NCBI RefSeq assembly: GCF_000472865.1
Contig: NZ_AXAP01000037.1
Coordinates: 1 to 64,000 of the forward strand
Length of the DNA stretch: 64,000 nucleotides
Reading direction: 5' to 3'
Source of the DNA: Bradyrhizobium elkanii WSM2783
Lineage (GTDB): Bacteria; Pseudomonadota; Alphaproteobacteria; Rhizobiales; Xanthobacteraceae
A program made the position numbers and the translations under genes. Positions 1 through 64,000 of the stretch are shown in pieces. The notes beneath the pieces are model-generated. The model was given only the letters and a program-made list of their open reading frames with translations. It made no database searches and was not told the origin of the DNA. Each line of letters opens with the position of its first letter. Position 1 is the first letter of the stretch.

Positions 1-243
1 CTCGGCACCAACGACAATGCTATCCGCCTGCAGGTGCTCGCTGCGATGATTGCCTACCTGTTGTTGCGCATCGCCGCGCGCGCCAACTGCGTCAAGATGC
101 TCCCTCTCAGGCTGGCCGAACTGATCCGCCAGTTTCTGTTCACCCGTCGATCCCTGGCCGCGATCAACGAGCCGCCACCTATCAATCCCAGTAAGCCCAA
201 ATCGCGAACTTCCCCGAACCAATTGGCATTTTGCTATGGCTGA
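1..243 (+). CDS. C-terminal end of an IS4-type transposase (partial)
   Basis: The frame is open from the first base of the window and ends at a stop at 241-243, so only the last 80 residues are visible. The segment LGTNDNAIRLQVLAAMIAYL followed by LLLR matches the helical tail typical of IS4-family transposases, in which a leucine-rich stretch follows the catalytic domain. The catalytic residues lie outside the window, so I cannot say whether the enzyme is intact. A palindromic repeat begins within about 20 bases of the stop. No terminal inverted repeat can be defined because the other end is not visible. The family assignment is by recognition only. Confidence 0.6.
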   Translation, partial: LGTNDNAIRLQVLAAMIAYLLLRIAARANCVKMLPLRLAELIRQFLFTRRSLAAINEPPPINPSKPKSRTSPNQLAFCYG

Positions 244-261
244 TTTTCCCCGGACAGCCCT

Positions 262-403
262 GCGCTTGCGGGGAGAGGTCGAATTCAAGCGGAGCTTGAA
301 TTTCGGGTGAGGGGGAGTCTCCGCGAGTCCGTCTGCCATTTTGTTCGCGGATAAAGCCCCTCACCCCAACCCTCTCCCCGTAAGAACGGGGAGAGGGAGA
401 AAG
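262..403. repeat. Dispersed palindromic repeat, family A
   Basis: Imperfect inverted arms (GCGGGGAGAGGTCG at the left, CCTCTCCCCG at the right) surround an inner pair GAATTCAAGC/GCTTGAATTT. Related copies lie at 1720-1835, 34244-34374 and 35931-36077. The copy at 35931-36077 carries the same inner arms in reverse orientation. Probably a non-coding palindromic repeat typical of this genus. Confidence 0.75.
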
Positions 404-511
404 AGACATTGCGCGTGCCAATTGCCGGCACGCGGAATTCTTGCGCGATTGCCTCATCTGGCGTGATTGGTATGGTGCGCGCGGTCGAAAAAACCAAAAA
501 GGAAATAGACC

Positions 512-1702
512 GTGACAACTCGCAAATGTCTGGCGGGCGCTCTCGCCTCCGCCGCGCTCTCGATGCTGACGATGTCAGCTTCGCTCAGTGCCGAAACCAC
601 CATCAAGCTTGGAAACACCGCGCCCTACAGCGGGCCCGCATCGGCCTACAGCACCATCGCGCGCGCGGAAGCCGCGTATTTTCAGATGTTGAACGACCAG
701 GGCGGCATCAACGGCCGCAAGATTGAATTCGACAGCCTGGACGATGCCTATTCGCCGTCGAAGACGGTGGAGCAGACACGCAAGCTCGTCGAACAGGATG
801 AGGTGCTTGCGCTGTTCAGTTCCGTCGGCACCGCGCCCAACATCGCCGTTCAGAAATACCTGAACATCAAGCGCGTGCCGCAGCTCTTCGTCTCGTCGGG
901 CGCGACGCGGTGGAACGATCCGAAACAGTTCCCCTGGACCGTCGGCTTCAATCCGACCTACGAACTCGAAGGCAGGCTCTACGCCAAGTACATTCTGCGG
1001 ACCAAGCCGGACGCCAAGATCGCCGTGATCACGCCGAACGAGGACGCCGGCAAGGATTATCTGAGGGGTTTCAAGGAAGGGCTCGGCGAGCATGTCGGCC
1101 AGATCGTGTCGGAGACCACCTATCTGACCAGCGATCCGACCATCGATTCACAGATGGTGTCGATGCGCGAGTCCGGCGCAGACGTGTTCTTTGCCGAGGC
1201 GACGCCGAAGTTCGCGGCGCAAGCGCTGCGCAAGGCCGCCGGCATGGGCTGGAAGCCGCTGATCATCCTGCCGACCGTCTCCAATTCCGTATCCGCCGTG
1301 CTCGAACCTGCTGGTCTTGAGAACGCCGTCGGTGTTGTTACTGGCCTGTATCTGAAGGACCCGACTGATCCGCGCTGGGCTGACGATCCCGCGCAGAAGG
1401 AATTCTCGGCCTGGATGACGAAGTATCAGCCGAATGCCAGTCCCGGCGACCTCTTCAACGTGCAGGGCTATACGGTTGCAGGCGTGATGGCGGCGGTGCT
1501 GAAGAACTGCAAGGACGATCTCAGCCGCGACAACATCATCAAACAGGCCACCAACCTCAACGGCCTCGAACTGCCGATGCTGCTGCCGGGCATCAAGGTG
1601 ACGACCGAGCCGACCAATGTCACGCCCATCCGGCAAATCCAGATGGCGCGCTTCGACGGCAAGTCATGGGTCCTGTTCGGCGACGTGCTCGGCGACAAGT
1701 GA
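512..1702 (+). CDS. Branched-chain amino-acid-type ABC transporter substrate-binding protein
   Basis: This is a 396-residue periplasmic binding protein of the Leu/Ile/Val type (Peripla_BP_6). A signal peptide occupies about residues 1-27 (ending ASLSAETT). It is followed by the ligand-domain opening IKLGNTAPYSGPASAY and the motif GGINGRKIEFDSLDDAYSP. Translation starts at a GTG preceded by AAGGAAATAGAC. No permease or ATPase genes are adjacent, so it is an orphan binding protein here. It is clearly paralogous to the protein at 58929-60158: both share PYSGPASAY, DDAYSP.KTVEQ.RKLVE and VPQLFVS. The true ligand cannot be told from sequence. Family assignment is firm. Confidence 0.9.
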   Translation: MTTRKCLAGALASAALSMLTMSASLSAETTIKLGNTAPYSGPASAYSTIARAEAAYFQMLNDQGGINGRKIEFDSLDDAYSPSKTVEQTRKLVEQDEVLALFSSVGTAPNIAVQKYLNIKRVPQLFVSSGATRWNDPKQFPWTVGFNPTYELEGRLYAKYILRTKPDAKIAVITPNEDAGKDYLRGFKEGLGEHVGQIVSETTYLTSDPTIDSQMVSMRESGADVFFAEATPKFAAQALRKAAGMGWKPLIILPTVSNSVSAVLEPAGLENAVGVVTGLYLKDPTDPRWADDPAQKEFSAWMTKYQPNASPGDLFNVQGYTVAGVMAAVLKNCKDDLSRDNIIKQATNLNGLELPMLLPGIKVTTEPTNVTPIRQIQMARFDGKSWVLFGDVLGDK

Positions 1703-1719
1703 GGGCGTGCAGGCTCCTT

Positions 1720-1835
1720 TCACCTCTCCCGCTTGCGGGAGAGGTCGGCGCATAGCGCCGGGTGAGGGCCCTCTCCACGTAATGACTCGTGGAGACACCC
1801 TCACCCCGCCCTCTTCCGCAAGCGGGAGAGGGGGC
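1720..1835. repeat. Family A palindromic repeat between convergent genes
   Basis: The arms ACCTCTCCCGCTTGCGGGAG and CTTCCGCAAGCGGGAGAGG face each other, with GCGCATAGCGC and a CTCCACG/CGTGGAG pair inside. It fills the gap between the stop of the binding protein (1702) and the stop of korB (1840). It could therefore act as a bidirectional transcription stop; that role is inferred. Confidence 0.75.
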
Positions 1836-1839
1836 GCAG

Positions 1840-2895
1840 TTAACGCAGGCTGGCGTTGATCTTGTCCAGCGCGGCGGAGCCGGGGCAGAGCGCCTTCGCA
1901 TCCAGCGTATTGAGCGGGGTGTCCACCGTGTTGAGATGGGCGTGCAAATCCTCGGCTTCCGGATCGACGTACAACAGCCCGGTGACGATCTGGCCCTTGG
2001 CGGCGTGCTTCTGCAGGAAGGTCATCGCGCCCACCCGGTCATGCGGATCGTAATCGGCATCGAGCTTGCGCAGCGCGATCCGCGAGCCGTCGTGCTGCTC
2101 GACCACCTGCACTGTGCCGGGCGCATAGTCGACGTGGATCGGCTCGCGGCCGACCAGCACGTCGAGCCGGTTCACGGCATCGTTGTGCTCGCGGACATAG
2201 TCGAAGCTCTTGGTCGAGCCGGCGTGATTGTTGAAGGCGATGCAGGGGCTGATGACGTCGATGAAGGACGCGCCCTTGTGCTGGATCGCGGCCGCGATCA
2301 GCGGCACGAGCTGGGTCTTGTCGCCGGAGAAGCTGCGCGCCACGAAGGTGGCCCCGAGCTGCAGCGCGATCGCGACCAGGTCGATCGCATTGTCGGTATT
2401 GACCACGCCCTTCTTGGACTTCGAGCCGCGGTCGGCGGTCGCCGAGAACTGACCCTTGGTCAGGCCGTAGACGCCATTGTTCTCGACGATATAGGTCATG
2501 TTGACGCCGCGGCGGATCGAATGCGCGAACTGGCCGAAGCCGATCGAGGCGCTGTCGCCGTCGCCGGAAACGCCGAGATAGATCAGGTCTCGGTTGGCGA
2601 GGTTGGCGCCGGTCAGCACCGACGGCATGCGGCCATGCACGGAGTTAAAGCCGTGTGAATTGCCGAGGAAATAGTCCGGCGTCTTCGACGAGCAGCCGAT
2701 GCCGGAAATCTTCGCCACCCGGTGCGGCTCGATCGAGAGCTCGTAGCAGGCCTCGATGATCGAGGCTGTGATCGAGTCATGGCCGCAGCCGGCGCACAGC
2801 GTCGAGATCTTGCCCTCGTAGTCGCGGTGGGTATAGCCGAGCTCGTTCTTCTTGAGGCCGGGATGATGGAATTTCGGCTTTGCAATGTAGGTCAT
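1840..2895 (-). CDS. korB: 2-oxoacid:ferredoxin/NADP oxidoreductase, beta (TPP) subunit
   Basis: This 351-residue thiamine-diphosphate subunit decarboxylates a 2-oxoacid, probably 2-oxoglutarate. Visible features are CAGCGH at residues 34-39 and the TPP/Mg motif GDGD (111-114) followed by ENNGVYG (138-144). The start ATG at 2895 is preceded by AGGTG and gives the usual family N-terminus (MTYIAKPKFHHP). An upstream in-frame extension to 3000 is only translated repeat sequence and was discarded. It lies 130 bases downstream of korA in the same operon, with a palindromic repeat in the gap. Which 2-oxoacid is used (2-oxoglutarate, pyruvate or an aryl pyruvate) is not decided by sequence alone. 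Confidence 0.9.
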   Translation of the reverse strand: MTYIAKPKFHHPGLKKNELGYTHRDYEGKISTLCAGCGHDSITASIIEACYELSIEPHRVAKISGIGCSSKTPDYFLGNSHGFNSVHGRMPSVLTGANLANRDLIYLGVSGDGDSASIGFGQFAHSIRRGVNMTYIVENNGVYGLTKGQFSATADRGSKSKKGVVNTDNAIDLVAIALQLGATFVARSFSGDKTQLVPLIAAAIQHKGASFIDVISPCIAFNNHAGSTKSFDYVREHNDAVNRLDVLVGREPIHVDYAPGTVQVVEQHDGSRIALRKLDADYDPHDRVGAMTFLQKHAAKGQIVTGLLYVDPEAEDLHAHLNTVDTPLNTLDAKALCPGSAALDKINASLR

Positions 2896-2920
2896 AACAA
2901 CACCTGCGGTCCCCGCCGCG

Positions 2921-3003
2921 TCATGGCCGGGCTTGACCCGGCCATCCACGTACTGGTCAGGAGAAAGAAAGGCGTGGATGCCCGGGTCAAGCCCGGGCAT
3001 GAC
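2921..3003. repeat. Dispersed palindromic repeat, family B, inside the kor operon
   Basis: The left arm begins TCATGGCCGGGCTTGACCCG and the right arm ends GGTCAAGCCCGGGCATGA; the arms are about 30 bases each. Other copies are at 36853-36940, 38296-38381 and 58817-58902. This copy lies in the korA-korB intergenic gap. A transcript through it would form a long hairpin. Confidence 0.8.
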
Positions 3004-3025
3004 GCCGGAGAGATGAAAGGAGAGG

Positions 3026-4873
3026 TCATGACACGGCCTTGCGCAGAGGGGTCACCTTGAGATGGTCCTGGTGGTCGCCAATCGCGTTCGCAATGAAGCG
3101 CGCGGTGATCGGCGTGCCGTCATAATGCAGGATCGGCACCAGCCGCACGGGATCGATGCCGTTCTCGTTGACGATCAATTGCCGGAGCTGCGCGTCGCGG
3201 TTCTGCTCGACGACGTAAACGAAATCGTGGTCGGCGATGAAGCTGGCGACGCTGGAGTGGAACGGGAAGGCGCGGATGCGCAGCCGGTCCAGATGATGGC
3301 CGCGCGCGTCCAGAATCTCGATCGCCTCGTCCATCGCCGGCGCGGTCGAGCCGAAATAGATCACGCCATATTTGGTCGGCTTGGCCGCATTGGCTTGCAG
3401 CGGCCGCGGCACCAGGTCCTGCGCGGTCTCGAACTTGCGCACCAGGCGCTGCATGTTGTCGGCGTAGACAGGGCCTTCCTCCGAATAGCGCGCATAGCGG
3501 TCGCGCGAGGTGCCGCGAGTGAAGTACGAGCCCTTGGTCGGGTGCGTGCCGGGATAGGTGCGGAAGGGAATGCCGTCGCCGTCGACATCGAGATAGCGGC
3601 CGAAATCGCGGCCTTCTTCCAGCATCTCCCTGGTCATCACCTTGCCGCGGTCATACTGCCGCGCGTCGTCCCAGCGCAGCGGCCGGCACAGCCGGTGGTT
3701 CATGCCGATATCGAGATCGAGCATCACGAAGATCACGGTCTGCAGCCGCTCGGCAAGATCGAAGGCGGTCGCGGCAAACTCGAATGCCTCCGCCGGATCT
3801 TCCGGGAACAGCAGCACATGCTTGGTGTCGCCATGCGAAGCATAGGCGCAGGCGATGATGTCGCATTGCTGAGTGCGCGTCGGCATGCCGGTCGAAGGAC
3901 CGGCGCGCTGCACATTCATGATCACGGCCGGAATCTCGGCGAAGTAGGAGAGACCGATGAACTCCGTCATCAAGGAGATGCCGGGCCCGGAGGTCGTGGT
4001 GAAGGCGCGCGCGCCGTTCCATGAGGCGCCGATCACGATGCCGATCGAAGCAAGCTCGTCCTCGGCCTGCACGATCGCATATTTCGCCTGACCGGTCTCC
4101 GGATCGTGCCGCAGCTTCTTGCAGTGGTTGGTGAAGGCCTCGGCGAGCGAAGATGACGGCGTGATCGGATACCACGCGCAGACCGTGGCGCCGCCATAGA
4201 CTGCGCCGAGCGCGGCGGCGCTGTTGCCTTCCAGAAAGATGCGATCGCCGACCTTGTCGGCCTTCTTGACCCTGAGCCCGATCGGGCATTTCAGGTTCTG
4301 CAGCGCCCAGTCGCGGCCGAGATGCAGCGCATGGACGTTGGAGGAGAGCAGCTTCTCCTTGCCCTTGTACTGCTCGCCGATCAGTTGCTCGATCAGCTTC
4401 GGATCCATCTCGAGCAGCGCGGACAGCGCGCCGAGATAGATGATGTTCTTGAACAGTTGGCGCTGGCGCGGATCGGTATAGGTCGAGTTGGTGATCGCGG
4501 TCAGCGGCACCCCGATCACGGTGATGTCGGCGCGGAATTTCGACGACGGCATCGGCTTGGTGGAATCGTAGAACAGATAGCCGCCGGGCTCGATCGAGGC
4601 GACATCCTTGTCCCAGGTCTGCGGGTTCATCGCCACCATCATGTCGACGCCGCCGCGGGCGCCGAGATGGCCGGCTTCTGTCACCCGCACTTCATACCAC
4701 GTCGGCAGGCCCTGGATGTTGGAGGGGAAGATGTTGCGCGGTGACACCGGCACGCCGTGGCGCAGGATCGCACGCGCGAACAATTCGTTGGCGCTCGCCG
4801 AACCCGAGCCGTTGACGTTGGCGAAGCGGACGACGAAGTCGTTTACGCTGCTGATCGGGCTTTGGACTGACAT
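3026..4873 (-). CDS. korA: 2-oxoacid:ferredoxin/NADP oxidoreductase, alpha subunit (gamma-alpha fusion)
   Basis: This 615-residue subunit pairs with korB to oxidise a 2-oxoacid to the acyl-CoA. The N-terminal part (about 10-190) is the gamma domain, including GHLGARGG at 68-75. From about 213 it is the alpha domain, with the substrate-site motif YPITPSS at 235-241 and TTSGPGISLM further on. This gamma-alpha fusion is the usual layout of aerobic KorA proteins. The ATG at 4873 (MSVQSPISS) overlaps the end of the upstream flavoprotein gene by 31 bases, which suggests translational coupling. A longer open frame to 5326 is a shadow of the upstream gene. Confidence 0.9.
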   Translation of the reverse strand: MSVQSPISSVNDFVVRFANVNGSGSASANELFARAILRHGVPVSPRNIFPSNIQGLPTWYEVRVTEAGHLGARGGVDMMVAMNPQTWDKDVASIEPGGYLFYDSTKPMPSSKFRADITVIGVPLTAITNSTYTDPRQRQLFKNIIYLGALSALLEMDPKLIEQLIGEQYKGKEKLLSSNVHALHLGRDWALQNLKCPIGLRVKKADKVGDRIFLEGNSAAALGAVYGGATVCAWYPITPSSSLAEAFTNHCKKLRHDPETGQAKYAIVQAEDELASIGIVIGASWNGARAFTTTSGPGISLMTEFIGLSYFAEIPAVIMNVQRAGPSTGMPTRTQQCDIIACAYASHGDTKHVLLFPEDPAEAFEFAATAFDLAERLQTVIFVMLDLDIGMNHRLCRPLRWDDARQYDRGKVMTREMLEEGRDFGRYLDVDGDGIPFRTYPGTHPTKGSYFTRGTSRDRYARYSEEGPVYADNMQRLVRKFETAQDLVPRPLQANAAKPTKYGVIYFGSTAPAMDEAIEILDARGHHLDRLRIRAFPFHSSVASFIADHDFVYVVEQNRDAQLRQLIVNENGIDPVRLVPILHYDGTPITARFIANAIGDHQDHLKVTPLRKAVS

Positions 4874-6642
4874 GTTGATCCCGCGTGAACCATATCGATG
4901 AGGTATTTCTGCATGTCCCAGGCACCGGTCGGGCAGCGCTCGGCGCACAGCCCGCAATGCAGGCAGACGTCTTCGTCCTTCGCCATGATACGGCCGGTCT
5001 TCAGCCCGTCGGCGATATAGAGTGCCTGGTCGTGATGCGGCGAAGGCGCCTTCAGCCGCTGCCGCAGATCGTCTTCCTCGCCGTTCTCTGTGAAGGTGAT
5101 GCAATCCATCGGGCAGATGTCGACGCAGGCGTCGCATTCGATGCAGAGCGGCGCGGTGAACACGGTCTGCACGTCGCAGTTCAGGCAGCGCTCGGCCTCG
5201 CCGAGTGCGAGCTTGAGGTCGTAGCCGAGCTCGACCTCGGCGCGGATGTCCTTCAGCGCGATCACCTTGTCGCGATGCGGCACCTTGAAGCGCTTGTCGG
5301 TGGAGATGTCGTTGTCGTAGCTCCACTCATGGATGCCCATCTTCTGCGAGGAGACGTGCACCTCGGGCAGCGGGCGCTCGTTGATGTCCTCGCCGGACAG
5401 CATCTTGTGGATCGACAGCGCGGCGTCATGGCCATGCGCCACCGCCCAGATGATGTTCTTCGGGCCGAATGCGGCATCGCCGCCGAAGAACACTTTTGGA
5501 TTGGTCGAGGCGAAGGTCTTCGGATCGACCTTCGGCATGTGCCATTTGTCGAATTCGATGCCGCAATCGGCCTCGATCCAGGGGAAGGCGTTCTCCTGGC
5601 CGACCGCGACCAGCACGTCGTCGCAGGCCACGGTCTCATCGGGCTCGCCTGACGGCACCAGATTGCGCCGGCCCTTGGCGTCATATTCGGCCTTCACCTT
5701 CTGGAAGGTGACGCCGGTGAGCTTGCCGTTGTCGTGGATGAAGGCGACCGGCACCATGTAATTGAGGATCGGGATGTCCTCATGGAGCGCGTCTTCCTTC
5801 TCCCAGGGCGAGGCCTTCATCTCGTCGAAGCCGGAGCGGACGATCACTTTCACGTCCGCCCCGCCGAGGCGGCGCGCGGTGCGGCAGCAATCCATCGCCG
5901 TGTTGCCACCGCCGAGCACGATCACGCGGCGGCCGATTTTCTCGACATGGCCGAACGACACTGACGACAGCCACTCGATGCCGATGTGGATGTTGGCGGC
6001 TGCCTCCTTGCGGCCGGGAATGTCGAGCTCGCGGCCGCGCGGCGCACCGGAGCCGACGAAGATCGCGTCATAGTTCTCGGACAGCAGTTGCTTCAGGCTG
6101 TCGATGCGGTGGGCGCCCTTGAACTCGATGCCGAGGCCCAGGATGTAGTCGGTTTCCTCGTCGATCACCGAATCCGGCAGGCGGAATTTCGGGATCTGCG
6201 TCCGCATCATGCCGCCGGCCTTGGGATCCTGGTCGAACACGGTGCAGTGATAGCCAAGCGGGGCAAGGTCGCGCGCCACCGTGAGCGAAGCGGGGCCGCC
6301 GCCGATCAGCGCAATGCGCTTGCCGTTCTTCGGCCCGGGCCGTGGCAGGCGGTGCTTGATATCGTCCTTGAAGTCGGCTGCCACGCGCTTCAGGCGGCAG
6401 ATCGCGACCGGATTTTCCTCGACGCGGCCGCGGCGGCAGGCCGGCTCGCATGGACGGTCGCACGTGCGCCCCAAAATGCCGGGGAACACGTTCGACTTCC
6501 AATTGATCATGTAGGCGTCGCTGTAACGCCCCTCGGCAATCAAACGGATATATTCGGGAACCGGTGTGTGTGCGGGGCAGGCCCATTGGCAGTCGACTAC
6601 TTTGTGAAAGTAGTCCGGCGCGGAGATATCAGTCGGTTTCAT
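4843..6642 (-). CDS. FAD/NAD(P)-binding GltD-like oxidoreductase with C-terminal 2x[4Fe-4S] domain, korC-like
   Basis: This 599-residue protein probably passes electrons from the 2-oxoacid oxidoreductase to NADP. It has a GltD-type N-terminal cysteine set (CQWACP, GRTCDRPCEPACRRG). An FAD-binding GGGPAS lies near 114-119 and an NAD(P)-binding VLGGGNTAMDCCR near the middle. The C-terminus carries bacterial-ferredoxin clusters CIECDACVDICP and CLHCGLCAERCP. It is the first gene of the operon and overlaps korA by 31 bases. No separate ferredoxin gene is nearby, so this protein is the natural electron acceptor. The arrangement matches the KorABC type of 2-oxoglutarate:NADP oxidoreductase I recall from Azoarcus evansii. 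Physiological direction is unproven. Confidence 0.85.
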   Translation of the reverse strand: MKPTDISAPDYFHKVVDCQWACPAHTPVPEYIRLIAEGRYSDAYMINWKSNVFPGILGRTCDRPCEPACRRGRVEENPVAICRLKRVAADFKDDIKHRLPRPGPKNGKRIALIGGGPASLTVARDLAPLGYHCTVFDQDPKAGGMMRTQIPKFRLPDSVIDEETDYILGLGIEFKGAHRIDSLKQLLSENYDAIFVGSGAPRGRELDIPGRKEAAANIHIGIEWLSSVSFGHVEKIGRRVIVLGGGNTAMDCCRTARRLGGADVKVIVRSGFDEMKASPWEKEDALHEDIPILNYMVPVAFIHDNGKLTGVTFQKVKAEYDAKGRRNLVPSGEPDETVACDDVLVAVGQENAFPWIEADCGIEFDKWHMPKVDPKTFASTNPKVFFGGDAAFGPKNIIWAVAHGHDAALSIHKMLSGEDINERPLPEVHVSSQKMGIHEWSYDNDISTDKRFKVPHRDKVIALKDIRAEVELGYDLKLALGEAERCLNCDVQTVFTAPLCIECDACVDICPMDCITFTENGEEDDLRQRLKAPSPHHDQALYIADGLKTGRIMAKDEDVCLHCGLCAERCPTGAWDMQKYLIDMVHAGSTCQSKARSAA

Positions 6643-6710
6643 TCCTACCTTATCCGCGCGGGACCCAAGTCGGAGCCCAAAGTCAGATGCGCGGCCTTAT
6701 CTTTGCCTGC

Positions 6711-6776
6711 GAACGCCCAACGGACGGGCGTTCTTCTGGTTTTCCAATTGCATCATAGACGGCTCTTATTAGAGCC
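6711..6776 (-). promoter_or_regulatory. Two perfect hairpins upstream of the kor operon
   Basis: GAACGCCC (6711-6718) pairs with GGGCGTTC (6726-6733), and GGCTCT (6761-6766) pairs with AGAGCC (6771-6776) around TATT. Both lie between the kor operon start at 6642 and the stop of the preceding gene at 6907. They could form a 5' leader, or terminate the upstream gene. Function is inferred. Confidence 0.4.
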
Positions 6777-6906
6777 ATTCCAGATCAGGCACACAAGCCA
6801 ATTCTGCGCGACATCAGGCATTCGCGCGGTGCAGCACGCGCCTGCCGCTCAGCTCCATGAAGGCTTTATGCGGCGGTGCAACAATTCGTGACACCGCCGG
6901 CGCGGA

Positions 6907-7578
6907 TCACGCGCGGGGCAGGTCGCTCTTGGCGAGGTCCCACATCAGCCGGTAAGTGCCGCTGGAGATCACCAGCGGCTTGCAGGCGGCGTTGTCGGTC
7001 ACCAGCGCCAAGGCGGCCGGGACGGCCCTTACATCGGTGGCGTCAATCAGCACGAACCAGTCACCGGCGCCCGGCGCGGCATTCGATGCATCTGATGTCA
7101 GCGGTTTCGAAAGGGCAGGGTCGTTTTCGATCAAATGGATGGAGATGATCCCATCGAGCTTGGCGGGATCGAGCTGGTCGCGCAGCGCTTCGCGCAGTCT
7201 GTCTTTGCCTTCGCCGGGCGGACGAAGCCGGATGATGCCGAGCGCAGCGCCGCGGCCGGTGCCCCGGCTGATGGTGATGCGCGCGACGCCGCGGATCATG
7301 TTCTTGAAGCGCGCGATGTTGGCCTTGGACCATTCGGTCTGGTTGGCGAGTGCGGTGCGGTAGGCCGGGCTATCCAACACCTCGAAGGTCTCAGTCGAGT
7401 AGAGGCTGAGATATTTCGGCTTGCCCTCATGTGCGACGTAGCGACGCGCCTCCAGGAAGCCATCAATGGCGACGCGCTCCTCGAGATGCTCGCGGTCATA
7501 CCAGCGATTGAAATCGGCCTCATCAGCGGGATCGATATCCATCGACGTCAGCAGCATGCCTTTTCCGGCCAGGGGCAT
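6907..7578 (-). CDS. Uncharacterised protein, probable dimeric alpha/beta-barrel (DUF4286-like)
   Basis: The 223-residue protein has no signal peptide. The N-terminal motif DFNRWYDREHLEERVAIDGF, followed by EARRYVA and YLSLYSTE, is typical of small dimeric alpha/beta-barrel proteins of the DUF4286/EthD-like type. These often bind or rearrange small organic molecules. The second half (about 115-220) looks like a repeat of the same fold with weaker conservation (IHLIEND, WFVLIDATD). The start at 7578 is preceded by GGAGAAC. It stands alone, 47 bases from the next leftward gene. No pathway can be assigned. Confidence 0.65.
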   Translation of the reverse strand: MPLAGKGMLLTSMDIDPADEADFNRWYDREHLEERVAIDGFLEARRYVAHEGKPKYLSLYSTETFEVLDSPAYRTALANQTEWSKANIARFKNMIRGVARITISRGTGRGAALGIIRLRPPGEGKDRLREALRDQLDPAKLDGIISIHLIENDPALSKPLTSDASNAAPGAGDWFVLIDATDVRAVPAALALVTDNAACKPLVISSGTYRLMWDLAKSDLPRA

Positions 7579-7624
7579 TAGTGTTCTCCAGAAGTTTCCA
7601 ACTGCGGAATTACTGTCCGCCTAT

Positions 7625-9196
7625 TCAGCCGTTCGGTAGCCCTGCCTTGCGCATACCTTCGGCGATCCGTGCGCGCTGCGCGAGGCAGGTCGGGTTGTCC
7701 ATTGGCGCGATGGCGAGGAAGTGGGAGAGCGTGAAATCGGGATCGAGGGCCAGTCCCGCCTGTACCGAAGCCTGTGCTTCCTCGATCCGCTCGAGATGTG
7801 CCAAGGCCGCGGCAAGGTAGAAGTGAACGAACGCGGCGACATTCCGGTTGGTCTCGATGGATCGCCTAAACCAGTAGGCAGCCGCTTCATCGGCTGCAAG
7901 ATAGGACTGCGCGACACCCGCTGTATTCATCCAACTGAACGCTCGGTTGTCACGTGGCGAAAGCCGAAATGCTTCCATGACGTAGGCTTCAGTTTCTTCG
8001 GCTCGACCGAGATAACATTTGCCAAGCCCAATCCATGCGTAAGCTGTGGCCAGATTTCGATCCAGCGCCAAGGCCCACTCACATTCGGCGATGCCCTGAG
8101 CGGCACGCTTGGTAAAAATCTGGACGACGCCAAGAAGGCAATGCGCCATCGCGTGGTTGGGCACGGACGCCAGGACCTTGGTCAAAGACGTCTCGGCCGC
8201 CAGAAGGCGCGCGGTCCGGTCGCCGGTCTGCATGGACGTTCCCCGCATGGCATCGACAAACGCCATGCCAACCATTGCCTCAGCGTTGCCGGCATCCAGG
8301 CATAAGGCCTGTTCGAAGAACCTGCGCGCATGCGACAGGTTGGCCGGGTCCGATCCCCGGTTCACACACGCCATGCCCTGGAAATACAGGTCCATCGAAT
8401 CCGGAAGCGGCGCCTGCGCCGCCCGCCGCGCCTCAGCCGTGACCAATTCCGTTCCAGGCTGATTGGCAAGACGCGCGCCGATTTCATCCTGCATGTCGAA
8501 GAGATCGGCGATCGGCTTGTCGAACCGTTCTGCCCACAGGTGATTGCCGGTCTCGGCATCAATGAGCTGAACGTTGATACGCATGCGGCTTCCATTACGC
8601 TGCACGGAACCCTCGAGGACATAGCGAACGCCGAGTTCTCGACCGATCTGCTTCAGATCGACATGCTTGCCCTTGTAGGTGAAAGCGGTGTTGCGGCCGA
8701 TCACGAAGATCCCGACCATGCGCGACAGATCCGTGGTCAGGCTCTCGGTCACGCCGTCGACGAAATATTCCTGCTCGGGATCGGAGCTGAGATTGGTGAA
8801 CGGCAGGACGACCAGCGAAGGTTTATCAGGAATGGCAAAGCCCGGTTTCGGCGAGCCGTCCGACACCGTTGCGCCCGCTGGCACAGCCGATTCGTGCACC
8901 GTGCCGATGAAACGGACACCCTTGCGCGGAAACGTTCTGATGAGTCGCTGTTCGTCCCCGGAGTCGCCAATCGCCCTGCGCGCAGCATTCAGGCGCGTGG
9001 TCAGGGCCACATCCGAAACGATGCGGCCTTGCCAGATGGCTTTGATGAGATCGTCCTTGCTGACGACGTGGTCCCGGTTGCCGATCAGATAGCCAAGCAA
9101 GTCGAATACTTTCGGCGCGACAGCGATGACATCCGCGCCGCGACGCAGCTCGCGCCGGGCGGTATCAAATGAAAAATCTTCAAAAATATAACGCAA
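7625..9196 (-). CDS. Winged-helix DNA-binding protein with TolB/FlgO-like domain and TPR repeats
   Basis: This protein of about 523 residues is a one-component regulator. It opens with an OmpR-type winged helix (LRYIFEDFSFDTARREL to RKGVRFIG, about 1-100). A FlgO/TolB-like domain follows (PSLVVLPFTNLSSDPEQEYF to HLWAERFDKPIADLF), then C-terminal tetratricopeptide repeats. Similar proteins are often annotated as adenylate-cyclase-like, but no cyclase domain is present here. The TTG at 9196 is preceded closely by GGGGAAG and gives the usual family start. A further TTG at 9220 has no ribosome-binding site. It is divergent from the binding-protein gene at 9360; the shared 160-base gap may hold its operator. 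The target is unknown. Confidence 0.8.
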   Translation of the reverse strand: MRYIFEDFSFDTARRELRRGADVIAVAPKVFDLLGYLIGNRDHVVSKDDLIKAIWQGRIVSDVALTTRLNAARRAIGDSGDEQRLIRTFPRKGVRFIGTVHESAVPAGATVSDGSPKPGFAIPDKPSLVVLPFTNLSSDPEQEYFVDGVTESLTTDLSRMVGIFVIGRNTAFTYKGKHVDLKQIGRELGVRYVLEGSVQRNGSRMRINVQLIDAETGNHLWAERFDKPIADLFDMQDEIGARLANQPGTELVTAEARRAAQAPLPDSMDLYFQGMACVNRGSDPANLSHARRFFEQALCLDAGNAEAMVGMAFVDAMRGTSMQTGDRTARLLAAETSLTKVLASVPNHAMAHCLLGVVQIFTKRAAQGIAECEWALALDRNLATAYAWIGLGKCYLGRAEETEAYVMEAFRLSPRDNRAFSWMNTAGVAQSYLAADEAAAYWFRRSIETNRNVAAFVHFYLAAALAHLERIEEAQASVQAGLALDPDFTLSHFLAIAPMDNPTCLAQRARIAEGMRKAGLPNG

Positions 9197-9359
9197 GCGA
9201 CTTCCCCGCACGGCGGCCAATCACGGAAGTTTATGCCCGAACGCAAGAGTAAGCCGACGATAAGGAAAAAGTAAGCCGGAGACCAAGCCTGTCCATCCTC
9301 GCCGTGGTACATCCAAAGGTAGAGTAAGCGCGGAATGAGATCAGGTTGGGAGACAGTTG

Positions 9360-10340
9360 ATGATCACACGTCGTGACTTGTTGATCGTGTCGGCGGCCGG
9401 CGTCGCGTTCTCTGCCGCGGGTCTCGTGCAGCGTGCCATCGCACAACCATCGGCAAGAACCGTGCATATACTGACAGGCTTTACGCCGGGGTTGCAGGAC
9501 GCCCTGGCAAGGCTCGTTGCCGGCCAGATGAAGGATTATGCGGAGACGATCGTGGTCGAGACCCGGCCAGGCGCCGCCGGCCGTGTCGCGGTCGAGGCGG
9601 TGAAGACGGCTGACGCCGACGGAACCGTCATGCTGTTCGCGCCGCTTGGATTCATGATGCTCTTTCCGCACGTCTACAAGACGCTCAGATATGAGCCGCG
9701 CGATTTCACGGCGGTGTCGACCGTCGCCTCGACCCCGACCTTGCTGACGGTCGGTCCGAAGGTGCCGGGTGAGGTGAAGACCCTTGCAGATTTCGTCGCC
9801 TGGTGCCGCGCCAACCCAAAGCAGGCCACCTACGGCACGGCGGGTGCCGGCACCACGCTGCATTTCCTTGGCGCGATGCTGGGCCGCACCGCGGGCTTCG
9901 ATTTTCTTCATGTGCCCTATCAAGGCAATGGCGCGATCCAGGATTTGGTCAAAGGAGAGATCGCATCGGCCATTATGCCGGTCGGCAGCTCGCTCGGCCT
10001 TGTCCGATCCGGAGATCTTCGTGCGCTGGCGACCACCGGACCGCGCCACAGTCCGTTTCTTCCTGATGTGCCGACGGTGCGAGAACTCGGCTATCCCTCG
10101 CTTGAGGACCTCACATGGTATGGGTTTTTCGTTCCCGCGCAGACGTCGGCGGGTATTGTCGAGCGCCTCAACGGTTCCATCCAGGCTGCCCTCCGCATCG
10201 ACGAGGTAAGGTCCGGCATGGCAAAGCTGGCAGTTGAGCCCGACGCGATCGCGATGGGCGACTTCGCCCGGCTGATCGCATCCGAATCCGAACGCTGGAA
10301 AGCGATCGTGCAAGCAACGGGATTCACTCCGACCAATTGA
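9360..10340 (+). CDS. Tripartite tricarboxylate transporter (Bug-family) substrate-binding protein
   Basis: This 326-residue periplasmic receptor is of the TctC/Bug family. It has a twin-arginine-like start (MITRRDLLIVSAAGVAF) and a cleavage region near AIAQPS. The family core is VETRPGAAGRVAVEAV, TYGTAGAGTTLHFLG and HVPYQGNGAIQDLV. Such receptors bind carboxylates, aromatic acids or amino-acid derivatives for a TctAB permease. No tctA or tctB is nearby, so it is orphaned, as is common in this genus. ATG at 9360 was chosen over the TTG three bases upstream. GGGAG lies just ahead. The ligand is unknown. Confidence 0.88.
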   Translation: MITRRDLLIVSAAGVAFSAAGLVQRAIAQPSARTVHILTGFTPGLQDALARLVAGQMKDYAETIVVETRPGAAGRVAVEAVKTADADGTVMLFAPLGFMMLFPHVYKTLRYEPRDFTAVSTVASTPTLLTVGPKVPGEVKTLADFVAWCRANPKQATYGTAGAGTTLHFLGAMLGRTAGFDFLHVPYQGNGAIQDLVKGEIASAIMPVGSSLGLVRSGDLRALATTGPRHSPFLPDVPTVRELGYPSLEDLTWYGFFVPAQTSAGIVERLNGSIQAALRIDEVRSGMAKLAVEPDAIAMGDFARLIASESERWKAIVQATGFTPTN

Positions 10341-10389
10341 AGACTCCGACCGACTGCAGTCCCGGGCTCTCATCCTGTTGGAGGAACAC

Positions 10390-11406
10390 ATGAACGGATC
10401 AGAATCGATATTCGATCTCGTGCAGTCCCACCGCGTGACGGCGGCGATCTATGCCGCCGCCAAGCTCGACCTCGCGGAGGCGATCGGAGACGATGCAAAA
10501 TCCATGGCCGAGCTTGCCCGGTTGGTGTCCGCCGACGAAAGCGCGCTGCGCAGGCTGCTCGTTGCGCTGACAACGATTGGGGTCTGCAACCGGGCAAGCG
10601 GGGACAGGTTTACGATCACCGACCTCGGCCGACAGCTTGATCGGAATGCCAATCCCTCTTTCAAGAACTGGGTTCTCTTCGAAGGCGAAGTCCTCGTGCG
10701 ATCCTGGGCCGGCCTTGTCGATTCCGTTCGCTCCGGGAAGACCGCGACCGAGATGCGGGGAGAGGGACACGATCGCTATGCTGTGATGGGCAATTCGCCG
10801 GAAGTCGTCAGCCGGTTCAATGCCGCGATGGTCAGTCTGACGCGGAGCCTCGTTCCGAAGATCGTTCAGGCCTACGATTTCTCGACCTCGCGCGTCGTCA
10901 TGGATCTCGGCGCCGGCTCAGGCGAGCTGATCGCCGGCGTGCTGCTGCATAATCCGCATCTCACGGGAATAGCGTGCGATCTTGTACGCTGCGAGAAGGA
11001 GGCGCGAGCGCATTTCAATCGGGTTGGCATCGCCGACCGCTGCCGGTTCGTTGCCGGCGATTTCTTCGCGGCGGTCCCGAGCGGCGCCGATACAATCCTG
11101 ATGAAGAGCATCCTCCATAATTGGAGGGACGATCGGAGCGAGATCATACTGCGCAAGTGCCGGGATGCGCTTCCAGTGGGCGGCAAGCTGATCATCGTCG
11201 AGCGGATCATGCCAGAACGTCCGACGACATCAGCTCAAGACCGGGAGCGCGCCATGAGCGACCTTAACATGCTGCGGGAGCCGGGCGGCCTGGAGCGCAC
11301 CGAAGCCCAGTACCGCACCCTTGCCGAGTCGGCCGGCTTCACCTTTGCGGGACTCTCCAGCGCTGGCTCGTTCAGCCTGATTCAGTTCGACAAGATCACG
11401 AACTGA
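10390..11406 (+). CDS. SAM-dependent O-methyltransferase (methyltransf_2 type)
   Basis: This is a 338-residue class I methyltransferase. The N-terminal winged-helix dimerisation domain (about 1-90, SIFDLVQSHRVTAAIYAAAKLDL) is the plant-OMT/hydroxyneurosporene methyltransferase type. The SAM-binding loop is VVMDLGAGSGELIAG, and the acidic residue plus active-site histidine lie in MKSILHNWRDD. The ATG at 10390 follows GGAGGA at ideal spacing; the earlier TTG at 10378 is too close to that site to use it. The acceptor could be a phenolic or polyketide-like small molecule. No biosynthetic cluster is evident around it. Confidence 0.85.
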   Translation: MNGSESIFDLVQSHRVTAAIYAAAKLDLAEAIGDDAKSMAELARLVSADESALRRLLVALTTIGVCNRASGDRFTITDLGRQLDRNANPSFKNWVLFEGEVLVRSWAGLVDSVRSGKTATEMRGEGHDRYAVMGNSPEVVSRFNAAMVSLTRSLVPKIVQAYDFSTSRVVMDLGAGSGELIAGVLLHNPHLTGIACDLVRCEKEARAHFNRVGIADRCRFVAGDFFAAVPSGADTILMKSILHNWRDDRSEIILRKCRDALPVGGKLIIVERIMPERPTTSAQDRERAMSDLNMLREPGGLERTEAQYRTLAESAGFTFAGLSSAGSFSLIQFDKITN

Positions 11407-11454
11407 GGTCGGTGCGGAAACTCCGAGTCTGGGTCAGCCGAGCCTCGGCCGACG

Positions 11455-12198
11455 TTAAAGTCTCGCGAGCCAAGCCTCCAGGCGGGTTGGTCCAAGCCGG
11501 GCTGTGCCGCTGGGCGTCAGCGAGGCATCGTCGATCGGCGCGCCATAATACTCTGCGGTTGGATCACCGAAAACGAGCCGGCTGTCGCCTGATGCCTTCA
11601 GGCGGCGCGCAACGAATTCATTGAAGGGCGCCTTCTCCGGGCCTGCAATATCGATCGTGGCGTTCAGCGGCTGCCCGACCGCGACCTCTGCGAGGCAGTC
11701 AACGACATCGTCGGCCGCGATCGGCTGGAACAGGGCCGACGGAACGACAATCCTGTTCCCGACCGCTCCGGTTTCGGCGATAGCGCTCAGGAATTCGAAG
11801 AACTGGGTCGCGCGGACGATGGAGTAGGGAACGCCGGACGATTTGATCAGTGTCTCCTGCGCGATCTTGGCACGAAAATAGGCGATATCCGGCGAGCGGT
11901 CGGTCCCGACAATCGATAGCGCGACGTGATGCGTCACGCCGGCCGCGGTTTCCGCAGCAACGAGATTGCGGGTGGAACGCTCGAAAAAGTCGAGCACTGC
12001 GGCAGGTTCCCAGGATGGCGAATTGGAAACGTCCACCACGACTTGCGCGCCGGTGAGCGCGGCCGCGAGCCCTTCTCCCGTCACCGCGTTCACACCCGAC
12101 CGCGGAGAGGCCGGCACGGCCTCGTGTCCCTGTTGGCTGAGTTTTGCGACCAGCTTCGATCCGATTAGCCCGGTGCCGCCGATGACGATGATCTTCAT
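11455..12198 (-). CDS. NmrA/SDR-like NAD(P)-binding protein
   Basis: This 247-residue atypical short-chain dehydrogenase starts with the Rossmann motif MKIIVIGGTGLIGSKLV. It has no YxxxK active site where a classical SDR would, which fits NmrA-like NAD(P)-binding oxidoreductases or redox sensors. ATG at 12198 follows GGGAG. An upstream in-frame extension to 12282 lacks family similarity. It is convergent with the methyltransferase gene. The substrate is unknown. Confidence 0.82.
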   Translation of the reverse strand: MKIIVIGGTGLIGSKLVAKLSQQGHEAVPASPRSGVNAVTGEGLAAALTGAQVVVDVSNSPSWEPAAVLDFFERSTRNLVAAETAAGVTHHVALSIVGTDRSPDIAYFRAKIAQETLIKSSGVPYSIVRATQFFEFLSAIAETGAVGNRIVVPSALFQPIAADDVVDCLAEVAVGQPLNATIDIAGPEKAPFNEFVARRLKASGDSRLVFGDPTAEYYGAPIDDASLTPSGTARLGPTRLEAWLARL

Positions 12199-12401
12199 GG
12201 CACTCTCCCTCAGCGTTTGACGAAGGCGAGTAGTTCCGGATTGACGACTGGGACGGCTCGCCAACAGGTGCAAATATCTCACGAGCCGCTACGTCCAGCA
12301 ACTCTCGGGAGCGATGATGGAGGATCGCATGAAATGTGGTACTGCGAATGCTGAAAGGCTGAGAGCCGGAGTGGCGGCGGTTCGTGCCTCGGCGAGCAAC
12401 G

Positions 12402-12911
12402 ATGGAATACGAAGTCGCGATCAGTAGCTCAGGTGTGTTGGATACGCTCCGTGCGTTCGATCCCCATGTCGTCGGCACTCTTCCCTTGGCGATTTCCGTG
12501 CCGGGCAGCGATATCGACATCGTCTGTCACGCATTTGACCCGGCGGTCTTTGCCGAGGCGATCTGGAAACAATACCAATCCTGCGATGGCTTTCGTCTTT
12601 ATCAGTGGACCTCCTCGGGACGACCGGTGGTCGCTCGCTTCGAATGGAGCGGGTGGCCCTTCGAGGTGTTCGGCGACACTCGGCCGGTGGATCAGCAGGA
12701 CGGCTGGTTGCATTTCGAGATCGAAAGAAGATTGCTGGCGCTCGACGACGGACGCCTCCGCAAGGCCGTCCTTCAGCAAAGGTCGCTCGGGATCAAGACC
12801 GAGCCCGCCTTCGCAGCCGTTCTTGGGATAGCCGGCGATCCCTATCGCGGCTTGCTCGAACTCGCTTCCGAGACCGACGTTCAGTTGCGCGCTCGGCTGA
12901 ACTCATTGTGA
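12402..12911 (+). CDS. DUF4269 family protein (nucleotidyltransferase-like fold)
   Basis: The 169-residue protein carries the DUF4269 signature GTLPLAISVPGSDIDIVCHA, in which GSDIDI resembles the metal-binding GSxxxD strand of nucleotidyltransferases. WPFEVFGDTRPVDQQDGWLH and the C-terminal AAVLGIAGDPYRGLLEL are also family features. ATG at 12402 was preferred over GTG at 12384, but no strong ribosome-binding site separates them. Function is undescribed; a small-molecule or nucleotide substrate is only a guess from the fold. Confidence 0.75.
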   Translation: MEYEVAISSSGVLDTLRAFDPHVVGTLPLAISVPGSDIDIVCHAFDPAVFAEAIWKQYQSCDGFRLYQWTSSGRPVVARFEWSGWPFEVFGDTRPVDQQDGWLHFEIERRLLALDDGRLRKAVLQQRSLGIKTEPAFAAVLGIAGDPYRGLLELASETDVQLRARLNSL

Positions 12912-13020
12912 GGAATTGTCCGACGCGCCGCTCTGTTACCGCCGTAGCTCAAATTCCGTCGCCTTTGTCGGGCCGATGTCGCATGCTTCAATGACGGAGA
13001 ATGGTAAGCAGGAGCAAGAA

Positions 13021-13815
13021 GTGCCCTACGCGGACGTTAACGGTCAGGGGCTCTATTACGAGGATACGGGCGGCGCTGGCCCGGCGATTGTCTTCTCGCA
13101 CGGACTGTTGCTTGACGGCACCATGTTCTCGCCGCAGGTGATGGCGTTCCGGGACAGATACCGCTGCATCGTGTGGGACGAGCGCGGGCATGGGAAGACT
13201 GCCACGGAAACGTTGCCCGCCTTTTCGTACTACGATTCCGCAAACGATCTCTCCGCGCTTCTTTCGTTTCTCGGCATCGACAGCGCCATTCTCGTCGGCG
13301 TGTCTCAGGGTTCCTTCCTTGGCATGAGATGCGCCTTGATCAATCCCGAACGCGTCCGTGCCTTGGTCTTGATCGCAACGCAGGCGGGCGTAGATGATCC
13401 GAAAACACTCGCGAGCTATCGCGCGCTGCTCGGTGCATGGATCGCGGGCAAGCTGCCGGACGAAATCGCCACCACGGTCGAGCACATCATTTTCGGTCCC
13501 AACTGGCCTGGCGCCTCCGCATGGAGGGAAAAGTGGCGTGCCATGACCGCGCCAAATCTCTTGAGCTGTCTCGACACGCTCGCTCGCCGAGACGATATCA
13601 GCGACAAGATTTCCTCGATCCGCGTCCCCGCACTGGTCATCCATGGTGATGCCGATGCCGCCATTCCACTTTCGAGGGCGCAAGCCATGAAGGCAGCAAT
13701 CCCCAATGCGGAACTGATCCTGATTGCGGGCGGTCACTCCGTCAACATGACGAACCCGGGACCCGTGAACGCAGCCATCACGGACTTCCTTGAACGACAT
13801 CCTCTCGTCTCTTGA
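13021..13815 (+). CDS. Alpha/beta hydrolase
   Basis: This is a 264-residue alpha/beta-hydrolase-fold enzyme. The oxyanion strand is IVFSHGLLLDG. The nucleophile serine is in GVSQGS, the acid in IHGDADAAIP and the catalytic histidine in AGGHSVNM, so the triad is complete. The start is taken as GTG at 13021: AGGAG ends 6 bases upstream, and the product begins MPYADVNGQGLYYEDTG, the usual start of this group. The longer frame back to 12916 overlaps the region just after the previous gene and adds unconserved residues. Closest relatives are peroxidase- or lactonase-type hydrolases; the substrate is unknown. Confidence 0.85.
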   Translation: MPYADVNGQGLYYEDTGGAGPAIVFSHGLLLDGTMFSPQVMAFRDRYRCIVWDERGHGKTATETLPAFSYYDSANDLSALLSFLGIDSAILVGVSQGSFLGMRCALINPERVRALVLIATQAGVDDPKTLASYRALLGAWIAGKLPDEIATTVEHIIFGPNWPGASAWREKWRAMTAPNLLSCLDTLARRDDISDKISSIRVPALVIHGDADAAIPLSRAQAMKAAIPNAELILIAGGHSVNMTNPGPVNAAITDFLERHPLVS

Positions 13816-13902
13816 ACGCTCCGGGCCCGCAAGGCCAGCCGCTCGGCGGGTTGGTACACAAGCCCGGCACACTCCGATACGAGCCTTTTCTTTTTTTGCT
13901 GC

Positions 13903-13930
13903 AGGCTCGACCGCGGGGGCGGTCGAGCCT
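13903..13930. other. Stem-loop between convergent genes
   Basis: AGGCTCGACC (13903-13912) pairs perfectly with GGTCGAGCCT (13921-13930). It sits between the hydrolase stop (13815) and the metalloprotease stop (13948). A T-run lies on the upstream (+) side, so it is not a canonical intrinsic terminator on either strand. Confidence 0.45.
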
Positions 13931-13947
13931 TGATGTCCGAGTCCGTC

Positions 13948-15936
13948 TCAGACGAATAGGATGTCGTTAGTGTGAGCTGCCAGTTGGGCCACTGATACGC
14001 CTTGCAGCGTCAGATGGCCCGCATGTGCATCGACTACCACGTTGCCATGGCCATCATCATGAGAGGCATCTAGCACCGCAGCCGCCGTATCTGCGGCAAA
14101 CATGCCCCGATCGAACTGGAGGAAGTCGTGAAGGACATCAAAGTGTTGAACCGTATTTACCCCGAACTTGTCGTGGAAGACAAAGGTGTCAGCCTCCAGG
14201 TTCGCCTGATCCCCTGCCATCTTGTCTGCGGTAACATTGACGGTGATTGCCTGAACGTCGGTGCCTCCGGGGTGACCGTCGGAGGCCTGGACCTGCACCT
14301 CGTAGGCGTTGTGCGGCTGCTTAGGCAAGGACGCGAAGGCGAGTACACCAGTATGACTGTCGAGGGTGAAGCTGCTCGCATCTGACCCACCAACGATGGA
14401 GTATGTGACGATGTCTCCATTATCGACGTCTTTGGCCTGGACCGTCGTGATCGCAGCATTGTGCACTCGAAGCCAGTAAGTTGCCTCGTCGCCCCCGCCA
14501 CCGGTCTGAATTACAGGAGCATCGTTCTGACCGATCACGGTGATCGAGGCTGTCGCTGTCGAGCTTGCGCCGTGATTGTCGGTCACAGTGTAGGCGAAGG
14601 TGTCGGTCGCCGTCTGCCCGAGAGCCAGGAATTCAAATTGCCCGTTCGGGTCGTAACTGAACGTCCCGTCGTTGTTGTTTATGACGTTGCCTATGGTGCC
14701 GGCAGTGTTGATCGAAAAGCCGTGGGTATCGTCTCTATCGGGATCAGTGAAGTTGGCGGTCAGCGTGACGGCCGGTCCATCCTCGCTTACCCTATCTGCA
14801 ATCGCAATTGCCGACGGAGCGTCGTTGACACCATTTATCGTCAATGCAAACGTGTTGTGCGTGGTGGTTATTCCGTCGCTTACATCGTAATTGAATGTTG
14901 CCGTATCCGTTTCCCCAGCAGACAACCCGTTGAACTTGGCGAAACCTGCAGGGGTAAGAGAAATTGTCGATCCCGATAGCGTGTAGTCGCTGCCCAGCAA
15001 GAGCGTTTGAGCAAGCGTGGATGTACTGACAGTCGTCACGCTGCTGGCCAGATTTTGCACAAACAGGGTATCATTTTCAGCGTCTGACGCCCCGGTGAGT
15101 AGGTTTTGGCTGAGGGTCGGCCCGTCCTCGCCCACCGTTGCTGTCAAAGCAGCCACAGCCGGTGCTGTCTCCACCACTTGCCAACCGATGACATCCATCT
15201 CTCTCAGGTCGGTAAGGCTAACGGCGTTCACCACACCAGATGGGCTGAAGGCGAGGAACGAGTCATTTCCCGCACTCGCTGCCCAATCGCCAAAGTCACC
15301 ATTCGTTGCGGTATTAAAATTGTCTAGATTGGTCGTGCCGCCGTCGATCGAGAAATAACCCGCATTTGTTCCAACGAACTCACGCGTGCCCGCAGCCGAG
15401 AACTTAAAGAGATCGAGGGGATGATCGCCCGCGCCGGTTGCAACCGTGTTGCCGACGGCATTCAACTCTCGCCCCATGATTTCGGTGAACTCGTGTGCAA
15501 CGACGCCGAAGAAGTCAAAGGCGCCTGCCGTGATGCCATCCGTACGGTCGTAATCGAAAGTCGCGGTGTTGCTGAAGCGGATGCTGCCATCGGAGGCTGA
15601 GCCGTTATTGGCGATCATGCCCAGGGCCATTTCCTCGGCAGGCGTCAAAGTCCAGCTGTGCGTCCCGGTGACCGGGTCAGAGGTCGGCAGGCTCGCTACT
15701 GCAGTGGCGTCGTCGGCGGACGTGCTGTCATTTACAAGAGCAGTTCTAATGGCAGTGAACGTCTGAGTGTCGAGGGAGTAGGAACTCGCCCCAAGCCCAC
15801 CAATGTTCGCGAACGAAATGCTGATATCGATCGATGGGGGGTCGGTGAAATGGGCATTGAAGAAATTTGCGACCGCTTGAACCGCAGCTTGCTGCGTGGC
15901 GTTGACGCTGGAATCGAAGCTAACACTGAAGCTCAT
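13948..15936 (-). CDS. Secreted metalloprotease-like protein with cadherin/VCBS repeats and type I secretion C-terminus
   Basis: This 662-residue protein lacks an N-terminal signal peptide. Residues 1-255 form a metalloprotease-like domain with VVAHEFTEIMGR at 146-156 and LREMDVIGW near 244-252. They resemble the HExxE-type NF038122 group, in which the third zinc ligand is not the classical His. Residues about 260-375 and 376-475 are Ig-like/VCBS repeats (EDGP, DTFAYTVTDNHGASSTATA); 480-580 is cadherin-like. The extreme C-terminus, HTNDILFV, is the usual ending of type I secretion (ABC exporter) substrates. No exporter genes are adjacent. GGGAGG precedes the start. Proteolysis is plausible but not shown. 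Confidence 0.75.
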   Translation of the reverse strand: MSFSVSFDSSVNATQQAAVQAVANFFNAHFTDPPSIDISISFANIGGLGASSYSLDTQTFTAIRTALVNDSTSADDATAVASLPTSDPVTGTHSWTLTPAEEMALGMIANNGSASDGSIRFSNTATFDYDRTDGITAGAFDFFGVVAHEFTEIMGRELNAVGNTVATGAGDHPLDLFKFSAAGTREFVGTNAGYFSIDGGTTNLDNFNTATNGDFGDWAASAGNDSFLAFSPSGVVNAVSLTDLREMDVIGWQVVETAPAVAALTATVGEDGPTLSQNLLTGASDAENDTLFVQNLASSVTTVSTSTLAQTLLLGSDYTLSGSTISLTPAGFAKFNGLSAGETDTATFNYDVSDGITTTHNTFALTINGVNDAPSAIAIADRVSEDGPAVTLTANFTDPDRDDTHGFSINTAGTIGNVINNNDGTFSYDPNGQFEFLALGQTATDTFAYTVTDNHGASSTATASITVIGQNDAPVIQTGGGGDEATYWLRVHNAAITTVQAKDVDNGDIVTYSIVGGSDASSFTLDSHTGVLAFASLPKQPHNAYEVQVQASDGHPGGTDVQAITVNVTADKMAGDQANLEADTFVFHDKFGVNTVQHFDVLHDFLQFDRGMFAADTAAAVLDASHDDGHGNVVVDAHAGHLTLQGVSVAQLAAHTNDILFV

Positions 15937-16358
15937 CTTAGCCTCCCTGTGCTAACGCGCTGAGATCCCGGGGCGCGCCCCGGTACACTCACACTGTACC
16001 TTTAGGAGACCAAAAGCGAGAGATCAGTGGGTCTTTGACATGGCGAGCGACTACAACTCGGGCCCGAGCTGGTTGCTTGCTAGCGCCTCAAGCCGTGCAT
16101 TGCTCGCATCAGTGCGTTTAGGGGTGTCCACGCATCATTGCTGCGGTGCATGCGTCCGTTCCCCGCTGTGTCAATGACAAGCTACTCTAAGTGTTCGGCG
16201 TTGATCGGACCATTTGAACTTGTGCCGATGCGCCAAGCGGGCCTTCACAACGCTCGGCAGGGCGGTCGTTTGACCTGCGACCGCCGGCAATTCCGGATCG
16301 GGAGACGATCCGTCGGAATTGCTCCGGCGGATCATTCTCGACAAAACTCGAGCAGCGA
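15937..16358. other. Intergenic region, no gene seen
   Basis: 422 bases lie between the 5' end of the metalloprotease-like gene and the 3' end of the LysR gene, both leftward. It should hold the promoter of the former. I see no convincing open frame or hairpin. Confidence 0.5.
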
Positions 16359-17258
16359 TCATTTGCGGCGGTACCGAAGCGCATCGACCAGCAGCGAGAA
16401 CGCCGGCGATGGCTGCCTGCGGCTCGGGTAGTAGAGGTGATAGCCGGAGAAAGGCGGGCACCAGTCCGACAGGACGCGCACAAGCTGGCCGCTCGACAAA
16501 TACGGCTGCACATGCCCCTCGGTCAGGTAGGCGAGCCCGAAGCCTTTCAAGGCGGCGCTAAGCAGCGCGCCGGCGCCATTGAAGACAAGCTGGCCCTCGA
16601 CGCGCACATTCACTTCACGCCCGTTCTTCTCGAATTCCCAGGCATAGAGGCTCCCGCCATGGGTAGGCAGGCGCAGGTTGATGCAGTTGTGATGGGTCAG
16701 ATCCTGCGGCGTCCGCGGCCGCTTCCGCTTGGAGAAGTAGGAGGGCGCGCCCACGACCGCCATGCGCAGGTCCGGCCCCACCCGGACAGCGATCATGTCC
16801 TTTGCCACCAATTCGCCCGGCCGAATCCCGGCGTCGTACTGGGCCGCGACGATGTTGGTGAGACCGTAGTCGATCAGCACCTCGACCTTGATATCCGGGT
16901 AGTGCGGCAGGATGTTCGCCAGGGCAGGCATCAGGATTGCGTCCGCGGCATGTTCCGTGGCGGTGATCCGGATCGTGCCTGCCGGCTTCTCGCGCAGTTC
17001 GCCCAAGGCCGCCAGCTCGACATCCATCTCGTCGAACTTGGGCCCGATCTTCAGGAACAGCCGTTCGCCGGCCTGAGTTGGTGTGACGCTCCGGGTCGTG
17101 CGGTTCAGCAACCTGACACCCAACCGCTCTTCCAGGCCGCGGACGATCTCGCTGAGGGTCGGTTGCGAGATTCCGAGCTTTGCCGCCGCCCGGGTGAAAC
17201 TTCGCTCCCGCGCCACTGCCAGAAAGGCAAGTAGATCGCTCGCGTTCTCGCGGTCCAT
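16359..17258 (-). CDS. LysR-family transcriptional regulator
   Basis: The 299-residue regulator has a typical N-terminal winged helix (DLLAFLAVARERSFTRAAAKLG, SQPTLSEIVRGLEERLGVRLL) and a C-terminal effector-binding domain from about residue 90. It is transcribed divergently from the operon at 17374-20231 across a 115-base gap. That gap contains an AT-rich imperfect palindrome. By the usual LysR logic it probably controls that operon and itself. The inducer is unknown. Confidence 0.92.
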   Translation of the reverse strand: MDRENASDLLAFLAVARERSFTRAAAKLGISQPTLSEIVRGLEERLGVRLLNRTTRSVTPTQAGERLFLKIGPKFDEMDVELAALGELREKPAGTIRITATEHAADAILMPALANILPHYPDIKVEVLIDYGLTNIVAAQYDAGIRPGELVAKDMIAVRVGPDLRMAVVGAPSYFSKRKRPRTPQDLTHHNCINLRLPTHGGSLYAWEFEKNGREVNVRVEGQLVFNGAGALLSAALKGFGLAYLTEGHVQPYLSSGQLVRVLSDWCPPFSGYHLYYPSRRQPSPAFSLLVDALRYRRK

Positions 17259-17271
17259 TTATAGGCCACTC

Positions 17272-17294
17272 CGATAAATCTGATCGGATTTTAT
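17272..17294. promoter_or_regulatory. Candidate LysR operator in divergent promoter
   Basis: GATAAA at the left and TTTATC at the right bound an imperfect AT-rich palindrome of 23 bases, in the gap between the LysR gene and the divergent operon. Position and composition fit a LysR box. No footprint is implied. Confidence 0.4.
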
Positions 17295-17373
17295 CATCTA
17301 ATCCTCGGATGCCCAAAGCGCTACGTTCGCCCGCGATCGTGACCCAGCCATCTGCTACCGAGGAGAGTTCTCC

Positions 17374-18159
17374 ATGAGAGTGCTCGCAGCCGCCGCCGTC
17401 TCACTCTGTCTGATGGCGCAGGCTTCGGCCCAGACGTCCGCAACCAATGGAGCGAGAACGATGCCCACGCCCCAAGATATTCGGGCGGTCGCGCCCGCCC
17501 TCGAAAATTACGCGCAAGGCGTTGTGCTTGGCGATCTCTGGAAGAGGCCCGGCCTCTCGGCGCGGGATCGCAGCATCGTGACCGTCGCAGCCCTGATCGC
17601 CCGCGCCCAGACGGTCGAGCTGCCATACTATCTCGATCTCGCCATCGACAATGGCGTGAAGCCGTCGGAGCTGTCGGAAATCATCACGCATCTGGCGTTC
17701 TACACCGGCTGGGCGAATGCAACGAACGCGATTCCGGCCGCGCGCGAGGTCTTCAGGAGCCGCAACATCGGAGCCGATCAGCTCCCGCCGGCGTCCGGAC
17801 CGCAACTCCCCCTCGACGAGGCCGCGGAGACGCAGCGGGCGACGCGCGTCGGGCAGCAGTTCGGCGAGATCACGCCCAGTCTTGTTCAGTACACGACCGA
17901 CGTGCTGTTCCGCGATCTCTGGCTGAGACCGGGCCTTGCCCCTCGGGACCGCAGCCTCGTCACCGTAAGCGCCCTTGTGGCGACCGGACAGGTCGCGCAA
18001 ATCACCTATCACCTGAACCGGGCGATGGATAACGGATTGACGCGGGAAGAGGCCGGAGAGGTGCTCGGCCATCTCGCCTTCTATGCCGGCTGGCCCAATG
18101 CGTTTTCCGCGGCGCCGGTGGTCAAGGACGTGATCGAGAAGCGGCCCCGTAGCAGATGA
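17374..18159 (+). CDS. Exported double-domain carboxymuconolactone decarboxylase-family protein
   Basis: The 261 residues comprise a signal peptide ([20 protein letters not shown]) and two tandem CMD domains. These are about 45-115 ([43 protein letters not shown]) and 160-245 ([42 protein letters not shown]). The internal duplication is obvious by eye. The AhpD-type CxxC pair is absent, so a peroxidase role of that kind is unlikely. Export to the periplasm is unusual for CMD proteins. It is the first gene of a four-gene operon, and its stop overlaps the cupin start as ATGA. Confidence 0.87.
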
Positions 18160-18674
18160 TCGGGATGTACTCGCGTCGACGATTGTTCGCCGGCACCGCG
18201 GCCGGATTCGCGCTGACCGTGATCGGCCCGGCCGCAGCGGAGAAGTCGGCCGCCGAGCAAAGGAGTGGAGACATGGATATCGAGATCAAGCGAAATGGTT
18301 CGCGGCCCGCTGCCAAGGGCTCGCCGGACTGGTTCACCGGTTCGGTCCGCGTCGAGCCGTTGTTCCAGGCGCCTGATCCGGCGCGGGTCGGCGCCGGACA
18401 GGTCACCTTTGAGCCCGGCGCCCGAACCGTCTGGCACACCCATCCGCTCGGCCAGACATTGATCATCACCTCGGGACTGGGATGGGTGCAGCGCGACGGC
18501 GGACCGATCGAGGAGGTGCGGCCGGGCGACGTGGTGTGGTTCCCGCCAGGCCTGAGGCACTGGCATGGAGCGACGCCGACCACGGCAATGACCCACATCG
18601 CCATCCAGGAATCGCTCGATGGCAAGAACGTCGACTGGATGGAGAAGGTCAGCGACGAGCAGTACCGCAAGTGA
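18156..18674 (+). CDS. Exported cupin-domain protein
   Basis: This 172-residue protein has a twin-arginine-like leader ([19 protein letters not shown], cleavage near PAAAEK) and one cupin domain. The metal-binding motif [17 protein letters not shown] (two His, Gln) and the second motif [18 protein letters not shown] are intact. The gene overlaps the CMD gene by four bases, implying coupled translation. CMD and cupin partners often occur together, sometimes fused; here they are separate exported proteins. The substrate is unknown. Mandelonitrile-lyase-like cupins are one related group. Confidence 0.85.
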
Positions 18675-18702
18675 CCAAGCGGCGACTGGATGGAGAGAGC
18701 GA

Positions 18703-19395
18703 ATGAAGCCCTACGTCATCTGCCACATGGCGGCGAGCATCGATGGCCGCACGCTTCCCAGCCGTTGGAGTCCTGAGGCCAGCGCGTCGCCAGGGCTGTT
18801 CGACCGATTGCACGAAGAGATCGGAGGCGACGCTTGGCTGGTCGGACGCACAACCGGTCAGGAATATGCCAAGGGCAGCAATTATCCCTCGTCCACAAAG
18901 GATGTCTTCCCGCGCGAGCCCTGGCTCGCGCATCGCGACAAGGCCTACGGCATCGTGCTGGACGCGCACGGCAAGATCGTGTGGGGCCGCTCGGACATCG
19001 GCAATGATCCCATCGTCGTCGTGCTGACGGAGGAGGTCTCGGATGCACATTTGGCGGGACTTCGCAGCGAGGGGATCTCCTACGTCTTCGGCGGAAAGCA
19101 ACAACTCGATCTGCCGCTGACGTTGGACGTCCTGAACCGCGAACTCAGTGTGAAACGTCTGTTGCTGGAAGGCGGCGGCGTCACCAACGGTGCCTTCCTG
19201 CGGGCAGGGCTCGTCGACGAGGTGAGCCTGATCCTGTTTCCGACGGTAGACGGAGCGACAGGCGCGCCGGCCGTGTTCGACTCGCTGGAGAAGGAGCAGG
19301 GACGATCGGCGCCCGTCCGATCGATGACTCTCGAGAGCCATCAGGTGCTCGAGGGCGGCATCGTCTGGCTGCGCTACAAGCTGCAGAATGAATGA
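18703..19395 (+). CDS. RibD C-terminal/dihydrofolate reductase-like protein
   Basis: The 230-residue protein has the reductase fold of the RibD C-terminal domain. It opens MKPYVICHMAASIDGR, then AWLVGRTTGQEY and, near the end, KRLLLEGGGVTNGAFLRAGLVDE, which contains the NADPH-binding glycines. Free-standing members act as reductases of unknown substrates, not in riboflavin synthesis. The ATG at 18703 follows GGAGAGAG. It is the third gene of the operon, 28 bases after the cupin. Confidence 0.82.
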   Translation: MKPYVICHMAASIDGRTLPSRWSPEASASPGLFDRLHEEIGGDAWLVGRTTGQEYAKGSNYPSSTKDVFPREPWLAHRDKAYGIVLDAHGKIVWGRSDIGNDPIVVVLTEEVSDAHLAGLRSEGISYVFGGKQQLDLPLTLDVLNRELSVKRLLLEGGGVTNGAFLRAGLVDEVSLILFPTVDGATGAPAVFDSLEKEQGRSAPVRSMTLESHQVLEGGIVWLRYKLQNE

Positions 19396-19469
19396 TCCAA
19401 GCGCCTGCATCTCAATCGGCCTTGAACGGGCCGCCCGTCCTCTACACAAGCACCAACGGAGGAAGTTCA

Positions 19470-20231
19470 GTGTATCTGTCTTTCAAGAACCAGGTCGCGC
19501 TGATCACAGGCGCTGCATCCGGCATGGGTTTGGCCACCGCCAGAGCTTTCGCGGAGGCCGGCGCGGCCGTCGCGCTCGTCGATGTACGCGAAGACGCCGT
19601 ACAGCAAGCCACCGAAGAGCTGGTGGCGGCCGGCCATAAGGCGATTGGGATTCAGTGCAACGTTGCCGACGAAGGCGATGTCGCCGCAGCGATCGAGCGG
19701 ACTGTGTCCGATCTCGGAAGGCTGGATGCCGCGTTCAACAATGCCGGCGTGCAGTCGCCTGCGATCGAGACTGCCGACGTCTCGGGCGAAGAATTCGATC
19801 GGGTCAATGCCATCAATTTACGCGGCGTCTGGACCTGTATGAAGCATGAGCTCAACCACATGCGAGAGCAGGGCAGCGGCGCCATCGTCAATTGCTCGTC
19901 CATTGGCGGCCTGATAGGTCTGCCAGGGCGTGCGGCTTACCACGCCACCAAACATGGAGTGATTGGGCTGACCAGGAGTGCTGCGCTCGAATATGCAGCG
20001 CGCGGCATTCGCATCAACGCGGTGTGCCCAGGCACCATCGACACACCCATGGTTTCCGAGATGCTCTCCAAAGAGCCGGAAGCGATGAAGGAAATCCTGC
20101 GGGATCAACCGATCGGTCGGCTTGGCCGCCCCGATGAGATCGCGTCTGCCGTACTCTGGCTGTGCAGCCCCGGCGCAAGTTTCGTGATCGGGCATGCGCT
20201 CGTGGTGGATGGCGGGTTTACCGCCCACTGA
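19470..20231 (+). CDS. Short-chain dehydrogenase/reductase
   Basis: This is a 253-residue classical SDR. It has the cofactor-binding VALITGAASGMGLATA, the NNAG motif (AAFNNAG), the catalytic Ser (NCSSIGG), YHATK (Tyr and Lys) and a C-terminal GHALVVDGGF. An acidic residue after the second strand (LVDVRED) suggests NAD rather than NADP. The GTG at 19470 follows GGAGGAAG and gives the usual MYLSFKNQVALITG start. A longer in-frame start at 19392 would overlap the previous stop as ATGA but has no matching ribosome-binding site. Last gene of the LysR-linked operon. Confidence 0.88.
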   Translation: MYLSFKNQVALITGAASGMGLATARAFAEAGAAVALVDVREDAVQQATEELVAAGHKAIGIQCNVADEGDVAAAIERTVSDLGRLDAAFNNAGVQSPAIETADVSGEEFDRVNAINLRGVWTCMKHELNHMREQGSGAIVNCSSIGGLIGLPGRAAYHATKHGVIGLTRSAALEYAARGIRINAVCPGTIDTPMVSEMLSKEPEAMKEILRDQPIGRLGRPDEIASAVLWLCSPGASFVIGHALVVDGGFTAH

Positions 20232-20272
20232 ACGCGACCAGCGGAAGACGCCTCACAGACGGTAGGTCCCGG

Positions 20273-20710
20273 TCACTTCATCGTAATGGTGATGCGGGCC
20301 AGGCTGGCCGAGAGCTCCACGCCCAACCTCGGTCCGCTAAGCACCAGGACGACGCCATTCGCATTCTGCAAGCGCACAGCGCCGGCTCCGGCCACGAGAG
20401 CACCTCCGGCTCCGACCGCTGTGTAGGTGCCTGCCAGATCGCCGGGATTGTGCAGGTTCTGGGCCTGCCCGACGAACTCATCAATTGACAGCGCAAGCGT
20501 CGCGCCAAAACTCGCGCCCGAAACGTCGAAGGGATATTTTTTGCCGTGGAATGTCAGCACGCCTGTACCATTGCCGACGGCGGCGATGATTCCGGCCTTG
20601 GAGAAGAGGACATGTACGCTGCCAGTGTCCGCCGGTGACGGACTGGTCGTTACCGTCCACGCGGCGAATGCCATCAGGCCGGATGCAATTGCACTGCGAA
20701 GGTCGCGCAT
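20273..20710 (-). CDS. Exported glycine/alanine-rich hypothetical protein
   Basis: The 145-residue protein has an N-terminal signal-like segment (SAIASGLMAFAAWTVTTSPSPA). The mature part is rich in Gly, Ala and beta-forming residues (GSVHVLFSKAGIIAAVGNG, GTYTAVGAGGALVAGAGAVR). The pattern suggests a small beta-barrel or lipid-binding exported protein, but I do not recognise a named family. It is convergent with the SDR gene. No function is proposed. Confidence 0.6.
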   Translation of the reverse strand: MRDLRSAIASGLMAFAAWTVTTSPSPADTGSVHVLFSKAGIIAAVGNGTGVLTFHGKKYPFDVSGASFGATLALSIDEFVGQAQNLHNPGDLAGTYTAVGAGGALVAGAGAVRLQNANGVVLVLSGPRLGVELSASLARITITMK

Positions 20711-21138
20711 AAGACCCTGGTCCCCGTGTTTTGAACGAGCTCAGGTCGAATCCCGAGCTTGAAACGAGAGACAATCCTGATCAGGCGCAAGAACGCTTGA
20801 GTTAGATCAAGGCAGCTTTTGTCCCGAAATCCTGACCCGAGGGATGAAACCATGCTCAGCACTGACGGCTTCGAACGCCCGGGGGCGACCAAGGATTGCG
20901 ATTGAGAGCGTCCTGTTGTGGCCGCAGGCCGCAGAACGCACGTGCAACAAGAGATCGCGATTAAGCGGCAAAGACTGCAGTAGTTCGCTCCAGTGGCACC
21001 CTTGCGTGTATTCACGGTTTCGTGCAATCTTTGTTAAGAAAATTATTGTGCCGTCGATCAGTGGGACTTTTCATCTCTCCGACGTGCCGATCGCCTACGT
21101 CCAGATCTTTCTAGAACTCAACGTAGGGTGACATTGCC
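20711..21138. other. Divergent intergenic region
   Basis: 428 bases lie between the leftward exported protein and the rightward patatin gene. Composition becomes more A+T-rich from about 21010. The patatin start is preceded by AGGGTGA. No other gene is seen. Confidence 0.5.
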
Positions 21139-23104
21139 ATGAAAATCGGCCTTGCCTTGTCTGGCGGGGGCTTTAGGGCTTCATTGTTTCATCTCGGAGT
21201 CATTCGAAGGCTGGCAGCCGAAGGTCGGCTAGCCGAAGTAGCCCGTATCGCAAGTGTGTCCGGCGGAAGCATCACGGCCGCTCATCTTTTGGCGAACTGG
21301 GACAAGTATAACTCGACCTGTGAAGACTTCGATAGGACTGCGGGGGAGCTGATTTCCCTCACAAAGATGGATATCCGAGGCCGCATCCAAAGGAGGCTTC
21401 CCTTCTTGTGGTTATTGGCTCTAGTGCCTTCCGAGCCGATGGCGGATCTCGCCCACCCATTTGCTAGCCAAATATTACGATCGATACCTATTTCATGGAG
21501 CATATGTTGCTGATATCGGAGGTTCAGATCGACCTACGCTTCTAGTCCTAAGCACCAATTTATCTCTGCCAGGACTCACATGTTTCGGTCATGAAAATCT
21601 GCTGAACATCCCATTTGATCAATCGAAGATCCCTCCGATTAAGACCAGACTTAATCCGCTGGCTCAGATCGTAGCGGCCTCGTCTGCCTTTCCCGCATTT
21701 TTTCCGCCAATGTCGCTTGGCGACAAAGATATTGGCGCTCGCGAAGGTTCGATGGGCAAGGGACAATATTTCACTGATGCAGGTGTTTTTGACAATCTCG
21801 GCTTGTACGGATTGAAGAGTGGGGCGCCCGATCAACTCGACCGCATCTATGCGAGTGACGCAGGCCGCTCGTTCGTTCCCCAAAAAGAAACTGACTTCGG
21901 CATTTTGCGAACGGCGCTACGCGCGGTTGACATATTCATGTTTCGAATTCGGCAATTGGATCTTGCCGGGGCTGCAAATGCAGAGCCCGCAACCTTGATT
22001 TCAATTTCTCATGAAACTGATGCTGCTGGAGCATCGGCAAAGGCCATCCAATCGCAGCTCGAAAACGTACGCACCGACCTCGATAAATTCTCCGACTTGG
22101 AAATAGAGGAATTGATCAGGCAAGGTTACTACCTAACCGCGAAGGCGCTCGCTTCAGAGCAGGGCCTTTCAGTGCCCAAGGCAATACCAGAATGGGATAT
22201 ACCGACAAAGGCAACGAAGATTCTGCAAAGTGACCTAGCGCGGAAGTTACAGAATAGCTCTAAAAGGCAGTGGCGCCTGTTCTCCGCTCTCGACTGGGTC
22301 AGCTGGGCGCAGCTTGCCATGATCGCATTGCTGTTCGCGGCATTGGCGGAACTTAAGGGACCCATTGTTGAACGAATCAACAGTGTGATCGCAGGTATAA
22401 AAGCCTACCCGGTGACTAGAATCGACCCGCCGGAATGGAAAGACTCGCCCGTTGCAATAGAAACCGTGAAAGAACTTACGCAACCTACAAACAGCGGTTT
22501 CGAAATCGTGAGCGACGACAGGGTATGGGATTTGCGCGGACTTCATGCAAACCGCCTGTCAGGCGGAGGGATAGAAGTTGTTGGTCCGGCGATTTTGACG
22601 AGAATCTCCAGACTGATAAGGCGCGACGCAAGCGCGACACAATATAGGTACCTCTTTCAAACCGCCGCTAAGAAGTTCTTTGCTCGGTCTCCCCAAACAA
22701 ACGAAACAGTCAAGCTATTGCAATCCGAACCGAAGACGGTGAGCGGGAGCAATGTCTCCTTAACTTCCTACGAGCTTCAACTCGACGTTTCGCAAATTGA
22801 ATTAAACAAAGAATTCGGACTTCAAGCCCAGGCAAAAACGATCGATGCGCCATGGGATCGAAATAACACCTGGCTCGGGATGCGCTTTACTGACCCTACG
22901 CCGGCGGCATCAATACGCATCATCTTTCCCAGAAGCCTTCCCTACAAGGATCCAGTGTTCTTGAAATATCCAAATGATAGTACGCTTGTTGCCCGGTCGA
23001 CGGATGGGATCATGCTTGAAAGCGGCGAAGAAAAGGAGCTGCTATGGAGAGTTGACCGCCCACAGCCTGGAATGACCTACAGAGTTCAATGGGATTGGGA
23101 ATAG
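21139..23104 (+). pseudogene. Patatin-like phospholipase with C-terminal extension, frameshifted
   Basis: Two overlapping frames make one protein of about 650 residues. The first (21139-21513) holds the oxyanion loop LSGGGFRASLFHLGVIRRL and the nucleophile-serine motif SVSGGSITAAHL. The second (open to 23104) resumes at LAKYYDRYLFHGAYVAD and carries the catalytic Asp in FTDAGVFDNLG. A single transmembrane segment follows (SWAQLAMIALLFAALAEL), then a beta-rich C-terminal domain of about 240 residues that I cannot name. The switch from frame 1 to frame 2 must lie between 21425 and 21510. It could be a true mutation, a sequencing error or, less likely, programmed frameshifting. The codon mix is A+T-richer than neighbours, suggesting transfer. 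Confidence 0.8.
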
Positions 23105-24054
23105 GAACTTGCCGGGGACGCCGCTCGTCGGAGTTGCACCGCACGCCGGATCCAGAAGTCGGGGTCGTCTGCTAGTTCATCTAGCCGGACTGTGGGTAGC
23201 GCCGCGGAATCGGCAGCAATTAATCGGCAGAGCCAGTAGGGCGATGCTGAAACATCCTCCCCGTTGGCAGCAAGAAGCAAATCTCTGATCATTCCCGATG
23301 GAATCCGTCTGTTATCGGAGACTTCAGGAAGGACCCTGTGCCTGGCGTCGAGCCATTCTAGACCAGTGGTAACATGACGGAGGGACTCCGACGGATCACG
23401 CGTAAAAGGTATGAGCTGAGGAAGCGCGAACCGGTGGAGCAATACAAGCGAAGAATCGCTTTCTTCCAACAACCACAGATGATGGCCATCGCCAGAGAAA
23501 AATACGAACGCTAAGTCGTCCGCTAGAAATGGGGGCGGTTCCGTCGACGATATGTAGTCAGCTAGGAATTCCGGAACCTGCTTGCTGATAGAGGCTGCAC
23601 CCATCCGGCCCATATCATAGTACGATTGACTTACGATCGTCGGGCTGGGATCCGGAGTTGGGTCGATGTAGGTGTAGCACGGGACGGACTTGTCAAGCTC
23701 ATAGCTCCGATACGGCGATATATTCTGACTTACTTCAATGCGTGTGTAGCCCTGTTCTCTAAAGTCAAGATCAGCCAGTCGATCGGTCGGAATGCGCCAA
23801 CAAACGCCATTGACTGTCTTGCTGCAAGACGGAGTCAAAGTCGCAAATGCCACGCGTTCAGCGATGCGCCAATCGTTCGTATAAACGTAACGTTTAGTCT
23901 CGTTGGTTCGGAAGCTACGTGCTGCGCTCCAGCAGCGAACATAGCCTTCTAATCGTGCTGGTATGAGCTGCCTGCTCTCTCCAGCACCCACTGAGGTAGC
24001 TAGCGAGCCGGCCGCGAGTATACTCTGATAGCCAAAGATATAGACGGAGTTCAT
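23086..24054 (-). CDS. Gamma-glutamylcyclotransferase-like protein
   Basis: The 322-residue protein has the GGCT fold signature at its start (YIFGYQSILAAGSL), then LEGYVRCW. It also has REQGYTRIEV, where the Glu matches the catalytic Glu of the family. The C-terminal half (about 170-320) is an extra domain without a recognised match. The ATG at 24054 was chosen because the conserved fold begins there, although no clear ribosome-binding site precedes it. It is convergent with the patatin gene and overlaps its 3' end by 19 bases. Both share the low-GC composition, so they probably arrived together. Whether they cooperate is unknown. Confidence 0.7.
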   Translation of the reverse strand: MNSVYIFGYQSILAAGSLATSVGAGESRQLIPARLEGYVRCWSAARSFRTNETKRYVYTNDWRIAERVAFATLTPSCSKTVNGVCWRIPTDRLADLDFREQGYTRIEVSQNISPYRSYELDKSVPCYTYIDPTPDPSPTIVSQSYYDMGRMGAASISKQVPEFLADYISSTEPPPFLADDLAFVFFSGDGHHLWLLEESDSSLVLLHRFALPQLIPFTRDPSESLRHVTTGLEWLDARHRVLPEVSDNRRIPSGMIRDLLLAANGEDVSASPYWLCRLIAADSAALPTVRLDELADDPDFWIRRAVQLRRAASPASSYSQSH

Positions 24055-24600
24055 AATATCGATCGGCCGTCCCGCTCCGGTTGCAAGCCTTACAGATGAT
24101 TGTGTGCCATTCCCTTTTGAGGCGGTCAATTGCTGCAGCGCTTCTTTCTAACGAGATCTCAAGCTTCGCTGAGCGGCGAGCGAGCGAATAAGCGCCGACG
24201 AATCGTGGGGCGAAGGGTAATCCGATTGCTTTATCAGGCCGCCTGCGCGGCCTACTTGAGTCAATCTTGACAGTACCCAACGTGAGCACAACCGTTCCAC
24301 TTTCGAGTACGTGGTGACCAACAAGCTCGATCGCGGGCATCTTCAAGCTGAGCATTTGAACCTGACTAAAGTCCTACGCCGAAGGTTCGGATTGAGCCTT
24401 ACGCACTCGCCCCGACGGCTTTAAGCCGCGCCGCCGTAGCCACGGTTCCATTCACTGACCCCGTCGAATTGAGCCGCGACGAAAAGCCAGTGGAACGTAC
24501 AGGGGAGGCCAAGGATTGCCATAATTGGCGTAATTTCTGTTCAGCGGTGGTTCACCCGTCGAGGAATCCAATCGATTGGCATCCGATAGGGGATACGATC
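24055..24600. other. Intergenic region upstream of the caspase-like gene
   Basis: 546 bases lie between two divergently transcribed genes. A leftward open frame (24355 to 23915) crosses it but overlaps the GGCT-like gene in another frame and has no family features, so I do not call it. The rightward frame is open back to 24469, but the segment before 24601 lacks a signal peptide or conserved residues. Confidence 0.45.
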
Positions 24601-26925
24601 ATGACGCGCATTCTGCTCGCATTGTTCATCGGCCTGGTGTCATCGATCGCGCTGCCCGCACAGGCGCAAGAGCAGGAGAAGCGGCTCGCGCTGGTGATCG
24701 GCAATGGCGCCTACGCGTCCGGCGCGCTGCCGACGGCGGCCAACGATGCGGGCCTCGTGGCGCAGACGCTGCAGGCCGCGGGCTTTGACGTCGTCGGTGC
24801 GCGCGACCTCGACGGCGAGACGCTGCGGAAGTCGTTCCGTGAGTTCGTGCAGAAGGTGCAGGAGGCGGGACCGAACACGGTCGCCTTTGTCTATCTCGCC
24901 GGCTATGGCGTGCAGCTTACCGGTGAGAACTATTTCATTCCGGTCGATGCGAAGATCGCCCACGACATCGACGTGCCGGTCGAAGGCCTGCGGCTGTCGG
25001 ACTACATGCGCCAGCTCTCGGCGCTGCCGGTGAAGGCCAACATCATCGTTCTCGACGGCGCGCGTGCGAATTCCTTCGCCAAGGAGGGGCAGCCGCTCGC
25101 CGGCGGCCTCGCGCTGGTCGAGCCCGACGCGAAGATGCTGGTGGCGTTCAATGCCGCACCCGGCACGATCGCGCCCGAGGGACAGCCGCCTTACGGCGCC
25201 TACGCGCAGGCGCTCGCGGAGATGATTCGCGCTGGCGGCCTGCCGCTGCCTGAACTGTTCGACCGCGTCCGCCTGCGCGTCAGCGAGATGACCAAGGGCG
25301 CGCAGATTCCGTGGAACGCGCAGAAGATCGACACGCCCTTCATGTTCTTCGAACGGCAGCAGGACGCGCCGCCGACCCAGGTCGATGCCAGCGCCCGCGA
25401 CAAGCCGATCCGCGACTTCGACGCCAAGGACGCCTACGCGGCCGCGCTGGAGCGCGACACGCTGCAGGGCTACGAAGACTTCCTGCAGGCGTTTCCGAAT
25501 GATCCGCTCGCCAAGCGGGTGAGGGCGATCGTTGCCGCGCGGCGCGAGGCGATCACCTGGGGTCGGAGCTATCGCACCGATTCGCCTGATGCCTATTGGT
25601 CCTATCTCCATCGCTATCCGCGCGGCCCTCATGCGGCCGATGCGCGGCGGCGTCTTACAATCCTTTCGGCGGCGCTGGAGCCGCCGCCGTCCTTTGCGCC
25701 GATCGACTACGACGTTGGGCCGCCGCCGCCCGACGAGCTGACGTATGTGGACGACCGGCCGGTGCTCTACTTCGACGATCCGGTGTACGCCTTTGCGCCG
25801 CCACCGCCGCCGCCGGTGTTCTTCCTGCCGCCACCGCCGCCGGATTTCGTGGTTCTGGCGCCACCGCCGCCTCCGGTGGATGTGTACGTGCTGCCCGTTC
25901 CGCTGTTCGTGCCGATCCCGGTCTTTGTCCGGCCGCCGATCTATGTTGCGCCGCCGCCGAACAACATCGTGTTCGCCAACATCCACAACACGACGATCAT
26001 CAACAACGTCATCAACAATCCGAACCCAACTCCGGCGCAGCTCGGCGCGCTCGGAACGAAGTTCAGTGGTGGCGCAGCTCGACCGGCGATAGCGCCATCG
26101 CTGCCGCCGGCCGCGGCGCAGCGGGCCAATCTGGTCCAGCCATCGCCGCAGGGCGCCGGTCAGTCGGCGCTGGGCACCAAGTTTGCGCCGCGTGCGCCGA
26201 CACAAGCCACGCCGGGCGCGGCACCCAACACTCCCGGCGCGAATGCATTGCCAGGCGCCGGAAGGCAGCCATTGCCGCCGGCGCCGCCGCCCGCGACCGC
26301 CGCGCAGCCTGATCCGGGCACCAAGGCGTCGAGGCTGACGTCGCCGCCCGGCACAGCTCCCAACGCGGCTGGCGCCAATGCGCCGGCTGGGACCAAGGGG
26401 CGGCCTTCGCCGCAGACCGCGACGGCACCTGCCACGGCCGCGCAGCCGAACGCGATCAGGCCGGGAGCTTCGCCGAACGCGGCCGCTGCGCCGATCGACA
26501 CGAAACTCAACCGGGCAGCGCCCGCACAGCGCCCGTCGGCCGCACGGCCGGCGGATGTTCCGAGGGCCGCTGGCGCGCCGCCGCCGCGCCACGCGCCTGC
26601 GGCAACCGCATTGGCAAGGCCGACGCCTTCCGTCGCTCCGCCGGCTGCCGCGCATCGCCCGTCACCGCCGCCGGCAGCGGCGCGGACACCGCCGCCGGCA
26701 GCAGCGCGGACGCCGCCTCCTGCGCGTGCCGCGGTCGCACCGCCGCCAGCTCCTGCTCCGCGCGTCGCGGCGCCACCGCCACACCCGGCCGCGCCGCCGC
26801 GGGTCGCATCACCGCCGCCGCAGATGCATCAGGTGCAGCGTGCGCCACCACCACCAGCGCGGCCCGCTGCGCCGGCGGGGCGCGGCGGAGCTGCCTGCCC
26901 GCCTGGCGGGTGCCCTCAGCATTGA
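24601..26925 (+). CDS. Exported caspase-like (C14) pseudoenzyme with proline-rich tail
   Basis: This 774-residue protein starts with a signal peptide (about 1-22, ending PAQAQ). A caspase/metacaspase-like domain spans about 26-260 (RLALVIGNGAY, AANDAGLVAQTLQAAGFDV, ENYFIPVDA). The catalytic His of the GHG motif is replaced by Tyr102 (LAGYGVQ). The Cys of the DACR motif is replaced by Ala154 (VLDGARAN), so it should be proteolytically dead. From about 360 the protein is very rich in Pro and Ala, with an Asn-rich segment (NTTIINNVINNPNP). Similar inactive caspase-like proteins are common in rhizobia. A scaffold or binding role in the periplasm is inferred. Confidence 0.82.
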   Translation: MTRILLALFIGLVSSIALPAQAQEQEKRLALVIGNGAYASGALPTAANDAGLVAQTLQAAGFDVVGARDLDGETLRKSFREFVQKVQEAGPNTVAFVYLAGYGVQLTGENYFIPVDAKIAHDIDVPVEGLRLSDYMRQLSALPVKANIIVLDGARANSFAKEGQPLAGGLALVEPDAKMLVAFNAAPGTIAPEGQPPYGAYAQALAEMIRAGGLPLPELFDRVRLRVSEMTKGAQIPWNAQKIDTPFMFFERQQDAPPTQVDASARDKPIRDFDAKDAYAAALERDTLQGYEDFLQAFPNDPLAKRVRAIVAARREAITWGRSYRTDSPDAYWSYLHRYPRGPHAADARRRLTILSAALEPPPSFAPIDYDVGPPPPDELTYVDDRPVLYFDDPVYAFAPPPPPPVFFLPPPPPDFVVLAPPPPPVDVYVLPVPLFVPIPVFVRPPIYVAPPPNNIVFANIHNTTIINNVINNPNPTPAQLGALGTKFSGGAARPAIAPSLPPAAAQRANLVQPSPQGAGQSALGTKFAPRAPTQATPGAAPNTPGANALPGAGRQPLPPAPPPATAAQPDPGTKASRLTSPPGTAPNAAGANAPAGTKGRPSPQTATAPATAAQPNAIRPGASPNAAAAPIDTKLNRAAPAQRPSAARPADVPRAAGAPPPRHAPAATALARPTPSVAPPAAAHRPSPPPAAARTPPPAAARTPPPARAAVAPPPAPAPRVAAPPPHPAAPPRVASPPPQMHQVQRAPPPPARPAAPAGRGGAACPPGGCPQH

Positions 26926-26953
26926 CCGGTGTGAAGCGCGGGCCTCGGCGATA

Positions 26954-27940
26954 TCAATCCCGCTTGCGCGAGGCGAGGTCGGAGATTGCCCTCATCACGG
27001 CATCGCGGACGCCGGGGTCGTACAGGATGTGCCCGGCGCCTTCGACGATGCGGACTTCGGCCTCTCGCCAGCGCGCGGCCAGCGCGAACGAGGTGGCCGG
27101 CGGACACAGCAGATCGTAGCGGCCCTGCACCAGGATGCCGGGAATTCCTGCAAGCTTGCCAGCTTCGTTCATCAACTGGTCGGGCGCCATGAAGCAGTCA
27201 TTGGCGAAGTAATGCGCCTCCATGATCGGCGTCGCGGGCAAGGCGCGCGACGAGTTCAGCGAGGCGGGATCAAGCCGTGTCCGGCTGGGCGCGTGGACGG
27301 AGAGGATGTGCTCGGTGTCATGCCAGGCGCGCGCGGCCGGGCCGTGCACCGCCGCGTCGGCATCGAGGATGCGGCGCCAATAGGCCTCGAGTGGTTGCTC
27401 GCGTTCTTCGGCCGGCAGAACGCTCAGGAAGTCCGCCGACAGCGCGGGATAGAAGCGCGGCAGCGTGTCGAGGAAGGCGACTTCCAATTCGGGGCGCGTG
27501 CCAAGGAATGTCGCGCGCAGCACCAAGCCGCTGACGCGATCGGGATACGCCTGCGCATAGGCCAGCGCGAGCGTCGCGCCCCAGGAGCCGCCGACCACCA
27601 GCCAGCGCTCGAAACCGAATTTCTGCCGGATCGCCTCCATGTCCGCGATCAAAAGCGGCAGCGTGTTGGCCTCGCGCTTTCCTTTGGGGCGGCTGCGTCC
27701 GGCGCCGCGCTGGTCGAACAGCACCGCGTGAAAACGCTCGGGATCGAACAGGCGACGGTGATCCGGCTGGCAGCCGCTGCCGGGGCCGCCATGCAGATAG
27801 ACCGCAGGCACGCCGCCCTCGCGGCCGACGCTCTCGACATAGATCTCGTGGTCGTCGCCGACACCTAAGAATTCGGACGTCAGTGGCGCGAAGGGATCCG
27901 TGCGGCGCGATGCTTTGCCCGCCTCGGCGTCAGGCGCCAT
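26954..27940 (-). CDS. pip: Proline iminopeptidase
   Basis: This 328-residue alpha/beta hydrolase of family S33 removes N-terminal proline from peptides. It has the family's HGGPGSG oxyanion motif (AVYLHGGPGSGCQP), DQRGAGRS and the nucleophile in VGGSWGATLAL. The acid is in GRYDLLCP and the histidine in EGAGHILYD. The ATG at 27940 overlaps the end of pqqE by 11 bases, so it is translated as the last gene of the pqq operon. The longer open frame to 28084 is a shadow of pqqE. Placement beside PqqE invites the idea that it trims the PqqA-derived peptide, but that is inference. Confidence 0.9.
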   Translation of the reverse strand: MAPDAEAGKASRRTDPFAPLTSEFLGVGDDHEIYVESVGREGGVPAVYLHGGPGSGCQPDHRRLFDPERFHAVLFDQRGAGRSRPKGKREANTLPLLIADMEAIRQKFGFERWLVVGGSWGATLALAYAQAYPDRVSGLVLRATFLGTRPELEVAFLDTLPRFYPALSADFLSVLPAEEREQPLEAYWRRILDADAAVHGPAARAWHDTEHILSVHAPSRTRLDPASLNSSRALPATPIMEAHYFANDCFMAPDQLMNEAGKLAGIPGILVQGRYDLLCPPATSFALAARWREAEVRIVEGAGHILYDPGVRDAVMRAISDLASRKRD

Positions 27941-29135
27941 GGTCGCCTTCCGTCTCCAGCGTGCCGCCGGCGAAATTGCGATAGAGGAAGCGGTTGTTGC
28001 CACCGGCCGCCTCGGTCTCCGCGAGCTTGAAGATCTTCTCGTGCATCGGCGACAGCGTGCAGGCCGGATCGGTGTTGCCGGCATCGCCGGTCAGCGCAAA
28101 GGCCTGGCAGCGGCAGCCCCCGTAGTCGATCTCGCGGAATTCGCAGGATTTGCACGGCTCGGGCATCCAACCGGTGCCGCGATAGCGGTTGAAGGCTTCC
28201 GAGTTCTGCCAGATCCAGGCGATCGAATGGTTCGAGCGCACGGATTCGAACTGGAGCCCGGTGATGCTTTCGGCGGCATGGCACGGCAGCACCTTGCCGG
28301 CCGGCGAGATGTTGAAGAACTGCCGGCCCCAGCCGCCCATGCACTTCTTCGGCCGCAGCGCGTAATAGTCCGGCACCACATAGTCGATCGCGAGCACGCC
28401 CTTCAATCGCGCCTGCGCCTCCTCGACGATGCGGCTGGTCTCCTCGATCTGTTCAATCGTCGGCATCAAGGCGGCGCGGTTCTTCAGTGCCCAGCCGTAA
28501 TACTGCACGTTGGCGACCTCGAGCCGGTCGGCGTCGAGATCGACGGCCATCTGGATGATGTCGGAAAGCTGGTGCAGGTTCTGGCGGTGCATCACGGCAT
28601 TAACGGTGAGCGGCAGGTCGAGCTCGCGCGTCCATTTGGCGGCCTGGATCTTCTTCTCGTGCGAATTCTTCAGGCCCGCAACGCGGTCGGCGACAACAGG
28701 CTCGTTGCCCTGGAAGCTGATCTGCACGTGGCAGAGGCCGGCATCGGCGAGCGCCGCCAGCTTTTCTTTCGTTAGCAGCACCGCCGACGTAATCAAGTTA
28801 GTGTAGAGCCCGACGTCATTAGCATGCTGCACCAGCTCGACGAGATCCTTGCGCGCGGTCGGCTCGCCGCCGGAGAAATGGATCTGCAGCACGCCGAGCT
28901 CGACGAGCTCGGTCATCACCTTCTTCCATTCGTCCGTGGTGAGCTCGCTGCCGGCACGGTCGAGCTCGACCGGGTTGGAGCAATAGGGGCATTGCAGCGG
29001 GCAGCGGTGCGTCAGCTCTGCGAGCACCGCCAGCGGAATGCCATAGCTCGTCGCCGTCGAGCGGTGCTGCTCCAGCACCGCCAGCCCGTCATTCGGCGCG
29101 GCCGTTGTCTTGCCGTCGGTGAGAATGTCGCTCAT
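27930..29135 (-). CDS. pqqE: PQQ biosynthesis radical SAM enzyme PqqE
   Basis: This 401-residue radical SAM enzyme joins Glu and Tyr side chains of PqqA by a carbon-carbon bond. The radical SAM cluster motif CPLQCPYC lies near residue 45-52. The SPASM region holds the auxiliary-cluster cysteines (KKCMGGWGRQFF, LPCHAAESI, CKSCEFREIDYGGCRCQAF). Length is normal. The start overlaps the pqqD stop as ATGA, implying coupling of PqqE to its peptide chaperone PqqD. Confidence 0.97.
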   Translation of the reverse strand: MSDILTDGKTTAAPNDGLAVLEQHRSTATSYGIPLAVLAELTHRCPLQCPYCSNPVELDRAGSELTTDEWKKVMTELVELGVLQIHFSGGEPTARKDLVELVQHANDVGLYTNLITSAVLLTKEKLAALADAGLCHVQISFQGNEPVVADRVAGLKNSHEKKIQAAKWTRELDLPLTVNAVMHRQNLHQLSDIIQMAVDLDADRLEVANVQYYGWALKNRAALMPTIEQIEETSRIVEEAQARLKGVLAIDYVVPDYYALRPKKCMGGWGRQFFNISPAGKVLPCHAAESITGLQFESVRSNHSIAWIWQNSEAFNRYRGTGWMPEPCKSCEFREIDYGGCRCQAFALTGDAGNTDPACTLSPMHEKIFKLAETEAAGGNNRFLYRNFAGGTLETEGDHGA

Positions 29136-29440
29136 GGCGTCTTCTCCCGTGCTTCGCTCAGAAAACCCTTGTCCGCCAGATCCTGCAGCATCGCGATCAC
29201 GTCGGTCGCGATCGCCTCGCGCGGTGCGGCGTATTTCGCCGCGAGCTGATCGACCAAGTCGGCGACGCTGCGCTCGCCGTCGCAGAGCTGCAGCACTTCG
29301 ACCGCGATCTCATCCGGCGCCAGCACGCGTTCCGGCGCCAGGATCACCCAGACCTGCCGTGTCTCGTCGAACTTCAGCTTGGCATGCCGCGGCAATTTCG
29401 GCCGGCTTGTCTCGCTGACGTTGATGTTGCGGCCCGCCAT
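29132..29440 (-). CDS. pqqD: PQQ biosynthesis peptide chaperone PqqD
   Basis: This 102-residue RiPP recognition element binds the PqqA precursor and presents it to PqqE. The family pattern is clear: RPKLPRHAKLKFDETRQVWV, ILAPERVLAPDEIAVEVLQLCDG and SVADLVDQLAAKY. It lies 12 bases after pqqC and overlaps pqqE by four bases. The N-terminal 15 residues are variable. Confidence 0.96.
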   Translation of the reverse strand: MAGRNINVSETSRPKLPRHAKLKFDETRQVWVILAPERVLAPDEIAVEVLQLCDGERSVADLVDQLAAKYAAPREAIATDVIAMLQDLADKGFLSEAREKTP

Positions 29441-29452
29441 CGAAGAATTCCT

Positions 29453-30247
29453 CTAGCTCGCCGTCGGCACGAAAGCGCCGGGCGGGATGTGGCCGTCGAC
29501 ATAGGCATGATAGAGCGCATCGAGCTGCACCCACAGCACGTTGGTCTTGAAGATCAGCGCATTGCAGACCGCCTCGCGCTCCGCCTGTGTCGTGGCGTGC
29601 TTCTTGACATAGTCGAGCGCAAAGCCGGCATCGCGCGGCGCCTGCTGCAGGCGGCGTTTGAAGTAGCTCATGATATCAGGATTGACGAAGTTGTAGTGCT
29701 GCAGCATCCCCGAGATGCGCTCTTCGTGCAGGTTCGGCGCGAACAACTCCGTCAGCGAGGAGGCGATCGCCTCCAGCGGCGTACGGTCGCGGCAGAAATG
29801 CACATAGGCTTCCACCGCAAAGCGCGTCGCCGGCAGGATGCCTTCGGTCGATTCGACATAGGCACTGTCGAGGCCGAGGCCTTCGGTCAGCTTCAGCCAG
29901 CGCTCGATCCCGCCTTCGCTGTCGACATCACCGTCATGATCCTCGATGCGATGGCGCCACTCGATGCGGGTCATGCGGTCGCGGAAGCGCGAGATCACGA
30001 CCGCGTCCTTGATCGGGATCGTGCTCTGGTAATAGTAGCGGTTCAGCGCCCAGGCCTGCACCTGGCCCTTGTTCAATTTGCCGCCGTGCAACAGTTTATG
30101 GAATGGATGCAGGTTGTGATAGCGCGTCGCGCCGATATGGCGCAGCACGGCTTCCAGCTCCGCGGCGCTATCGAGCGACACGCCCTTGCCGATCGAATAG
30201 GCGGTCATCGCTTGGAGTGAAGGTCCTTGGGGCAAAGGTGCATTCAA
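29453..30247 (-). CDS. pqqC: Pyrroloquinoline-quinone synthase PqqC
   Basis: This 264-residue cofactorless oxidase catalyses the final ring closure and oxidation to PQQ. Conserved stretches include ATRYHNLHPFHKLLHGGKL, RYYYQSTIPIKDAVV, WRHRIEDHDG and HYNFVNPDIMSYFKRRL. The start is taken as TTG at 30247, which overlaps the pqqB stop as TTGA and gives an MNAPLPQ N-terminus. The next in-frame ATG is at 30208 and would still leave the conserved part whole. Both starts are plausible. Confidence 0.94.
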   Translation of the reverse strand: MNAPLPQGPSLQAMTAYSIGKGVSLDSAAELEAVLRHIGATRYHNLHPFHKLLHGGKLNKGQVQAWALNRYYYQSTIPIKDAVVISRFRDRMTRIEWRHRIEDHDGDVDSEGGIERWLKLTEGLGLDSAYVESTEGILPATRFAVEAYVHFCRDRTPLEAIASSLTELFAPNLHEERISGMLQHYNFVNPDIMSYFKRRLQQAPRDAGFALDYVKKHATTQAEREAVCNALIFKTNVLWVQLDALYHAYVDGHIPPGAFVPTAS

Positions 30248-31173
30248 AGCTCTATCTCCGTTCCATCGGCGGGGATCTGCCAGCCGGCTCCCTCGGCCAT
30301 CTTCCGCTCGGGAGAGTCCTTCAATAGGGCCGGGTTGGAGTTGTTGATATGCAGGAACAGTTTTCGGCCGATGGCAAGCCCTGCGAGGCTCTCGATCGCG
30401 CCGTGACTGCCTGACATCGCAATATGTCCCATCCCCTGACCGGTCTTGTTGCCGAGTCCCGCCGCGATCAATTCGTCGTCGCGCCACACCGTGCCATCGA
30501 AGAACACCAGCGGCGCTCCTGCAAGCCGAGATTTCAGATCATCGGTCACGCGCGCGCAGGCGGCGAGAAAGTAGAAATATTTGCCGCTGGCCTTTTCCGC
30601 AATGCGCAGGCCCAGCGTGTCGCCGGCGCCGTCATTGCCGGCCGGATGTGCCTTGCCCTCAAGATACCACGCGCCCTTGCCGGGAACCTCGAACGGCAGC
30701 ACTTCGAGGCCGGAAGCCGAGCCGTCGGGCAAAGCGGGTTCGAACGCCTGGTCCACCGCGATCGGCTGGCGCTTCACGTTCTTCTCGCTGAGCACGTCGA
30801 ACACGCTGTTGGACTTCAGGATCGCCAGCACCCGCTGGTGCGCGTAGATCGTAAAGGGCGAACCCTCGCGCATCGACAATAGTCCCGCAATGGCGTCGAT
30901 CTCGCCATTGGTGAGGATGACGCCGGCGATCGGACTATGGCGAAGCTCGCCGCGCTTTGGGTGCAATCGCGGCGTTGCGGTCACTTGCTGGCGCAGGTCG
31001 GGCGAGGCGTTGATCAGGAACCAGTGCGCGCCGTCGGCGCTGACCGCGATCGAAGCCTGGGTACTCTGCAGGTCCGCCGCCTCGCTTCTTGCCGTGGTGC
31101 AAACCGGGCAGCCGCAGTTCCACTGCGGAACACCACCGCCGGCCGCCGCGCCCAGGACGACGACGCGAACCAT
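30244..31173 (-). CDS. pqqB: PQQ biosynthesis protein PqqB
   Basis: This 309-residue protein of the metallo-beta-lactamase fold is thought to hydroxylate the tyrosine part of the intermediate. It shows the PqqB start VVVLGAAAGGGVPQWNCGCP with the zinc-type CGCPVC. It also has NASPDLRQQ, the metal region TNGEIDAIAGLLSMREG, and GHIAMSGSHGAIESL. It is preceded by pqqA at 150 bases and followed without a gap by pqqC. Confidence 0.96.
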   Translation of the reverse strand: MVRVVVLGAAAGGGVPQWNCGCPVCTTARSEAADLQSTQASIAVSADGAHWFLINASPDLRQQVTATPRLHPKRGELRHSPIAGVILTNGEIDAIAGLLSMREGSPFTIYAHQRVLAILKSNSVFDVLSEKNVKRQPIAVDQAFEPALPDGSASGLEVLPFEVPGKGAWYLEGKAHPAGNDGAGDTLGLRIAEKASGKYFYFLAACARVTDDLKSRLAGAPLVFFDGTVWRDDELIAAGLGNKTGQGMGHIAMSGSHGAIESLAGLAIGRKLFLHINNSNPALLKDSPERKMAEGAGWQIPADGTEIEL

Positions 31174-31322
31174 GATCCGTCTCCTGGCGAAAACCTGACG
31201 CGTAGGAACAAACGAGCCAGGGACACAACAAAGCGGACCCGGGCGTCAACACACATTCCCTTAAGGAAGGTCGGACGCCCGCAAGTCCAGCAACGTATTA
31301 AGGCTAAGGTCGTCGCGCCCGC

Positions 31323-31403
31323 TTACTTGCGGGTTGCGCACATATACATGTTGATTTCCATGCCGACGGACACTTCGACGATCTTTGGTGCTTTCCAGGC
31401 CAT
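31323..31403 (-). CDS. pqqA: PQQ precursor peptide PqqA
   Basis: This 26-residue ribosomal peptide is the substrate from which PQQ is made. It reads MAWKAPKIVEVSVGMEINMY followed by MCATRK. Glu16 and Tyr20 have the required Glu-x-x-x-Tyr spacing. AGGAGA lies 8-9 bases before the ATG at 31403. The TAA stop is at 31323-31325. It is separated from pqqB by 149 bases, as usual for this highly expressed small gene. It is too short for standard open-frame lists. Confidence 0.96.
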   Translation of the reverse strand: MAWKAPKIVEVSVGMEINMYMCATRK

Positions 31404-31777
31404 CAGGTTCTCCTGTTTATGATCCGGGCGTATTTCGTCCCGGGCGATAAAGTAATGCGGGCGAAAAAGTTCGCCAGTTAAATTTTGACGTGCTGCGCTG
31501 CATCAGTCATGCTGCGCCGCACTGGATCATGACCAGATTAGACGGAATCAGATCATGATCTCATCTCTTTGTTTGATCATGATCTCCGCGCAAACGCTTG
31601 GTCGCGAGGGAAGACCGGTTTCCACTTTTCCGGATCATGTTCGAGGAATTCACGCAGTTGTGCGAGAGCCGCAAGTCAAATCATACGTTTCGTTGTTGTT
31701 CGCATTGCGATCAATGGCGATTCTGAGTTTCACGGAGGTCCCATCGCAGGGGGTCTCAACCGGAGTGTCTGCCGCCG
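31404..31777. other. Intergenic region with pqqA promoter side and a repeat
   Basis: 374 bases separate the leftward pqq operon from the rightward DUF6894 gene. The pqqA ribosome-binding site and presumably its promoter lie in the first 100 bases. 31522-31640 is a dispersed repeat (family H). No gene is seen. Confidence 0.5.
31522..31640. repeat. Dispersed repeat, family H, copy 1
   Basis: It shares TGATCTCCGC.CAAACGCTT, CGCGAGGGAA.ACCG and CACTTTTCCGGATCATG with the copy at 52571-52697. GATCATGATC palindromes occur inside it. Non-coding. Confidence 0.65.
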
Positions 31778-32038
31778 ATGCCGCGCTATTTCTTCAACAC
31801 CCGTATCGGCGATGAGCTGATCTCCGACCCCGAGGGCGAAATCCTGCGGGATCCCGATCGCGCCTGGGAGATGGCGCGCGCCATGATTCGGGAACTGCTG
31901 CGGACCGAAGGCGCCGACGCCACACTGTTGAATGCCGTCATCGAGGTGACCGACGACGAGGGCGATATCGTGCTCGAATTTCCATTCTCGGAGGCGATCA
32001 TCGGCCCGCCGGATACGGGCTCGGTCACGAAACATTGA
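31778..32038 (+). CDS. DUF6894 family small protein
   Basis: The 86-residue acidic protein opens MPRYFFNTRIGDELISDPEG, the typical start of the small proteins grouped as DUF6894 that are abundant in Bradyrhizobium. Further conserved parts are AWEMARAMIRELL and VTDDEGDIVLEFPFSEAI. It is probably cytoplasmic. Function is unknown. It stands between the pqq operon and the dehydrogenase gene and may be unrelated to either. Confidence 0.75.
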   Translation: MPRYFFNTRIGDELISDPEGEILRDPDRAWEMARAMIRELLRTEGADATLLNAVIEVTDDEGDIVLEFPFSEAIIGPPDTGSVTKH

Positions 32039-32213
32039 AGGTCTGCGCGGTCGTTCTGCGCTAGATCGCTCCCCCGCCTCGATTCCGACCATGTTCCGGA
32101 TTGCATCCGTGGACGAATGTCGGAAACTGCCACTCAGGAAGCCACGCCGGCATGCGCAGGATGCTGCACATGCGAGGACCAAAAGGCTTTCGCATCTGGG
32201 GAGAACCACAACG

Positions 32214-33488
32214 ATGAACAATCTGACCACGCCGCGCAGCCTTGTCCTGGCCGGCGCTTTCTTCGGCGCATTCACGCTTGCCGCCCATGCCCAGCAGCCC
32301 GCCAGTCCGCCCGCCGCCGGTGCGGCACCTGCCGCAGCGCAGCCGCTGCCGCCGGGCTCGCCGCTGATCGGGCGGCCGGAGAACGAGGCGGCCGCCAAGC
32401 TTGCCCCGGTCGCGCCGCCGCCGCTGGCGGCCGCGCCCGACAAATTGCCGCTCGCCAAGCTGAAGGTGCCGGCCGGCTTCAACGTCGAGGTCTACGCCGC
32501 CGGCATGGCGAATGCGCGCTCGCTGGCGCAGAGCGACAAGGGTACGGTGTTTGTCGGCAGCCGCCTCGTCGACAAGGTCTATGCCATCGTCAACAAGGAC
32601 GGCAAACGCCAGGTGAAGGTGATCGCCTCCGGCCTCTATCGCCCGAACGGCGTCGCCTTCAAGGACGGCACGCTCTACATCGCGGAGCTCTCGAAGGTCT
32701 CCAAGATCGAGAAGATCGACGATGTCATCGACAGTCCGCCGAAGCCGACGGTGATCTATGACAATCTGCCCAAGGACGAGGCCCATGGCTGGAAGTTCAT
32801 CGCCATCGGCCCGGACAACAAGCTCTATGTCCCGGTCGGCCAGCCCGGCAACAACGTCCTGCATGACGATGCGCATGGCCAGATCCGGCGCATCAATCTC
32901 GATGGCTCGGGGGCGGAAGTCTATGCGGTCGGCGTGCGCAACACGGTCGGCTTCGACTGGAATCCGGAGACCAAGCACCTCTACTTCACCGACAACGGCC
33001 GCGACTGGCTGTCCGAGACGGTGCCGGAGGATGAGCTCAACCGCGTGACCAAGGCCGGCGAGGATTTCGGCGCGCCGTTCTGCTACCAGGGCAACATCAT
33101 CGACCAGGAGCTCGGCTGGGGCAAATCCTGCAGCGACTATACCCCGCCGGTCGGCCTGATGGGCCCGCACACCGCTTCGCTCGGCATGCGCTTCTACACC
33201 GGCAACATGTTCCCGAAGACGTACAAGAACGCGATCTTCGTCGCGCGCCACGGCTCCTGGAACAAGTCGAAGAAGGAGGGTGGCGATGTCGTCGTGGTCA
33301 AGCTCGACAAGGACGGCAAGGTGAAGTCGGTCGAGCCGTTCCTCACCGGCTTCCTCGAGGATAACAAATATGTCGGCCGTCCCGTCGACGTGATGCAGTT
33401 GAAGGACGGTTCGCTGCTGGTCTCCGACGATTGGAACGGCGCCGTCTACCGCATCAGCTACGGGAAGCAGAAGGTCGCGGGGCAGTAG
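32214..33488 (+). CDS. PQQ-dependent sugar dehydrogenase (L-sorbosone dehydrogenase family)
   Basis: The 424-residue protein has a signal peptide (about 1-26, ending AAHAQQ), an Ala/Pro-rich linker to about 75, and a six-bladed beta-propeller. Typical strands are [37 protein letters not shown] and [20 protein letters not shown]. The fold is that of soluble aldose/sorbosone dehydrogenases, which bind PQQ in the periplasm. It lies 0.8 kb from pqqA and just upstream of a diheme cytochrome c, which fits a cofactor-enzyme-acceptor locus. ATG at 32214 follows GGGGAGA. The sugar is unknown. Confidence 0.85.
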
Positions 33489-33499
33489 GTCGTACTCTC

Positions 33500-33616
33500 C
33501 GTCATTGCAAGCGAAGCGACTTGTCCGCCGTAGCTCAAAGAGCGAAGGCGGAAGCAATCCATGCCTCCGCAAGTGGCGAAGTGGATTGCTTCGTCGCTTC
33601 GCTCCTCGCAATGACG
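33500..33616. repeat. Dispersed palindromic repeat, family C
   Basis: It begins CGTCATTGC and ends GCAATGACG, with GAAGCAATCCAT and a complementary inner arm containing GGATTGCTTCG. Other copies are at 39063-39140 and 57577-57662. This copy lies between the dehydrogenase and the cytochrome gene. Confidence 0.75.
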
Positions 33617-33633
33617 AGCGCCAGGAAAGATCG

Positions 33634-34203
33634 ATGTACAAAAAAATAGTTGCCGCGCTCGCCCTCGCATCCATCACCTTCGCCGCCAGCGCTGAGACCA
33701 TTCAGGAGCGCGCCGCGCCCTGTTTTGCCTGCCATGGCGAGCTCGGCACGTCGGAGACCGAGAAGACGCCTTCGCTCGGCGCCCAGCAAGCGGCTTACGT
33801 GCTGATCCAGCTCTTCATGTTCCGCGAGAAGCTGCGCGCGTTCGACACCATGAACGAGATGGCGAAGAATCTGTCCGACGACGACCTCCGCACCTTTTCC
33901 GACTTTATCGCCACCCTGCCGAAGCCGGCATCGCCCGCCGAGGCCGGCGATTCCGCGCGCATGGCGCGCGGCCAGGCGCTCGCGCATCAATATCTCTGCA
34001 ACAACTGCCACAGGCCGGATTTTTCCGGCAACGACAACGTCCCGCGCATCGCCAACCAGCGTGAAGACTATCTGAACAAGACGCTCAGCGAATACAAGGA
34101 CAACACCCGCCACGGCTATGACGGCACCATGGCCGACGTGATGCAGCCTGTGACGAAAGAGCAGATCGCCGACCTGGCGTATTACATCGCCCACTACCGC
34201 TGA
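33634..34203 (+). CDS. Diheme cytochrome c
   Basis: The 189-residue protein has a signal peptide ([20 protein letters not shown]) and two haem-binding motifs, CFACH and CNNCH, one in each half. The spacing is that of c4/c553-like diheme cytochromes. Candidate axial methionines lie in MNEMAKNL and MADVMQP. It follows the PQQ-type dehydrogenase by 145 bases in the same direction, so it is the likely electron acceptor of that enzyme. A repeat lies in the gap, so co-transcription is probable but not certain. Confidence 0.9.
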
Positions 34204-34243
34204 CACGCCGAATAGCTCTTGTCTGACTCGATGTGGCCGCGGT

Positions 34244-34374
34244 CGACCTCTCCCCAGCGGGGAGAGGTCGGATCGTATCGAAGATACGATCCGGGTGAGG
34301 GGGCTCAGGTGCCTATGAGAGACTGAAACCCCTCACCCGGCGCTTTGCGCCGACCTCTCCCTTTGGGAGAGGTG
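34244..34374. repeat. Family A palindromic repeat
   Basis: The left arm CGACCTCTCCCCAGCGGGGA and the right arm ending CTCCCTTTGGGAGAGG enclose GATCGTATC/GATACGATC and GGCGC/GCGCC pairs. It lies between the cytochrome and amidase genes. Non-coding. Confidence 0.7.
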
Positions 34375-34490
34375 GGCACCGTCCACGCGGCTGCAGCCCG
34401 GTTTACTTGCTTAGGAATAATTGTCCATTCCTTGCGCTGGCCACGTCCGCCCCACGACGCTAAAACACGCCCGTCGCAACGGAGTCGGCA

Positions 34491-35882
34491 ATGGAAGAAC
34501 TTTGGCGCCTGTCGGCCGCGGATCTGGCCGGCCTGATCAAATCGAAAAAGGTTTCGGCGAGGGAGGCGGCGACCGCCGCCCTGGCGCGGCTGGACGCGGT
34601 CAATCCCAGGCTCAATGCCGTGGTCGACCACAGACCTGCGGACGTGCTGGCGCAGGCGGACGCCATCGATGCCGCGATCGGCCGCGGCGAGGAGGTCGGC
34701 GCGCTCGGCGGCGTCCCTGTCACGATCAAGGTCAATGTCGACCAGGAAGGGTTTGCCACCACCAACGGCTTGACGCTGCAGCGCGACGTGATCGCGAAGG
34801 CCGACAATCCCGTGGTGGAGAATTTGCGCAAGGCGGGCGCCGTCCTGCTCGGCCGCACCAACTGCCCGGCCTTCTCCTATCGCTGGTTCACCACCAACCT
34901 GATCCATGGCGACACCAAGAACCCCCGCGATCCGAACCTTACGCCAGGCGGCTCGTCCGGCGGCGCGGGGTCGGCGGTGGCGGCCGGCATCGGGCATATC
35001 GCGCATGGCACCGATATCGCGGGCTCGATCCGCTATCCGGCCTATGCCTGCGGCGTGCATGGCCTGCGGCCGACCATGGGTCGCATCCCCGCCTTTAACG
35101 CGGCGCTGCCGGAGCGGCCGATCGGCCCGCAGATCAGCGCGGTCTCGGGACCGCTGGCGCGCACCGTTGGCGACCTGCGCATCGCGCTCGCGGCGATGTC
35201 GGCCCGTGATGTCAGAGATCCCTGGTGGATGCCGGTGCCGCTGGAGGGACCTTCCGTGCCGAAGCGCGTCGCGATGTGCCTCGATCCCGACGGTCTCAAT
35301 CCGGTCGCCGAGGTGAAGGCTGCGGTGGCGGACGCCGGCAAGCGGCTGGAGCGTGCCGGCTGGACCGTCGAGGAGATCACGGCAACGCCGCCGCTGCGCG
35401 AAGCCGCCGACCTTCAGACAAAACTCTGGCTCGGCGATGGCTATGAGGCGCAGCTCGCCGCTGCCGAGCGCGAGGGCGATCCCGGCGCGCTGACCTGCCT
35501 GCGCGGCAACCGCGCCAAGGTGCATCCATTCGATCTTTCGAAGGCGCTGACGCGCCGGGCGACATTGACGCGCGAATGGCTGGCATTCTTCGAGCAATAC
35601 GCGGTGCTGCTGATGCCGGTCTCCGGCGAATTGCCGTTCCCCGATCAACTCGACTGCAAGGACGATGCCTCCTTTGCCCGGGTCTGGCACGCGCAACTGC
35701 CGCAGATCGCCATTCCCTTCATGGGCCTGCCGGGGCTGGTTGTGAGCACAGGATTGGTCGGCCGCATTCCCGTCGGCGTGCAACTGGTCTCTGGCCGCTA
35801 TCGCGAAGATCTCTGCCTTGCCGCCGGCGAGGCAATCGAAGCCGGCGGCACGCCGTCCGCGGTCATTGATCCTGCAGGCTGA
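34491..35882 (+). CDS. Amidase (amidase signature family)
   Basis: This is a 463-residue amidase-signature hydrolase. The Ser-cisSer-Lys triad is visible: Lys in GVPVTIKVNVDQEG, cis-Ser in LTPGGSSGGAGSAVAAG and the nucleophile in GTDIAGSIRYPA. It cleaves an amide to acid and ammonia; related enzymes act on aliphatic or aryl amides. It is probably cytoplasmic, with no signal peptide. The ATG at 34491 follows GGAGTCGGCA. It stands alone between repeats. The substrate is unknown. Confidence 0.9.
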   Translation: MEELWRLSAADLAGLIKSKKVSAREAATAALARLDAVNPRLNAVVDHRPADVLAQADAIDAAIGRGEEVGALGGVPVTIKVNVDQEGFATTNGLTLQRDVIAKADNPVVENLRKAGAVLLGRTNCPAFSYRWFTTNLIHGDTKNPRDPNLTPGGSSGGAGSAVAAGIGHIAHGTDIAGSIRYPAYACGVHGLRPTMGRIPAFNAALPERPIGPQISAVSGPLARTVGDLRIALAAMSARDVRDPWWMPVPLEGPSVPKRVAMCLDPDGLNPVAEVKAAVADAGKRLERAGWTVEEITATPPLREAADLQTKLWLGDGYEAQLAAAEREGDPGALTCLRGNRAKVHPFDLSKALTRRATLTREWLAFFEQYAVLLMPVSGELPFPDQLDCKDDASFARVWHAQLPQIAIPFMGLPGLVVSTGLVGRIPVGVQLVSGRYREDLCLAAGEAIEAGGTPSAVIDPAG

Positions 35883-35930
35883 TCGAAGAATCGAACATGA
35901 CGATCTTAGGTCGAAGTGACGACGGCGCTT

Positions 35931-36077
35931 CTCCCTCTCCCCGCTCTTACGGGGAGAGGGTCGGGGTGAGGGGCTTTCTCCGCGATCACGGTGACAGTTG
36001 TGCTCGGGGAGGCTCCCCCTCACCCGAAATTCAAGCGCTGCTTGAATTTCGACCTCTCCCCGCAAGCGGGGCGAGGT
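35931..36077. repeat. Family A palindromic repeat whose end supplies a ribosome-binding site
   Basis: It begins CTCCCTCTCCCCGCTCTTAC and ends GCAAGCGGGGCGAGG, with inner arms GAAATTCAAGC/GCTTGAATTTC. The terminal GAGG lies 8 bases before the ATG of the glutathione peroxidase gene at 36085. Confidence 0.75.
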
Positions 36078-36084
36078 AAAGCCA

Positions 36085-36561
36085 ATGCCAAGCGTCTATG
36101 ATTTCACGGCCCGCTCGCTGGTCGGAGATGAAGTGCCCCTGAAGCAATTCGAGGGGCAGGTGCTGCTCATCGTCAACACCGCCAGCGCGTGCGGCTTCAC
36201 GCCGCAATACAAGGGCCTGCAGGAGCTCTATCTGGGGCTCTCGCCGCGCGGCTTTTCCGTGCTCGGCTTTCCCTGTAACCAGTTCGGCGCGCAGGAACCG
36301 GGCGATGAAAAACAGATCGCGGAGTTCTGCGAAACCAACTACGCGGTGACGTTCCCGATGTTCGCCAAGATCGAGGTGAATGGCGCGAATGCGCATCCGT
36401 TGTACAACTACTTGAAGAACGAGAAATCGGGCCTGCTCGGCCCGTCGATCAAATGGAATTTCACCAAATTCCTGGTCGACCGATCGGGCGGGGTGGTGGC
36501 GCGCCATGCGCCCACCGCGCGGCCCGAAGGACTGAAGACTGCAATCGAGGCCCTGCTATGA
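36085..36561 (+). CDS. Glutathione peroxidase-type thiol peroxidase
   Basis: This is a 158-residue GPx-family peroxidase with Cys in place of selenocysteine (NTASACGFTPQYKGLQELY). FPCNQFGAQEPG and KWNFTKFLVDRSG supply the conserved Gln, Trp and Asn, and the second Cys. It probably reduces organic or lipid peroxides using thioredoxin or glutathione in the cytoplasm. Its stop overlaps the start of the DUF3297 gene as ATGA. The only ribosome-binding site visible is the GAGG at the end of the preceding repeat. Confidence 0.93.
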   Translation: MPSVYDFTARSLVGDEVPLKQFEGQVLLIVNTASACGFTPQYKGLQELYLGLSPRGFSVLGFPCNQFGAQEPGDEKQIAEFCETNYAVTFPMFAKIEVNGANAHPLYNYLKNEKSGLLGPSIKWNFTKFLVDRSGGVVARHAPTARPEGLKTAIEALL

Positions 36562-36827
36562 GCGAGAACAACGAAACCACCCACGACGAGCTGCCGGACC
36601 GCCTGTCGGTCGATCCGAACAGCCCGTATTACAATGCGGATATCCTGGCGCGCGACGTCGGCATCCGCTTCAAGGGCGTCGAAAAGACCAATGTCGAGGA
36701 GTATTGCGTCAGCGAAGGCTGGGTGCGCGTCACCGCCGGCAACGCCAAGGACCGCTATGGAAATCCGCTGACCATCAAGGTCCACGGCCCGGTCGAGCCG
36801 TATTTCCGCGATAAGCCGAAGTCGTAA
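36558..36827 (+). CDS. DUF3297 family protein
   Basis: The 89-residue protein matches DUF3297: LPDRLSVDPNSPYYNADILA, then VGIRFKGVEKTNVEEYC and RYGNPLTIKVHGPVEPY. It has no signal peptide. It is translationally coupled to the glutathione peroxidase gene by a four-base overlap, an association I believe is common for this family. A role in peroxide handling is suggested only by this context. Confidence 0.88.
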   Translation: MSENNETTHDELPDRLSVDPNSPYYNADILARDVGIRFKGVEKTNVEEYCVSEGWVRVTAGNAKDRYGNPLTIKVHGPVEPYFRDKPKS

Positions 36828-36852
36828 CATCTGAAGCGCAAGTAGTTCACTC

Positions 36853-36940
36853 CGTCATGGCCGGGCTTGTCCCGGCCATCCACGTTCTTTGTTCGCGATA
36901 ACGGAAGGGCGTGGATGCCCGGGACAAGCCCGGGCATGAC
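36853..36940. repeat. Family B palindromic repeat
   Basis: The arms TCATGGCCGGGCTTGTCCCG and CGGGACAAGCCCGGGCATGA lie between the DUF3297 and tartrate dehydratase genes. A transcript through it would form a long hairpin. Confidence 0.8.
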
Positions 36941-36964
36941 GCAAAACCCAAAGGCCAAACACAC

Positions 36965-38134
36965 ATGTCCGTCCGCATCATCGACGTTCGCGAAGTGACA
37001 AAGCCGATCGCCTCGCCGATCCGCAACGCCTATATCGATTTCAGCAAGATGACGACGAGCCTGGTTGCCGTCGTCACCGACGTGGTGCGCGACGGCAAGC
37101 GCGTGGTCGGCTACGGCTTCAACTCCAACGGTCGCTACGGGCAGGGCGGCCTGATCCGCGAGCGCTTTGCGCCGCGGCTGCTCGAGGCCGATCTGAAGAC
37201 GCTGCTTGATGCGAGCGGCGACAATCTCGATCCGGACAAGGTCTGGTCGACCATGATGTCGAACGAGAAGCCCGGCGGCCACGGCGAGCGCTCGGTCGCG
37301 GTCGGCACCATCGACATGGCGGTGTGGGACGCGGTTGCGAAGATCGCGAACAAGCCGCTGTTCCGCCTGCTCGCCGAGCGGCATGGCCTCAAGGCCAATC
37401 CGCGCGTCTTCGTCTATGCCGCCGGCGGCTACTATTATCCCGGCAAGGATCTCTCCGCGCTGCGTGCGGAGATGCGTGGCTATCTCGACCGCGGCTACAA
37501 TGTCGTGAAGATGAAGATCGGCGGCGCGCCTTTAACCGAAGACGGCGAGCGGATCGAGGCCGTGCTGAAGGAGATCGGCAAGGACGCGCAGCTCGCGGTC
37601 GATGCCAATGGCCGTTTCGATCTGGAGACCGCGATCGCGTATGCAAAGATGCTGCGGGACTATCCGCTGTTCTGGTACGAGGAAGCGGGCGATCCCCTCG
37701 ACTTCGCGCTGCAGGCCGCGCTCGCGGAATTCTATCCCGCCCCGATGGCGACCGGCGAGAACCTGTTCAGCCATCAGGATGCGCGCAATCTCGTCCGCTA
37801 TGGCGGCATGCGGCCGGACCGTGACTGGCTGCAGTTCGACTGCGCGCTGTCCTACGGCCTCTGCGAATATCAGCGCACGCTGCAAGTGCTGAAGACCCAC
37901 GGCTGGTCGCCAAGCCGCTGCATCCCGCATGGCGGCCACCAGATGTCGCTGAACATCGCCGCCGGCCTCGGCCTCGGCGGTAATGAGAGCTACCCCGATC
38001 TGTTCCAGCCCTATGGCGGCTTCCCCGACGGCGTGCGCGTCGAGAATGGCCACATCACCATGCCCGATCTTCCCGGCATCGGATTCGAGGGCAAGAGCGA
38101 TCTCTACAAGGAGATGAAAGCGCTCGCGGAGTAA
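36965..38134 (+). CDS. tarD: D-tartrate dehydratase (enolase superfamily)
   Basis: This 389-residue enzyme dehydrates D-tartrate to oxaloacetate. It agrees closely, as I recall it, with the structurally characterised TarD of Bradyrhizobium japonicum, starting MSVRIIDVREVTKPIASPIR and having the same length. The catalytic Lys is in NVVKMKIGG. The metal ligands are Asp in AVDANGRF, Glu in WYEEAGDP and Glu in MATGENLF. The catalytic His is in IPHGGHQM. The ATG at 36965 excludes an N-terminal extension encoded by the adjoining repeat. No transporter or regulator for tartrate is adjacent. Confidence 0.93.
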   Translation: MSVRIIDVREVTKPIASPIRNAYIDFSKMTTSLVAVVTDVVRDGKRVVGYGFNSNGRYGQGGLIRERFAPRLLEADLKTLLDASGDNLDPDKVWSTMMSNEKPGGHGERSVAVGTIDMAVWDAVAKIANKPLFRLLAERHGLKANPRVFVYAAGGYYYPGKDLSALRAEMRGYLDRGYNVVKMKIGGAPLTEDGERIEAVLKEIGKDAQLAVDANGRFDLETAIAYAKMLRDYPLFWYEEAGDPLDFALQAALAEFYPAPMATGENLFSHQDARNLVRYGGMRPDRDWLQFDCALSYGLCEYQRTLQVLKTHGWSPSRCIPHGGHQMSLNIAAGLGLGGNESYPDLFQPYGGFPDGVRVENGHITMPDLPGIGFEGKSDLYKEMKALAE

Positions 38135-38161
38135 GCCACGCTCGCGCCATTGAATCTCCGC

Positions 38162-38269
38162 CGTCATTCCGGGGCACGCGCAGCGCGAGCCCGGAATCCA
38201 TTTCTCCGCCCGCGTATGTGGCTCGATGGATTCCGGGCTCGATGCTTCGCATCGCCCCGGAATGACGGG
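38162..38269. repeat. Dispersed palindromic repeat, family D
   Basis: The left arm CGTCATTCCGGGGC and the right arm GCCCCGGAATGACG are exact complements. Inner arms GAGCCCGGAATCCAT and ATGGATTCCGGGCTC are also exact complements. Confidence 0.8.
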
Positions 38270-38295
38270 GGGACGCATCGCGCAATCCTTTCCTC

Positions 38296-38381
38296 CGTCA
38301 TGGCCGGGCTTGACCCGGCCATCCACGTTGTCGCGGGCGCGTGGAAGGACGTGGATGCCCGGGTCAAGCCCGGGCATGACG
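38296..38381. repeat. Family B palindromic repeat
   Basis: It has the same arms as the copies at 2921 and 58817: TCATGGCCGGGCTTGACCCG at the left and GGTCAAGCCCGGGCATGA at the right. Confidence 0.8.
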
Positions 38382-38565
38382 GCGTCGTATCATTCGCGCG
38401 ATTTTCCTTAAGCCGATCAACGTGATTTGCTCTGTCCAGCCCTCGCGCAAAAAACATTCCGCTTCCGTCGTCGGGCAAATCAGTGATTTAACTCCGCGCG
38501 TCTCACCCGAATGAGGGGCGGCTCGCGATCGTCACGAACGTTGCGGTGAGATGCGGTGGACGTGA

Positions 38566-38922
38566 GTGTCACGACTGACGAGCGAGATACTCACGGACGG
38601 CGAAGTCGTGTGGTTCTGGCGCCCCGACGCTGGCGCTAAGTTTCTTGCGCGAAGCAAGTTCGCGCGAGAGGCGACGGTGGCAAGAAAGCCCGGTCACCGG
38701 GAAGAGCACGAAGGAAACCGTAACACCATCGCGCAGGGAAAGCCGGAATGCATCGGTTGAACCTGTGGTCCTACCCCCGTGCTTTTTGTTGCACGGGACC
38801 CATGGGTGCAACCAGCACCCGGCTTTCCCTGCGCCCTCTGTTCAATGAGAGGGTGAGACGAGATGCAAAGCTCGGGCGCAACGCGCCGCGAGAATGCGAA
38901 CTGCTGTTTCCTCGCACTCCAC
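38566..38922. ncRNA. Long dispersed element with nested hairpins, candidate structured RNA
   Basis: Many complementary segments lie in order. TTTCTTGC (38641-38648) pairs with GCAAGAAA (38680-38687) around GCGCGAA/TTCGCGC. CCCGGTCACCGGG is at 38689-38701. A perfect 16-base pair GCGCAGGGAAAGCCGG (38731-38746) with CCGGCTTTCCCTGCGC (38819-38834) encloses CCCGTGC/GCACGGG. CCCTCT/AGAGGG is at 38834-38853, and GGCGC/GCGCC at 38875-38887. I recall similar sequence recurring in Bradyrhizobium genomes, but cannot search. Whether it is transcribed, and on which strand, is unknown. Confidence 0.45.
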
Positions 38923-39021
38923 CGTCATGCCCGCGAAAGCGGCATCCAGTATCCGGCGGCCTCTCGGCTCAAGCTCTGCTGTCTCTGGAATACTGGATCG
39001 TCCGGTCAAGCCGGACGATGA
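38923..39021. repeat. Dispersed palindromic repeat, family E
   Basis: It begins CGTCATGCCCGCGAAAGCGG and ends CCGGTCAAGCCGGACGATGA. The inner arms CATCCAGTATCC and TACTGGATCG are near-complementary. Single copy in this window. Confidence 0.65.
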
Positions 39022-39062
39022 CAGCAGAGAGCTGTTTGACAATTGAATCAGAATTCTCCGCC

Positions 39063-39140
39063 CGTCATTGCGAGCGCAGCGAAGCAATCCATCGCGCCGC
39101 TTGTGGAGACATGGATTGCTTCGCTGCGCTCGCAATGACG
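39063..39140. repeat. Family C palindromic repeat
   Basis: CGTCATTGCGAGCGCAGCGA at the left is complementary to TCGCTGCGCTCGCAATGACG at the right, a perfect 20-base match. The inner pair is AGCAATCCAT/ATGGATTGCT. It is the cleanest copy of this family in the window. Confidence 0.85.
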
Positions 39141-39203
39141 TGGAGAGAGCGTGCCGATTGCCCACCCCACACAGTGATGGCGCTCACGCTAATGCTTCGC
39201 CCG

Positions 39204-40556
39204 TCACGACAGCCGCATCTCGAGCAGCCGGCGGCCTTCGCCCTTGAGCAGCTTCTTCACGGCGCTGGAGGCGATCACCTCGCCGTTGTTGGCGTAGGCT
39301 TCGTGGTTCTTCTCGATATCGTCGAGGCGATAGAGATAATTGACCATGATGCCGGCGGATTCGCGCAAGCCTTTCGGCGAGAGATCGCCGAGCCAATTGA
39401 TGCGCTCCAGCCGCGCGCCGTTGCCGAGGTGGAAGCGCGCCACCGAATCGATCAGCCGTCCCTTCGGCGTTCGCGCTTTCAGGAAATAATAGGCGGCGAG
39501 CGGCTCCAGCACGGTGCGGAGCTGCGCGGCCAGTTCGGCAATGTCGAACCAGTCGGGCTTGCCGAGCCCTTCGAGCAGCAGCCGATCCTCGTCGGAGAGC
39601 GGCGCGTCGCTCGCCTGCCTCAGCCATTGCATGAAGCCCGGCACCGGCGACAGCGTCACGAAGGTGTCGAGCTTCGGCAATTCGCGGCGCAATTCCTCGA
39701 CCACCTGCTTGATCAGGAAACTGCCGAAGGAGATGCCGCCGAGCCCGCGCTGGGTGTTGGAGATCGAATAGAACACGGCGGTGCGGGCGCGCTCGATCGG
39801 CACCGGCTCGCGCTGCTCGGCGAGCAGAGGTGCGATCGCGCCGGGGATCGTCTCGGTCAGCGCGACCTCGACGAAGATCAGCGGTTCGTCGTTCAGCGCC
39901 GGATGGAAGAACGCGTAGCAACGGCGATCGATGGGATCGATGCGGCGGCGCAAGTCGTTCCAGTCGCGGATCTCATGCACTGCCTCATAGCGAATGATCT
40001 TCTCCAGAATATTGGCCGGCGTCGACCAGTCTATCCTGCGCAGCACGAGAAATCCCCTGTTGAACCAAGAAGAGAGCAGATGGGTGACGTCGCGATCGAG
40101 CGACTCCAGGTCCTTGTTGCCTTTCATCAGGTTGAGCAGATCGGCGCGCATCGACACCAGTTCGCTGGTGCCGCCCGGCGCGCGGTTGAGCCGGCGGATC
40201 AGTTCCTGCCGGCGCGGCTCGGAGGCGAAATGCAAATCGCTGGCTTCGCCGTCGTCGGAACCCTTGCGCCAGGCCTCGATCGCCTGCATCAGCTTGGCGC
40301 GGTCAGGGCCGAAATCCCGGGAGAGCGTCTGGAAGAACGCCAGCCGCCCCGCGGCGTCGAGATGGTGATAGCGGTCGAGCACCTCGCGCGCCATGGCAGT
40401 GCCGGAGGCTTCGCCACGGCCCGAGAGCAGCGCCTCGCACAATTCAAGAAGCTCGGAGGCGTCCTGCTTCGTTTCCAACGAATTGCCTCGCCGGAGCAGC
40501 GTACGGCCGCGCTCGGAAATCGTTGCCAGCAGGTCGGAGAAAAAGGCATTGGCCAT
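39204..40556 (-). CDS. matA: Malonyl-CoA decarboxylase
   Basis: This 450-residue enzyme converts malonyl-CoA to acetyl-CoA. The N-terminal helical domain (about 1-150) is followed by the GNAT-like catalytic domain with VHEIRDWNDLRRRID, RRCYAFFHPALNDEPLIFVE, FYSISNTQRGLGGISFG and FHLGNGARLERINWL. The active-site Ser and His of the family fall in these last segments. It is cytoplasmic. No malonyl-CoA synthetase or malonate carrier gene is adjacent, unlike the rhizobial mat operon, so the symbol is by homology only. Confidence 0.93.
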   Translation of the reverse strand: MANAFFSDLLATISERGRTLLRRGNSLETKQDASELLELCEALLSGRGEASGTAMAREVLDRYHHLDAAGRLAFFQTLSRDFGPDRAKLMQAIEAWRKGSDDGEASDLHFASEPRRQELIRRLNRAPGGTSELVSMRADLLNLMKGNKDLESLDRDVTHLLSSWFNRGFLVLRRIDWSTPANILEKIIRYEAVHEIRDWNDLRRRIDPIDRRCYAFFHPALNDEPLIFVEVALTETIPGAIAPLLAEQREPVPIERARTAVFYSISNTQRGLGGISFGSFLIKQVVEELRRELPKLDTFVTLSPVPGFMQWLRQASDAPLSDEDRLLLEGLGKPDWFDIAELAAQLRTVLEPLAAYYFLKARTPKGRLIDSVARFHLGNGARLERINWLGDLSPKGLRESAGIMVNYLYRLDDIEKNHEAYANNGEVIASSAVKKLLKGEGRRLLEMRLS

Positions 40557-40662
40557 GGGAGGGATCGAATCCGGTTACACCGAACCTTACATAGGATCTG
40601 GGTTGCTGCCGACTATACTCAAGAACACCATTTTGTCATGACTTGCCAATGAAGTCTCGCGT

Positions 40663-41472
40663 TCATTCCTTGCCCGCAAACTCCGTCGGCGTCTTGCCGG
40701 TCACCTGGCGGAACGCATGGGAGAACGCCGAAACGCTGGCATAGCCGAGGTCTGAGGCGATCTGCTTGATCGACACATTAGATTCTGTCGACAGTCGTTC
40801 AATCGCGGCCGCGATGCGGGCGCGCTGGCACCAGCTCTTGAAACTGAGCTGCGTCTCCGACGAGAACAGGCGCGACAAGGTTCGCGCCGACGTGCCGACC
40901 TCGCGTGCCAGCGTCTCGATTTCATATTGGGCGGTTGGATTGGCGAGGACGATGCTGGCGGCGCGCCGGCAGCGCGGTTCCTGCGGCAGCGGAAGGAAGG
41001 TCGCGGAATCCTCGGCCTGGTCCAGTTCCAGCATGACCAGTTGCAGCAGAAGCGCAGTCCGCTCGTGATCGTCCTGTCTGTCGAACAGCGCCAGGATGGT
41101 CTGATGCAAGAGCGGCGATATCCGCACCACGAATTCGGTACCGAGGCTGTTGCCGCGCGCGTTGCGCTTCAGCCACGGCAACTCGAAATACAGCGTCCGC
41201 ATCTGGATGTCGGCGAGCACGTCGATCGAATGCTCCATCAAGGCCGGCACCCACACCGCGCGATCCGGCGGCACCAGCCAGCGACCCTTCGGCGTCGTCA
41301 CCTGCATCGTGCCTTCGGCGGCGTAGACCAGTTGCGACTCGCGGTGGATGTGGGTGTCGAGCCGCACGCCGCGCCGGTAGTGACGCGCGACCAGATGCAC
41401 GCCGTCGCCGGTGGCGCGTTGGCCCCGCAAGATCGCGGCAATTGGCGTTTCGGCGACAGTCATTGGCGACAT
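40663..41472 (-). CDS. AraC-family transcriptional regulator (cupin sensor)
   Basis: The 269-residue regulator has an N-terminal cupin-type sensor (RRGVRLDTHIHRESQLVYAAEG) and a C-terminal pair of helix-turn-helix motifs from about 170. These are IETLAREVGTSARTLSRLFSS and IKQIASDLGYASVSAFSHAF, followed by FRQVTGKTPTEF. It is divergent from the MFS gene across 113 bases and most likely controls it. Two in-frame ATGs (41472, 41463) are equally possible. Confidence 0.92.
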   Translation of the reverse strand: MSPMTVAETPIAAILRGQRATGDGVHLVARHYRRGVRLDTHIHRESQLVYAAEGTMQVTTPKGRWLVPPDRAVWVPALMEHSIDVLADIQMRTLYFELPWLKRNARGNSLGTEFVVRISPLLHQTILALFDRQDDHERTALLLQLVMLELDQAEDSATFLPLPQEPRCRRAASIVLANPTAQYEIETLAREVGTSARTLSRLFSSETQLSFKSWCQRARIAAAIERLSTESNVSIKQIASDLGYASVSAFSHAFRQVTGKTPTEFAGKE

Positions 41473-41585
41473 CCCGTCAGGACAACTCCCTATAACCTAG
41501 TTCCGGAAGCAAGAGGATTCCCCAAACGGACATCTAAGGGGACATCTCAAGAGGACTTCTAAAGGGATCGAAACAGGATCAACGC

Positions 41586-42764
41586 ATGAACAGCCCCAGC
41601 CGGGTGATCACCTACGTCAACGCCGCCCATTTCATTGACCATTATTCGATGCTGATCTTCGCCGCCGCCGTCATCGTGATGGGTCCGGCGCTCGGCATGG
41701 CCTATTCGGAATTGCTGCCATACGCCACGCCGGGGTTCATCGCCTTCGGCGCCGGCTCGCTGCTGACAGGCTGGCTCGGCGACCGCTGGAGCCGCCGCCA
41801 TATGATGGTGATCTTCTTCATCGGCATCGGGCTGTCCATGATTTCGGTCGGCTTCGTGCAGACCCCGCTGCAGCTTGGTGCGGCGCTGCTGGCGATCGGC
41901 GTGTTCGCCTCGATCTACCATCCGGTCGGCACTGCCATGATCGTGTCCTATGCCAACAAGCTCGGCCGCGAGATGGGGCTGAACGGGGTCTGGGGTAATC
42001 TCGGCGTCGCCTCCTCGGCGCTGGTCACCGGCGTGATCGGCCAGTATCTCGGTTGGCGCTTTGCCTTCATCATTCCCGGCATCGTCACCGTGCTGCTCGG
42101 CATCGCCTTCGCGCTGACCGTGGTGCATGAGGATCGCAAGGGGAGCAAGCAGGCCGCAGCCCAGGCGCGCGTCGCGAAGAAGGACATGTGGCGCGTGATC
42201 CTGTCGCTCCTGATCGTGGTGATCGCGATCTCCACCACCTTCAACGCGGTGACGGTGGCGCTGCCGAAACTGTTCGCCGAACGGCTCGCCGACCTGACCA
42301 GGAGCCCGGCGCTGCTCGGCGTGATCGCAGCCTGCGTCTATGTGTTCGGCGCGATGACGCAGTACACGATCGGCAAATTGCTCGACCACCATTCGCTTAA
42401 GACGGTGGCGCTGCCGCTGTCCTTCATGCTGGCGCCGTTCCTCTATCTGGCAGCGACGCTGTCGGACCTGCCGCTGATCCTGGTGTCGATCGGCATCGTG
42501 ATGGGCGCGTTCGGTCAGGTCACGGTCAACGATGCCATGGTCGGCAAATACACCAGCGAGGAATGGCGGTCGCGCGCCTATGCGGTGCGCTATTTCGTCG
42601 GTTTCACCGCGGCCGGCGCCTCGGTCGGGTTGGTCGCCTGGCTTTACGAGCAGGGCGGGTTCGTCACCATGCTGCGCGCGTTCGCCGCGCTCTGTCTATT
42701 GGCGATCGCAGCGGCCATTATCCTGCCCAATGAGATCAGGACGCCGGCGCCGCAGGCGAACTGA
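41586..42764 (+). CDS. MFS transporter
   Basis: This 392-residue inner-membrane protein has about 12 hydrophobic helices. The MFS loop motif GWLGDRWSRRHMM follows helix 2. FIDHYSMLIFAAAVIVMGPALG forms helix 1. GVWGNLGVASSALVTGVIGQYLGWR near helix 5 resembles an antiporter-type motif. It is regulated presumably by the divergent AraC protein. Substrate or drug specificity is unknown. Confidence 0.9.
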   Translation: MNSPSRVITYVNAAHFIDHYSMLIFAAAVIVMGPALGMAYSELLPYATPGFIAFGAGSLLTGWLGDRWSRRHMMVIFFIGIGLSMISVGFVQTPLQLGAALLAIGVFASIYHPVGTAMIVSYANKLGREMGLNGVWGNLGVASSALVTGVIGQYLGWRFAFIIPGIVTVLLGIAFALTVVHEDRKGSKQAAAQARVAKKDMWRVILSLLIVVIAISTTFNAVTVALPKLFAERLADLTRSPALLGVIAACVYVFGAMTQYTIGKLLDHHSLKTVALPLSFMLAPFLYLAATLSDLPLILVSIGIVMGAFGQVTVNDAMVGKYTSEEWRSRAYAVRYFVGFTAAGASVGLVAWLYEQGGFVTMLRAFAALCLLAIAAAIILPNEIRTPAPQAN

Positions 42765-42963
42765 GGCTGGGGATATTTTGTCGCGGACACGCAAGGTTGA
42801 TCGTTATGTGAACTGCATCACTTCATGCGCTGCACAATATCTGGCAAACTTGTTCGGGGTAAGGAGTGTGATAGGCTCTTTATGGGTAGACCTTTAGGTT
42901 TCGGGGGCTGAGGCTAATTGCGCCTCAACGCTGTATTTGCGGTTTTTGGAGCCCAACCGATCC

Positions 42964-44526
42964 ATGGGTGAGATTCGCGACTTTAAGTCGGGCAGGCACG
43001 AGCGGCCGCCGGGTGATCCGACGCCGCGGCGCCTTGCCGCGATCGTCGCAGGCGACATCGCCGGCTACAGCCGTCTGATGCAGCTCGATGAGGAGGGCAC
43101 GCACAACCGCGTCAAGCGGATCGAGCGCGACCTGATCGAGCCGACCATCGTCGAGCATCACGGCAAGCTGGTGAAGACGACCGGCGACGGCTTCATTGCG
43201 ATGTTCGACAGTCCGGTCGAAGCCGTCAGGTGCAGCATCGTGATCCAGCAGAACCTGGTCGGCCGCAACGCGGCGGTACCGAGGGACTACTGGATCGAGT
43301 ACCGGATCGGCGTCAATCTCGGCGACGTCATCATCGAGCCCGACGACATCTATGGCGACGGCGTCAACGTTGCCTCGCGTCTTGAAGGGATCGCCGAGCC
43401 GGGGCAGGTCTTCATTTCCGGCGGCATCTACGAACAGATCAAGCACAAGCTGGTGTGCGGCTACGAGTCGCTCGGCGACCGCAAAGTCAAGAACATCACC
43501 GACCCGGTGCGGGTCTATCGCGTGCTGCCGGATGCCGCGGCCTTCCAGCGGACGCGCCGGCGGCGCGAGAACGTCCTGATCTTCCTGCTCAGCATCACGC
43601 TCGCGATCATCGCCGGCGGCATCCTCTGGTCCTTGCTGATACCGCGGAGCGAAAAGCTGGCGGTGCGAACCCCGGCGCCAGCGGCATCACCGTCGCCCGC
43701 GGCATCGCCGAAGGCGGCCGAGCCGGCGCCCGCCACGAAACAGGCGGCAGCTCCCGCTGCCAGTCCCACGGCGCAACCGCAGCCGCCGCAGCCCTCCGCG
43801 AGCCCGGCCGTGACGGCGGTCGCGCCCCCGACGCCGCCCACGCCGTCCGTGCGGGAGCCCGAGATGGTCGCGCTTCAGGGCGGCAGCTTCTCGATGGGCA
43901 GCAATGACGACGCGTCGGAGCGGCCGATCCGAAGGGTGACGGTCAAGCCATTCGCCATCGCCAAATATCCGGTCACGGTCCGCGAATGGAACGCGTGCGC
44001 CGCCGCCAAGGTGTGCGGCTTCACGGCGACCGGAAAGGACGAGGCGCCGGTCACGAATGTGAGCTGGAGCGATGCCAAACAATACGTCACTTGGCTCGCG
44101 GACGTCACGAAGAAGGCCTATCGGCTTCCGAGCGAAGCCGAATGGGAGTTTGCTGCCCGCGGCGGAACGCAGACCAGATATTGGTGGGGCGAGCAGATGC
44201 AGCCGGGCATGGCCAGTTGCAAGGATTGCGGCGACAGCGCCGCCGCCGAGCAGCCGACCAAGGTCGGCAACTTCAAGTCCAATCCGTTCGGGCTGCATGA
44301 CATGGGCGGCGGGGTCGACCAGTGGGTCGAGGATTGCTGGCACAAGAATTATCAGGGTGCGCCGGCCGATGGTTCTCCCTGGCTTGGCGGAGACTGCACA
44401 TCCCATGTGCTCCGCTCCGGCTCCTGGAAGAATGACACGCGTTATGTGCGACCGGCCAATCGGGATAACTACGACACCAACGTTCGATATCCGACCCATG
44501 GCTTCCGGGTCGCGCTGTCGCCTTAA
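42964..44526 (+). CDS. Class III adenylate/guanylate cyclase fused to a formylglycine-generating-enzyme-like domain
   Basis: The 520 residues comprise an N-terminal class III cyclase domain (about 20-190), one transmembrane helix (about 204-226), a Pro/Ala linker and a C-terminal SUMF1/FGE-sulfatase domain (about 295-520). The cyclase keeps metal Asp31 (VAGDIAGYS) and Asp75 (TTGDGFIAMF), plus the Asn/Arg pair in YGDGVNVASRLE. The C-terminal part shows GGSFSMGSNDD, YRLPSEAEWEFAARGG, NPFGLHDMGGGVDQWVEDCW and RVALSP, the standard FGE-sulfatase pattern. It was probably lost as an active oxygenase and kept for binding. The cyclase faces the cytoplasm and the FGE domain the periplasm. ATG at 42964 was chosen; a TTG at 42937 is possible. 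Confidence 0.87.
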   Translation: MGEIRDFKSGRHERPPGDPTPRRLAAIVAGDIAGYSRLMQLDEEGTHNRVKRIERDLIEPTIVEHHGKLVKTTGDGFIAMFDSPVEAVRCSIVIQQNLVGRNAAVPRDYWIEYRIGVNLGDVIIEPDDIYGDGVNVASRLEGIAEPGQVFISGGIYEQIKHKLVCGYESLGDRKVKNITDPVRVYRVLPDAAAFQRTRRRRENVLIFLLSITLAIIAGGILWSLLIPRSEKLAVRTPAPAASPSPAASPKAAEPAPATKQAAAPAASPTAQPQPPQPSASPAVTAVAPPTPPTPSVREPEMVALQGGSFSMGSNDDASERPIRRVTVKPFAIAKYPVTVREWNACAAAKVCGFTATGKDEAPVTNVSWSDAKQYVTWLADVTKKAYRLPSEAEWEFAARGGTQTRYWWGEQMQPGMASCKDCGDSAAAEQPTKVGNFKSNPFGLHDMGGGVDQWVEDCWHKNYQGAPADGSPWLGGDCTSHVLRSGSWKNDTRYVRPANRDNYDTNVRYPTHGFRVALSP

Positions 44527-44551
44527 AGTATTTGGATTGGGGGAGGGGGCA

Positions 44552-44977
44552 ATGAGAGTTGCGCGTACGCTTCTGATTTCTGCGGTCCTGTCGTCGCTTA
44601 CGAACGTTGCGCACGCGCAGGACAAGCCTGCACCGAAGGATGCGGTCCTGTATTTCGTCTGGCCGCAGAATGGCACGACCATCAAGGGCGCCTTCTGGGC
44701 CCGCTTCGGCCTGCGCAACATGGGCGTGACCCATGCCGGCGATGACTATGCGAACGCCGGTCATCACCATCTGCTGATCGACGTCGACGAGCCGCTCAAT
44801 CCGAACGAGCCGATCCCATCGGACAAGTCCCACCTGCATTTCGGTGCAGGCCAGACCGAGGCGCGTATCGAGCTGCCGCCCGGCAAGCACACCTTGCAGC
44901 TCGTGCTCGGTGACGCCAAGCACTATCCCTTCAAGCCGCCGGTCGTGTCGGAGAAGATCACGATCCGCGTCAGATGA
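44552..44977 (+). CDS. Exported DUF4399 protein
   Basis: The 141-residue protein has a signal peptide (about 1-23, ending VAHAQD) and a single DUF4399 domain: VYFVWPQNG-like strand, FWARFGLRNMGV, HHHLLIDVDEPL, SHLHFGAGQTEARIELPPGK. The His-rich loop NAGHHHLL suggests metal binding. It lies 25 bases after the cyclase gene with GGGAGGGGGC before its ATG, so it is probably co-transcribed. Function is unknown. Confidence 0.85.
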   Translation: MRVARTLLISAVLSSLTNVAHAQDKPAPKDAVLYFVWPQNGTTIKGAFWARFGLRNMGVTHAGDDYANAGHHHLLIDVDEPLNPNEPIPSDKSHLHFGAGQTEARIELPPGKHTLQLVLGDAKHYPFKPPVVSEKITIRVR

Positions 44978-45082
44978 ATTTGTAGTGTCGGCCGGCTTGC
45001 GAAAACTGGCGGTTGCCTGTTTCCCCATCATGCGGTTTGTTGCTGCAACAGCCGGGCACCAGACTCGGCGTGGAGGAAGCCG

Positions 45083-45880
45083 ATGGCCAGTCAATTGCCC
45101 CTTATCACAAGCCTTGTTGTCGCGGTCGCCGTGATGGCCGCACCCGCCAGTGCCGACGCGCTGAAGGACGAGATCGCGCCGACCGGCAAGCTCCGCGTCG
45201 CGATTGCGATCAGTCCGGCGGGCGGTGCGTTCTGGTGCACCAAGACCGAAACCGGCTATGCCGGCGTGCCGGTCGATCTCGGCAAGGCAATGGCCACGCA
45301 GCTCGGCGTACCCGTTGAATATGTCGTGCACCAGAATTCTGGACAGATCACCGATGCGGCATCGAAGGGCACCTGGGACGTCACCTTCCTGCCCAAGGAT
45401 CCAGAGCGCGAAACCAAGATGACGTTCGGCCCGATTTATGAGGTCGCGGACGCCACCTACATCGTCAGGCCGGGCTCGGCGGTGACGAATTTCGCCAGCC
45501 TCGACCAGCCGGGCGTCAAGGTCGCCGCCGTCAACAACACCACCACGATGCGGGGTGCGATCGCGCACCTGAAGAACGCCAAGGTGACGGGCTATCAGAC
45601 CTATGACGAGATCTTCAACCTCCTGAAAAGTGGCGAGGTCGACGCGTTCGCGCTGTCGCGCGACCAGCTCAATGCTATGGCGAAGAATATTCCGGGCACC
45701 CGGGTGCTGGACGAAACCTTCAAGCAGACGGTGACTGCGGTCGCGGTCCCGCTGAATCATCCGCTGTCGGCGACTTTTGCGACCAAGTTCATGACGGAAG
45801 CGACTGCCAACGGCACGCTCCGCAAAGCCTATGACAATAACGGGCTGAAGGACGCGCCGATCCGGACGCAGGCCAAATAG
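45083..45880 (+). CDS. Amino-acid-type ABC transporter substrate-binding protein (family 3)
   Basis: This is a 265-residue periplasmic receptor with signal peptide (about 1-25, ending APASADA). The SBP_bac_3 pattern is KLRVAIAISPAGG, GVPVDLGKAMATQLGV, GTWDVTFLPKDPERETKMTF and the C-terminal LRKAYDNNGL. Usual ligands are polar amino acids. No permease or ATPase gene is adjacent. It lies 105 bases after the DUF4399 gene on the same strand, but operon membership is uncertain. Confidence 0.88.
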   Translation: MASQLPLITSLVVAVAVMAAPASADALKDEIAPTGKLRVAIAISPAGGAFWCTKTETGYAGVPVDLGKAMATQLGVPVEYVVHQNSGQITDAASKGTWDVTFLPKDPERETKMTFGPIYEVADATYIVRPGSAVTNFASLDQPGVKVAAVNNTTTMRGAIAHLKNAKVTGYQTYDEIFNLLKSGEVDAFALSRDQLNAMAKNIPGTRVLDETFKQTVTAVAVPLNHPLSATFATKFMTEATANGTLRKAYDNNGLKDAPIRTQAK

Positions 45881-46321
45881 GCGCCCAGTCCTCAGTGTGC
45901 GTGCCGTATAGGCAGCGTGCCCAAATCAGCGGCATGGCTTCACCAGGGCGGCGCAGCGACAACTGCCTAAAGCCCCTGCAATTCCCGGCCGTTCTCCACC
46001 GATCGGCGAGCACCGCTGTTGGCACATCGATTGCTTTTGGATGTACCAGTCAATGACGACTGCCGTCCTTCGGATTGCCTGGGCCAGCGTTGGCTGAAGG
46101 TGCAGGGATCAAAGCGACCTTATTCGGACGCGCCGAGCAGTCGTTAAAGACGACACCCCGTATCCCTGTTCCAACTGGGCTCCGCCAACCGCAGCGTCGC
46201 AGCAGGAATCATTCCTGTCGCGCCGTAGATCCGGCGCGCGTCCAGGACGGCCACTCATCCTTCATATCCGCGCTGCGGCCGAGCCGCGGTGTTGTTGGTT
46301 TTGCGAACAAGGGGAACTGGA
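45881..46321. other. Intergenic region, nothing recognised
   Basis: 441 bases precede the formate/nitrite channel gene, so the promoter for the channel and the kinase/phosphatase gene is expected here. I see no palindromic operator or clear conserved promoter. Short frames in it look like shadows. Confidence 0.45.
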
Positions 46322-47140
46322 ATGGCCTATCTCGTGCCTTCGGAATTTGTCACCAAGATGGTGGACGCGGGTGAGTCGAAGATCTTCATGTCGACGCGCG
46401 ACACGGTGATCCGTGCTTATATGGCAGGCGCGATCCTGGCGCTCGCCGCGGCCTTTGCGGTGAGCGTCAACGTATCGACCGGTGTGCCGATCGTCGGCGC
46501 GGCGCTGTTTCCGGTCGGTTTCTGCATGCTCTATCTGTTCGGCTTCGATCTTCTGACCGGCGTGTTCGTGCTGTCGCCGCTGGCCTGGATTGACAGGCGG
46601 CCGGGCGTGACGCTCGGCGGCGTGCTGCGCAACTGGGGCCTCGTGTTCATCGGGAATTTTGCCGGCGCCTTCACCGTGGCTGTGATGATGGCGATCGTCT
46701 CGACCTTCGGCTTCTCTTCGCCGCCCGACAAGGTCGGCCAGATCATCGGCACCATCGGCGAAAGCCGCACGGTCGGCTATGCCGCGCACGGCGCGGCGGG
46801 CATGCTGACGCTGTTCGTTCGCGGCATGCTCTGCAACTGGATGGTCTCTGCCGGCGTCGTCGGCGCAATGATCTCGACCACCGTCAGCGGCAAAGTGATC
46901 GCGATGTGGATGCCGATCATGCTGTTCTTCTTCATGACCTTCGAGCATTCGGTCGTGAACATGTTCCTGTTCCCTTCGGGACTGCTACTCGGCGGCAAGT
47001 TCACCATCATGGACTATCTGATCTGGAATGAGATTCCGACCGTGCTCGGCAACCTCGTCGGCGGTCTCGCCTTCACCGGGCTGACGCTCTACGCCACCCA
47101 TGTGAAGACAGCGCCGAGGCGCGAGCGCCTCGCGGCTTGA
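46322..47140 (+). CDS. Formate/nitrite transporter-family channel
   Basis: This 272-residue inner-membrane protein of the FNT family has six hydrophobic segments (for example YMAGAILALAAAFAVSVNV, GAALFPVGFCMLYLFGFDLL). Family features include FGFDLLTGVFVLSPLAW, VRGMLCNWMVSAG and FMTFEHSVVNMFLFPSGLL, whose His is the central pore residue. Substrates are small anions such as nitrite or formate. ATG at 46322 follows AAGGGGAAC. The next gene downstream encodes a fused phosphatase/kinase, suggesting regulated nitrite uptake. No nitrite reductase gene is in the window. Confidence 0.92.
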   Translation: MAYLVPSEFVTKMVDAGESKIFMSTRDTVIRAYMAGAILALAAAFAVSVNVSTGVPIVGAALFPVGFCMLYLFGFDLLTGVFVLSPLAWIDRRPGVTLGGVLRNWGLVFIGNFAGAFTVAVMMAIVSTFGFSSPPDKVGQIIGTIGESRTVGYAAHGAAGMLTLFVRGMLCNWMVSAGVVGAMISTTVSGKVIAMWMPIMLFFFMTFEHSVVNMFLFPSGLLLGGKFTIMDYLIWNEIPTVLGNLVGGLAFTGLTLYATHVKTAPRRERLAA

Positions 47141-47153
47141 TCTGATCGCGCAT

Positions 47154-47182
47154 ATGGGTCTCTCCTTTGCGGAGAGACCCAT
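47154..47182 (+). terminator. Perfect 12-bp hairpin between channel and kinase genes
   Basis: ATGGGTCTCTCC (47154-47165) pairs exactly with GGAGAGACCCAT (47171-47182) around TTTGC. It starts 14 bases after the channel stop and ends 18 bases before the kinase ATG. The 3' flank TGCCTCTT is a poor U-tract, so partial termination, RNA processing or control of kinase translation are all possible. Confidence 0.6.
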
Positions 47183-47199
47183 TGCCTCTTCACCTCGCG

Positions 47200-48939
47200 A
47201 TGTCGCGCCATTTGAAAATATCGGTCGGGCAGTGTTCCGATAGGGGCCGCAAGGAAACCAATCAGGATTTTCATGGCGTCCTGATTCCGAGCGAGCCGCT
47301 GCTCGGCCTGAAGGGCATCGCGATCGTGCTCGCCGATGGCATCAGCTCGAGCAGCGTCAGCCGTATTGCAAGCGAGTCGGCCGTCAAGGGGTTCTTGACC
47401 GACTATTACTGCACCTCGGAATCCTGGTCGGTGAAGACCTCGGCGCAGCGCGTGCTGGAAGCCACCAATTCGTGGTTGCATGCGCAGACTCGGCGCAGCC
47501 AGAACCCTTACGAAAAGGACAAGGGCTATGTCTGCACGCTGAGCGCCATGGTGATCAAGTCGACCACCGCGCATATCTTCCACGTCGGCGACTGCCGGAT
47601 CTATCGGCTCGCCGGCAACAGCCTTGAGCAACTGACCACCGACCACCGCGTGGTCTTGTCCTCGGTGCAGAGCTATCTCGGCCGTGCCTTGGGCGTTAAT
47701 GCCCAGGTCGAGATCGACTACCAGTCGTTCAGGGTCGAGCCGGGCGACATGTTCCTGTTGGCGACCGACGGCATCTATGAGCATGTCGCACCGCGCCAGT
47801 TGGCAAAGATAATCGTCGACGGCGCCGATGACCTCGACAAGGCGGCGAAGGCCATCGTCGAGCAGGCCTATGAGCGCGGTAGCCAGGACAATCTCACGGT
47901 CCAGATCGTGCGTATCGACGAACTGCCGGAGAGCAGCGCCAGCGAGGCGTTCGGCCAATCGAGCGAGTTGCCGTTGCCGCCGCTCTTGGAAGCCAGGATG
48001 GCGTTCGACGGCTACACCATCGTGCGCGAACTGCATGGCAGCAGCCGCAGCCACATCTACCTCGCCGTTGATGACGACACCGGCACCACGGTGACAATCA
48101 AGATTCCGTCGATCGATCTGCGCGACGATCCCGCCTATCTGAAGCGGTTCATGATGGAGGAATGGGTCGCCAAGCGCATCGACAGCCCGCATGTGCTGAA
48201 GCCCTGGACGCCACCGCGCAAGCGCAATTGTCTCTACGTCGTGACCGAACTCATCGACGGGCAGACGCTTCGGCAATGGATGATCGACAATCCGAGCCCG
48301 CAGCTTGAGACGGTCCGCGGCATTGTCGAGCAAATCGCCAAGGGCATCCGCGCCTTCCACCGCAAGGAGATGCTGCACCAGGACATCAGGCCCGACAACA
48401 TCATGATCGACAAGACCGGCACGGTGAAGATCATCGATTTCGGATCGACGAGGATCACCGGCGTGGTCGAGGCGGCGCCCTTGGACGGCCGCAACGAGAT
48501 TCTCGGCACCCAGCAATACACTGCCCCGGAATATTTCCTGGGCGAGCCTGGCACGCCGCGCTCGGATCTGTACTCGCTCGGGGTCATCACCTATCACATG
48601 CTGACGGGACGGCTGCCTTATGGCGCCCGGGTCGCCCGCGCGAGGACCCGATCGGACTTCAACAAGCTCATCTACGGCCCGGCCACGCACATCCGTGCGG
48701 ACATCCCGATCTGGGTCGATCGAGCAATGGAGCGGGCCGTGCATCCCAATCCATACAAGCGATATGACAGTCTGTCGGAGTTCTTGTTCGACCTCCGCAA
48801 TCCCAACGCAAGATATCTCACGACGTCATCGACCCCTCTGATCGAGCGTAACCCGCTGTTGTTCTGGAAATGCACGACGCTCGTGCTGGCACTCGCCCTG
48901 GTCCTCCTGCTGGCCTACGGCGCGCATCGTTTTCATTAG
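47200..48939 (+). CDS. Fused PP2C-type phosphatase and Ser/Thr protein kinase
   Basis: The 579 residues carry an N-terminal PP2C phosphatase (about 5-240) with metal Asp in ETNQDFHG, VLADGIS, LLATDGIYEH and GSQDNLTV. The C-terminal half (about 268-535) is a Hanks-type kinase with the ATP lysine in TVTIKIPS (Lys301). The catalytic loop is HQDIRPDN (393-400, in place of HRDxKxxN), then DFGS and APEYF. The glycine loop is degenerate (LHGSSRSH). One transmembrane helix is at about 555-573. I recall similar fused proteins near nitrate/nitrite assimilation genes in Pseudomonas. The substrate may be the FNT channel or a regulator; this is inference. Confidence 0.9.
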   Translation: MSRHLKISVGQCSDRGRKETNQDFHGVLIPSEPLLGLKGIAIVLADGISSSSVSRIASESAVKGFLTDYYCTSESWSVKTSAQRVLEATNSWLHAQTRRSQNPYEKDKGYVCTLSAMVIKSTTAHIFHVGDCRIYRLAGNSLEQLTTDHRVVLSSVQSYLGRALGVNAQVEIDYQSFRVEPGDMFLLATDGIYEHVAPRQLAKIIVDGADDLDKAAKAIVEQAYERGSQDNLTVQIVRIDELPESSASEAFGQSSELPLPPLLEARMAFDGYTIVRELHGSSRSHIYLAVDDDTGTTVTIKIPSIDLRDDPAYLKRFMMEEWVAKRIDSPHVLKPWTPPRKRNCLYVVTELIDGQTLRQWMIDNPSPQLETVRGIVEQIAKGIRAFHRKEMLHQDIRPDNIMIDKTGTVKIIDFGSTRITGVVEAAPLDGRNEILGTQQYTAPEYFLGEPGTPRSDLYSLGVITYHMLTGRLPYGARVARARTRSDFNKLIYGPATHIRADIPIWVDRAMERAVHPNPYKRYDSLSEFLFDLRNPNARYLTTSSTPLIERNPLLFWKCTTLVLALALVLLLAYGAHRFH

Positions 48940-49168
48940 AGCGCGAACTCATGAACTCGGTCAGGTTCGCTTGAGAGCGACACAATTACTCGCGGCAGCG
49001 AAATGGCGCGATGGCCACAAGCCGACGGCGGGAGCGCAACTTGTCGCCAGTTTTGCGGCGCTGCTCGCCGACCGAGACACCGACTATGTCACATTCTATG
49101 CATCCACCGCTACCACGATGCTTATTCCGCCAGGTTCCACACTTGCCCAAGTAAGGACGGATCTGTCA

Positions 49169-50037
49169 TCACCTTGTCATCTCTTCCTTTAGCCAGTCGA
49201 CAAAGCGGTCAACATGTCGTGGATCCGCCCGGGTTTGCAAAATACGTTTCACCCCTTACGGCGAGGCCAGGAAGAGGGCATCGAAGCTTCCACTGTGCCT
49301 GACCTGGAAAGAACTCTCTGGGGGCGACAATGGATCCAAAACCTTCGCGGACAGCGTGCATTGCCACGAACATGTGGTCGAAGCGGTGACCGCCTTCGAA
49401 AAGATAATCGCGGATGCCTGCTTCTTGCAGCCACGGCTCCCAATGGCCGGGGCGTGTCGCCGAAGTGATCAACGGATGCTTGAGAATGTCTGCCGGCTTC
49501 CTTACGGGGCGCTTCTTTAACAACTCCATGCTGCAAACCGGTGTGAGGTTTTCCTCAAAAAGCGCCGTCGTCCCTTTCGAATGAGCGCCGACCCGACCGG
49601 CATTTCCCCTCGTTATCAGCAGATCGTTAGAGGAGACATCCGGCGTTTGTCCCGTCATCCGGGTAGATATCCAGACTGCCACGTTAGGATATCTGGTCTC
49701 GAAGCGTTTCAATCTCGGCATCAGGAAGTACATCGCGAACGTCGACGGCGAGCACGGCCTTACTGCGATGACGTCTGACGTATTGGCAGGCCGCATCGAT
49801 GTCCCGGAATGATTGGCTGAGGCGCTCAGCGAGGACTTTTCCATAAGGCGTGAGTGCGAGTCCGCGGCCCTCGCGTGTGAAGACCTGCTGTCCAAGCCAA
49901 TCTTCGAGCGATCGCACCTGCTTGCTGACAGCCCCATGCGTGACGCCCAGTTCTTCGGCCGCCGCGCTCAAGCTATCGCTGCGCGCCGCGGCCGCAAAAG
50001 CACAAAGGGCGACGAGTGGCAATTCTCTTTCCTTCAC
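49169..50037 (-). pseudogene. LysR-family regulator (GcvA/PhnR-like), broken by frameshifts
   Basis: The helix-turn-helix half (LPLVALCAFAAAARSDSLSA, AAEELGVTHGAVSKQVRSLE) reads from GTG 50037 in one frame to about 49750 (SKAVLAVDV). The effector-domain half (PSTFAMYFLMPRLKRFETRY, LLITRG, HPLITSATRPGHWEPWL) continues in another frame. Near the C-terminus a TTTT run marks a second shift; after it the expected tail DRFVDWLKEEMTR ends at 49169. Reassembled, it would be about 290 residues, a normal LysR length. It is divergent from the phosphonoacetate hydrolase gene, the position held by phnR next to phnA in Pseudomonas, so it was probably its activator. Confidence 0.8.
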
Positions 50038-50244
50038 TCCGACCTCCCCTCTCACCGGTTTCATCCGGTTGTCCACACCGACGATCTACGACTTTTTCTC
50101 ACATATCGGTGCGGTTTATTCGATAGATTTTCACATTTCCTCGGCTTATCGAACGGGTCAAAAGCTGAAACTACAGTCGTCAACGACAGCAGAGCCGGGA
50201 TTTTAAGCAAGGCACAGACGTCAACAGCCAACTCTTCTCAGCGC

Positions 50245-51474
50245 CTGGTCGAGGCAAACGGGCGCAGCTACGCCACGCCAAAGCGGCCTGTTGTCGTGAT
50301 TTGCCTGGATGGCTTCGACCCCGAATATATGGAAAAGGGAATCGCGGACGGCACCTTGCCGACGATCCGCGCGCTCAAGTCTGCCGGTTACGTAGGCACG
50401 GCGCTGGCTACGGTGCCCACGACGACGAACACCAACAACACGTCCATCGTCACCGGCGTGTCGCCCGCAATACACGGCATCAACGGCAACTATTATCTCG
50501 ACTCGGAGACCGGCGAAGAGATCATGGTGACAGACGCCAGGAGACTGCGATGCGGCACCATTCTCGGTGCCATGAGCAAAGCCGGCGTGCGAACTGCGGT
50601 GTTCACCGCCAAGGATAAGCTCCTCAAAGTGCTCGCCTACGAGATGGAAGGGATCGCATTCTCGTCCGAGCACCCGAACGCCGCCGATCTCACGGCTCTC
50701 GGGTTCAAGAGCGGCGAAGAAATGGTCGGGCGCGGCAAGCCGGATCAGTATTCCGCTGACCTTTCGCTTTTCGCGCTGGACGCCGGGCTCAAGCTGTTGG
50801 AAACGGCAAGGCCTGGGCTCATGTATCTTTCGACCTCCGATTACGTTCAGCACAAATACGAGCCCGGTGACGACGAATCCAATGTCTTCCACTCCGAGGT
50901 GGATCGGCGCATCGCGCGCATGATCGAACTCGGCGCAACTGTCGCGCTGACGGCCGATCACGGCATGGCTGACAAGTCGGGCGAAGATGGACAGCCGAAC
51001 GTCGTCTACCTCGAAGATACGCTGAACGAGAAGTTCGGTGCGGGAACCGTCAGGGTGATCTGCCCGATCGCCGATCCGTTCGTTCGTCACCACGGAGCGC
51101 TGGGCGGCTTCGTGCGCGTTCACCTGCTTAGGGCTGGCGACATCAAGGCTATGATGACTTATCTGCGGTCATTGCCCGGCGTCGAGCTCGTCCTGGATCG
51201 GGCGACCGTGTGCGAGCGATACCAATTGCCGCCGGATCGCGAGGGTGACTTCGCCGTGTTTTCGGACCGCGGGACGGCGATAGGCGCGCGCCGCCAGGAC
51301 CATGACTTGTCGGCGCTCGGCAATCATCGCTTGCGCTCCCATGGTGGTCTCGGGGAGCAGCGCGTGCCGTTCCTCCTCTCTCGTCCACTCAAGCGCGATT
51401 ACTGGGAGCGAGCGGAAAGGGGCGTGCTGCGCAACTACGATATCTTCGACTTTGCCCTAAACGGTGTCGAATGA
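50245..51474 (+). CDS. phnA: Phosphonoacetate hydrolase (alkaline phosphatase superfamily), start unclear
   Basis: This protein of about 409 residues cleaves phosphonoacetate to acetate and phosphate. Zinc-binding motifs of the superfamily are present: ICLDGFDPEYME, TNTNNTSIVTG (nucleophile Thr), YLSTSDYVQHKYEPG, LTADHGMADKSG and RSHGGLGEQRVPF. No ATG, GTG or TTG occurs in frame near the expected start; the nearest candidates are CTG at 50245 and ATT at about 50206. The next ATG upstream (49936) lies inside the opposing LysR gene. CTG gives the usual family length. It is followed by pstS with overlap, fitting a phosphorus-acquisition unit. Activity of this copy is uncertain. Confidence 0.82.
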   Translation: MVEANGRSYATPKRPVVVICLDGFDPEYMEKGIADGTLPTIRALKSAGYVGTALATVPTTTNTNNTSIVTGVSPAIHGINGNYYLDSETGEEIMVTDARRLRCGTILGAMSKAGVRTAVFTAKDKLLKVLAYEMEGIAFSSEHPNAADLTALGFKSGEEMVGRGKPDQYSADLSLFALDAGLKLLETARPGLMYLSTSDYVQHKYEPGDDESNVFHSEVDRRIARMIELGATVALTADHGMADKSGEDGQPNVVYLEDTLNEKFGAGTVRVICPIADPFVRHHGALGGFVRVHLLRAGDIKAMMTYLRSLPGVELVLDRATVCERYQLPPDREGDFAVFSDRGTAIGARRQDHDLSALGNHRLRSHGGLGEQRVPFLLSRPLKRDYWERAERGVLRNYDIFDFALNGVE

Positions 51475-51518
51475 GCCTCAATCTTCATCCGATCGAATTC
51501 AGTCATGGGAGACTGCAC

Positions 51519-52523
51519 ATGCGCACATTGCGAATTGGCTTGATGGCGCTCGCGATGACGACGTTATTCTGCAGGGCCGGGCATGCTGAGACTGCGGTCG
51601 TTGGAACCGGCTCGGCTTTCGCCGCTCCGATCTACACCAAATGGGCCGAGCAGGAAAAGCCAAGCACCGGCATCGCGATCAACTACCAGCCGTCGGGATC
51701 TTCCGTTGGGCAGCTCCAGGTGCTGAAAGGCCTGACGGACTTCGGCGCCTCCGATGTTCCCATGGAGGACAGCAAGCTTAAGGAGGCTGATATCCTGCAA
51801 TTTCCCACAGTTGTCGGTGGGTATGCAGTGGTCGTCAATATCCCCGGTGTTGCGCCCGGCCAACTCCGGCTCAGCGCTCCCGTTCTCGCCGACATCTTCA
51901 TGGGCAACATCAAGTCTTGGGATGATGCACGTGTCGCGAAGCTCAACCCGGGCGTCGCTCTGCCCAAGCTCGCCATCTCGCTTCTTTATCATGCGGGAGG
52001 GTCAGGAGGCACTTACGCAATATCCCGATATCTCGCAAAGAACAGCGACGCATGGCGGGACAAGATGGGGGTTGGCATGACACTCAGCTGGCCGATCGGC
52101 GCCGGCGTCAAAGGCAGCTACGGTGCGGCTTCGACGATACCAATGACGGTTGGCGGCATCGGTTATGCCGAACTCTCCTATGTGGTCGCCAATCACCTCT
52201 CGACCGTGCAGATCCAGAACAAGGCCGGCCGATTCGTGGTACCGAACGGAGATACGTTCGCCGCCGCCGCCGCAAACGCGGATTGGACCGTGCCGAACTA
52301 TGCAGTGGACCTGACCGACATGCCCGGAGAACAAAGTTGGCCGATCGTCACCGCCACGTTCGTCCTGGTACCGAGAAGTTCGAGCAAAACCGCTACGTCG
52401 AACGCCACCCTCCAGTTCTTCAAATGGGCGTTTGCGCACGGTGACGATGCGGCCCGGTCCTTGCAATTCGTACCCCTGCCCGAAAAAGTCAAAGCCGACA
52501 TCAGCAGAAACTGGAGCAACTGA
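51519..52523 (+). CDS. pstS: Phosphate ABC transporter substrate-binding protein PstS
   Basis: This 334-residue periplasmic phosphate receptor has a signal peptide (about 1-24, ending GHAETA). PstS motifs follow: VGTGSAFAAPIYTKWAEQ, YQPSGSSVGQ, DFGASDVPMEDSKL, GGSGGTYAISRYLAKNSDAW and GGIGYAELSYV. ATG at 51519 follows GGGAG. An earlier ATG (51471) overlaps the phnA stop as ATGA, so coupling of the two is likely whichever start is used. No pstCAB genes are adjacent. Phosphate released by phosphonoacetate hydrolysis would be its logical ligand. Confidence 0.9.
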   Translation: MRTLRIGLMALAMTTLFCRAGHAETAVVGTGSAFAAPIYTKWAEQEKPSTGIAINYQPSGSSVGQLQVLKGLTDFGASDVPMEDSKLKEADILQFPTVVGGYAVVVNIPGVAPGQLRLSAPVLADIFMGNIKSWDDARVAKLNPGVALPKLAISLLYHAGGSGGTYAISRYLAKNSDAWRDKMGVGMTLSWPIGAGVKGSYGAASTIPMTVGGIGYAELSYVVANHLSTVQIQNKAGRFVVPNGDTFAAAAANADWTVPNYAVDLTDMPGEQSWPIVTATFVLVPRSSSKTATSNATLQFFKWAFAHGDDAARSLQFVPLPEKVKADISRNWSN

Positions 52524-52570
52524 TGACCGGCATGCGTAGAGCATGGCCATGCGCTCAGGCTGTGGCACCC

Positions 52571-52697
52571 TAAAGCGCGATGAGATGAGGATGAATCATT
52601 CTCGCGCTTCAGGTTATTGTTCGAGCGTGATCTCCGCACAAACGCTTCGCGTTTATCGCGAGGGAAAACCGCTTCACACTTTTCCGGATCATGCTCT
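52571..52697. repeat. Dispersed repeat, family H, copy 2
   Basis: It begins TAAAGCGCGATGAGATGAGG and ends CACTTTTCCGGATCATGCTC. It contains AAACGCTTCGCGTTT, a perfect palindrome. It shares three blocks with 31522-31640 and abuts the stop codon of the ModA-like gene. Confidence 0.65.
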
Positions 52698-53490
52698 AGT
52701 GCGTGGTGCCGGAGGGGATCGGGTCCAGTCCGCTCTTGATCAGTTCAGTGTGGGCGTCTGGCGATGCGAGGAACTGGATCAGGGCCCGTCCGGCGTCGGG
52801 CTCCTTGGAGGCGCTGGCGATCCCGGCGGAAAACACCGTGATCTTCTGCAGCTCATCCGGCAGCGGCCCGACGATATCGATGCCGGCAACGGGCTTCAGC
52901 TCGCTGATCTGCTGGAGGCCGATCTCGGCTTCACCCTTGGCCACGATCTCGCCGACGGGCGTGGCCGGAATCTTTCTTGCTTTGTCCTTCATCGCTTCGG
53001 CAATGCCGAGCTTCTGGAACATGTCGGTCGACACGTAGACGCCACTGGCGCTGTCGGAATAGGCGATCGACTTTGCCGCGAGCAGCGCGCGCTTCACGGC
53101 ATCCGCCGAGCTGATGTCCGGCTTTAGCGCGCCTGATTTCACCGCGATTCCGATCGGCGATTTGACGAGATCGACGCGGCTGTCGGCTGTCACCTTGCCT
53201 TGCGCGGCGAGGTCATTGAGGGCGTAGCCGACCATGATGAGCACATCGGCGGGTTCGCCGCGCTCGAGCCGCACCGGAATTGCGTTGACGGTGGTTCCCA
53301 TCGACGGTCCATAGGCGGTCGAGACCTTGTGGCCGGTCTTGCGCTCAAATTCGGGTACCAGGGCTTTGTAGGCGGCGGTCAGCCCGCCCGAGATCATCAC
53401 GTGGATTTCGGCGGCGGATGTAGAGGCGGCGAGGAAGAGTACGGCGAAGCAGGCGAGGGCGAATGCGCGGAAGGTGGCGCGGTGCCGCAT
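52696..53490 (-). CDS. ModA-like substrate-binding protein
   Basis: This is a 264-residue periplasmic receptor with signal peptide (about 1-28, ending STSAAEI). The core resembles molybdate-binding proteins of the ModA group: VMISGGLTAAYKALVPEFER, GEPADVLIMVGYALNDLA and YSDSASGVYVSTDMFQKLGI. The C-terminal AGRALIQFLASPDAHTELIK also fits. No modBC genes are adjacent. Many such orphan ModA-like proteins do not bind molybdate, so the ligand is open. ATG at 53490 follows GGGGAGAAAC. Confidence 0.82.
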   Translation of the reverse strand: MRHRATFRAFALACFAVLFLAASTSAAEIHVMISGGLTAAYKALVPEFERKTGHKVSTAYGPSMGTTVNAIPVRLERGEPADVLIMVGYALNDLAAQGKVTADSRVDLVKSPIGIAVKSGALKPDISSADAVKRALLAAKSIAYSDSASGVYVSTDMFQKLGIAEAMKDKARKIPATPVGEIVAKGEAEIGLQQISELKPVAGIDIVGPLPDELQKITVFSAGIASASKEPDAGRALIQFLASPDAHTELIKSGLDPIPSGTTH

Positions 53491-53628
53491 GGATGTTTCT
53501 CCCCAGGGATTCGTTGATCGTTGCGGCGACGTTACTTCGGCAAGCAATACGCGGCTACCAGCAACCGCTCACGTTGAAGTGTGTTCAGCCATGTCGTTGG
53601 GGAGGGGGCGAAGCGAGTTCGTTGCTCG

Positions 53629-54855
53629 TCACGAATTCACGTGCACGAAATCGCGCAGCAGCGGATAGATCTCGTTGTTCCAGCGCTTGCCGCTGAACAC
53701 GCCGTAATGGCCGACGCCGGCCTGCATGTGATGCACCTTGCGATAGCCGCGCACACCTGTGCAGAGGTCTTGCGCCGCCAGCGTCTGGCCGATCGAGCAG
53801 ATGTCGTCGCGCTCGCCTTCGACCGTCATCAGGCCCATGCGCCTGATCGCAGCGGGATTCACCGGCCGGCCCCGGTGCATCAGCTTGCCCTGAGGTAGCA
53901 GGTGCTCCTGGAACACGTCGCGCACGGTCTCGATGTAGAATTCCGCCGGCAGATCCATCACCGCGAAATATTCATCGTAGAAAGTCTTGATGACGTTTGC
54001 CTTCTCCTTCTCGCCCTTGGCAAGATGATTGGCGAGGTCCATGTGCTGCTTGATGTGGCGCTCGAGGTTCATGGAGACGAAGGCGGTGAGCTGCACAAAG
54101 CCCGGATAGACCTTTCGGAACGCGCCCCGGCACTGGATCGGGACATAGTTGATGAGGTTGTCCTCGAACCACTTTATCGGCTTGCTCTTGGCAAATTCGT
54201 TGACCTTGGTCGGCTGGATGCGCGTGTCGATCGGCCCGGCCATCAAGGTCAGCGATGCAGGGCGCGCGGGGTGATTGTCCTCCGACATGATCGCCGCCGC
54301 CGCCAGCGCCGACACTGAAGGCTGGCAGATCGCGACCATGTGCGCGCGCGGGCCGAGCTTATCGAGGAAGGTGATGAGATGGTCCGTGTAATCCTCGAGC
54401 CCGAAACGACCTTGGTCGAGCGGAATGTCGCGCGGATTGTGCCAGTCGGTGATGTAGACGTCGTGATCCTGCAGCAGCGTCATGACCGTGCTGCGCAACA
54501 GCGTCGCGAAGTGACCGGACATTGGCGCTACCAAGAGCAGGCGCGGGTGCTCGGGTCCATCGATCTTCTTGAAGTGCAGGAGCGATCCGAACGGCGTGGC
54601 GTAGGCAACTTCCTCCCGCACCTCCAATTCGCGATTGCCCACCCTCACGCTGCCGATGCCATAGTCGGGGCGGGTGTAGGTCAGGGTGGAGCGCGAGATC
54701 AGTTCGAGTGCGGCCGCGAGCCGGCCAAACAACCGGTCCGACGCGCCCTGCGGCACCAGATTAAGATATCTAAGTGCCGCCGCCGCCCCCGTGCGCCATG
54801 GTGCCGTCAGGTCCATGTGATTCTGGTAGGCTTGGTACATCATTGACATTGACAT
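53629..54855 (-). CDS. phaZ: Intracellular polyhydroxyalkanoate depolymerase
   Basis: This 408-residue enzyme degrades intracellular PHA granules. The start MSMSMMYQAYQNHMDLTAPW is diagnostic. The nucleophile is Cys in HMVAICQPSVSALAA, as in the PhaZ1 group of Cupriavidus. Asp and His follow in the C-terminal half (VEGERDDICSIGQT, QAGVGHYGVFSGKRWN). No signal peptide is present, as expected for granule-bound enzymes. ATG at 54855 was chosen. The open frame to 55080 adds unconserved residues. It is divergent from the GST gene. Confidence 0.93.
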   Translation of the reverse strand: MSMSMMYQAYQNHMDLTAPWRTGAAAALRYLNLVPQGASDRLFGRLAAALELISRSTLTYTRPDYGIGSVRVGNRELEVREEVAYATPFGSLLHFKKIDGPEHPRLLLVAPMSGHFATLLRSTVMTLLQDHDVYITDWHNPRDIPLDQGRFGLEDYTDHLITFLDKLGPRAHMVAICQPSVSALAAAAIMSEDNHPARPASLTLMAGPIDTRIQPTKVNEFAKSKPIKWFEDNLINYVPIQCRGAFRKVYPGFVQLTAFVSMNLERHIKQHMDLANHLAKGEKEKANVIKTFYDEYFAVMDLPAEFYIETVRDVFQEHLLPQGKLMHRGRPVNPAAIRRMGLMTVEGERDDICSIGQTLAAQDLCTGVRGYRKVHHMQAGVGHYGVFSGKRWNNEIYPLLRDFVHVNS

Positions 54856-55051
54856 CGTACGCGACCGCCCCTTGCCCCGCGTTGCTATGCAATATCGAAG
54901 CCAAAGCGGAGTCGAACCGCCCTCGAAATTGGCACGTGGCTTGCTGCTTGGGATATTCGGCGCCCAGGCGATGAGCAGGGGCGATATCCGCAAGGATAGG
55001 CTGGAGGCTTTGGGTCCCTGCGGTCGAGGTTGAGGCGTGAAGGAAGGCTCT

Positions 55052-55705
55052 ATGGCAACGACACTGACCATCAGCAGCAAGAACTATTCATCATGGTCTC
55101 TGCGTGGCTGGCTGCTGGCGAAATTCGCGAGGCTGGAATTCGAGGAGGTGATCACAGCTCCGGACGACGCCTCGGCCCGCGCGGAACTCCTGCTGCTGTC
55201 GTCGTCGATCCTGGTGCCCTGCCTGCGCCACGAGGGCGCTACCGTCTGGGACACGTTGGCGATCGCCGAGTATCTCAACGAGGTCATGCCGAATGCCGGC
55301 CTGTTGCCGGAAGACCGCATAAAGCGGGCACATTGCCGCTCGATCTGCGGTGAAATCCACTCCGGCTTCACGACGCTGCGGGCATCGCTGCCGGTCAATC
55401 TGAAAGGCCATTTCCCGGGCTTCAAGATCTGGTCGCGCGCGCAGGCCGATATCGACCGGATCTGCAGCATCTGGCGCGACTGCCTCGCGGAGTCCGGCGG
55501 GCCGTTCCTGTTCGGTGAGCGCCGCACCATGGCGGACGCCATGTATGCGCCGGTCGTCACCCGCTTCATCACCTATGACGTCAAGCTCGAGCCGATGCTC
55601 GCAGCCTATGCCGAGACCATCATGTCGATGCCGGAGATGCGGGAGTGGGTCGAGGCGGCCAAGGCCGAGCCTGCCGATGTCGAGGAGCTGGAGGTCGAAT
55701 ATTAG
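55052..55705 (+). CDS. Glutathione S-transferase
   Basis: The 217-residue protein has an N-terminal thioredoxin-like domain: LTISSKNYSSWSLRGWLLAK, where Ser residues occupy the glutathione-activating site. ILVPCLRHEGATVWDTLAIAEYLNE supplies the cis-Pro and the Glu/Thr that bind glutathione. The C-terminal helical domain runs from about 85. It belongs to the bacterial GST groups with a Ser active site. ATG at 55052 follows GGAAGG. The substrate is unknown. Confidence 0.9.
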   Translation: MATTLTISSKNYSSWSLRGWLLAKFARLEFEEVITAPDDASARAELLLLSSSILVPCLRHEGATVWDTLAIAEYLNEVMPNAGLLPEDRIKRAHCRSICGEIHSGFTTLRASLPVNLKGHFPGFKIWSRAQADIDRICSIWRDCLAESGGPFLFGERRTMADAMYAPVVTRFITYDVKLEPMLAAYAETIMSMPEMREWVEAAKAEPADVEELEVEY

Positions 55706-56032
55706 GCAGTGCTGCCTGCCGGCTGCGCGTTCAGCGGGCTCAAGCACGGTGCAAGTACTGCCTAAAGCTCGTGCCACGGCAGCCGCGTGCGAGTAGCGGC
55801 AGGCGAGCGGTGGTTGCGCCGCGAAAAATCGCTCGACTCAAATTCAGGCTTGGTTCCAAGCGCTTCGTCCGCTTGGCGACAGCGATCTGCAGGAATCGCT
55901 GCGCCGCAGCGCGACTGGCGCGGATTTCGCATGGCACGAACCAAGCTGTGAACGCGACGATGCGACGCTGCCGAAAATTTGGACGCCTTGCGTAGCCGCG
56001 GGTCTCGCGATCGAGAACGTTGGAGGCTTCAA
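55706..56032. other. Intergenic region, nothing recognised
   Basis: 327 bases lie between the GST and cupin genes, both rightward. No repeat of the families above, no convincing frame and no strong hairpin were seen. Confidence 0.45.
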
Positions 56033-56467
56033 ATGAACCAGCATGCCGTTGTCAGCAAGTTCTCTCATGTCAAGCCAGGCGATACCGAATTCAAGGGCGG
56101 CGGCCTGCGCGACTTCTTCCTCTACCGCGATCTCGGCATAGCCGATGCCACCGGCGGCCAGGTGATCTGCCATCTGGTCAAGGCGAATCCCGATTGCCCG
56201 CCCGAGGATGGCACCGGCTGGCATCGCCATGATTGCGATTTCCAGATCGTGATCATGATGAAGGGCTGGGCGCGCTTCATGTACGAGGACAAGCCGACGC
56301 TGGTGCAGGCCGGAGACGTCGTGCACCAGCGGCCCGGTATCGCGCACTACCTCTTCGATTACTCACCGGATATGGAATATCTGGAGATCGTGAGCCCGGC
56401 GGACTTCAAGACCGTCGACATGCCGCCGGCCACCGACAAGGTGCCGCCGGTGACGCCTTGGAAGTAA
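56033..56467 (+). CDS. Cupin-domain protein
   Basis: The 144-residue single-domain cupin is cytoplasmic (no signal peptide). Metal-binding residues are in GTGWHRHDCDFQIVIMMKGW and the second motif is QAGDVVHQRPGIAHYLFDYS, followed by YLEIVSPADFKT. The conserved N-terminus SKFSHVKPGDTEFKGGGLRD places it in a small proteobacterial cupin family of unknown function. ATG at 56033 follows TTGGAGG. Confidence 0.85.
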   Translation: MNQHAVVSKFSHVKPGDTEFKGGGLRDFFLYRDLGIADATGGQVICHLVKANPDCPPEDGTGWHRHDCDFQIVIMMKGWARFMYEDKPTLVQAGDVVHQRPGIAHYLFDYSPDMEYLEIVSPADFKTVDMPPATDKVPPVTPWK

Positions 56468-56803
56468 CCGATTGGGAGTCACCGATCATGTCGTCTCCGG
56501 AGGAATTAACTCTTGTGGTTGGCCGTTGGCTGCGGCCGCTGGTTGTTCTCCTGCATGTGGTGCGCCTGCTCGGACTGGCGCCGACATCTAGCCGTGAACA
56601 ACAGCGTACAGCACTCCATCACTGATTCGGACGCGCTTCGTTCCACGGGTGTTCCGAACCTTAAGGCGGCGAATTTTCCCGTCGCATTTTGATACAAGCA
56701 AATGCGAGAGGGATGATGCTTCATCCCACTCGCAGGTTTTGCTTCAGCGTGAGCTTCGCGTCGCTCGCGAAGCGGAAGCCGATAGCGACTCTTCTGTGAT
56801 CTC
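56468..56803. other. Intergenic region with hairpins and a doubtful 45-codon frame
   Basis: The region follows the cupin gene. A 45-codon frame begins at 56488 (MSSPEELTLVVGRWLRPLVV, one hydrophobic segment). It has GGAG inside rather than before its start, so it is not called. Two strong hairpins lie at 56703-56734 and 56752-56772. Confidence 0.4.
56703..56772. terminator. Two successive stem-loops between convergent genes
   Basis: TGCGAGAGGGATGA (56703-56716) pairs with TCATCCCACTCGCA (56721-56734) with one mismatch and is followed by GGTTTT. GCTTCGCG (56752-56759) pairs with CGCGAAGC just after. They probably end transcription from the cupin side and from the small leftward gene. Confidence 0.5.
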
Positions 56804-57028
56804 CTAAGCCACACCTGTTTGCTTGACGCGAGGAAAGCGCCAGGCAATCACGGTCGCCTCGACCGTTCCGCCGGATTCGTCATTGAGCCAATGACCGTCG
56901 GTAAAGCGACAGGCGAACGGCAACTGATATGTGCCGCTCTGATCTTCGCAAAGCACTTCGACGATCTCGTTCGGCGGAGGTTCGCCGTTGCCATCGAATT
57001 GCGCCAGTCGCTTTTCGCGCGTTGCCAT
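56804..57028 (-). CDS. Small conserved hypothetical protein
   Basis: The 74-residue protein has no signal peptide. It starts at ATG 57028, MATREKRLAQFDGNGEPPPN, and contains EVLCEDQSGTYQLPFACRF followed by TDGHWLNDESG and a basic C-terminus. I recognise no domain. It is convergent with the cupin region and divergent from the coiled-coil protein gene. Two in-frame ATG/GTG starts upstream are possible. The coding call rests on its length, normal codon use and clean spacing. Confidence 0.5.
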   Translation of the reverse strand: MATREKRLAQFDGNGEPPPNEIVEVLCEDQSGTYQLPFACRFTDGHWLNDESGGTVEATVIAWRFPRVKQTGVA

Positions 57029-57190
57029 CTGATTATTCTCCACTTCCGATGCGTGGAAACGTTTGAGTTCCCAAAAGCCCCCCGCACCCCGCAATAAGTG
57101 GAGGACAGCGCCGGAATGCGGTTACAGTGTGGTATCTCTGACGATGTCGTCGTGCTTTGCGCACATTGCCGTGAGCGCGTGGAGGACTTA

Positions 57191-57568
57191 ATGAACGTTA
57201 AGATGATGATCGCCTCGCTCATGATGCTCGTATCCAGCGCTTTGGCATTTAACAAAGTTAATGCTCAGGACGTTCCAGGCATCGAGATCTGTACCGTCGA
57301 GAAGACCTGGGAGCGGCGCACGAGCTGCCTGCAGAGCAATGTCGACTTCCTGCAGAAGACGATCACGAAGCTTGTGACCGATCACCAGCAGAAGCTCGAT
57401 GCGGCCAATCGCCAGATTGAATACCTCAAGAGTGCATCCGCGACCTTGCAGAAGCGCGTGGATGATCTGCTGGCTGCGCAGAAGAAGATGGACGAGGACT
57501 TGAAGAAGAAGGCCGACGTGCCGCCGGCAAAGGACGCTGCGCCGGCGGCGAAAGAAGGCGGCAAGTGA
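57191..57568 (+). CDS. Exported coiled-coil hypothetical protein
   Basis: The 125-residue protein has a signal peptide (MNVKMMIASLMMLVSSALAF, cleavage near NAQDV). A short segment with two cysteines (EICTVEK, RRTSCLQSN) may form a disulfide. A coiled coil follows, from about residue 45 to 105 (heptads in FLQKTITKLVTDHQQKLDAA and beyond). The tail is rich in Lys, Pro and Ala. TGGAGG precedes the ATG at 57191. Function is unknown; probably periplasmic. Confidence 0.72.
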   Translation: MNVKMMIASLMMLVSSALAFNKVNAQDVPGIEICTVEKTWERRTSCLQSNVDFLQKTITKLVTDHQQKLDAANRQIEYLKSASATLQKRVDDLLAAQKKMDEDLKKKADVPPAKDAAPAAKEGGK

Positions 57569-57576
57569 TGTGTGTC

Positions 57577-57662
57577 CGTCATTGCGAGCGCCAGCGAAGC
57601 AATCCATCTCACCGCTCGCGGAGACATGGATTGCTTCGTCGCTAGCGCTCCTCGCAATGACG
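57577..57662. repeat. Family C palindromic repeat
   Basis: It starts CGTCATTGCGAGCGCCAGCG and ends TCGCAATGACG, with AAGCAATCCAT/ATGGATTGCTT inside. It lies between two convergent genes. Confidence 0.8.
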
Positions 57663-57680
57663 CCTGGGGTGAGAAGCCCC

Positions 57681-58784
57681 CTACGACACGCGGTACTGCT
57701 CCATCACGTCTCTGTCGGGCTCATAGCCGAGACCGGGCCCTTGCGGCACCTCGACGCTGCCGCTTGCATCGACATCGGCGCGGCCGCGCCAGAGGCAGGC
57801 CGGCCGTTTCATGTAAAAGGCTTCGATGAAGCCGTCGTGGCGTATCGACATCAGGTGCAGCGTCGCCAGGAAGCCCGGTCCGAAATAGGGCGAGTGTGGA
57901 ACGATCTTGATGCCGAGTTCGTCGGCGAGCGTCGCAACTCTCAGGAACTCGGTGATGCCGCCGACCTTGGTTACCGAGGGTTGCGCATGGCTGACGGCGC
58001 CCGCCGTCATCATCTGGCGGAACTGGTGCACGGTGCAGGCATTCTCCCCGGCCGCGATGTCGAGGCCGCCCTTGGCGCGCACGTCGGCGAGCGTGGCAAA
58101 ATCCTCCGGCGGCCAGACCGGCTCCTCGAGGAACATCGGACTTGCCGCCTGGCAGTCTCGCGCGAAAGCAATCGCGCTCGGGCCGTCCAGCGGGCAATTC
58201 ATGTCGACCATCAGCGGGACGTTGCTGCCGATCGCGTTGCGTGCCGCGAACACCGCGGGCGTCGTGGTCTCGTGCAGCTTGATCGCGCCGTAGCCGCGAC
58301 GGAGCGCGGCCTCGCATTCGCCGGCGATATGTTCCGGCGTGCCGATACGCATCAGGCTCGCATAGGCCGGGATCCTCGCGCGTGTGGCCTCGCCGATCAG
58401 CCGATGCAGCGGCACGCCCTTGATCTTGCCGGCAAGGTCCCACAGCGCGATGTCTAACCCCGAGATCGCGAACATCGTGATGCCGTAGCGGCCGAACAGA
58501 TGCAGGTTGCGCTGGATCTGCTCCATCACGGCGGGAATGCCGGATGCATCAGGCACGTCGAGGCCACGCGCCTGCGGCGCGATCATCTCCTCGATTGCGG
58601 TGCGGGTCGTCCGTGGACAGACATACGCGAAGGCGTCGCCCCAGCCCGTGAGGCCGCTATCGGTCGAGACTTCGACCAGCACCATGTCAAGCGCTGCGAT
58701 CGCCGACGCGCCCTGCCGGAAGCTCGCGGGGCCGGCGTCATAGGGGATGCGGATGTGGCGTGCGCGGATATCAGTGATTTTCAT
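57681..58784 (-). CDS. Mandelate racemase/muconate lactonizing enzyme-family protein
   Basis: This is a 367-residue enolase-superfamily enzyme. The N-terminal capping domain (MKITDIRARHIRIPYDAGP, VEVSTDSGLTGWGDAF) is followed by a barrel. Its metal ligands are Asp in PLMVDMNCP, Glu in FLEEPVWP and Glu in IAAGENAC. A KxH-type motif (GAIKLHET) replaces the usual KxK, and His is in IVPHSPYFGPG. These features suggest a sugar-acid dehydratase or racemase, but the substrate is not recognisable. ATG at 58784 follows GGAGGCACCTT. The frame extends into the adjoining repeat and was trimmed. Confidence 0.85.
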   Translation of the reverse strand: MKITDIRARHIRIPYDAGPASFRQGASAIAALDMVLVEVSTDSGLTGWGDAFAYVCPRTTRTAIEEMIAPQARGLDVPDASGIPAVMEQIQRNLHLFGRYGITMFAISGLDIALWDLAGKIKGVPLHRLIGEATRARIPAYASLMRIGTPEHIAGECEAALRRGYGAIKLHETTTPAVFAARNAIGSNVPLMVDMNCPLDGPSAIAFARDCQAASPMFLEEPVWPPEDFATLADVRAKGGLDIAAGENACTVHQFRQMMTAGAVSHAQPSVTKVGGITEFLRVATLADELGIKIVPHSPYFGPGFLATLHLMSIRHDGFIEAFYMKRPACLWRGRADVDASGSVEVPQGPGLGYEPDRDVMEQYRVS

Positions 58785-58816
58785 AAGGTGCCTCCAAAGG
58801 TGGATGCCGAGTGCTC

Positions 58817-58902
58817 CGTCATGGCCGGGCTCGTCCCGGCCATCCACGCCCTTCGCCGTTAAGTGCCCAACGTGGATGCCCGGGACAAGCCCGGGCATGA
58901 CG
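58817..58902. repeat. Family B palindromic repeat
   Basis: The arms TCATGGCCGGGCTCGTCCCG and CGGGACAAGCCCGGGCATGA lie between the enolase-superfamily gene and the upstream binding-protein gene, both leftward. Confidence 0.8.
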
Positions 58903-58928
58903 GGTTCGATGGTGTCTTAGGTTGGGCG

Positions 58929-60158
58929 TTAAGAGCCCTTCTCGCCGCTCATGACGGGGCCGAACCGCTCCCAGCTCTCGCCCTTGAAGCGCGTCATCTG
59001 GAGCTGCTCGATTGGCGCGAAGTCGTTCGGTCCGGTCTTGATGCGGGTGCCCGGCAGGTAGATGCCGATCTGGAAATCGAGATTGGCCGCCTGCTTCATG
59101 ACATTCTCGCGGGTGAGGTTGTCGCCGCATTGGCGCAGCACCTGCTCGAGCCCCTTGGCGACGCCATAGCCGAACACGGTCGCGGCATCGTCGAGATCGC
59201 CTTCAGGATACCATTTGCCCATGAACGCCCGCCACTCATTCATCGCGGGATCGTTCTTCCATTCGGCGTCCTTGGGATCCTTCAGATAGTTGGTGGACAG
59301 CACGCCCTGGCTGGCCTCATAGCCGGCCGGTTTCATGACGCCGCCGATCGAAACGGAGACGTTGGTCAGGAACTGCACCGGGTGCCAGTCCAGCTCTGCG
59401 ATCTTCTTGATCGCCTGCGCCGCGAATTTCGGCGTCGCGATGTTGACGAAGATGTCGGGATTGGCGCCCTTGAGCTGCACCACCTGGGAATCCACCGTGG
59501 GCGAACTGGTCTCATAGGAGGCCTCCGCGATGATCAGCTTGCCCGCCTGATCGCCGAGGCCCTCGCGCAGCCCGATCACGTAATCCTTTCCGAAATCGTC
59601 GTTCTGGTAGAGCACGCCGATCGTCTTGCCCGGATAGTTCTGCAGGATGTACTTGCCGTAGATCCGCGCTTCGACCTGGTAGCTGGGCTGCCAGCCCATG
59701 GTCCACGGAAAATTCTTCGGGTCGTTCCACTTGGCGGCGCCGGTGGAGACGAAGAGCTGCGGCACTTTCTTCGTGTTCATGTATTTCTGGATCGCGGTGT
59801 TGCCCGGCGTGCCCAGTGGGTTGAAGATCAGCAGCACCTCGTCGTTCTCGACGAGCTTGCGTGCCTGCTCCACCGTCTTTGGCGGGCTATAGGCGTCGTC
59901 ATAACTGACGAAGTTGATCTTGCGGCCATTGATGCCGCCTTCCGCATTGAGCTTCTTGAAATAGGCCGCTTCGGTCTTGCCGATTGTGGCGTAAGCCGAG
60001 GCCGGGCCGGAGTAGGGCATGATGTTGCCGATCTTGATTTCGGTGTCGGTGGCACCGGGGTCGTATTTCTTTTGCGCGCTGGCGGTTCCCGCGAGCGCTA
60101 TAGCTATAAGTGTCGCAAGCAGCGTGGATTGGGCATAGTTCAAGAGCCGGTAATGCAT
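58929..60158 (-). CDS. Branched-chain amino-acid-type ABC transporter substrate-binding protein
   Basis: This 409-residue periplasmic receptor has a signal peptide (about 1-28, ending GTASAQKK). The Peripla_BP_6 pattern matches the protein at 512-1702: IKIGNIMPYSGPASAYATIG, GGINGRKINFVSYDDAYSP, NTKKVPQLFVSTGAAKWNDP. It lies upstream of the enolase-superfamily gene with a repeat between, so the pair may form a small uptake-plus-catabolism unit. No permease genes are near. The divergent AraC gene at 60402 could regulate it. The ligand is unknown. Confidence 0.9.
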   Translation of the reverse strand: MHYRLLNYAQSTLLATLIAIALAGTASAQKKYDPGATDTEIKIGNIMPYSGPASAYATIGKTEAAYFKKLNAEGGINGRKINFVSYDDAYSPPKTVEQARKLVENDEVLLIFNPLGTPGNTAIQKYMNTKKVPQLFVSTGAAKWNDPKNFPWTMGWQPSYQVEARIYGKYILQNYPGKTIGVLYQNDDFGKDYVIGLREGLGDQAGKLIIAEASYETSSPTVDSQVVQLKGANPDIFVNIATPKFAAQAIKKIAELDWHPVQFLTNVSVSIGGVMKPAGYEASQGVLSTNYLKDPKDAEWKNDPAMNEWRAFMGKWYPEGDLDDAATVFGYGVAKGLEQVLRQCGDNLTRENVMKQAANLDFQIGIYLPGTRIKTGPNDFAPIEQLQMTRFKGESWERFGPVMSGEKGS

Positions 60159-60401
60159 CTTTGTCCTCCCTGACAGTCGCCGCGGCTCCTGCAGTCTTGA
60201 TTATGGGCAGCTTGATGTGAGCCGTCGGATCGATGCGTCAACGAGTATGCACGATTGGCTATGCCTTGCCAGCGACGGGGCGGGTTGCAATTTCCGTGGG
60301 ACGGAACGACGCTTTGATTGCTGCGGGACAGCAAGGACTGTCAAACGGTGCACGGCGCGATCACGCATGATGGACGCGTTTCGAGGGAAGGCCCGACAGC
60401 C

Positions 60402-61241
60402 ATGAATCCAGCCCAGAAGGCGCTCTGGTACATCGAGAGCCATCTTGGTCAGTCGCTGACGCTCGACGAGATTGCCGGCATCGCCGGTGTCTCGCGCTTC
60501 CATTTGGTGCGCGCGTTTGCGGCGGCGACAGGATTTTCGGTGATGCGTTACGTGCGCGCCCGCCGTCTCAGCGAGGCGGCTCGCGCGCTTGCGGGCGGCG
60601 CGCCGGACATTCTCAGCCTTGCGCTGGATGCGGACTACGGCTCCCACGAAGCGTTCACTCGCGCGTTTCGCGACCATTTCGGCGTCACGCCTGAAACGGT
60701 TCGCGCCACGACGTGCCTCAGCAAGCTGAAGCTACAGGAGCCGATCATGATGGATTCGACCGCGCTCGATCATCTCAGCCCGCCACGCATTGCAACCGGA
60801 AAGGCGTTCCTCGTCGCCGGCGTCGGCGAGCGCTACAATCACGCCAATTGCGACGGCGCCGGCATTCCGAACCAGTGGCAGCGATTTCACCAGACGGTCG
60901 GCAATATTCCCGGCCGCATTGGCAACGTCGCCTATGGCGTCTGCTGCAACGGCGATGACGCCGGCAATTTCGATTATATCGCCGGCGTCGAGGTCGCCGA
61001 CTTCTCCGACTTGCCGCGCGAGTTCAGCCGGGTGCGCATCCCCGAGCAGAAATATGCGGTCTTCACCCATGGCGAGCACATCTCCACGATCCGGCGAACC
61101 GTGAACACGATCTGGAATCACTGGCTGCCGCAGTCCGATATGAAGGCGGCCGATGCGCCGAACTTCGAGCGCTATGACGAGAACTTCGATCCTATGACCG
61201 GCAATGGCGGCCTCGAGATCTGGGTACCTGTGAAGGAGTGA
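60402..61241 (+). CDS. AraC-family regulator with GyrI-like effector domain
   Basis: The 279-residue protein carries the DNA-binding domain first (about 1-105): LTLDEIAGIAGVSRFHLVRA, then AAATGFSVMRYVRARRLSEA and YGSHEAFTRAFRDHFG. A GyrI/Rob-like small-molecule-binding domain follows (about 120-279): GERYNHANCDGAGIPNQWQR, FDYIAGVEV and FTHGEHISTIRRTVNTIWNHW. This layout is that of Rob-type multidrug or toxin sensors. It is divergent from the binding-protein gene across 243 bases. The inducer is unknown. Confidence 0.9.
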   Translation: MNPAQKALWYIESHLGQSLTLDEIAGIAGVSRFHLVRAFAAATGFSVMRYVRARRLSEAARALAGGAPDILSLALDADYGSHEAFTRAFRDHFGVTPETVRATTCLSKLKLQEPIMMDSTALDHLSPPRIATGKAFLVAGVGERYNHANCDGAGIPNQWQRFHQTVGNIPGRIGNVAYGVCCNGDDAGNFDYIAGVEVADFSDLPREFSRVRIPEQKYAVFTHGEHISTIRRTVNTIWNHWLPQSDMKAADAPNFERYDENFDPMTGNGGLEIWVPVKE

Positions 61242-61248
61242 TGGACTT

Positions 61249-61338
61249 GTAGGATGGGTAGAGCGAAGCGAAACCCATCAATGCGCCAGATGCGATGGGG
61301 CAAGATGATGGGTTTCGCTTTCGCTCTACCCATCCTAC
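61249..61338. repeat. Long near-perfect inverted repeat, family F
   Basis: Arms of 32-33 bases (left begins GTAGGATGGGTAGAGCGAAG, right ends GCTCTACCCATCCTAC) are complementary except for one extra A, around a spacer of about 25 bases. It starts 7 bases after the AraC stop, so it may also end transcription. MITE-like; no coding content. Confidence 0.85.
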
Positions 61339-61472
61339 GGCAGCTCGCAAGGCTGCCCTGCTCCGCGCTTGCTTGGCAAGCAGAAGCGTCTTTGTCATAA
61401 CTTCACGCCAACAATACGTTGCGTGGGGCGGTCCAAAAATCCCCCTGCAGCCACAAGCAGCCGGGAGGATTC

Positions 61473-62399
61473 ATGGCCAATATCCGCGTTCTTGCCACCG
61501 ATCTTGAATTTCCGGAAGGGCCGGTGGTGATGCCGGACGGATCGGTGGTGCTGGTCGAAATCCGCGGGAAGCGGTTGACGCGGGTCTATCCGGACGGGCG
61601 CAAGGAAGTGGTGGCGCAGATTCCCGGCGGCCCCAATGGCGCGGCGCTCGGACCCGACGGCAAGATGTACATCTGCAATAATGGCGGCTTTAGTTGGATC
61701 CCGACGCGCAACATGATCATGCCGGGGCCGCAGCCGGAAGACTATATCGGTGGCTCGATCCAGCGCGTCGATCTGCAGTCGGGCAAGGTCGAGACCGTCG
61801 TCGACAAATGCGGCGAGCATGCCTTAAGGGGACCGAACGACCTTGTCTTCGACAAGCATGGCGGGCTCTGGTTCTCCGATCTCGGCAAGCGCCGCGCCCG
61901 CGAGATGGATGTCGGCGCGTTCTACTACATCAAGCCCGGCATGAAGGAGATCGTCGAAGGCGTGCATGGTCTGCTGCCGGCCAACGGCATCGGCCTGTCG
62001 CCGGACGAGAACACGGTTTACATCGCCGAGACACCCACGGCGCGGCTGTGGGCCTACGATCTCTCCGCGCCCGGCACCGTCAAGCCGCGCGATGGGATCT
62101 ATCGCGGCGAACGCGGCAAGCCGATTGCCGGGCTCGGCGGCTACCAGATGTTCGATTCGCTCGCGGTGGAAGCCAGCGGCAATGTCTGCGTGGCGACGCT
62201 GGTCTCGGGCTGCATCTCCGTGATCGCGCCTGATGGTACCCTGGTCGAGCAGGTGCCGACCGGCGACCGCGTCACCACCAACATTGCCTTCGGCGGACCC
62301 GAGCTGAAGACCGCCTACATCACGCTGTCAGGCAAGGGCGAGCTGATCGCGATGGATTGGGCGCGGCCTGGCCTGCCGCTGAATTTTTTGAACAAGTGA
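61473..62399 (+). CDS. SMP-30/gluconolactonase-family lactonase
   Basis: This 308-residue six-bladed propeller enzyme hydrolyses a lactone. The metal-binding Glu is in LEFPEGPVVMPDG. Further features are GGPNGAALGPDGKMYICNNGG, RGPNDLVFDKHGGLWFSDLG (Asn ligand) and LLPANGIGLSPDENTVYIAET (Asn/Asp ligand). There is no signal peptide. ATG at 61473 follows GGGAGGATTC. The substrate could be a sugar-derived lactone, but no sugar operon surrounds it. Confidence 0.88.
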   Translation: MANIRVLATDLEFPEGPVVMPDGSVVLVEIRGKRLTRVYPDGRKEVVAQIPGGPNGAALGPDGKMYICNNGGFSWIPTRNMIMPGPQPEDYIGGSIQRVDLQSGKVETVVDKCGEHALRGPNDLVFDKHGGLWFSDLGKRRAREMDVGAFYYIKPGMKEIVEGVHGLLPANGIGLSPDENTVYIAETPTARLWAYDLSAPGTVKPRDGIYRGERGKPIAGLGGYQMFDSLAVEASGNVCVATLVSGCISVIAPDGTLVEQVPTGDRVTTNIAFGGPELKTAYITLSGKGELIAMDWARPGLPLNFLNK

Positions 62400-62418
62400 T
62401 GGCTGATGGGATGCTAAA

Positions 62419-62526
62419 CCCTCATGGTGAGGAGGCGTGAAACGCCGTCTCGAACCATGAGGCCCCGCCGTCACCCGTGGCCCATCCCTCGAGACGGCCG
62501 CTATGCGGCCTCCTCGGGATGAGGAG
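62419..62526. repeat. Dispersed palindromic repeat, family G, supplying a ribosome-binding site
   Basis: CCCTCATGGTGAGGAGGCGT at the left and the right end TCCTCGGGATGAGGAG, with inner GCCGTCTCGA/TCGAGACGGC, form the palindrome. Its last bases, GAGGAG (62521-62526), lie 8 bases before the GNAT start at 62535. Confidence 0.7.
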
Positions 62527-62534
62527 AAGAAGAA

Positions 62535-63128
62535 ATGCCCTGGCTTGAACCTATCACCCTTCGCGGCGCGCATGCGCGGCTGGAGCCACTGTCGCCGGAT
62601 CACGCCGATGGTCTCGTTGAGGCCGCGAAGGACGGCGAGCTCTGGAAGCTCTGGTACACTTTCATCCCTCGGCCTGAAGACATGCGCAAAGAGATCGACC
62701 GCAGGCTTGGCCTGCAGGCGGCCGGATCGATGCTGCCGTTCACGGTGTTCGATGCCTCCGCCACCATCTCGGGCATGACCACCTACATGAATGTCGATGC
62801 GCTCAACCGGCGCGTCGAGATCGGTTCGACCTGGTACGCGAAGCGTGTGCAGCGCAGCGCGGTCAATACGCAGTGCAAATTGCTGTTACTGACGCATGCT
62901 TTTGAGGCGCTCGATTGCATTGCGGTAGAGTTCCGCACGCATTTTTTCAATCACCAGAGCCGCCGCGGCATCGAGCGGCTCGGCGCCAAGCTGGACGGCG
63001 TCCTGCGCAGCCACCAGATTGCACCAAACGGCACGTTGCGCGACACCGTGGTCTACAGCATTATCGCCAGTGAATGGCCGACGGTGAAGGCGCACCTCAC
63101 CTATCAACTCAACGAAAAGCCGCGGTAG
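62535..63128 (+). CDS. GNAT-family N-acetyltransferase
   Basis: The 197-residue protein is an acetyl-CoA-dependent acyltransferase of the RimJ/L-like type. LRGAHARLEPLSPDHADGLVEA forms the first strand and helix. STWYAKRVQRSAVNTQCKLLLL is the acetyl-CoA-binding segment. RTHFFNHQSRRGIERLGAKL carries the conserved Asn and Ser region. The usual Q/RxxGxG/A loop is weak (RVQRSAVN). ATG at 62535 uses GAGGAG from the preceding repeat. The substrate may be a protein N-terminus, an antibiotic or a small amine; unknown. Confidence 0.82.
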   Translation: MPWLEPITLRGAHARLEPLSPDHADGLVEAAKDGELWKLWYTFIPRPEDMRKEIDRRLGLQAAGSMLPFTVFDASATISGMTTYMNVDALNRRVEIGSTWYAKRVQRSAVNTQCKLLLLTHAFEALDCIAVEFRTHFFNHQSRRGIERLGAKLDGVLRSHQIAPNGTLRDTVVYSIIASEWPTVKAHLTYQLNEKPR

Positions 63129-63155
63129 CCGCTCTGCCGCGCCAGAAACGAGACG

Positions 63156-64000
63156 ATGGAAACGTTCGATTATGTGATCATCGGCGCGGGCTCCGCCGGT
63201 AGCGTTCTTACCAACCGCTTGAGCGAGGATGCCGGCACTACGGTGTGCGTGCTCGAAGCAGGCCCGAAGGATTGGCACCCCTATATCCATCTGCCGGCCG
63301 GCTTCATCAAGACGTTCCACATGAAGAGCGTCAACTGGGCCTACCAGCAGGAGCCGGGCCCTTGGACCGGCGGCCGCAGCATCTATGCGCCGCGCGGCAA
63401 GACGCTCGGCGGCTCGTCCTCGATCAACGGCCATATCTACAACCGCGGCCAGCGCCAGGACTTCGACACCTGGGCGCAGCTCGGCAACCGCGGCTGGGGC
63501 TATCCGGACGTGTTGCCCTATTTCAAGCGGATGGAACGTCGTGTCGGCGAGTGCGACGAGACCTATCGCGGCCGCGACGGCAGCCTCACGGTCACCACCA
63601 TGGAGTGGCAGGACCCGCTCTGCGAGGCCTTCATGGAGGGGGCGGTCAGCCTCGGCATTCCGCGCAATCCTGACTACAACGGCGCGATCCAGGAAGGCGT
63701 GTCCTACTGTCAGCGCACCATCCAGAACGGCCTGCGCATGAGCGCGGCGAAAGCGTTCCTGCATCCGGCGCGGAAGCGGCCGAACGTCAACGTGCGCACG
63801 CATGCGCATGTCACCAACATCATCTTCGAGGGCAAGCGCGCGGTCGGCCTGCGTTATCTTCGGGGAGGGCGGGGCGGCGAGCCCATCGAGGTGCGAGCCA
63901 GCAAGGAAGTGATCCTCTCCGGCGGCGCCTACAACTCGCCGCAGGTCCTGCAATTGTCCGGCGTCGGCGCGCCGGAGCTGTTACAGTCGCACGGCATCGA
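63156..64000 (+). CDS. GMC-family FAD oxidoreductase (5' part, runs off the window)
   Basis: This is the first 281 codons of a choline-dehydrogenase/alcohol-oxidase-like flavoprotein. The FAD-binding start METFDYVIIGAGSAGSVLTN, the GMC signature RGKTLGGSSSINGHIYNRG and the second signature GAYNSPQVLQLSGVG are visible. It probably oxidises an alcohol in the cytoplasm. The catalytic His pair lies beyond the right edge. The ATG at 63156 is 28 bases after the GNAT stop. The two genes may be co-transcribed. Confidence 0.9.
   Translation, partial: METFDYVIIGAGSAGSVLTNRLSEDAGTTVCVLEAGPKDWHPYIHLPAGFIKTFHMKSVNWAYQQEPGPWTGGRSIYAPRGKTLGGSSSINGHIYNRGQRQDFDTWAQLGNRGWGYPDVLPYFKRMERRVGECDETYRGRDGSLTVTTMEWQDPLCEAFMEGAVSLGIPRNPDYNGAIQEGVSYCQRTIQNGLRMSAAKAFLHPARKRPNVNVRTHAHVTNIIFEGKRAVGLRYLRGGRGGEPIEVRASKEVILSGGAYNSPQVLQLSGVGAPELLQSHGI

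Follow-up and report, generated by a model that had tools for sequence, protein, structure and literature searches.

The stretch of DNA considered here (64,000 nucleotides of the Bradyrhizobium elkanii WSM2783 genome, hereafter the window) carries at 38446-38892 what is apparently one copy of a dispersed family of non-coding folded RNAs of about 400 letters, whose modules are shuffled between copies. The limits follow cross-species similarity, which starts at 38446 in the longest matches and later in others and ends near 38899, and the end of the last stem at 38892; past about 38899 copies from the same genome diverge. The parts of the element, with the basis for each in brackets, are:

38446-38892, + strand, whole element, promoter-like region plus predicted folded RNA (cross-species similarity, last stem)
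38448-38492, + strand, promoter-like region (sequence motifs; counterpart promoters in distant homologues)
38448-38458, + strand, A-rich stretch within the promoter-like region
38462-38467, + strand, weak -35-like CTTCCG within the promoter-like region
38476-38483, + strand, conserved CAAATCAG within the promoter-like region
38486-38492, + strand, -10-like ATTTAAC within the promoter-like region
38499-38553, + strand, helix P1 (38499-38507 with 38545-38553) and its loop (predicted fold)
38552-38733, + strand, helix P2 (about 38552-38559 with 38726-38733), enclosing a central domain made of V1, P3 and V2 (predicted fold)
38561-38595, + strand, variable hairpin module V1 (alleles, pairing excess among same-genome copies)
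38597-38721, + strand, helix P3 domain (38597-38619 with 38702-38721), containing a hairpin at 38618-38637, V2 and a hairpin at 38675-38699 (predicted fold, pairing in homologues)
38639-38673, + strand, variable hairpin module V2 (alleles, pairing excess among same-genome copies)
38731-38834, + strand, helix P4 with inner hairpins 38775-38797 and 38804-38820 (complementarity, homologues)
38834-38853, + strand, hairpin P5, which is variable module V3, CCCTCT-loop-AGAGGG (alleles)
38871-38892, + strand, hairpin P6, which is variable module V4 and the final conserved stem (alleles, pairing excess)

The most conspicuous part is helix P4, described in a preliminary description of this DNA as a perfect 16-bp outer helix: GCGCAGGGAAAGCCGG at 38731-38746 is indeed fully complementary to 38819-38834, with 72 nt in between. 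The hairpin that this helix was said to enclose is real, except that there are two of them (38775-38797 and 38804-38820), and the further stems reported in order on both sides of it are present in the predicted fold. The boundaries first proposed, 38566-38922, have to be revised, as position 38566 falls within hairpin 38561-38595 and a start there omits both the 5' strands of two outer helices (38499-38507 and 38552-38559) and the promoter-like sequence at 38448-38492. A coding role was rejected: the open reading frames across the element are mechanical, and V2 alleles range from 15 to 35 nt without keeping to multiples of three. One mechanical frame of 634 aa (38748-40652, + strand) begins within the element and runs antisense to a likely real gene (39204-40556, - strand), and could be annotated in error as a gene. 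The element is flanked by four or more REP-like palindromes, identified by eye, at 38164-38270, 38296-38385, 38920-39035 and 39062-39140.

The 5' end of the RNA is predicted from the sequence to lie at P1 or just ahead of it. Immediately 5' of P1, two distant homologues from two genera (L183 and L185) have TTGACA-N16-TATATT, a near-consensus sigma70-type promoter, and two others (L180 and L181) have TTGACT-N17-TACACA; distant homologues such as L186 have no comparable site by eye. Among 95 main-family sequences, the -10 of the best-scoring site lies at -20 to -9 from P1 in 40, compared with 95 of 475 shuffled sequences, and the mean best promoter score is 7.00 versus 6.43 after shuffling. The corresponding site of the window copy is weak (CTTCCG / ATTTAA). 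Among the copies, the promoter-like region is preceded by one of at least three different modules with repeated CAAATCA words. In the window, the arms TGATTTGC and GCAAATCA frame the upstream module of this copy at 38423-38482, possibly a regulator site.

The predicted architecture is multi-branched, unlike a simple palindrome, and is specific to one strand. The folding energy of the RNA strand at 38494-38892 is -204.2 kcal/mol versus a mean of -160.5 for 100 shuffles, none of which is equally stable (z -8.79; opposite strand -4.89). In each of the 81 sequences compared, the sense strand folds more stably than the antisense, with a mean difference of 25.9 kcal/mol; this set was obtained by reducing 111 full-length hits to 87 of standard length and then removing near-duplicates. 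G-U cells are in excess of A-C cells, with 753 against 294 under the most permissive cut-off, 141 against 67 under the most stringent, and 125 against 76 for the WSM2783 copies. Part of this excess may be due to the structure having been chosen with an RNA model. Our best reading of these sequence comparisons is that selection preserves a folded RNA of the sense strand. Rfam gave no match in the whole window (4227 families at gathering score), and at E up to 5 two unrelated weak hits only in 38450-39000; on six homologue loci its hits were confined to the flanks, with none in the element. Beside the element copy at one locus of another genus (L148) there are two below-cut-off matches, one to WsnRNA46 (1221-1352, - strand, E 4.4e-6), which, as a guess, may be a REP, and one to cspA (534-940, - strand, E 3.4e-7).

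The folded-RNA reading of the preliminary description is supported by compensatory changes, by the strand-specific fold and by the position just 3' of promoter-like sequence. Covariation, which that description had proposed as a check, came out in part: there are compensatory changes across species and, in some helices, within the genome, but a stricter, tree-aware null (own implementation) on a sequence-only alignment of 81 sequences gave a much weaker signal, passing only 9 of 130 structure pairs at E<0.05. When all pairs were tested in the same 81 sequences, one structure pair and seven non-structure pairs passed. In an alignment of 54 homologues fitted to a covariance model with 39 modelled pairs, 94.9% of cells are paired versus 85.7% after shuffling and 42-56% in slid controls, and two-sided changes occur in 27 of the 39 pairs versus 11.7 (none of 500 shuffles was as good); since the alignment was fitted to the model, this result leans towards the structure. 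That set started from 60 rows, from which a stricter cut-off dropped five antisense self-matches and the 50-nt fragment L206 was left out; the 55 loci submitted gave 54 matches and L209 none. In these homologues 98.1% of the cells of helix P4 are paired, and of its 14 modelled pairs 10 show two-sided changes.

The within-genome evidence is less tied to phylogeny. Among 34 same-genome copies longer than 400 nt, the 69 variable pairs have 89.5% of cells paired versus 83.8% when permuted (maximum 84.9%). The excess comes from V1 (92.2 versus 72.7%), V2 (78.9 versus 62.7%), P6 (87.9 versus 76.9%) and one P3 hairpin (98.5 versus 92.2%); these 34 copies show no clear excess in the remainder of P3, in P4 (inner part included) or in P1, P2 and P5.

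The element is far from unique. The preliminary description was right in recalling related sequence in many Bradyrhizobium records, although it missed both the dispersed, multi-copy nature of the element and the reshuffling of its modules. The WSM2783 genome has about 50 dispersed copies, 47 of them retrieved and several cut by contig ends; a search of this genome returned 41 matches, two of which are pieces of one copy (40 of 103 candidates scored). The P4 arm occurs in it 54 times forward and 55 times in reverse at up to one mismatch, a few of these by chance, and three single occurrences (L078-L080) have no element around them. A DNA query matched 114 of 117 sampled genomes of the genus. 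Copies per genome were counted in 20 genomes with a covariance model, R1, of the P3-P4 part; the counts run from 0 to 93 and are upper figures, since they include some antisense matches to the same hairpin (for G105, two out of ten). They were 67, 35, 30, 45, 18 and 20 in the first six genomes, 17, 90, 61, 93 and 66 in the next five, and 0, 0, 0, 0, 2, 1, 7, 10 and 23 in nine further genomes, eight of them from the same genus and chosen for weak or no DNA matches and one from another genus. The complete 9.4 Mb genome G046 has no model match and a single weak DNA match (E 1.2e-4).

Two wider scans used stricter filters. The scan of the order matched 19 of 397 genomes (15 of the same genus, two of other genera of the family and two of other families, one of the last two, G335, being 85% complete with 4% contamination), and that of the class 3 of 385, the sole one from outside the genus having 5% contamination. 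Named hosts among the matches listed are mostly Bradyrhizobium, along with Tardiphaga, Rhodopseudomonas, Afipia and unnamed MAGs; no match to the element came from plasmid or phage collections. Some species have longer forms of 518-629 nt (L051, L052, L202, L212, L264, L276 and others, including named B. liaoningense, B. japonicum and B. yuanmingense records), with the additional sequence located in the V1 region in L051 and L052. Draft contigs start or end inside or at a copy both in WSM2783 (C20, C28, C153 and C154 of G000) and in another draft genome (C58, C65, C72, C80 and C83 of G347), so that draft assemblies may undercount the element.

Sites of the element turn over. The gene upstream of the window copy was found in 114 of 117 genomes, and among the best 30 loci compared the downstream gene was also found in 20, only two of which have the element: the WSM2783 genome itself and its near relative G080. 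The other ten of these 30 loci, one of them cut, have it at none. Even at the site shared with G080 (L083), the two genomes have different flanking REPs and different alleles of V1 and V2. The flank segments of 14 copies were further compared with G080, G072 and G046, giving 19 copy/locus pairs chosen among the returned loci, the rest being left out as other places. The element is present in 6 of 8 pairs in G080, 4 of 9 in G072 and 0 of 2 in G046, with three short loci that are probably cut by contig ends (L111, L117 and L136) counted as lacking it. Flank segments of three truncated copies had no match in these three genomes. No clean empty site was found for the 14 copies in them, so that the insertion step itself was not seen; at the absences L014, L016 and L022 the sequence has diverged too far for a junction to be read.

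The variable modules are highly diverse. Same-genome copies have 33 distinct V1 alleles in 37 copies, 32 V2 alleles in 42, 28 V3 (P5) alleles in 42 and 32 V4 (P6) alleles in 44, and folding z is below -1 in 97% of the alleles of V1, all of V2, 89% of V3 and 91% of V4. V1 and V2 alleles have very different sequences and lengths, and nearly all are still hairpins. No linkage was detected among the four modules in 31 complete same-genome copies (Mantel r 0.007-0.040, p 0.19-0.39) or between V1 class and V2 class in 36 (p 0.31), sample sizes at which weak linkage could be missed. We read the unlinked modules as a sign of frequent short-tract recombination among dispersed copies.

The ends of the copies, taken from the model hit in place of the true insertion ends, carry no transposon signature. 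In 37 copies the shared flank word averages 4.62 nt versus 4.59 between different copies, which gives no sign of target duplication, and the inverted end word has a mean of 4.76 and a maximum of 7. A MITE or other DNA transposon derivative was accordingly rejected, as these copies have neither terminal inverted repeats nor target-site duplications at the model-hit ends. Among the truncated copies of the WSM2783 genome, three lack the 5' part (L028, L071 and L072) and one clearly lacks the 3' part. In L072 the truncation point is at the P4 stem, and flank and stem make a new short palindrome.

Taken together, the sequence data lead us to favour, as reasonably probable, a transcribed, folded RNA gene of an accessory or selfish kind that has been spread and reshuffled at the DNA level. 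A full copy carries promoter-like sequence, and transcription starting just before P1 would yield an RNA about 400 nt in length (more in certain species) whose multi-domain fold is conserved. The copies, which occupy REP-rich intergenic DNA at places and in numbers that differ between species, would exchange segments, so that the four hairpin modules could reassort within one genome. Copying would take place at the DNA level, by recombination or gene conversion possibly aided by REP mobility, and not by reverse transcription. Its fold may let the RNA work in trans, serving either the spread of the element or some cell function. Given that the family is missing from some genomes and that copy number is so variable, an accessory or selfish role would be the most likely. 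One might go further and imagine a freely recombining population of dozens of ornate, trans-acting RNA genes, a protein-less, RNA-only selfish element that spreads at the DNA level via REP-rich sites while its hairpin modules reassort like alleles, although we regard this stronger version as unlikely.

A multi-copy regulatory or structural RNA that benefits the host, is maintained for its dosage and is homogenised by gene conversion deserves attention, if a rather doubtful prospect. Helices are maintained in paralogues and the element is near-universal in the sampled genus, but copy numbers vary widely, the window site is not conserved, and four of the nine further genomes, including the complete G046, have no model match. 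There is also some bias towards co-direction with replication. Of 252 copies listed for ten single-contig genomes (which are not all of their copies), 167 point with the fork, with the origin placed by parS and six genome lengths rounded, as do 341 of 605 genes sampled evenly from two of the ten; the difference is modest (pooled p=0.008), and GC skew in the two sampled genomes is broadly consistent with the parS origin. Taken singly, the two genomes show no significant difference chromosome-wide (p=0.06 and 0.32), and for the part near the origin p is 0.20 and 0.04.

The orientation bias would also suit a palindromic repeat of the REP/BIME kind that works as DNA, by way of cruciforms, supercoiling or bound protein, and for which the RNA does not matter; we think this improbable. 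Copies are intergenic, REPs are seen by eye around the element, and 15 of the 32 copies in the WSM2783 genome with both neighbours called lie between convergent genes (13 co-directional, 4 divergent). Elsewhere, however, the convergent setting accounts for just 8 of 22 and 10 of 35 copies in two sets from other genomes, the latter including some places twice. Against a DNA-level role there are also the strand asymmetry of the fold in all 81 sequences, the excess of G-U over A-C, the promoter-like sequence at a fixed place before P1 and the multi-branch architecture.

Still less probable, in our view, is a SINE-like retroelement whose RNA is reverse-transcribed, before insertion, by an enzyme encoded elsewhere (a group II intron protein, for example), with template switching shuffling the modules. 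The promoter-like 5' end, the structural constraint at the RNA level, the preponderance of 5' over 3' truncations and the lack of terminal repeats would all fit. Nevertheless, four complete genomes, G101, G364, G496 and G105, with 66, 45, 35 and 10 model matches, have no RVT_1, while it occurs six times in G046, with no model match, and 25 times in G017, with two; the other eight genomes searched have both RVT_1 and the element. Since many-copy genomes do without RVT_1, retrotransposition by a resident reverse transcriptase is disfavoured, and a resident enzyme of this family is not needed for many copies now; the comparison concerns present gene content, would miss reverse transcriptases outside RVT_1 and allows for past ones. 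A cis-acting leader, riboswitch, attenuator or 3'-UTR stabiliser of the adjoining gene is very improbable: many copies do follow a gene of the same orientation, but every relative orientation of the neighbours occurs, no protein family recurs beside the element (largest cluster 13 of 181 loci, own simple ORF caller) and the element has no Rfam match.

The favoured accessory or selfish RNA gene resembles several known systems. HEARO, the omega-RNA of IscB-type elements, is likewise a large structured, mobility-associated RNA in dispersed copies. Assignment to HEARO, which would call for an Rfam match and a linked IscB/TnpB-type gene, was rejected, with no Rfam match in the element and no protein family recurring when the neighbours at 181 loci were clustered. 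So was a group II intron or derivative, as none of the 4227 Rfam families reached its gathering score and the hits at E<=5 were weak and unrelated. We know of no high copy number with module reassortment in GOLLD, ROOL or OLE. These are large ornate bacterial RNAs (PMC12286853), and in this the element is like them, but it differs in having no Rfam match.

There are also the REPs of the genus. Br-REP1 and Br-REP2 of Bradyrhizobium japonicum USDA 110 are palindromes of about 20-40 nt that have been tied to 3'-UTR transcripts, Br-REP2 being said, with data not shown, to belong to a larger repeat (PMC5082802). They are repeated, intergenic, palindromic and found in the same genera, as the element is; unlike the element of about 400-450 bp, however, they are short. 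The Br-REP1 consensus has no match in the whole window at up to three mismatches. The last 14 nt of Br-REP2 occur, at up to two mismatches, at 38164-38177, 38252-38265 and 61717-61730, all outside 38446-38892 and in a number that does not exceed chance (1.37 expected). Membership in either family was rejected, as the consensus palindrome is absent within 38446-38892. The GTAG- and CGTC-tagged REPs occur in Bradyrhizobium and R. palustris, mostly outside genes, and are single palindromes of 20-40 bp with the tag at one end (PMC3733652), whereas the element has about 400-450 bp, several domains and promoter-like sequence; its multi-domain nature and length rule out membership. To judge by eye, these tagged REPs are probably the repeats that flank the element here.

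The novelty of the element is provisional, as the RNA may be known in Madhugiri 2012, reportedly the main paper on Bradyrhizobium sRNAs, or elsewhere. In searches of an open-licence library, with PMC4842269 and PMC3091675 among the sources, the same-genus REPs came up (PMC5082802, PMC3733652) and no description of the element did, and a term search of the main text of PMC2267715 found none.

On this account, a multi-domain RNA that has no Rfam family and reaches about 90 copies in a genome is present in nearly all sampled genomes of an agriculturally important genus, and it would rank among the more abundant unassigned structured RNAs in bacteria. There is a practical side, in that several contigs of draft assemblies end in the element. 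More broadly, the family would be a natural system for studying how a non-coding repeat lacking its own gene spreads, and by what means helices persist in paralogous RNA genes that recombine.
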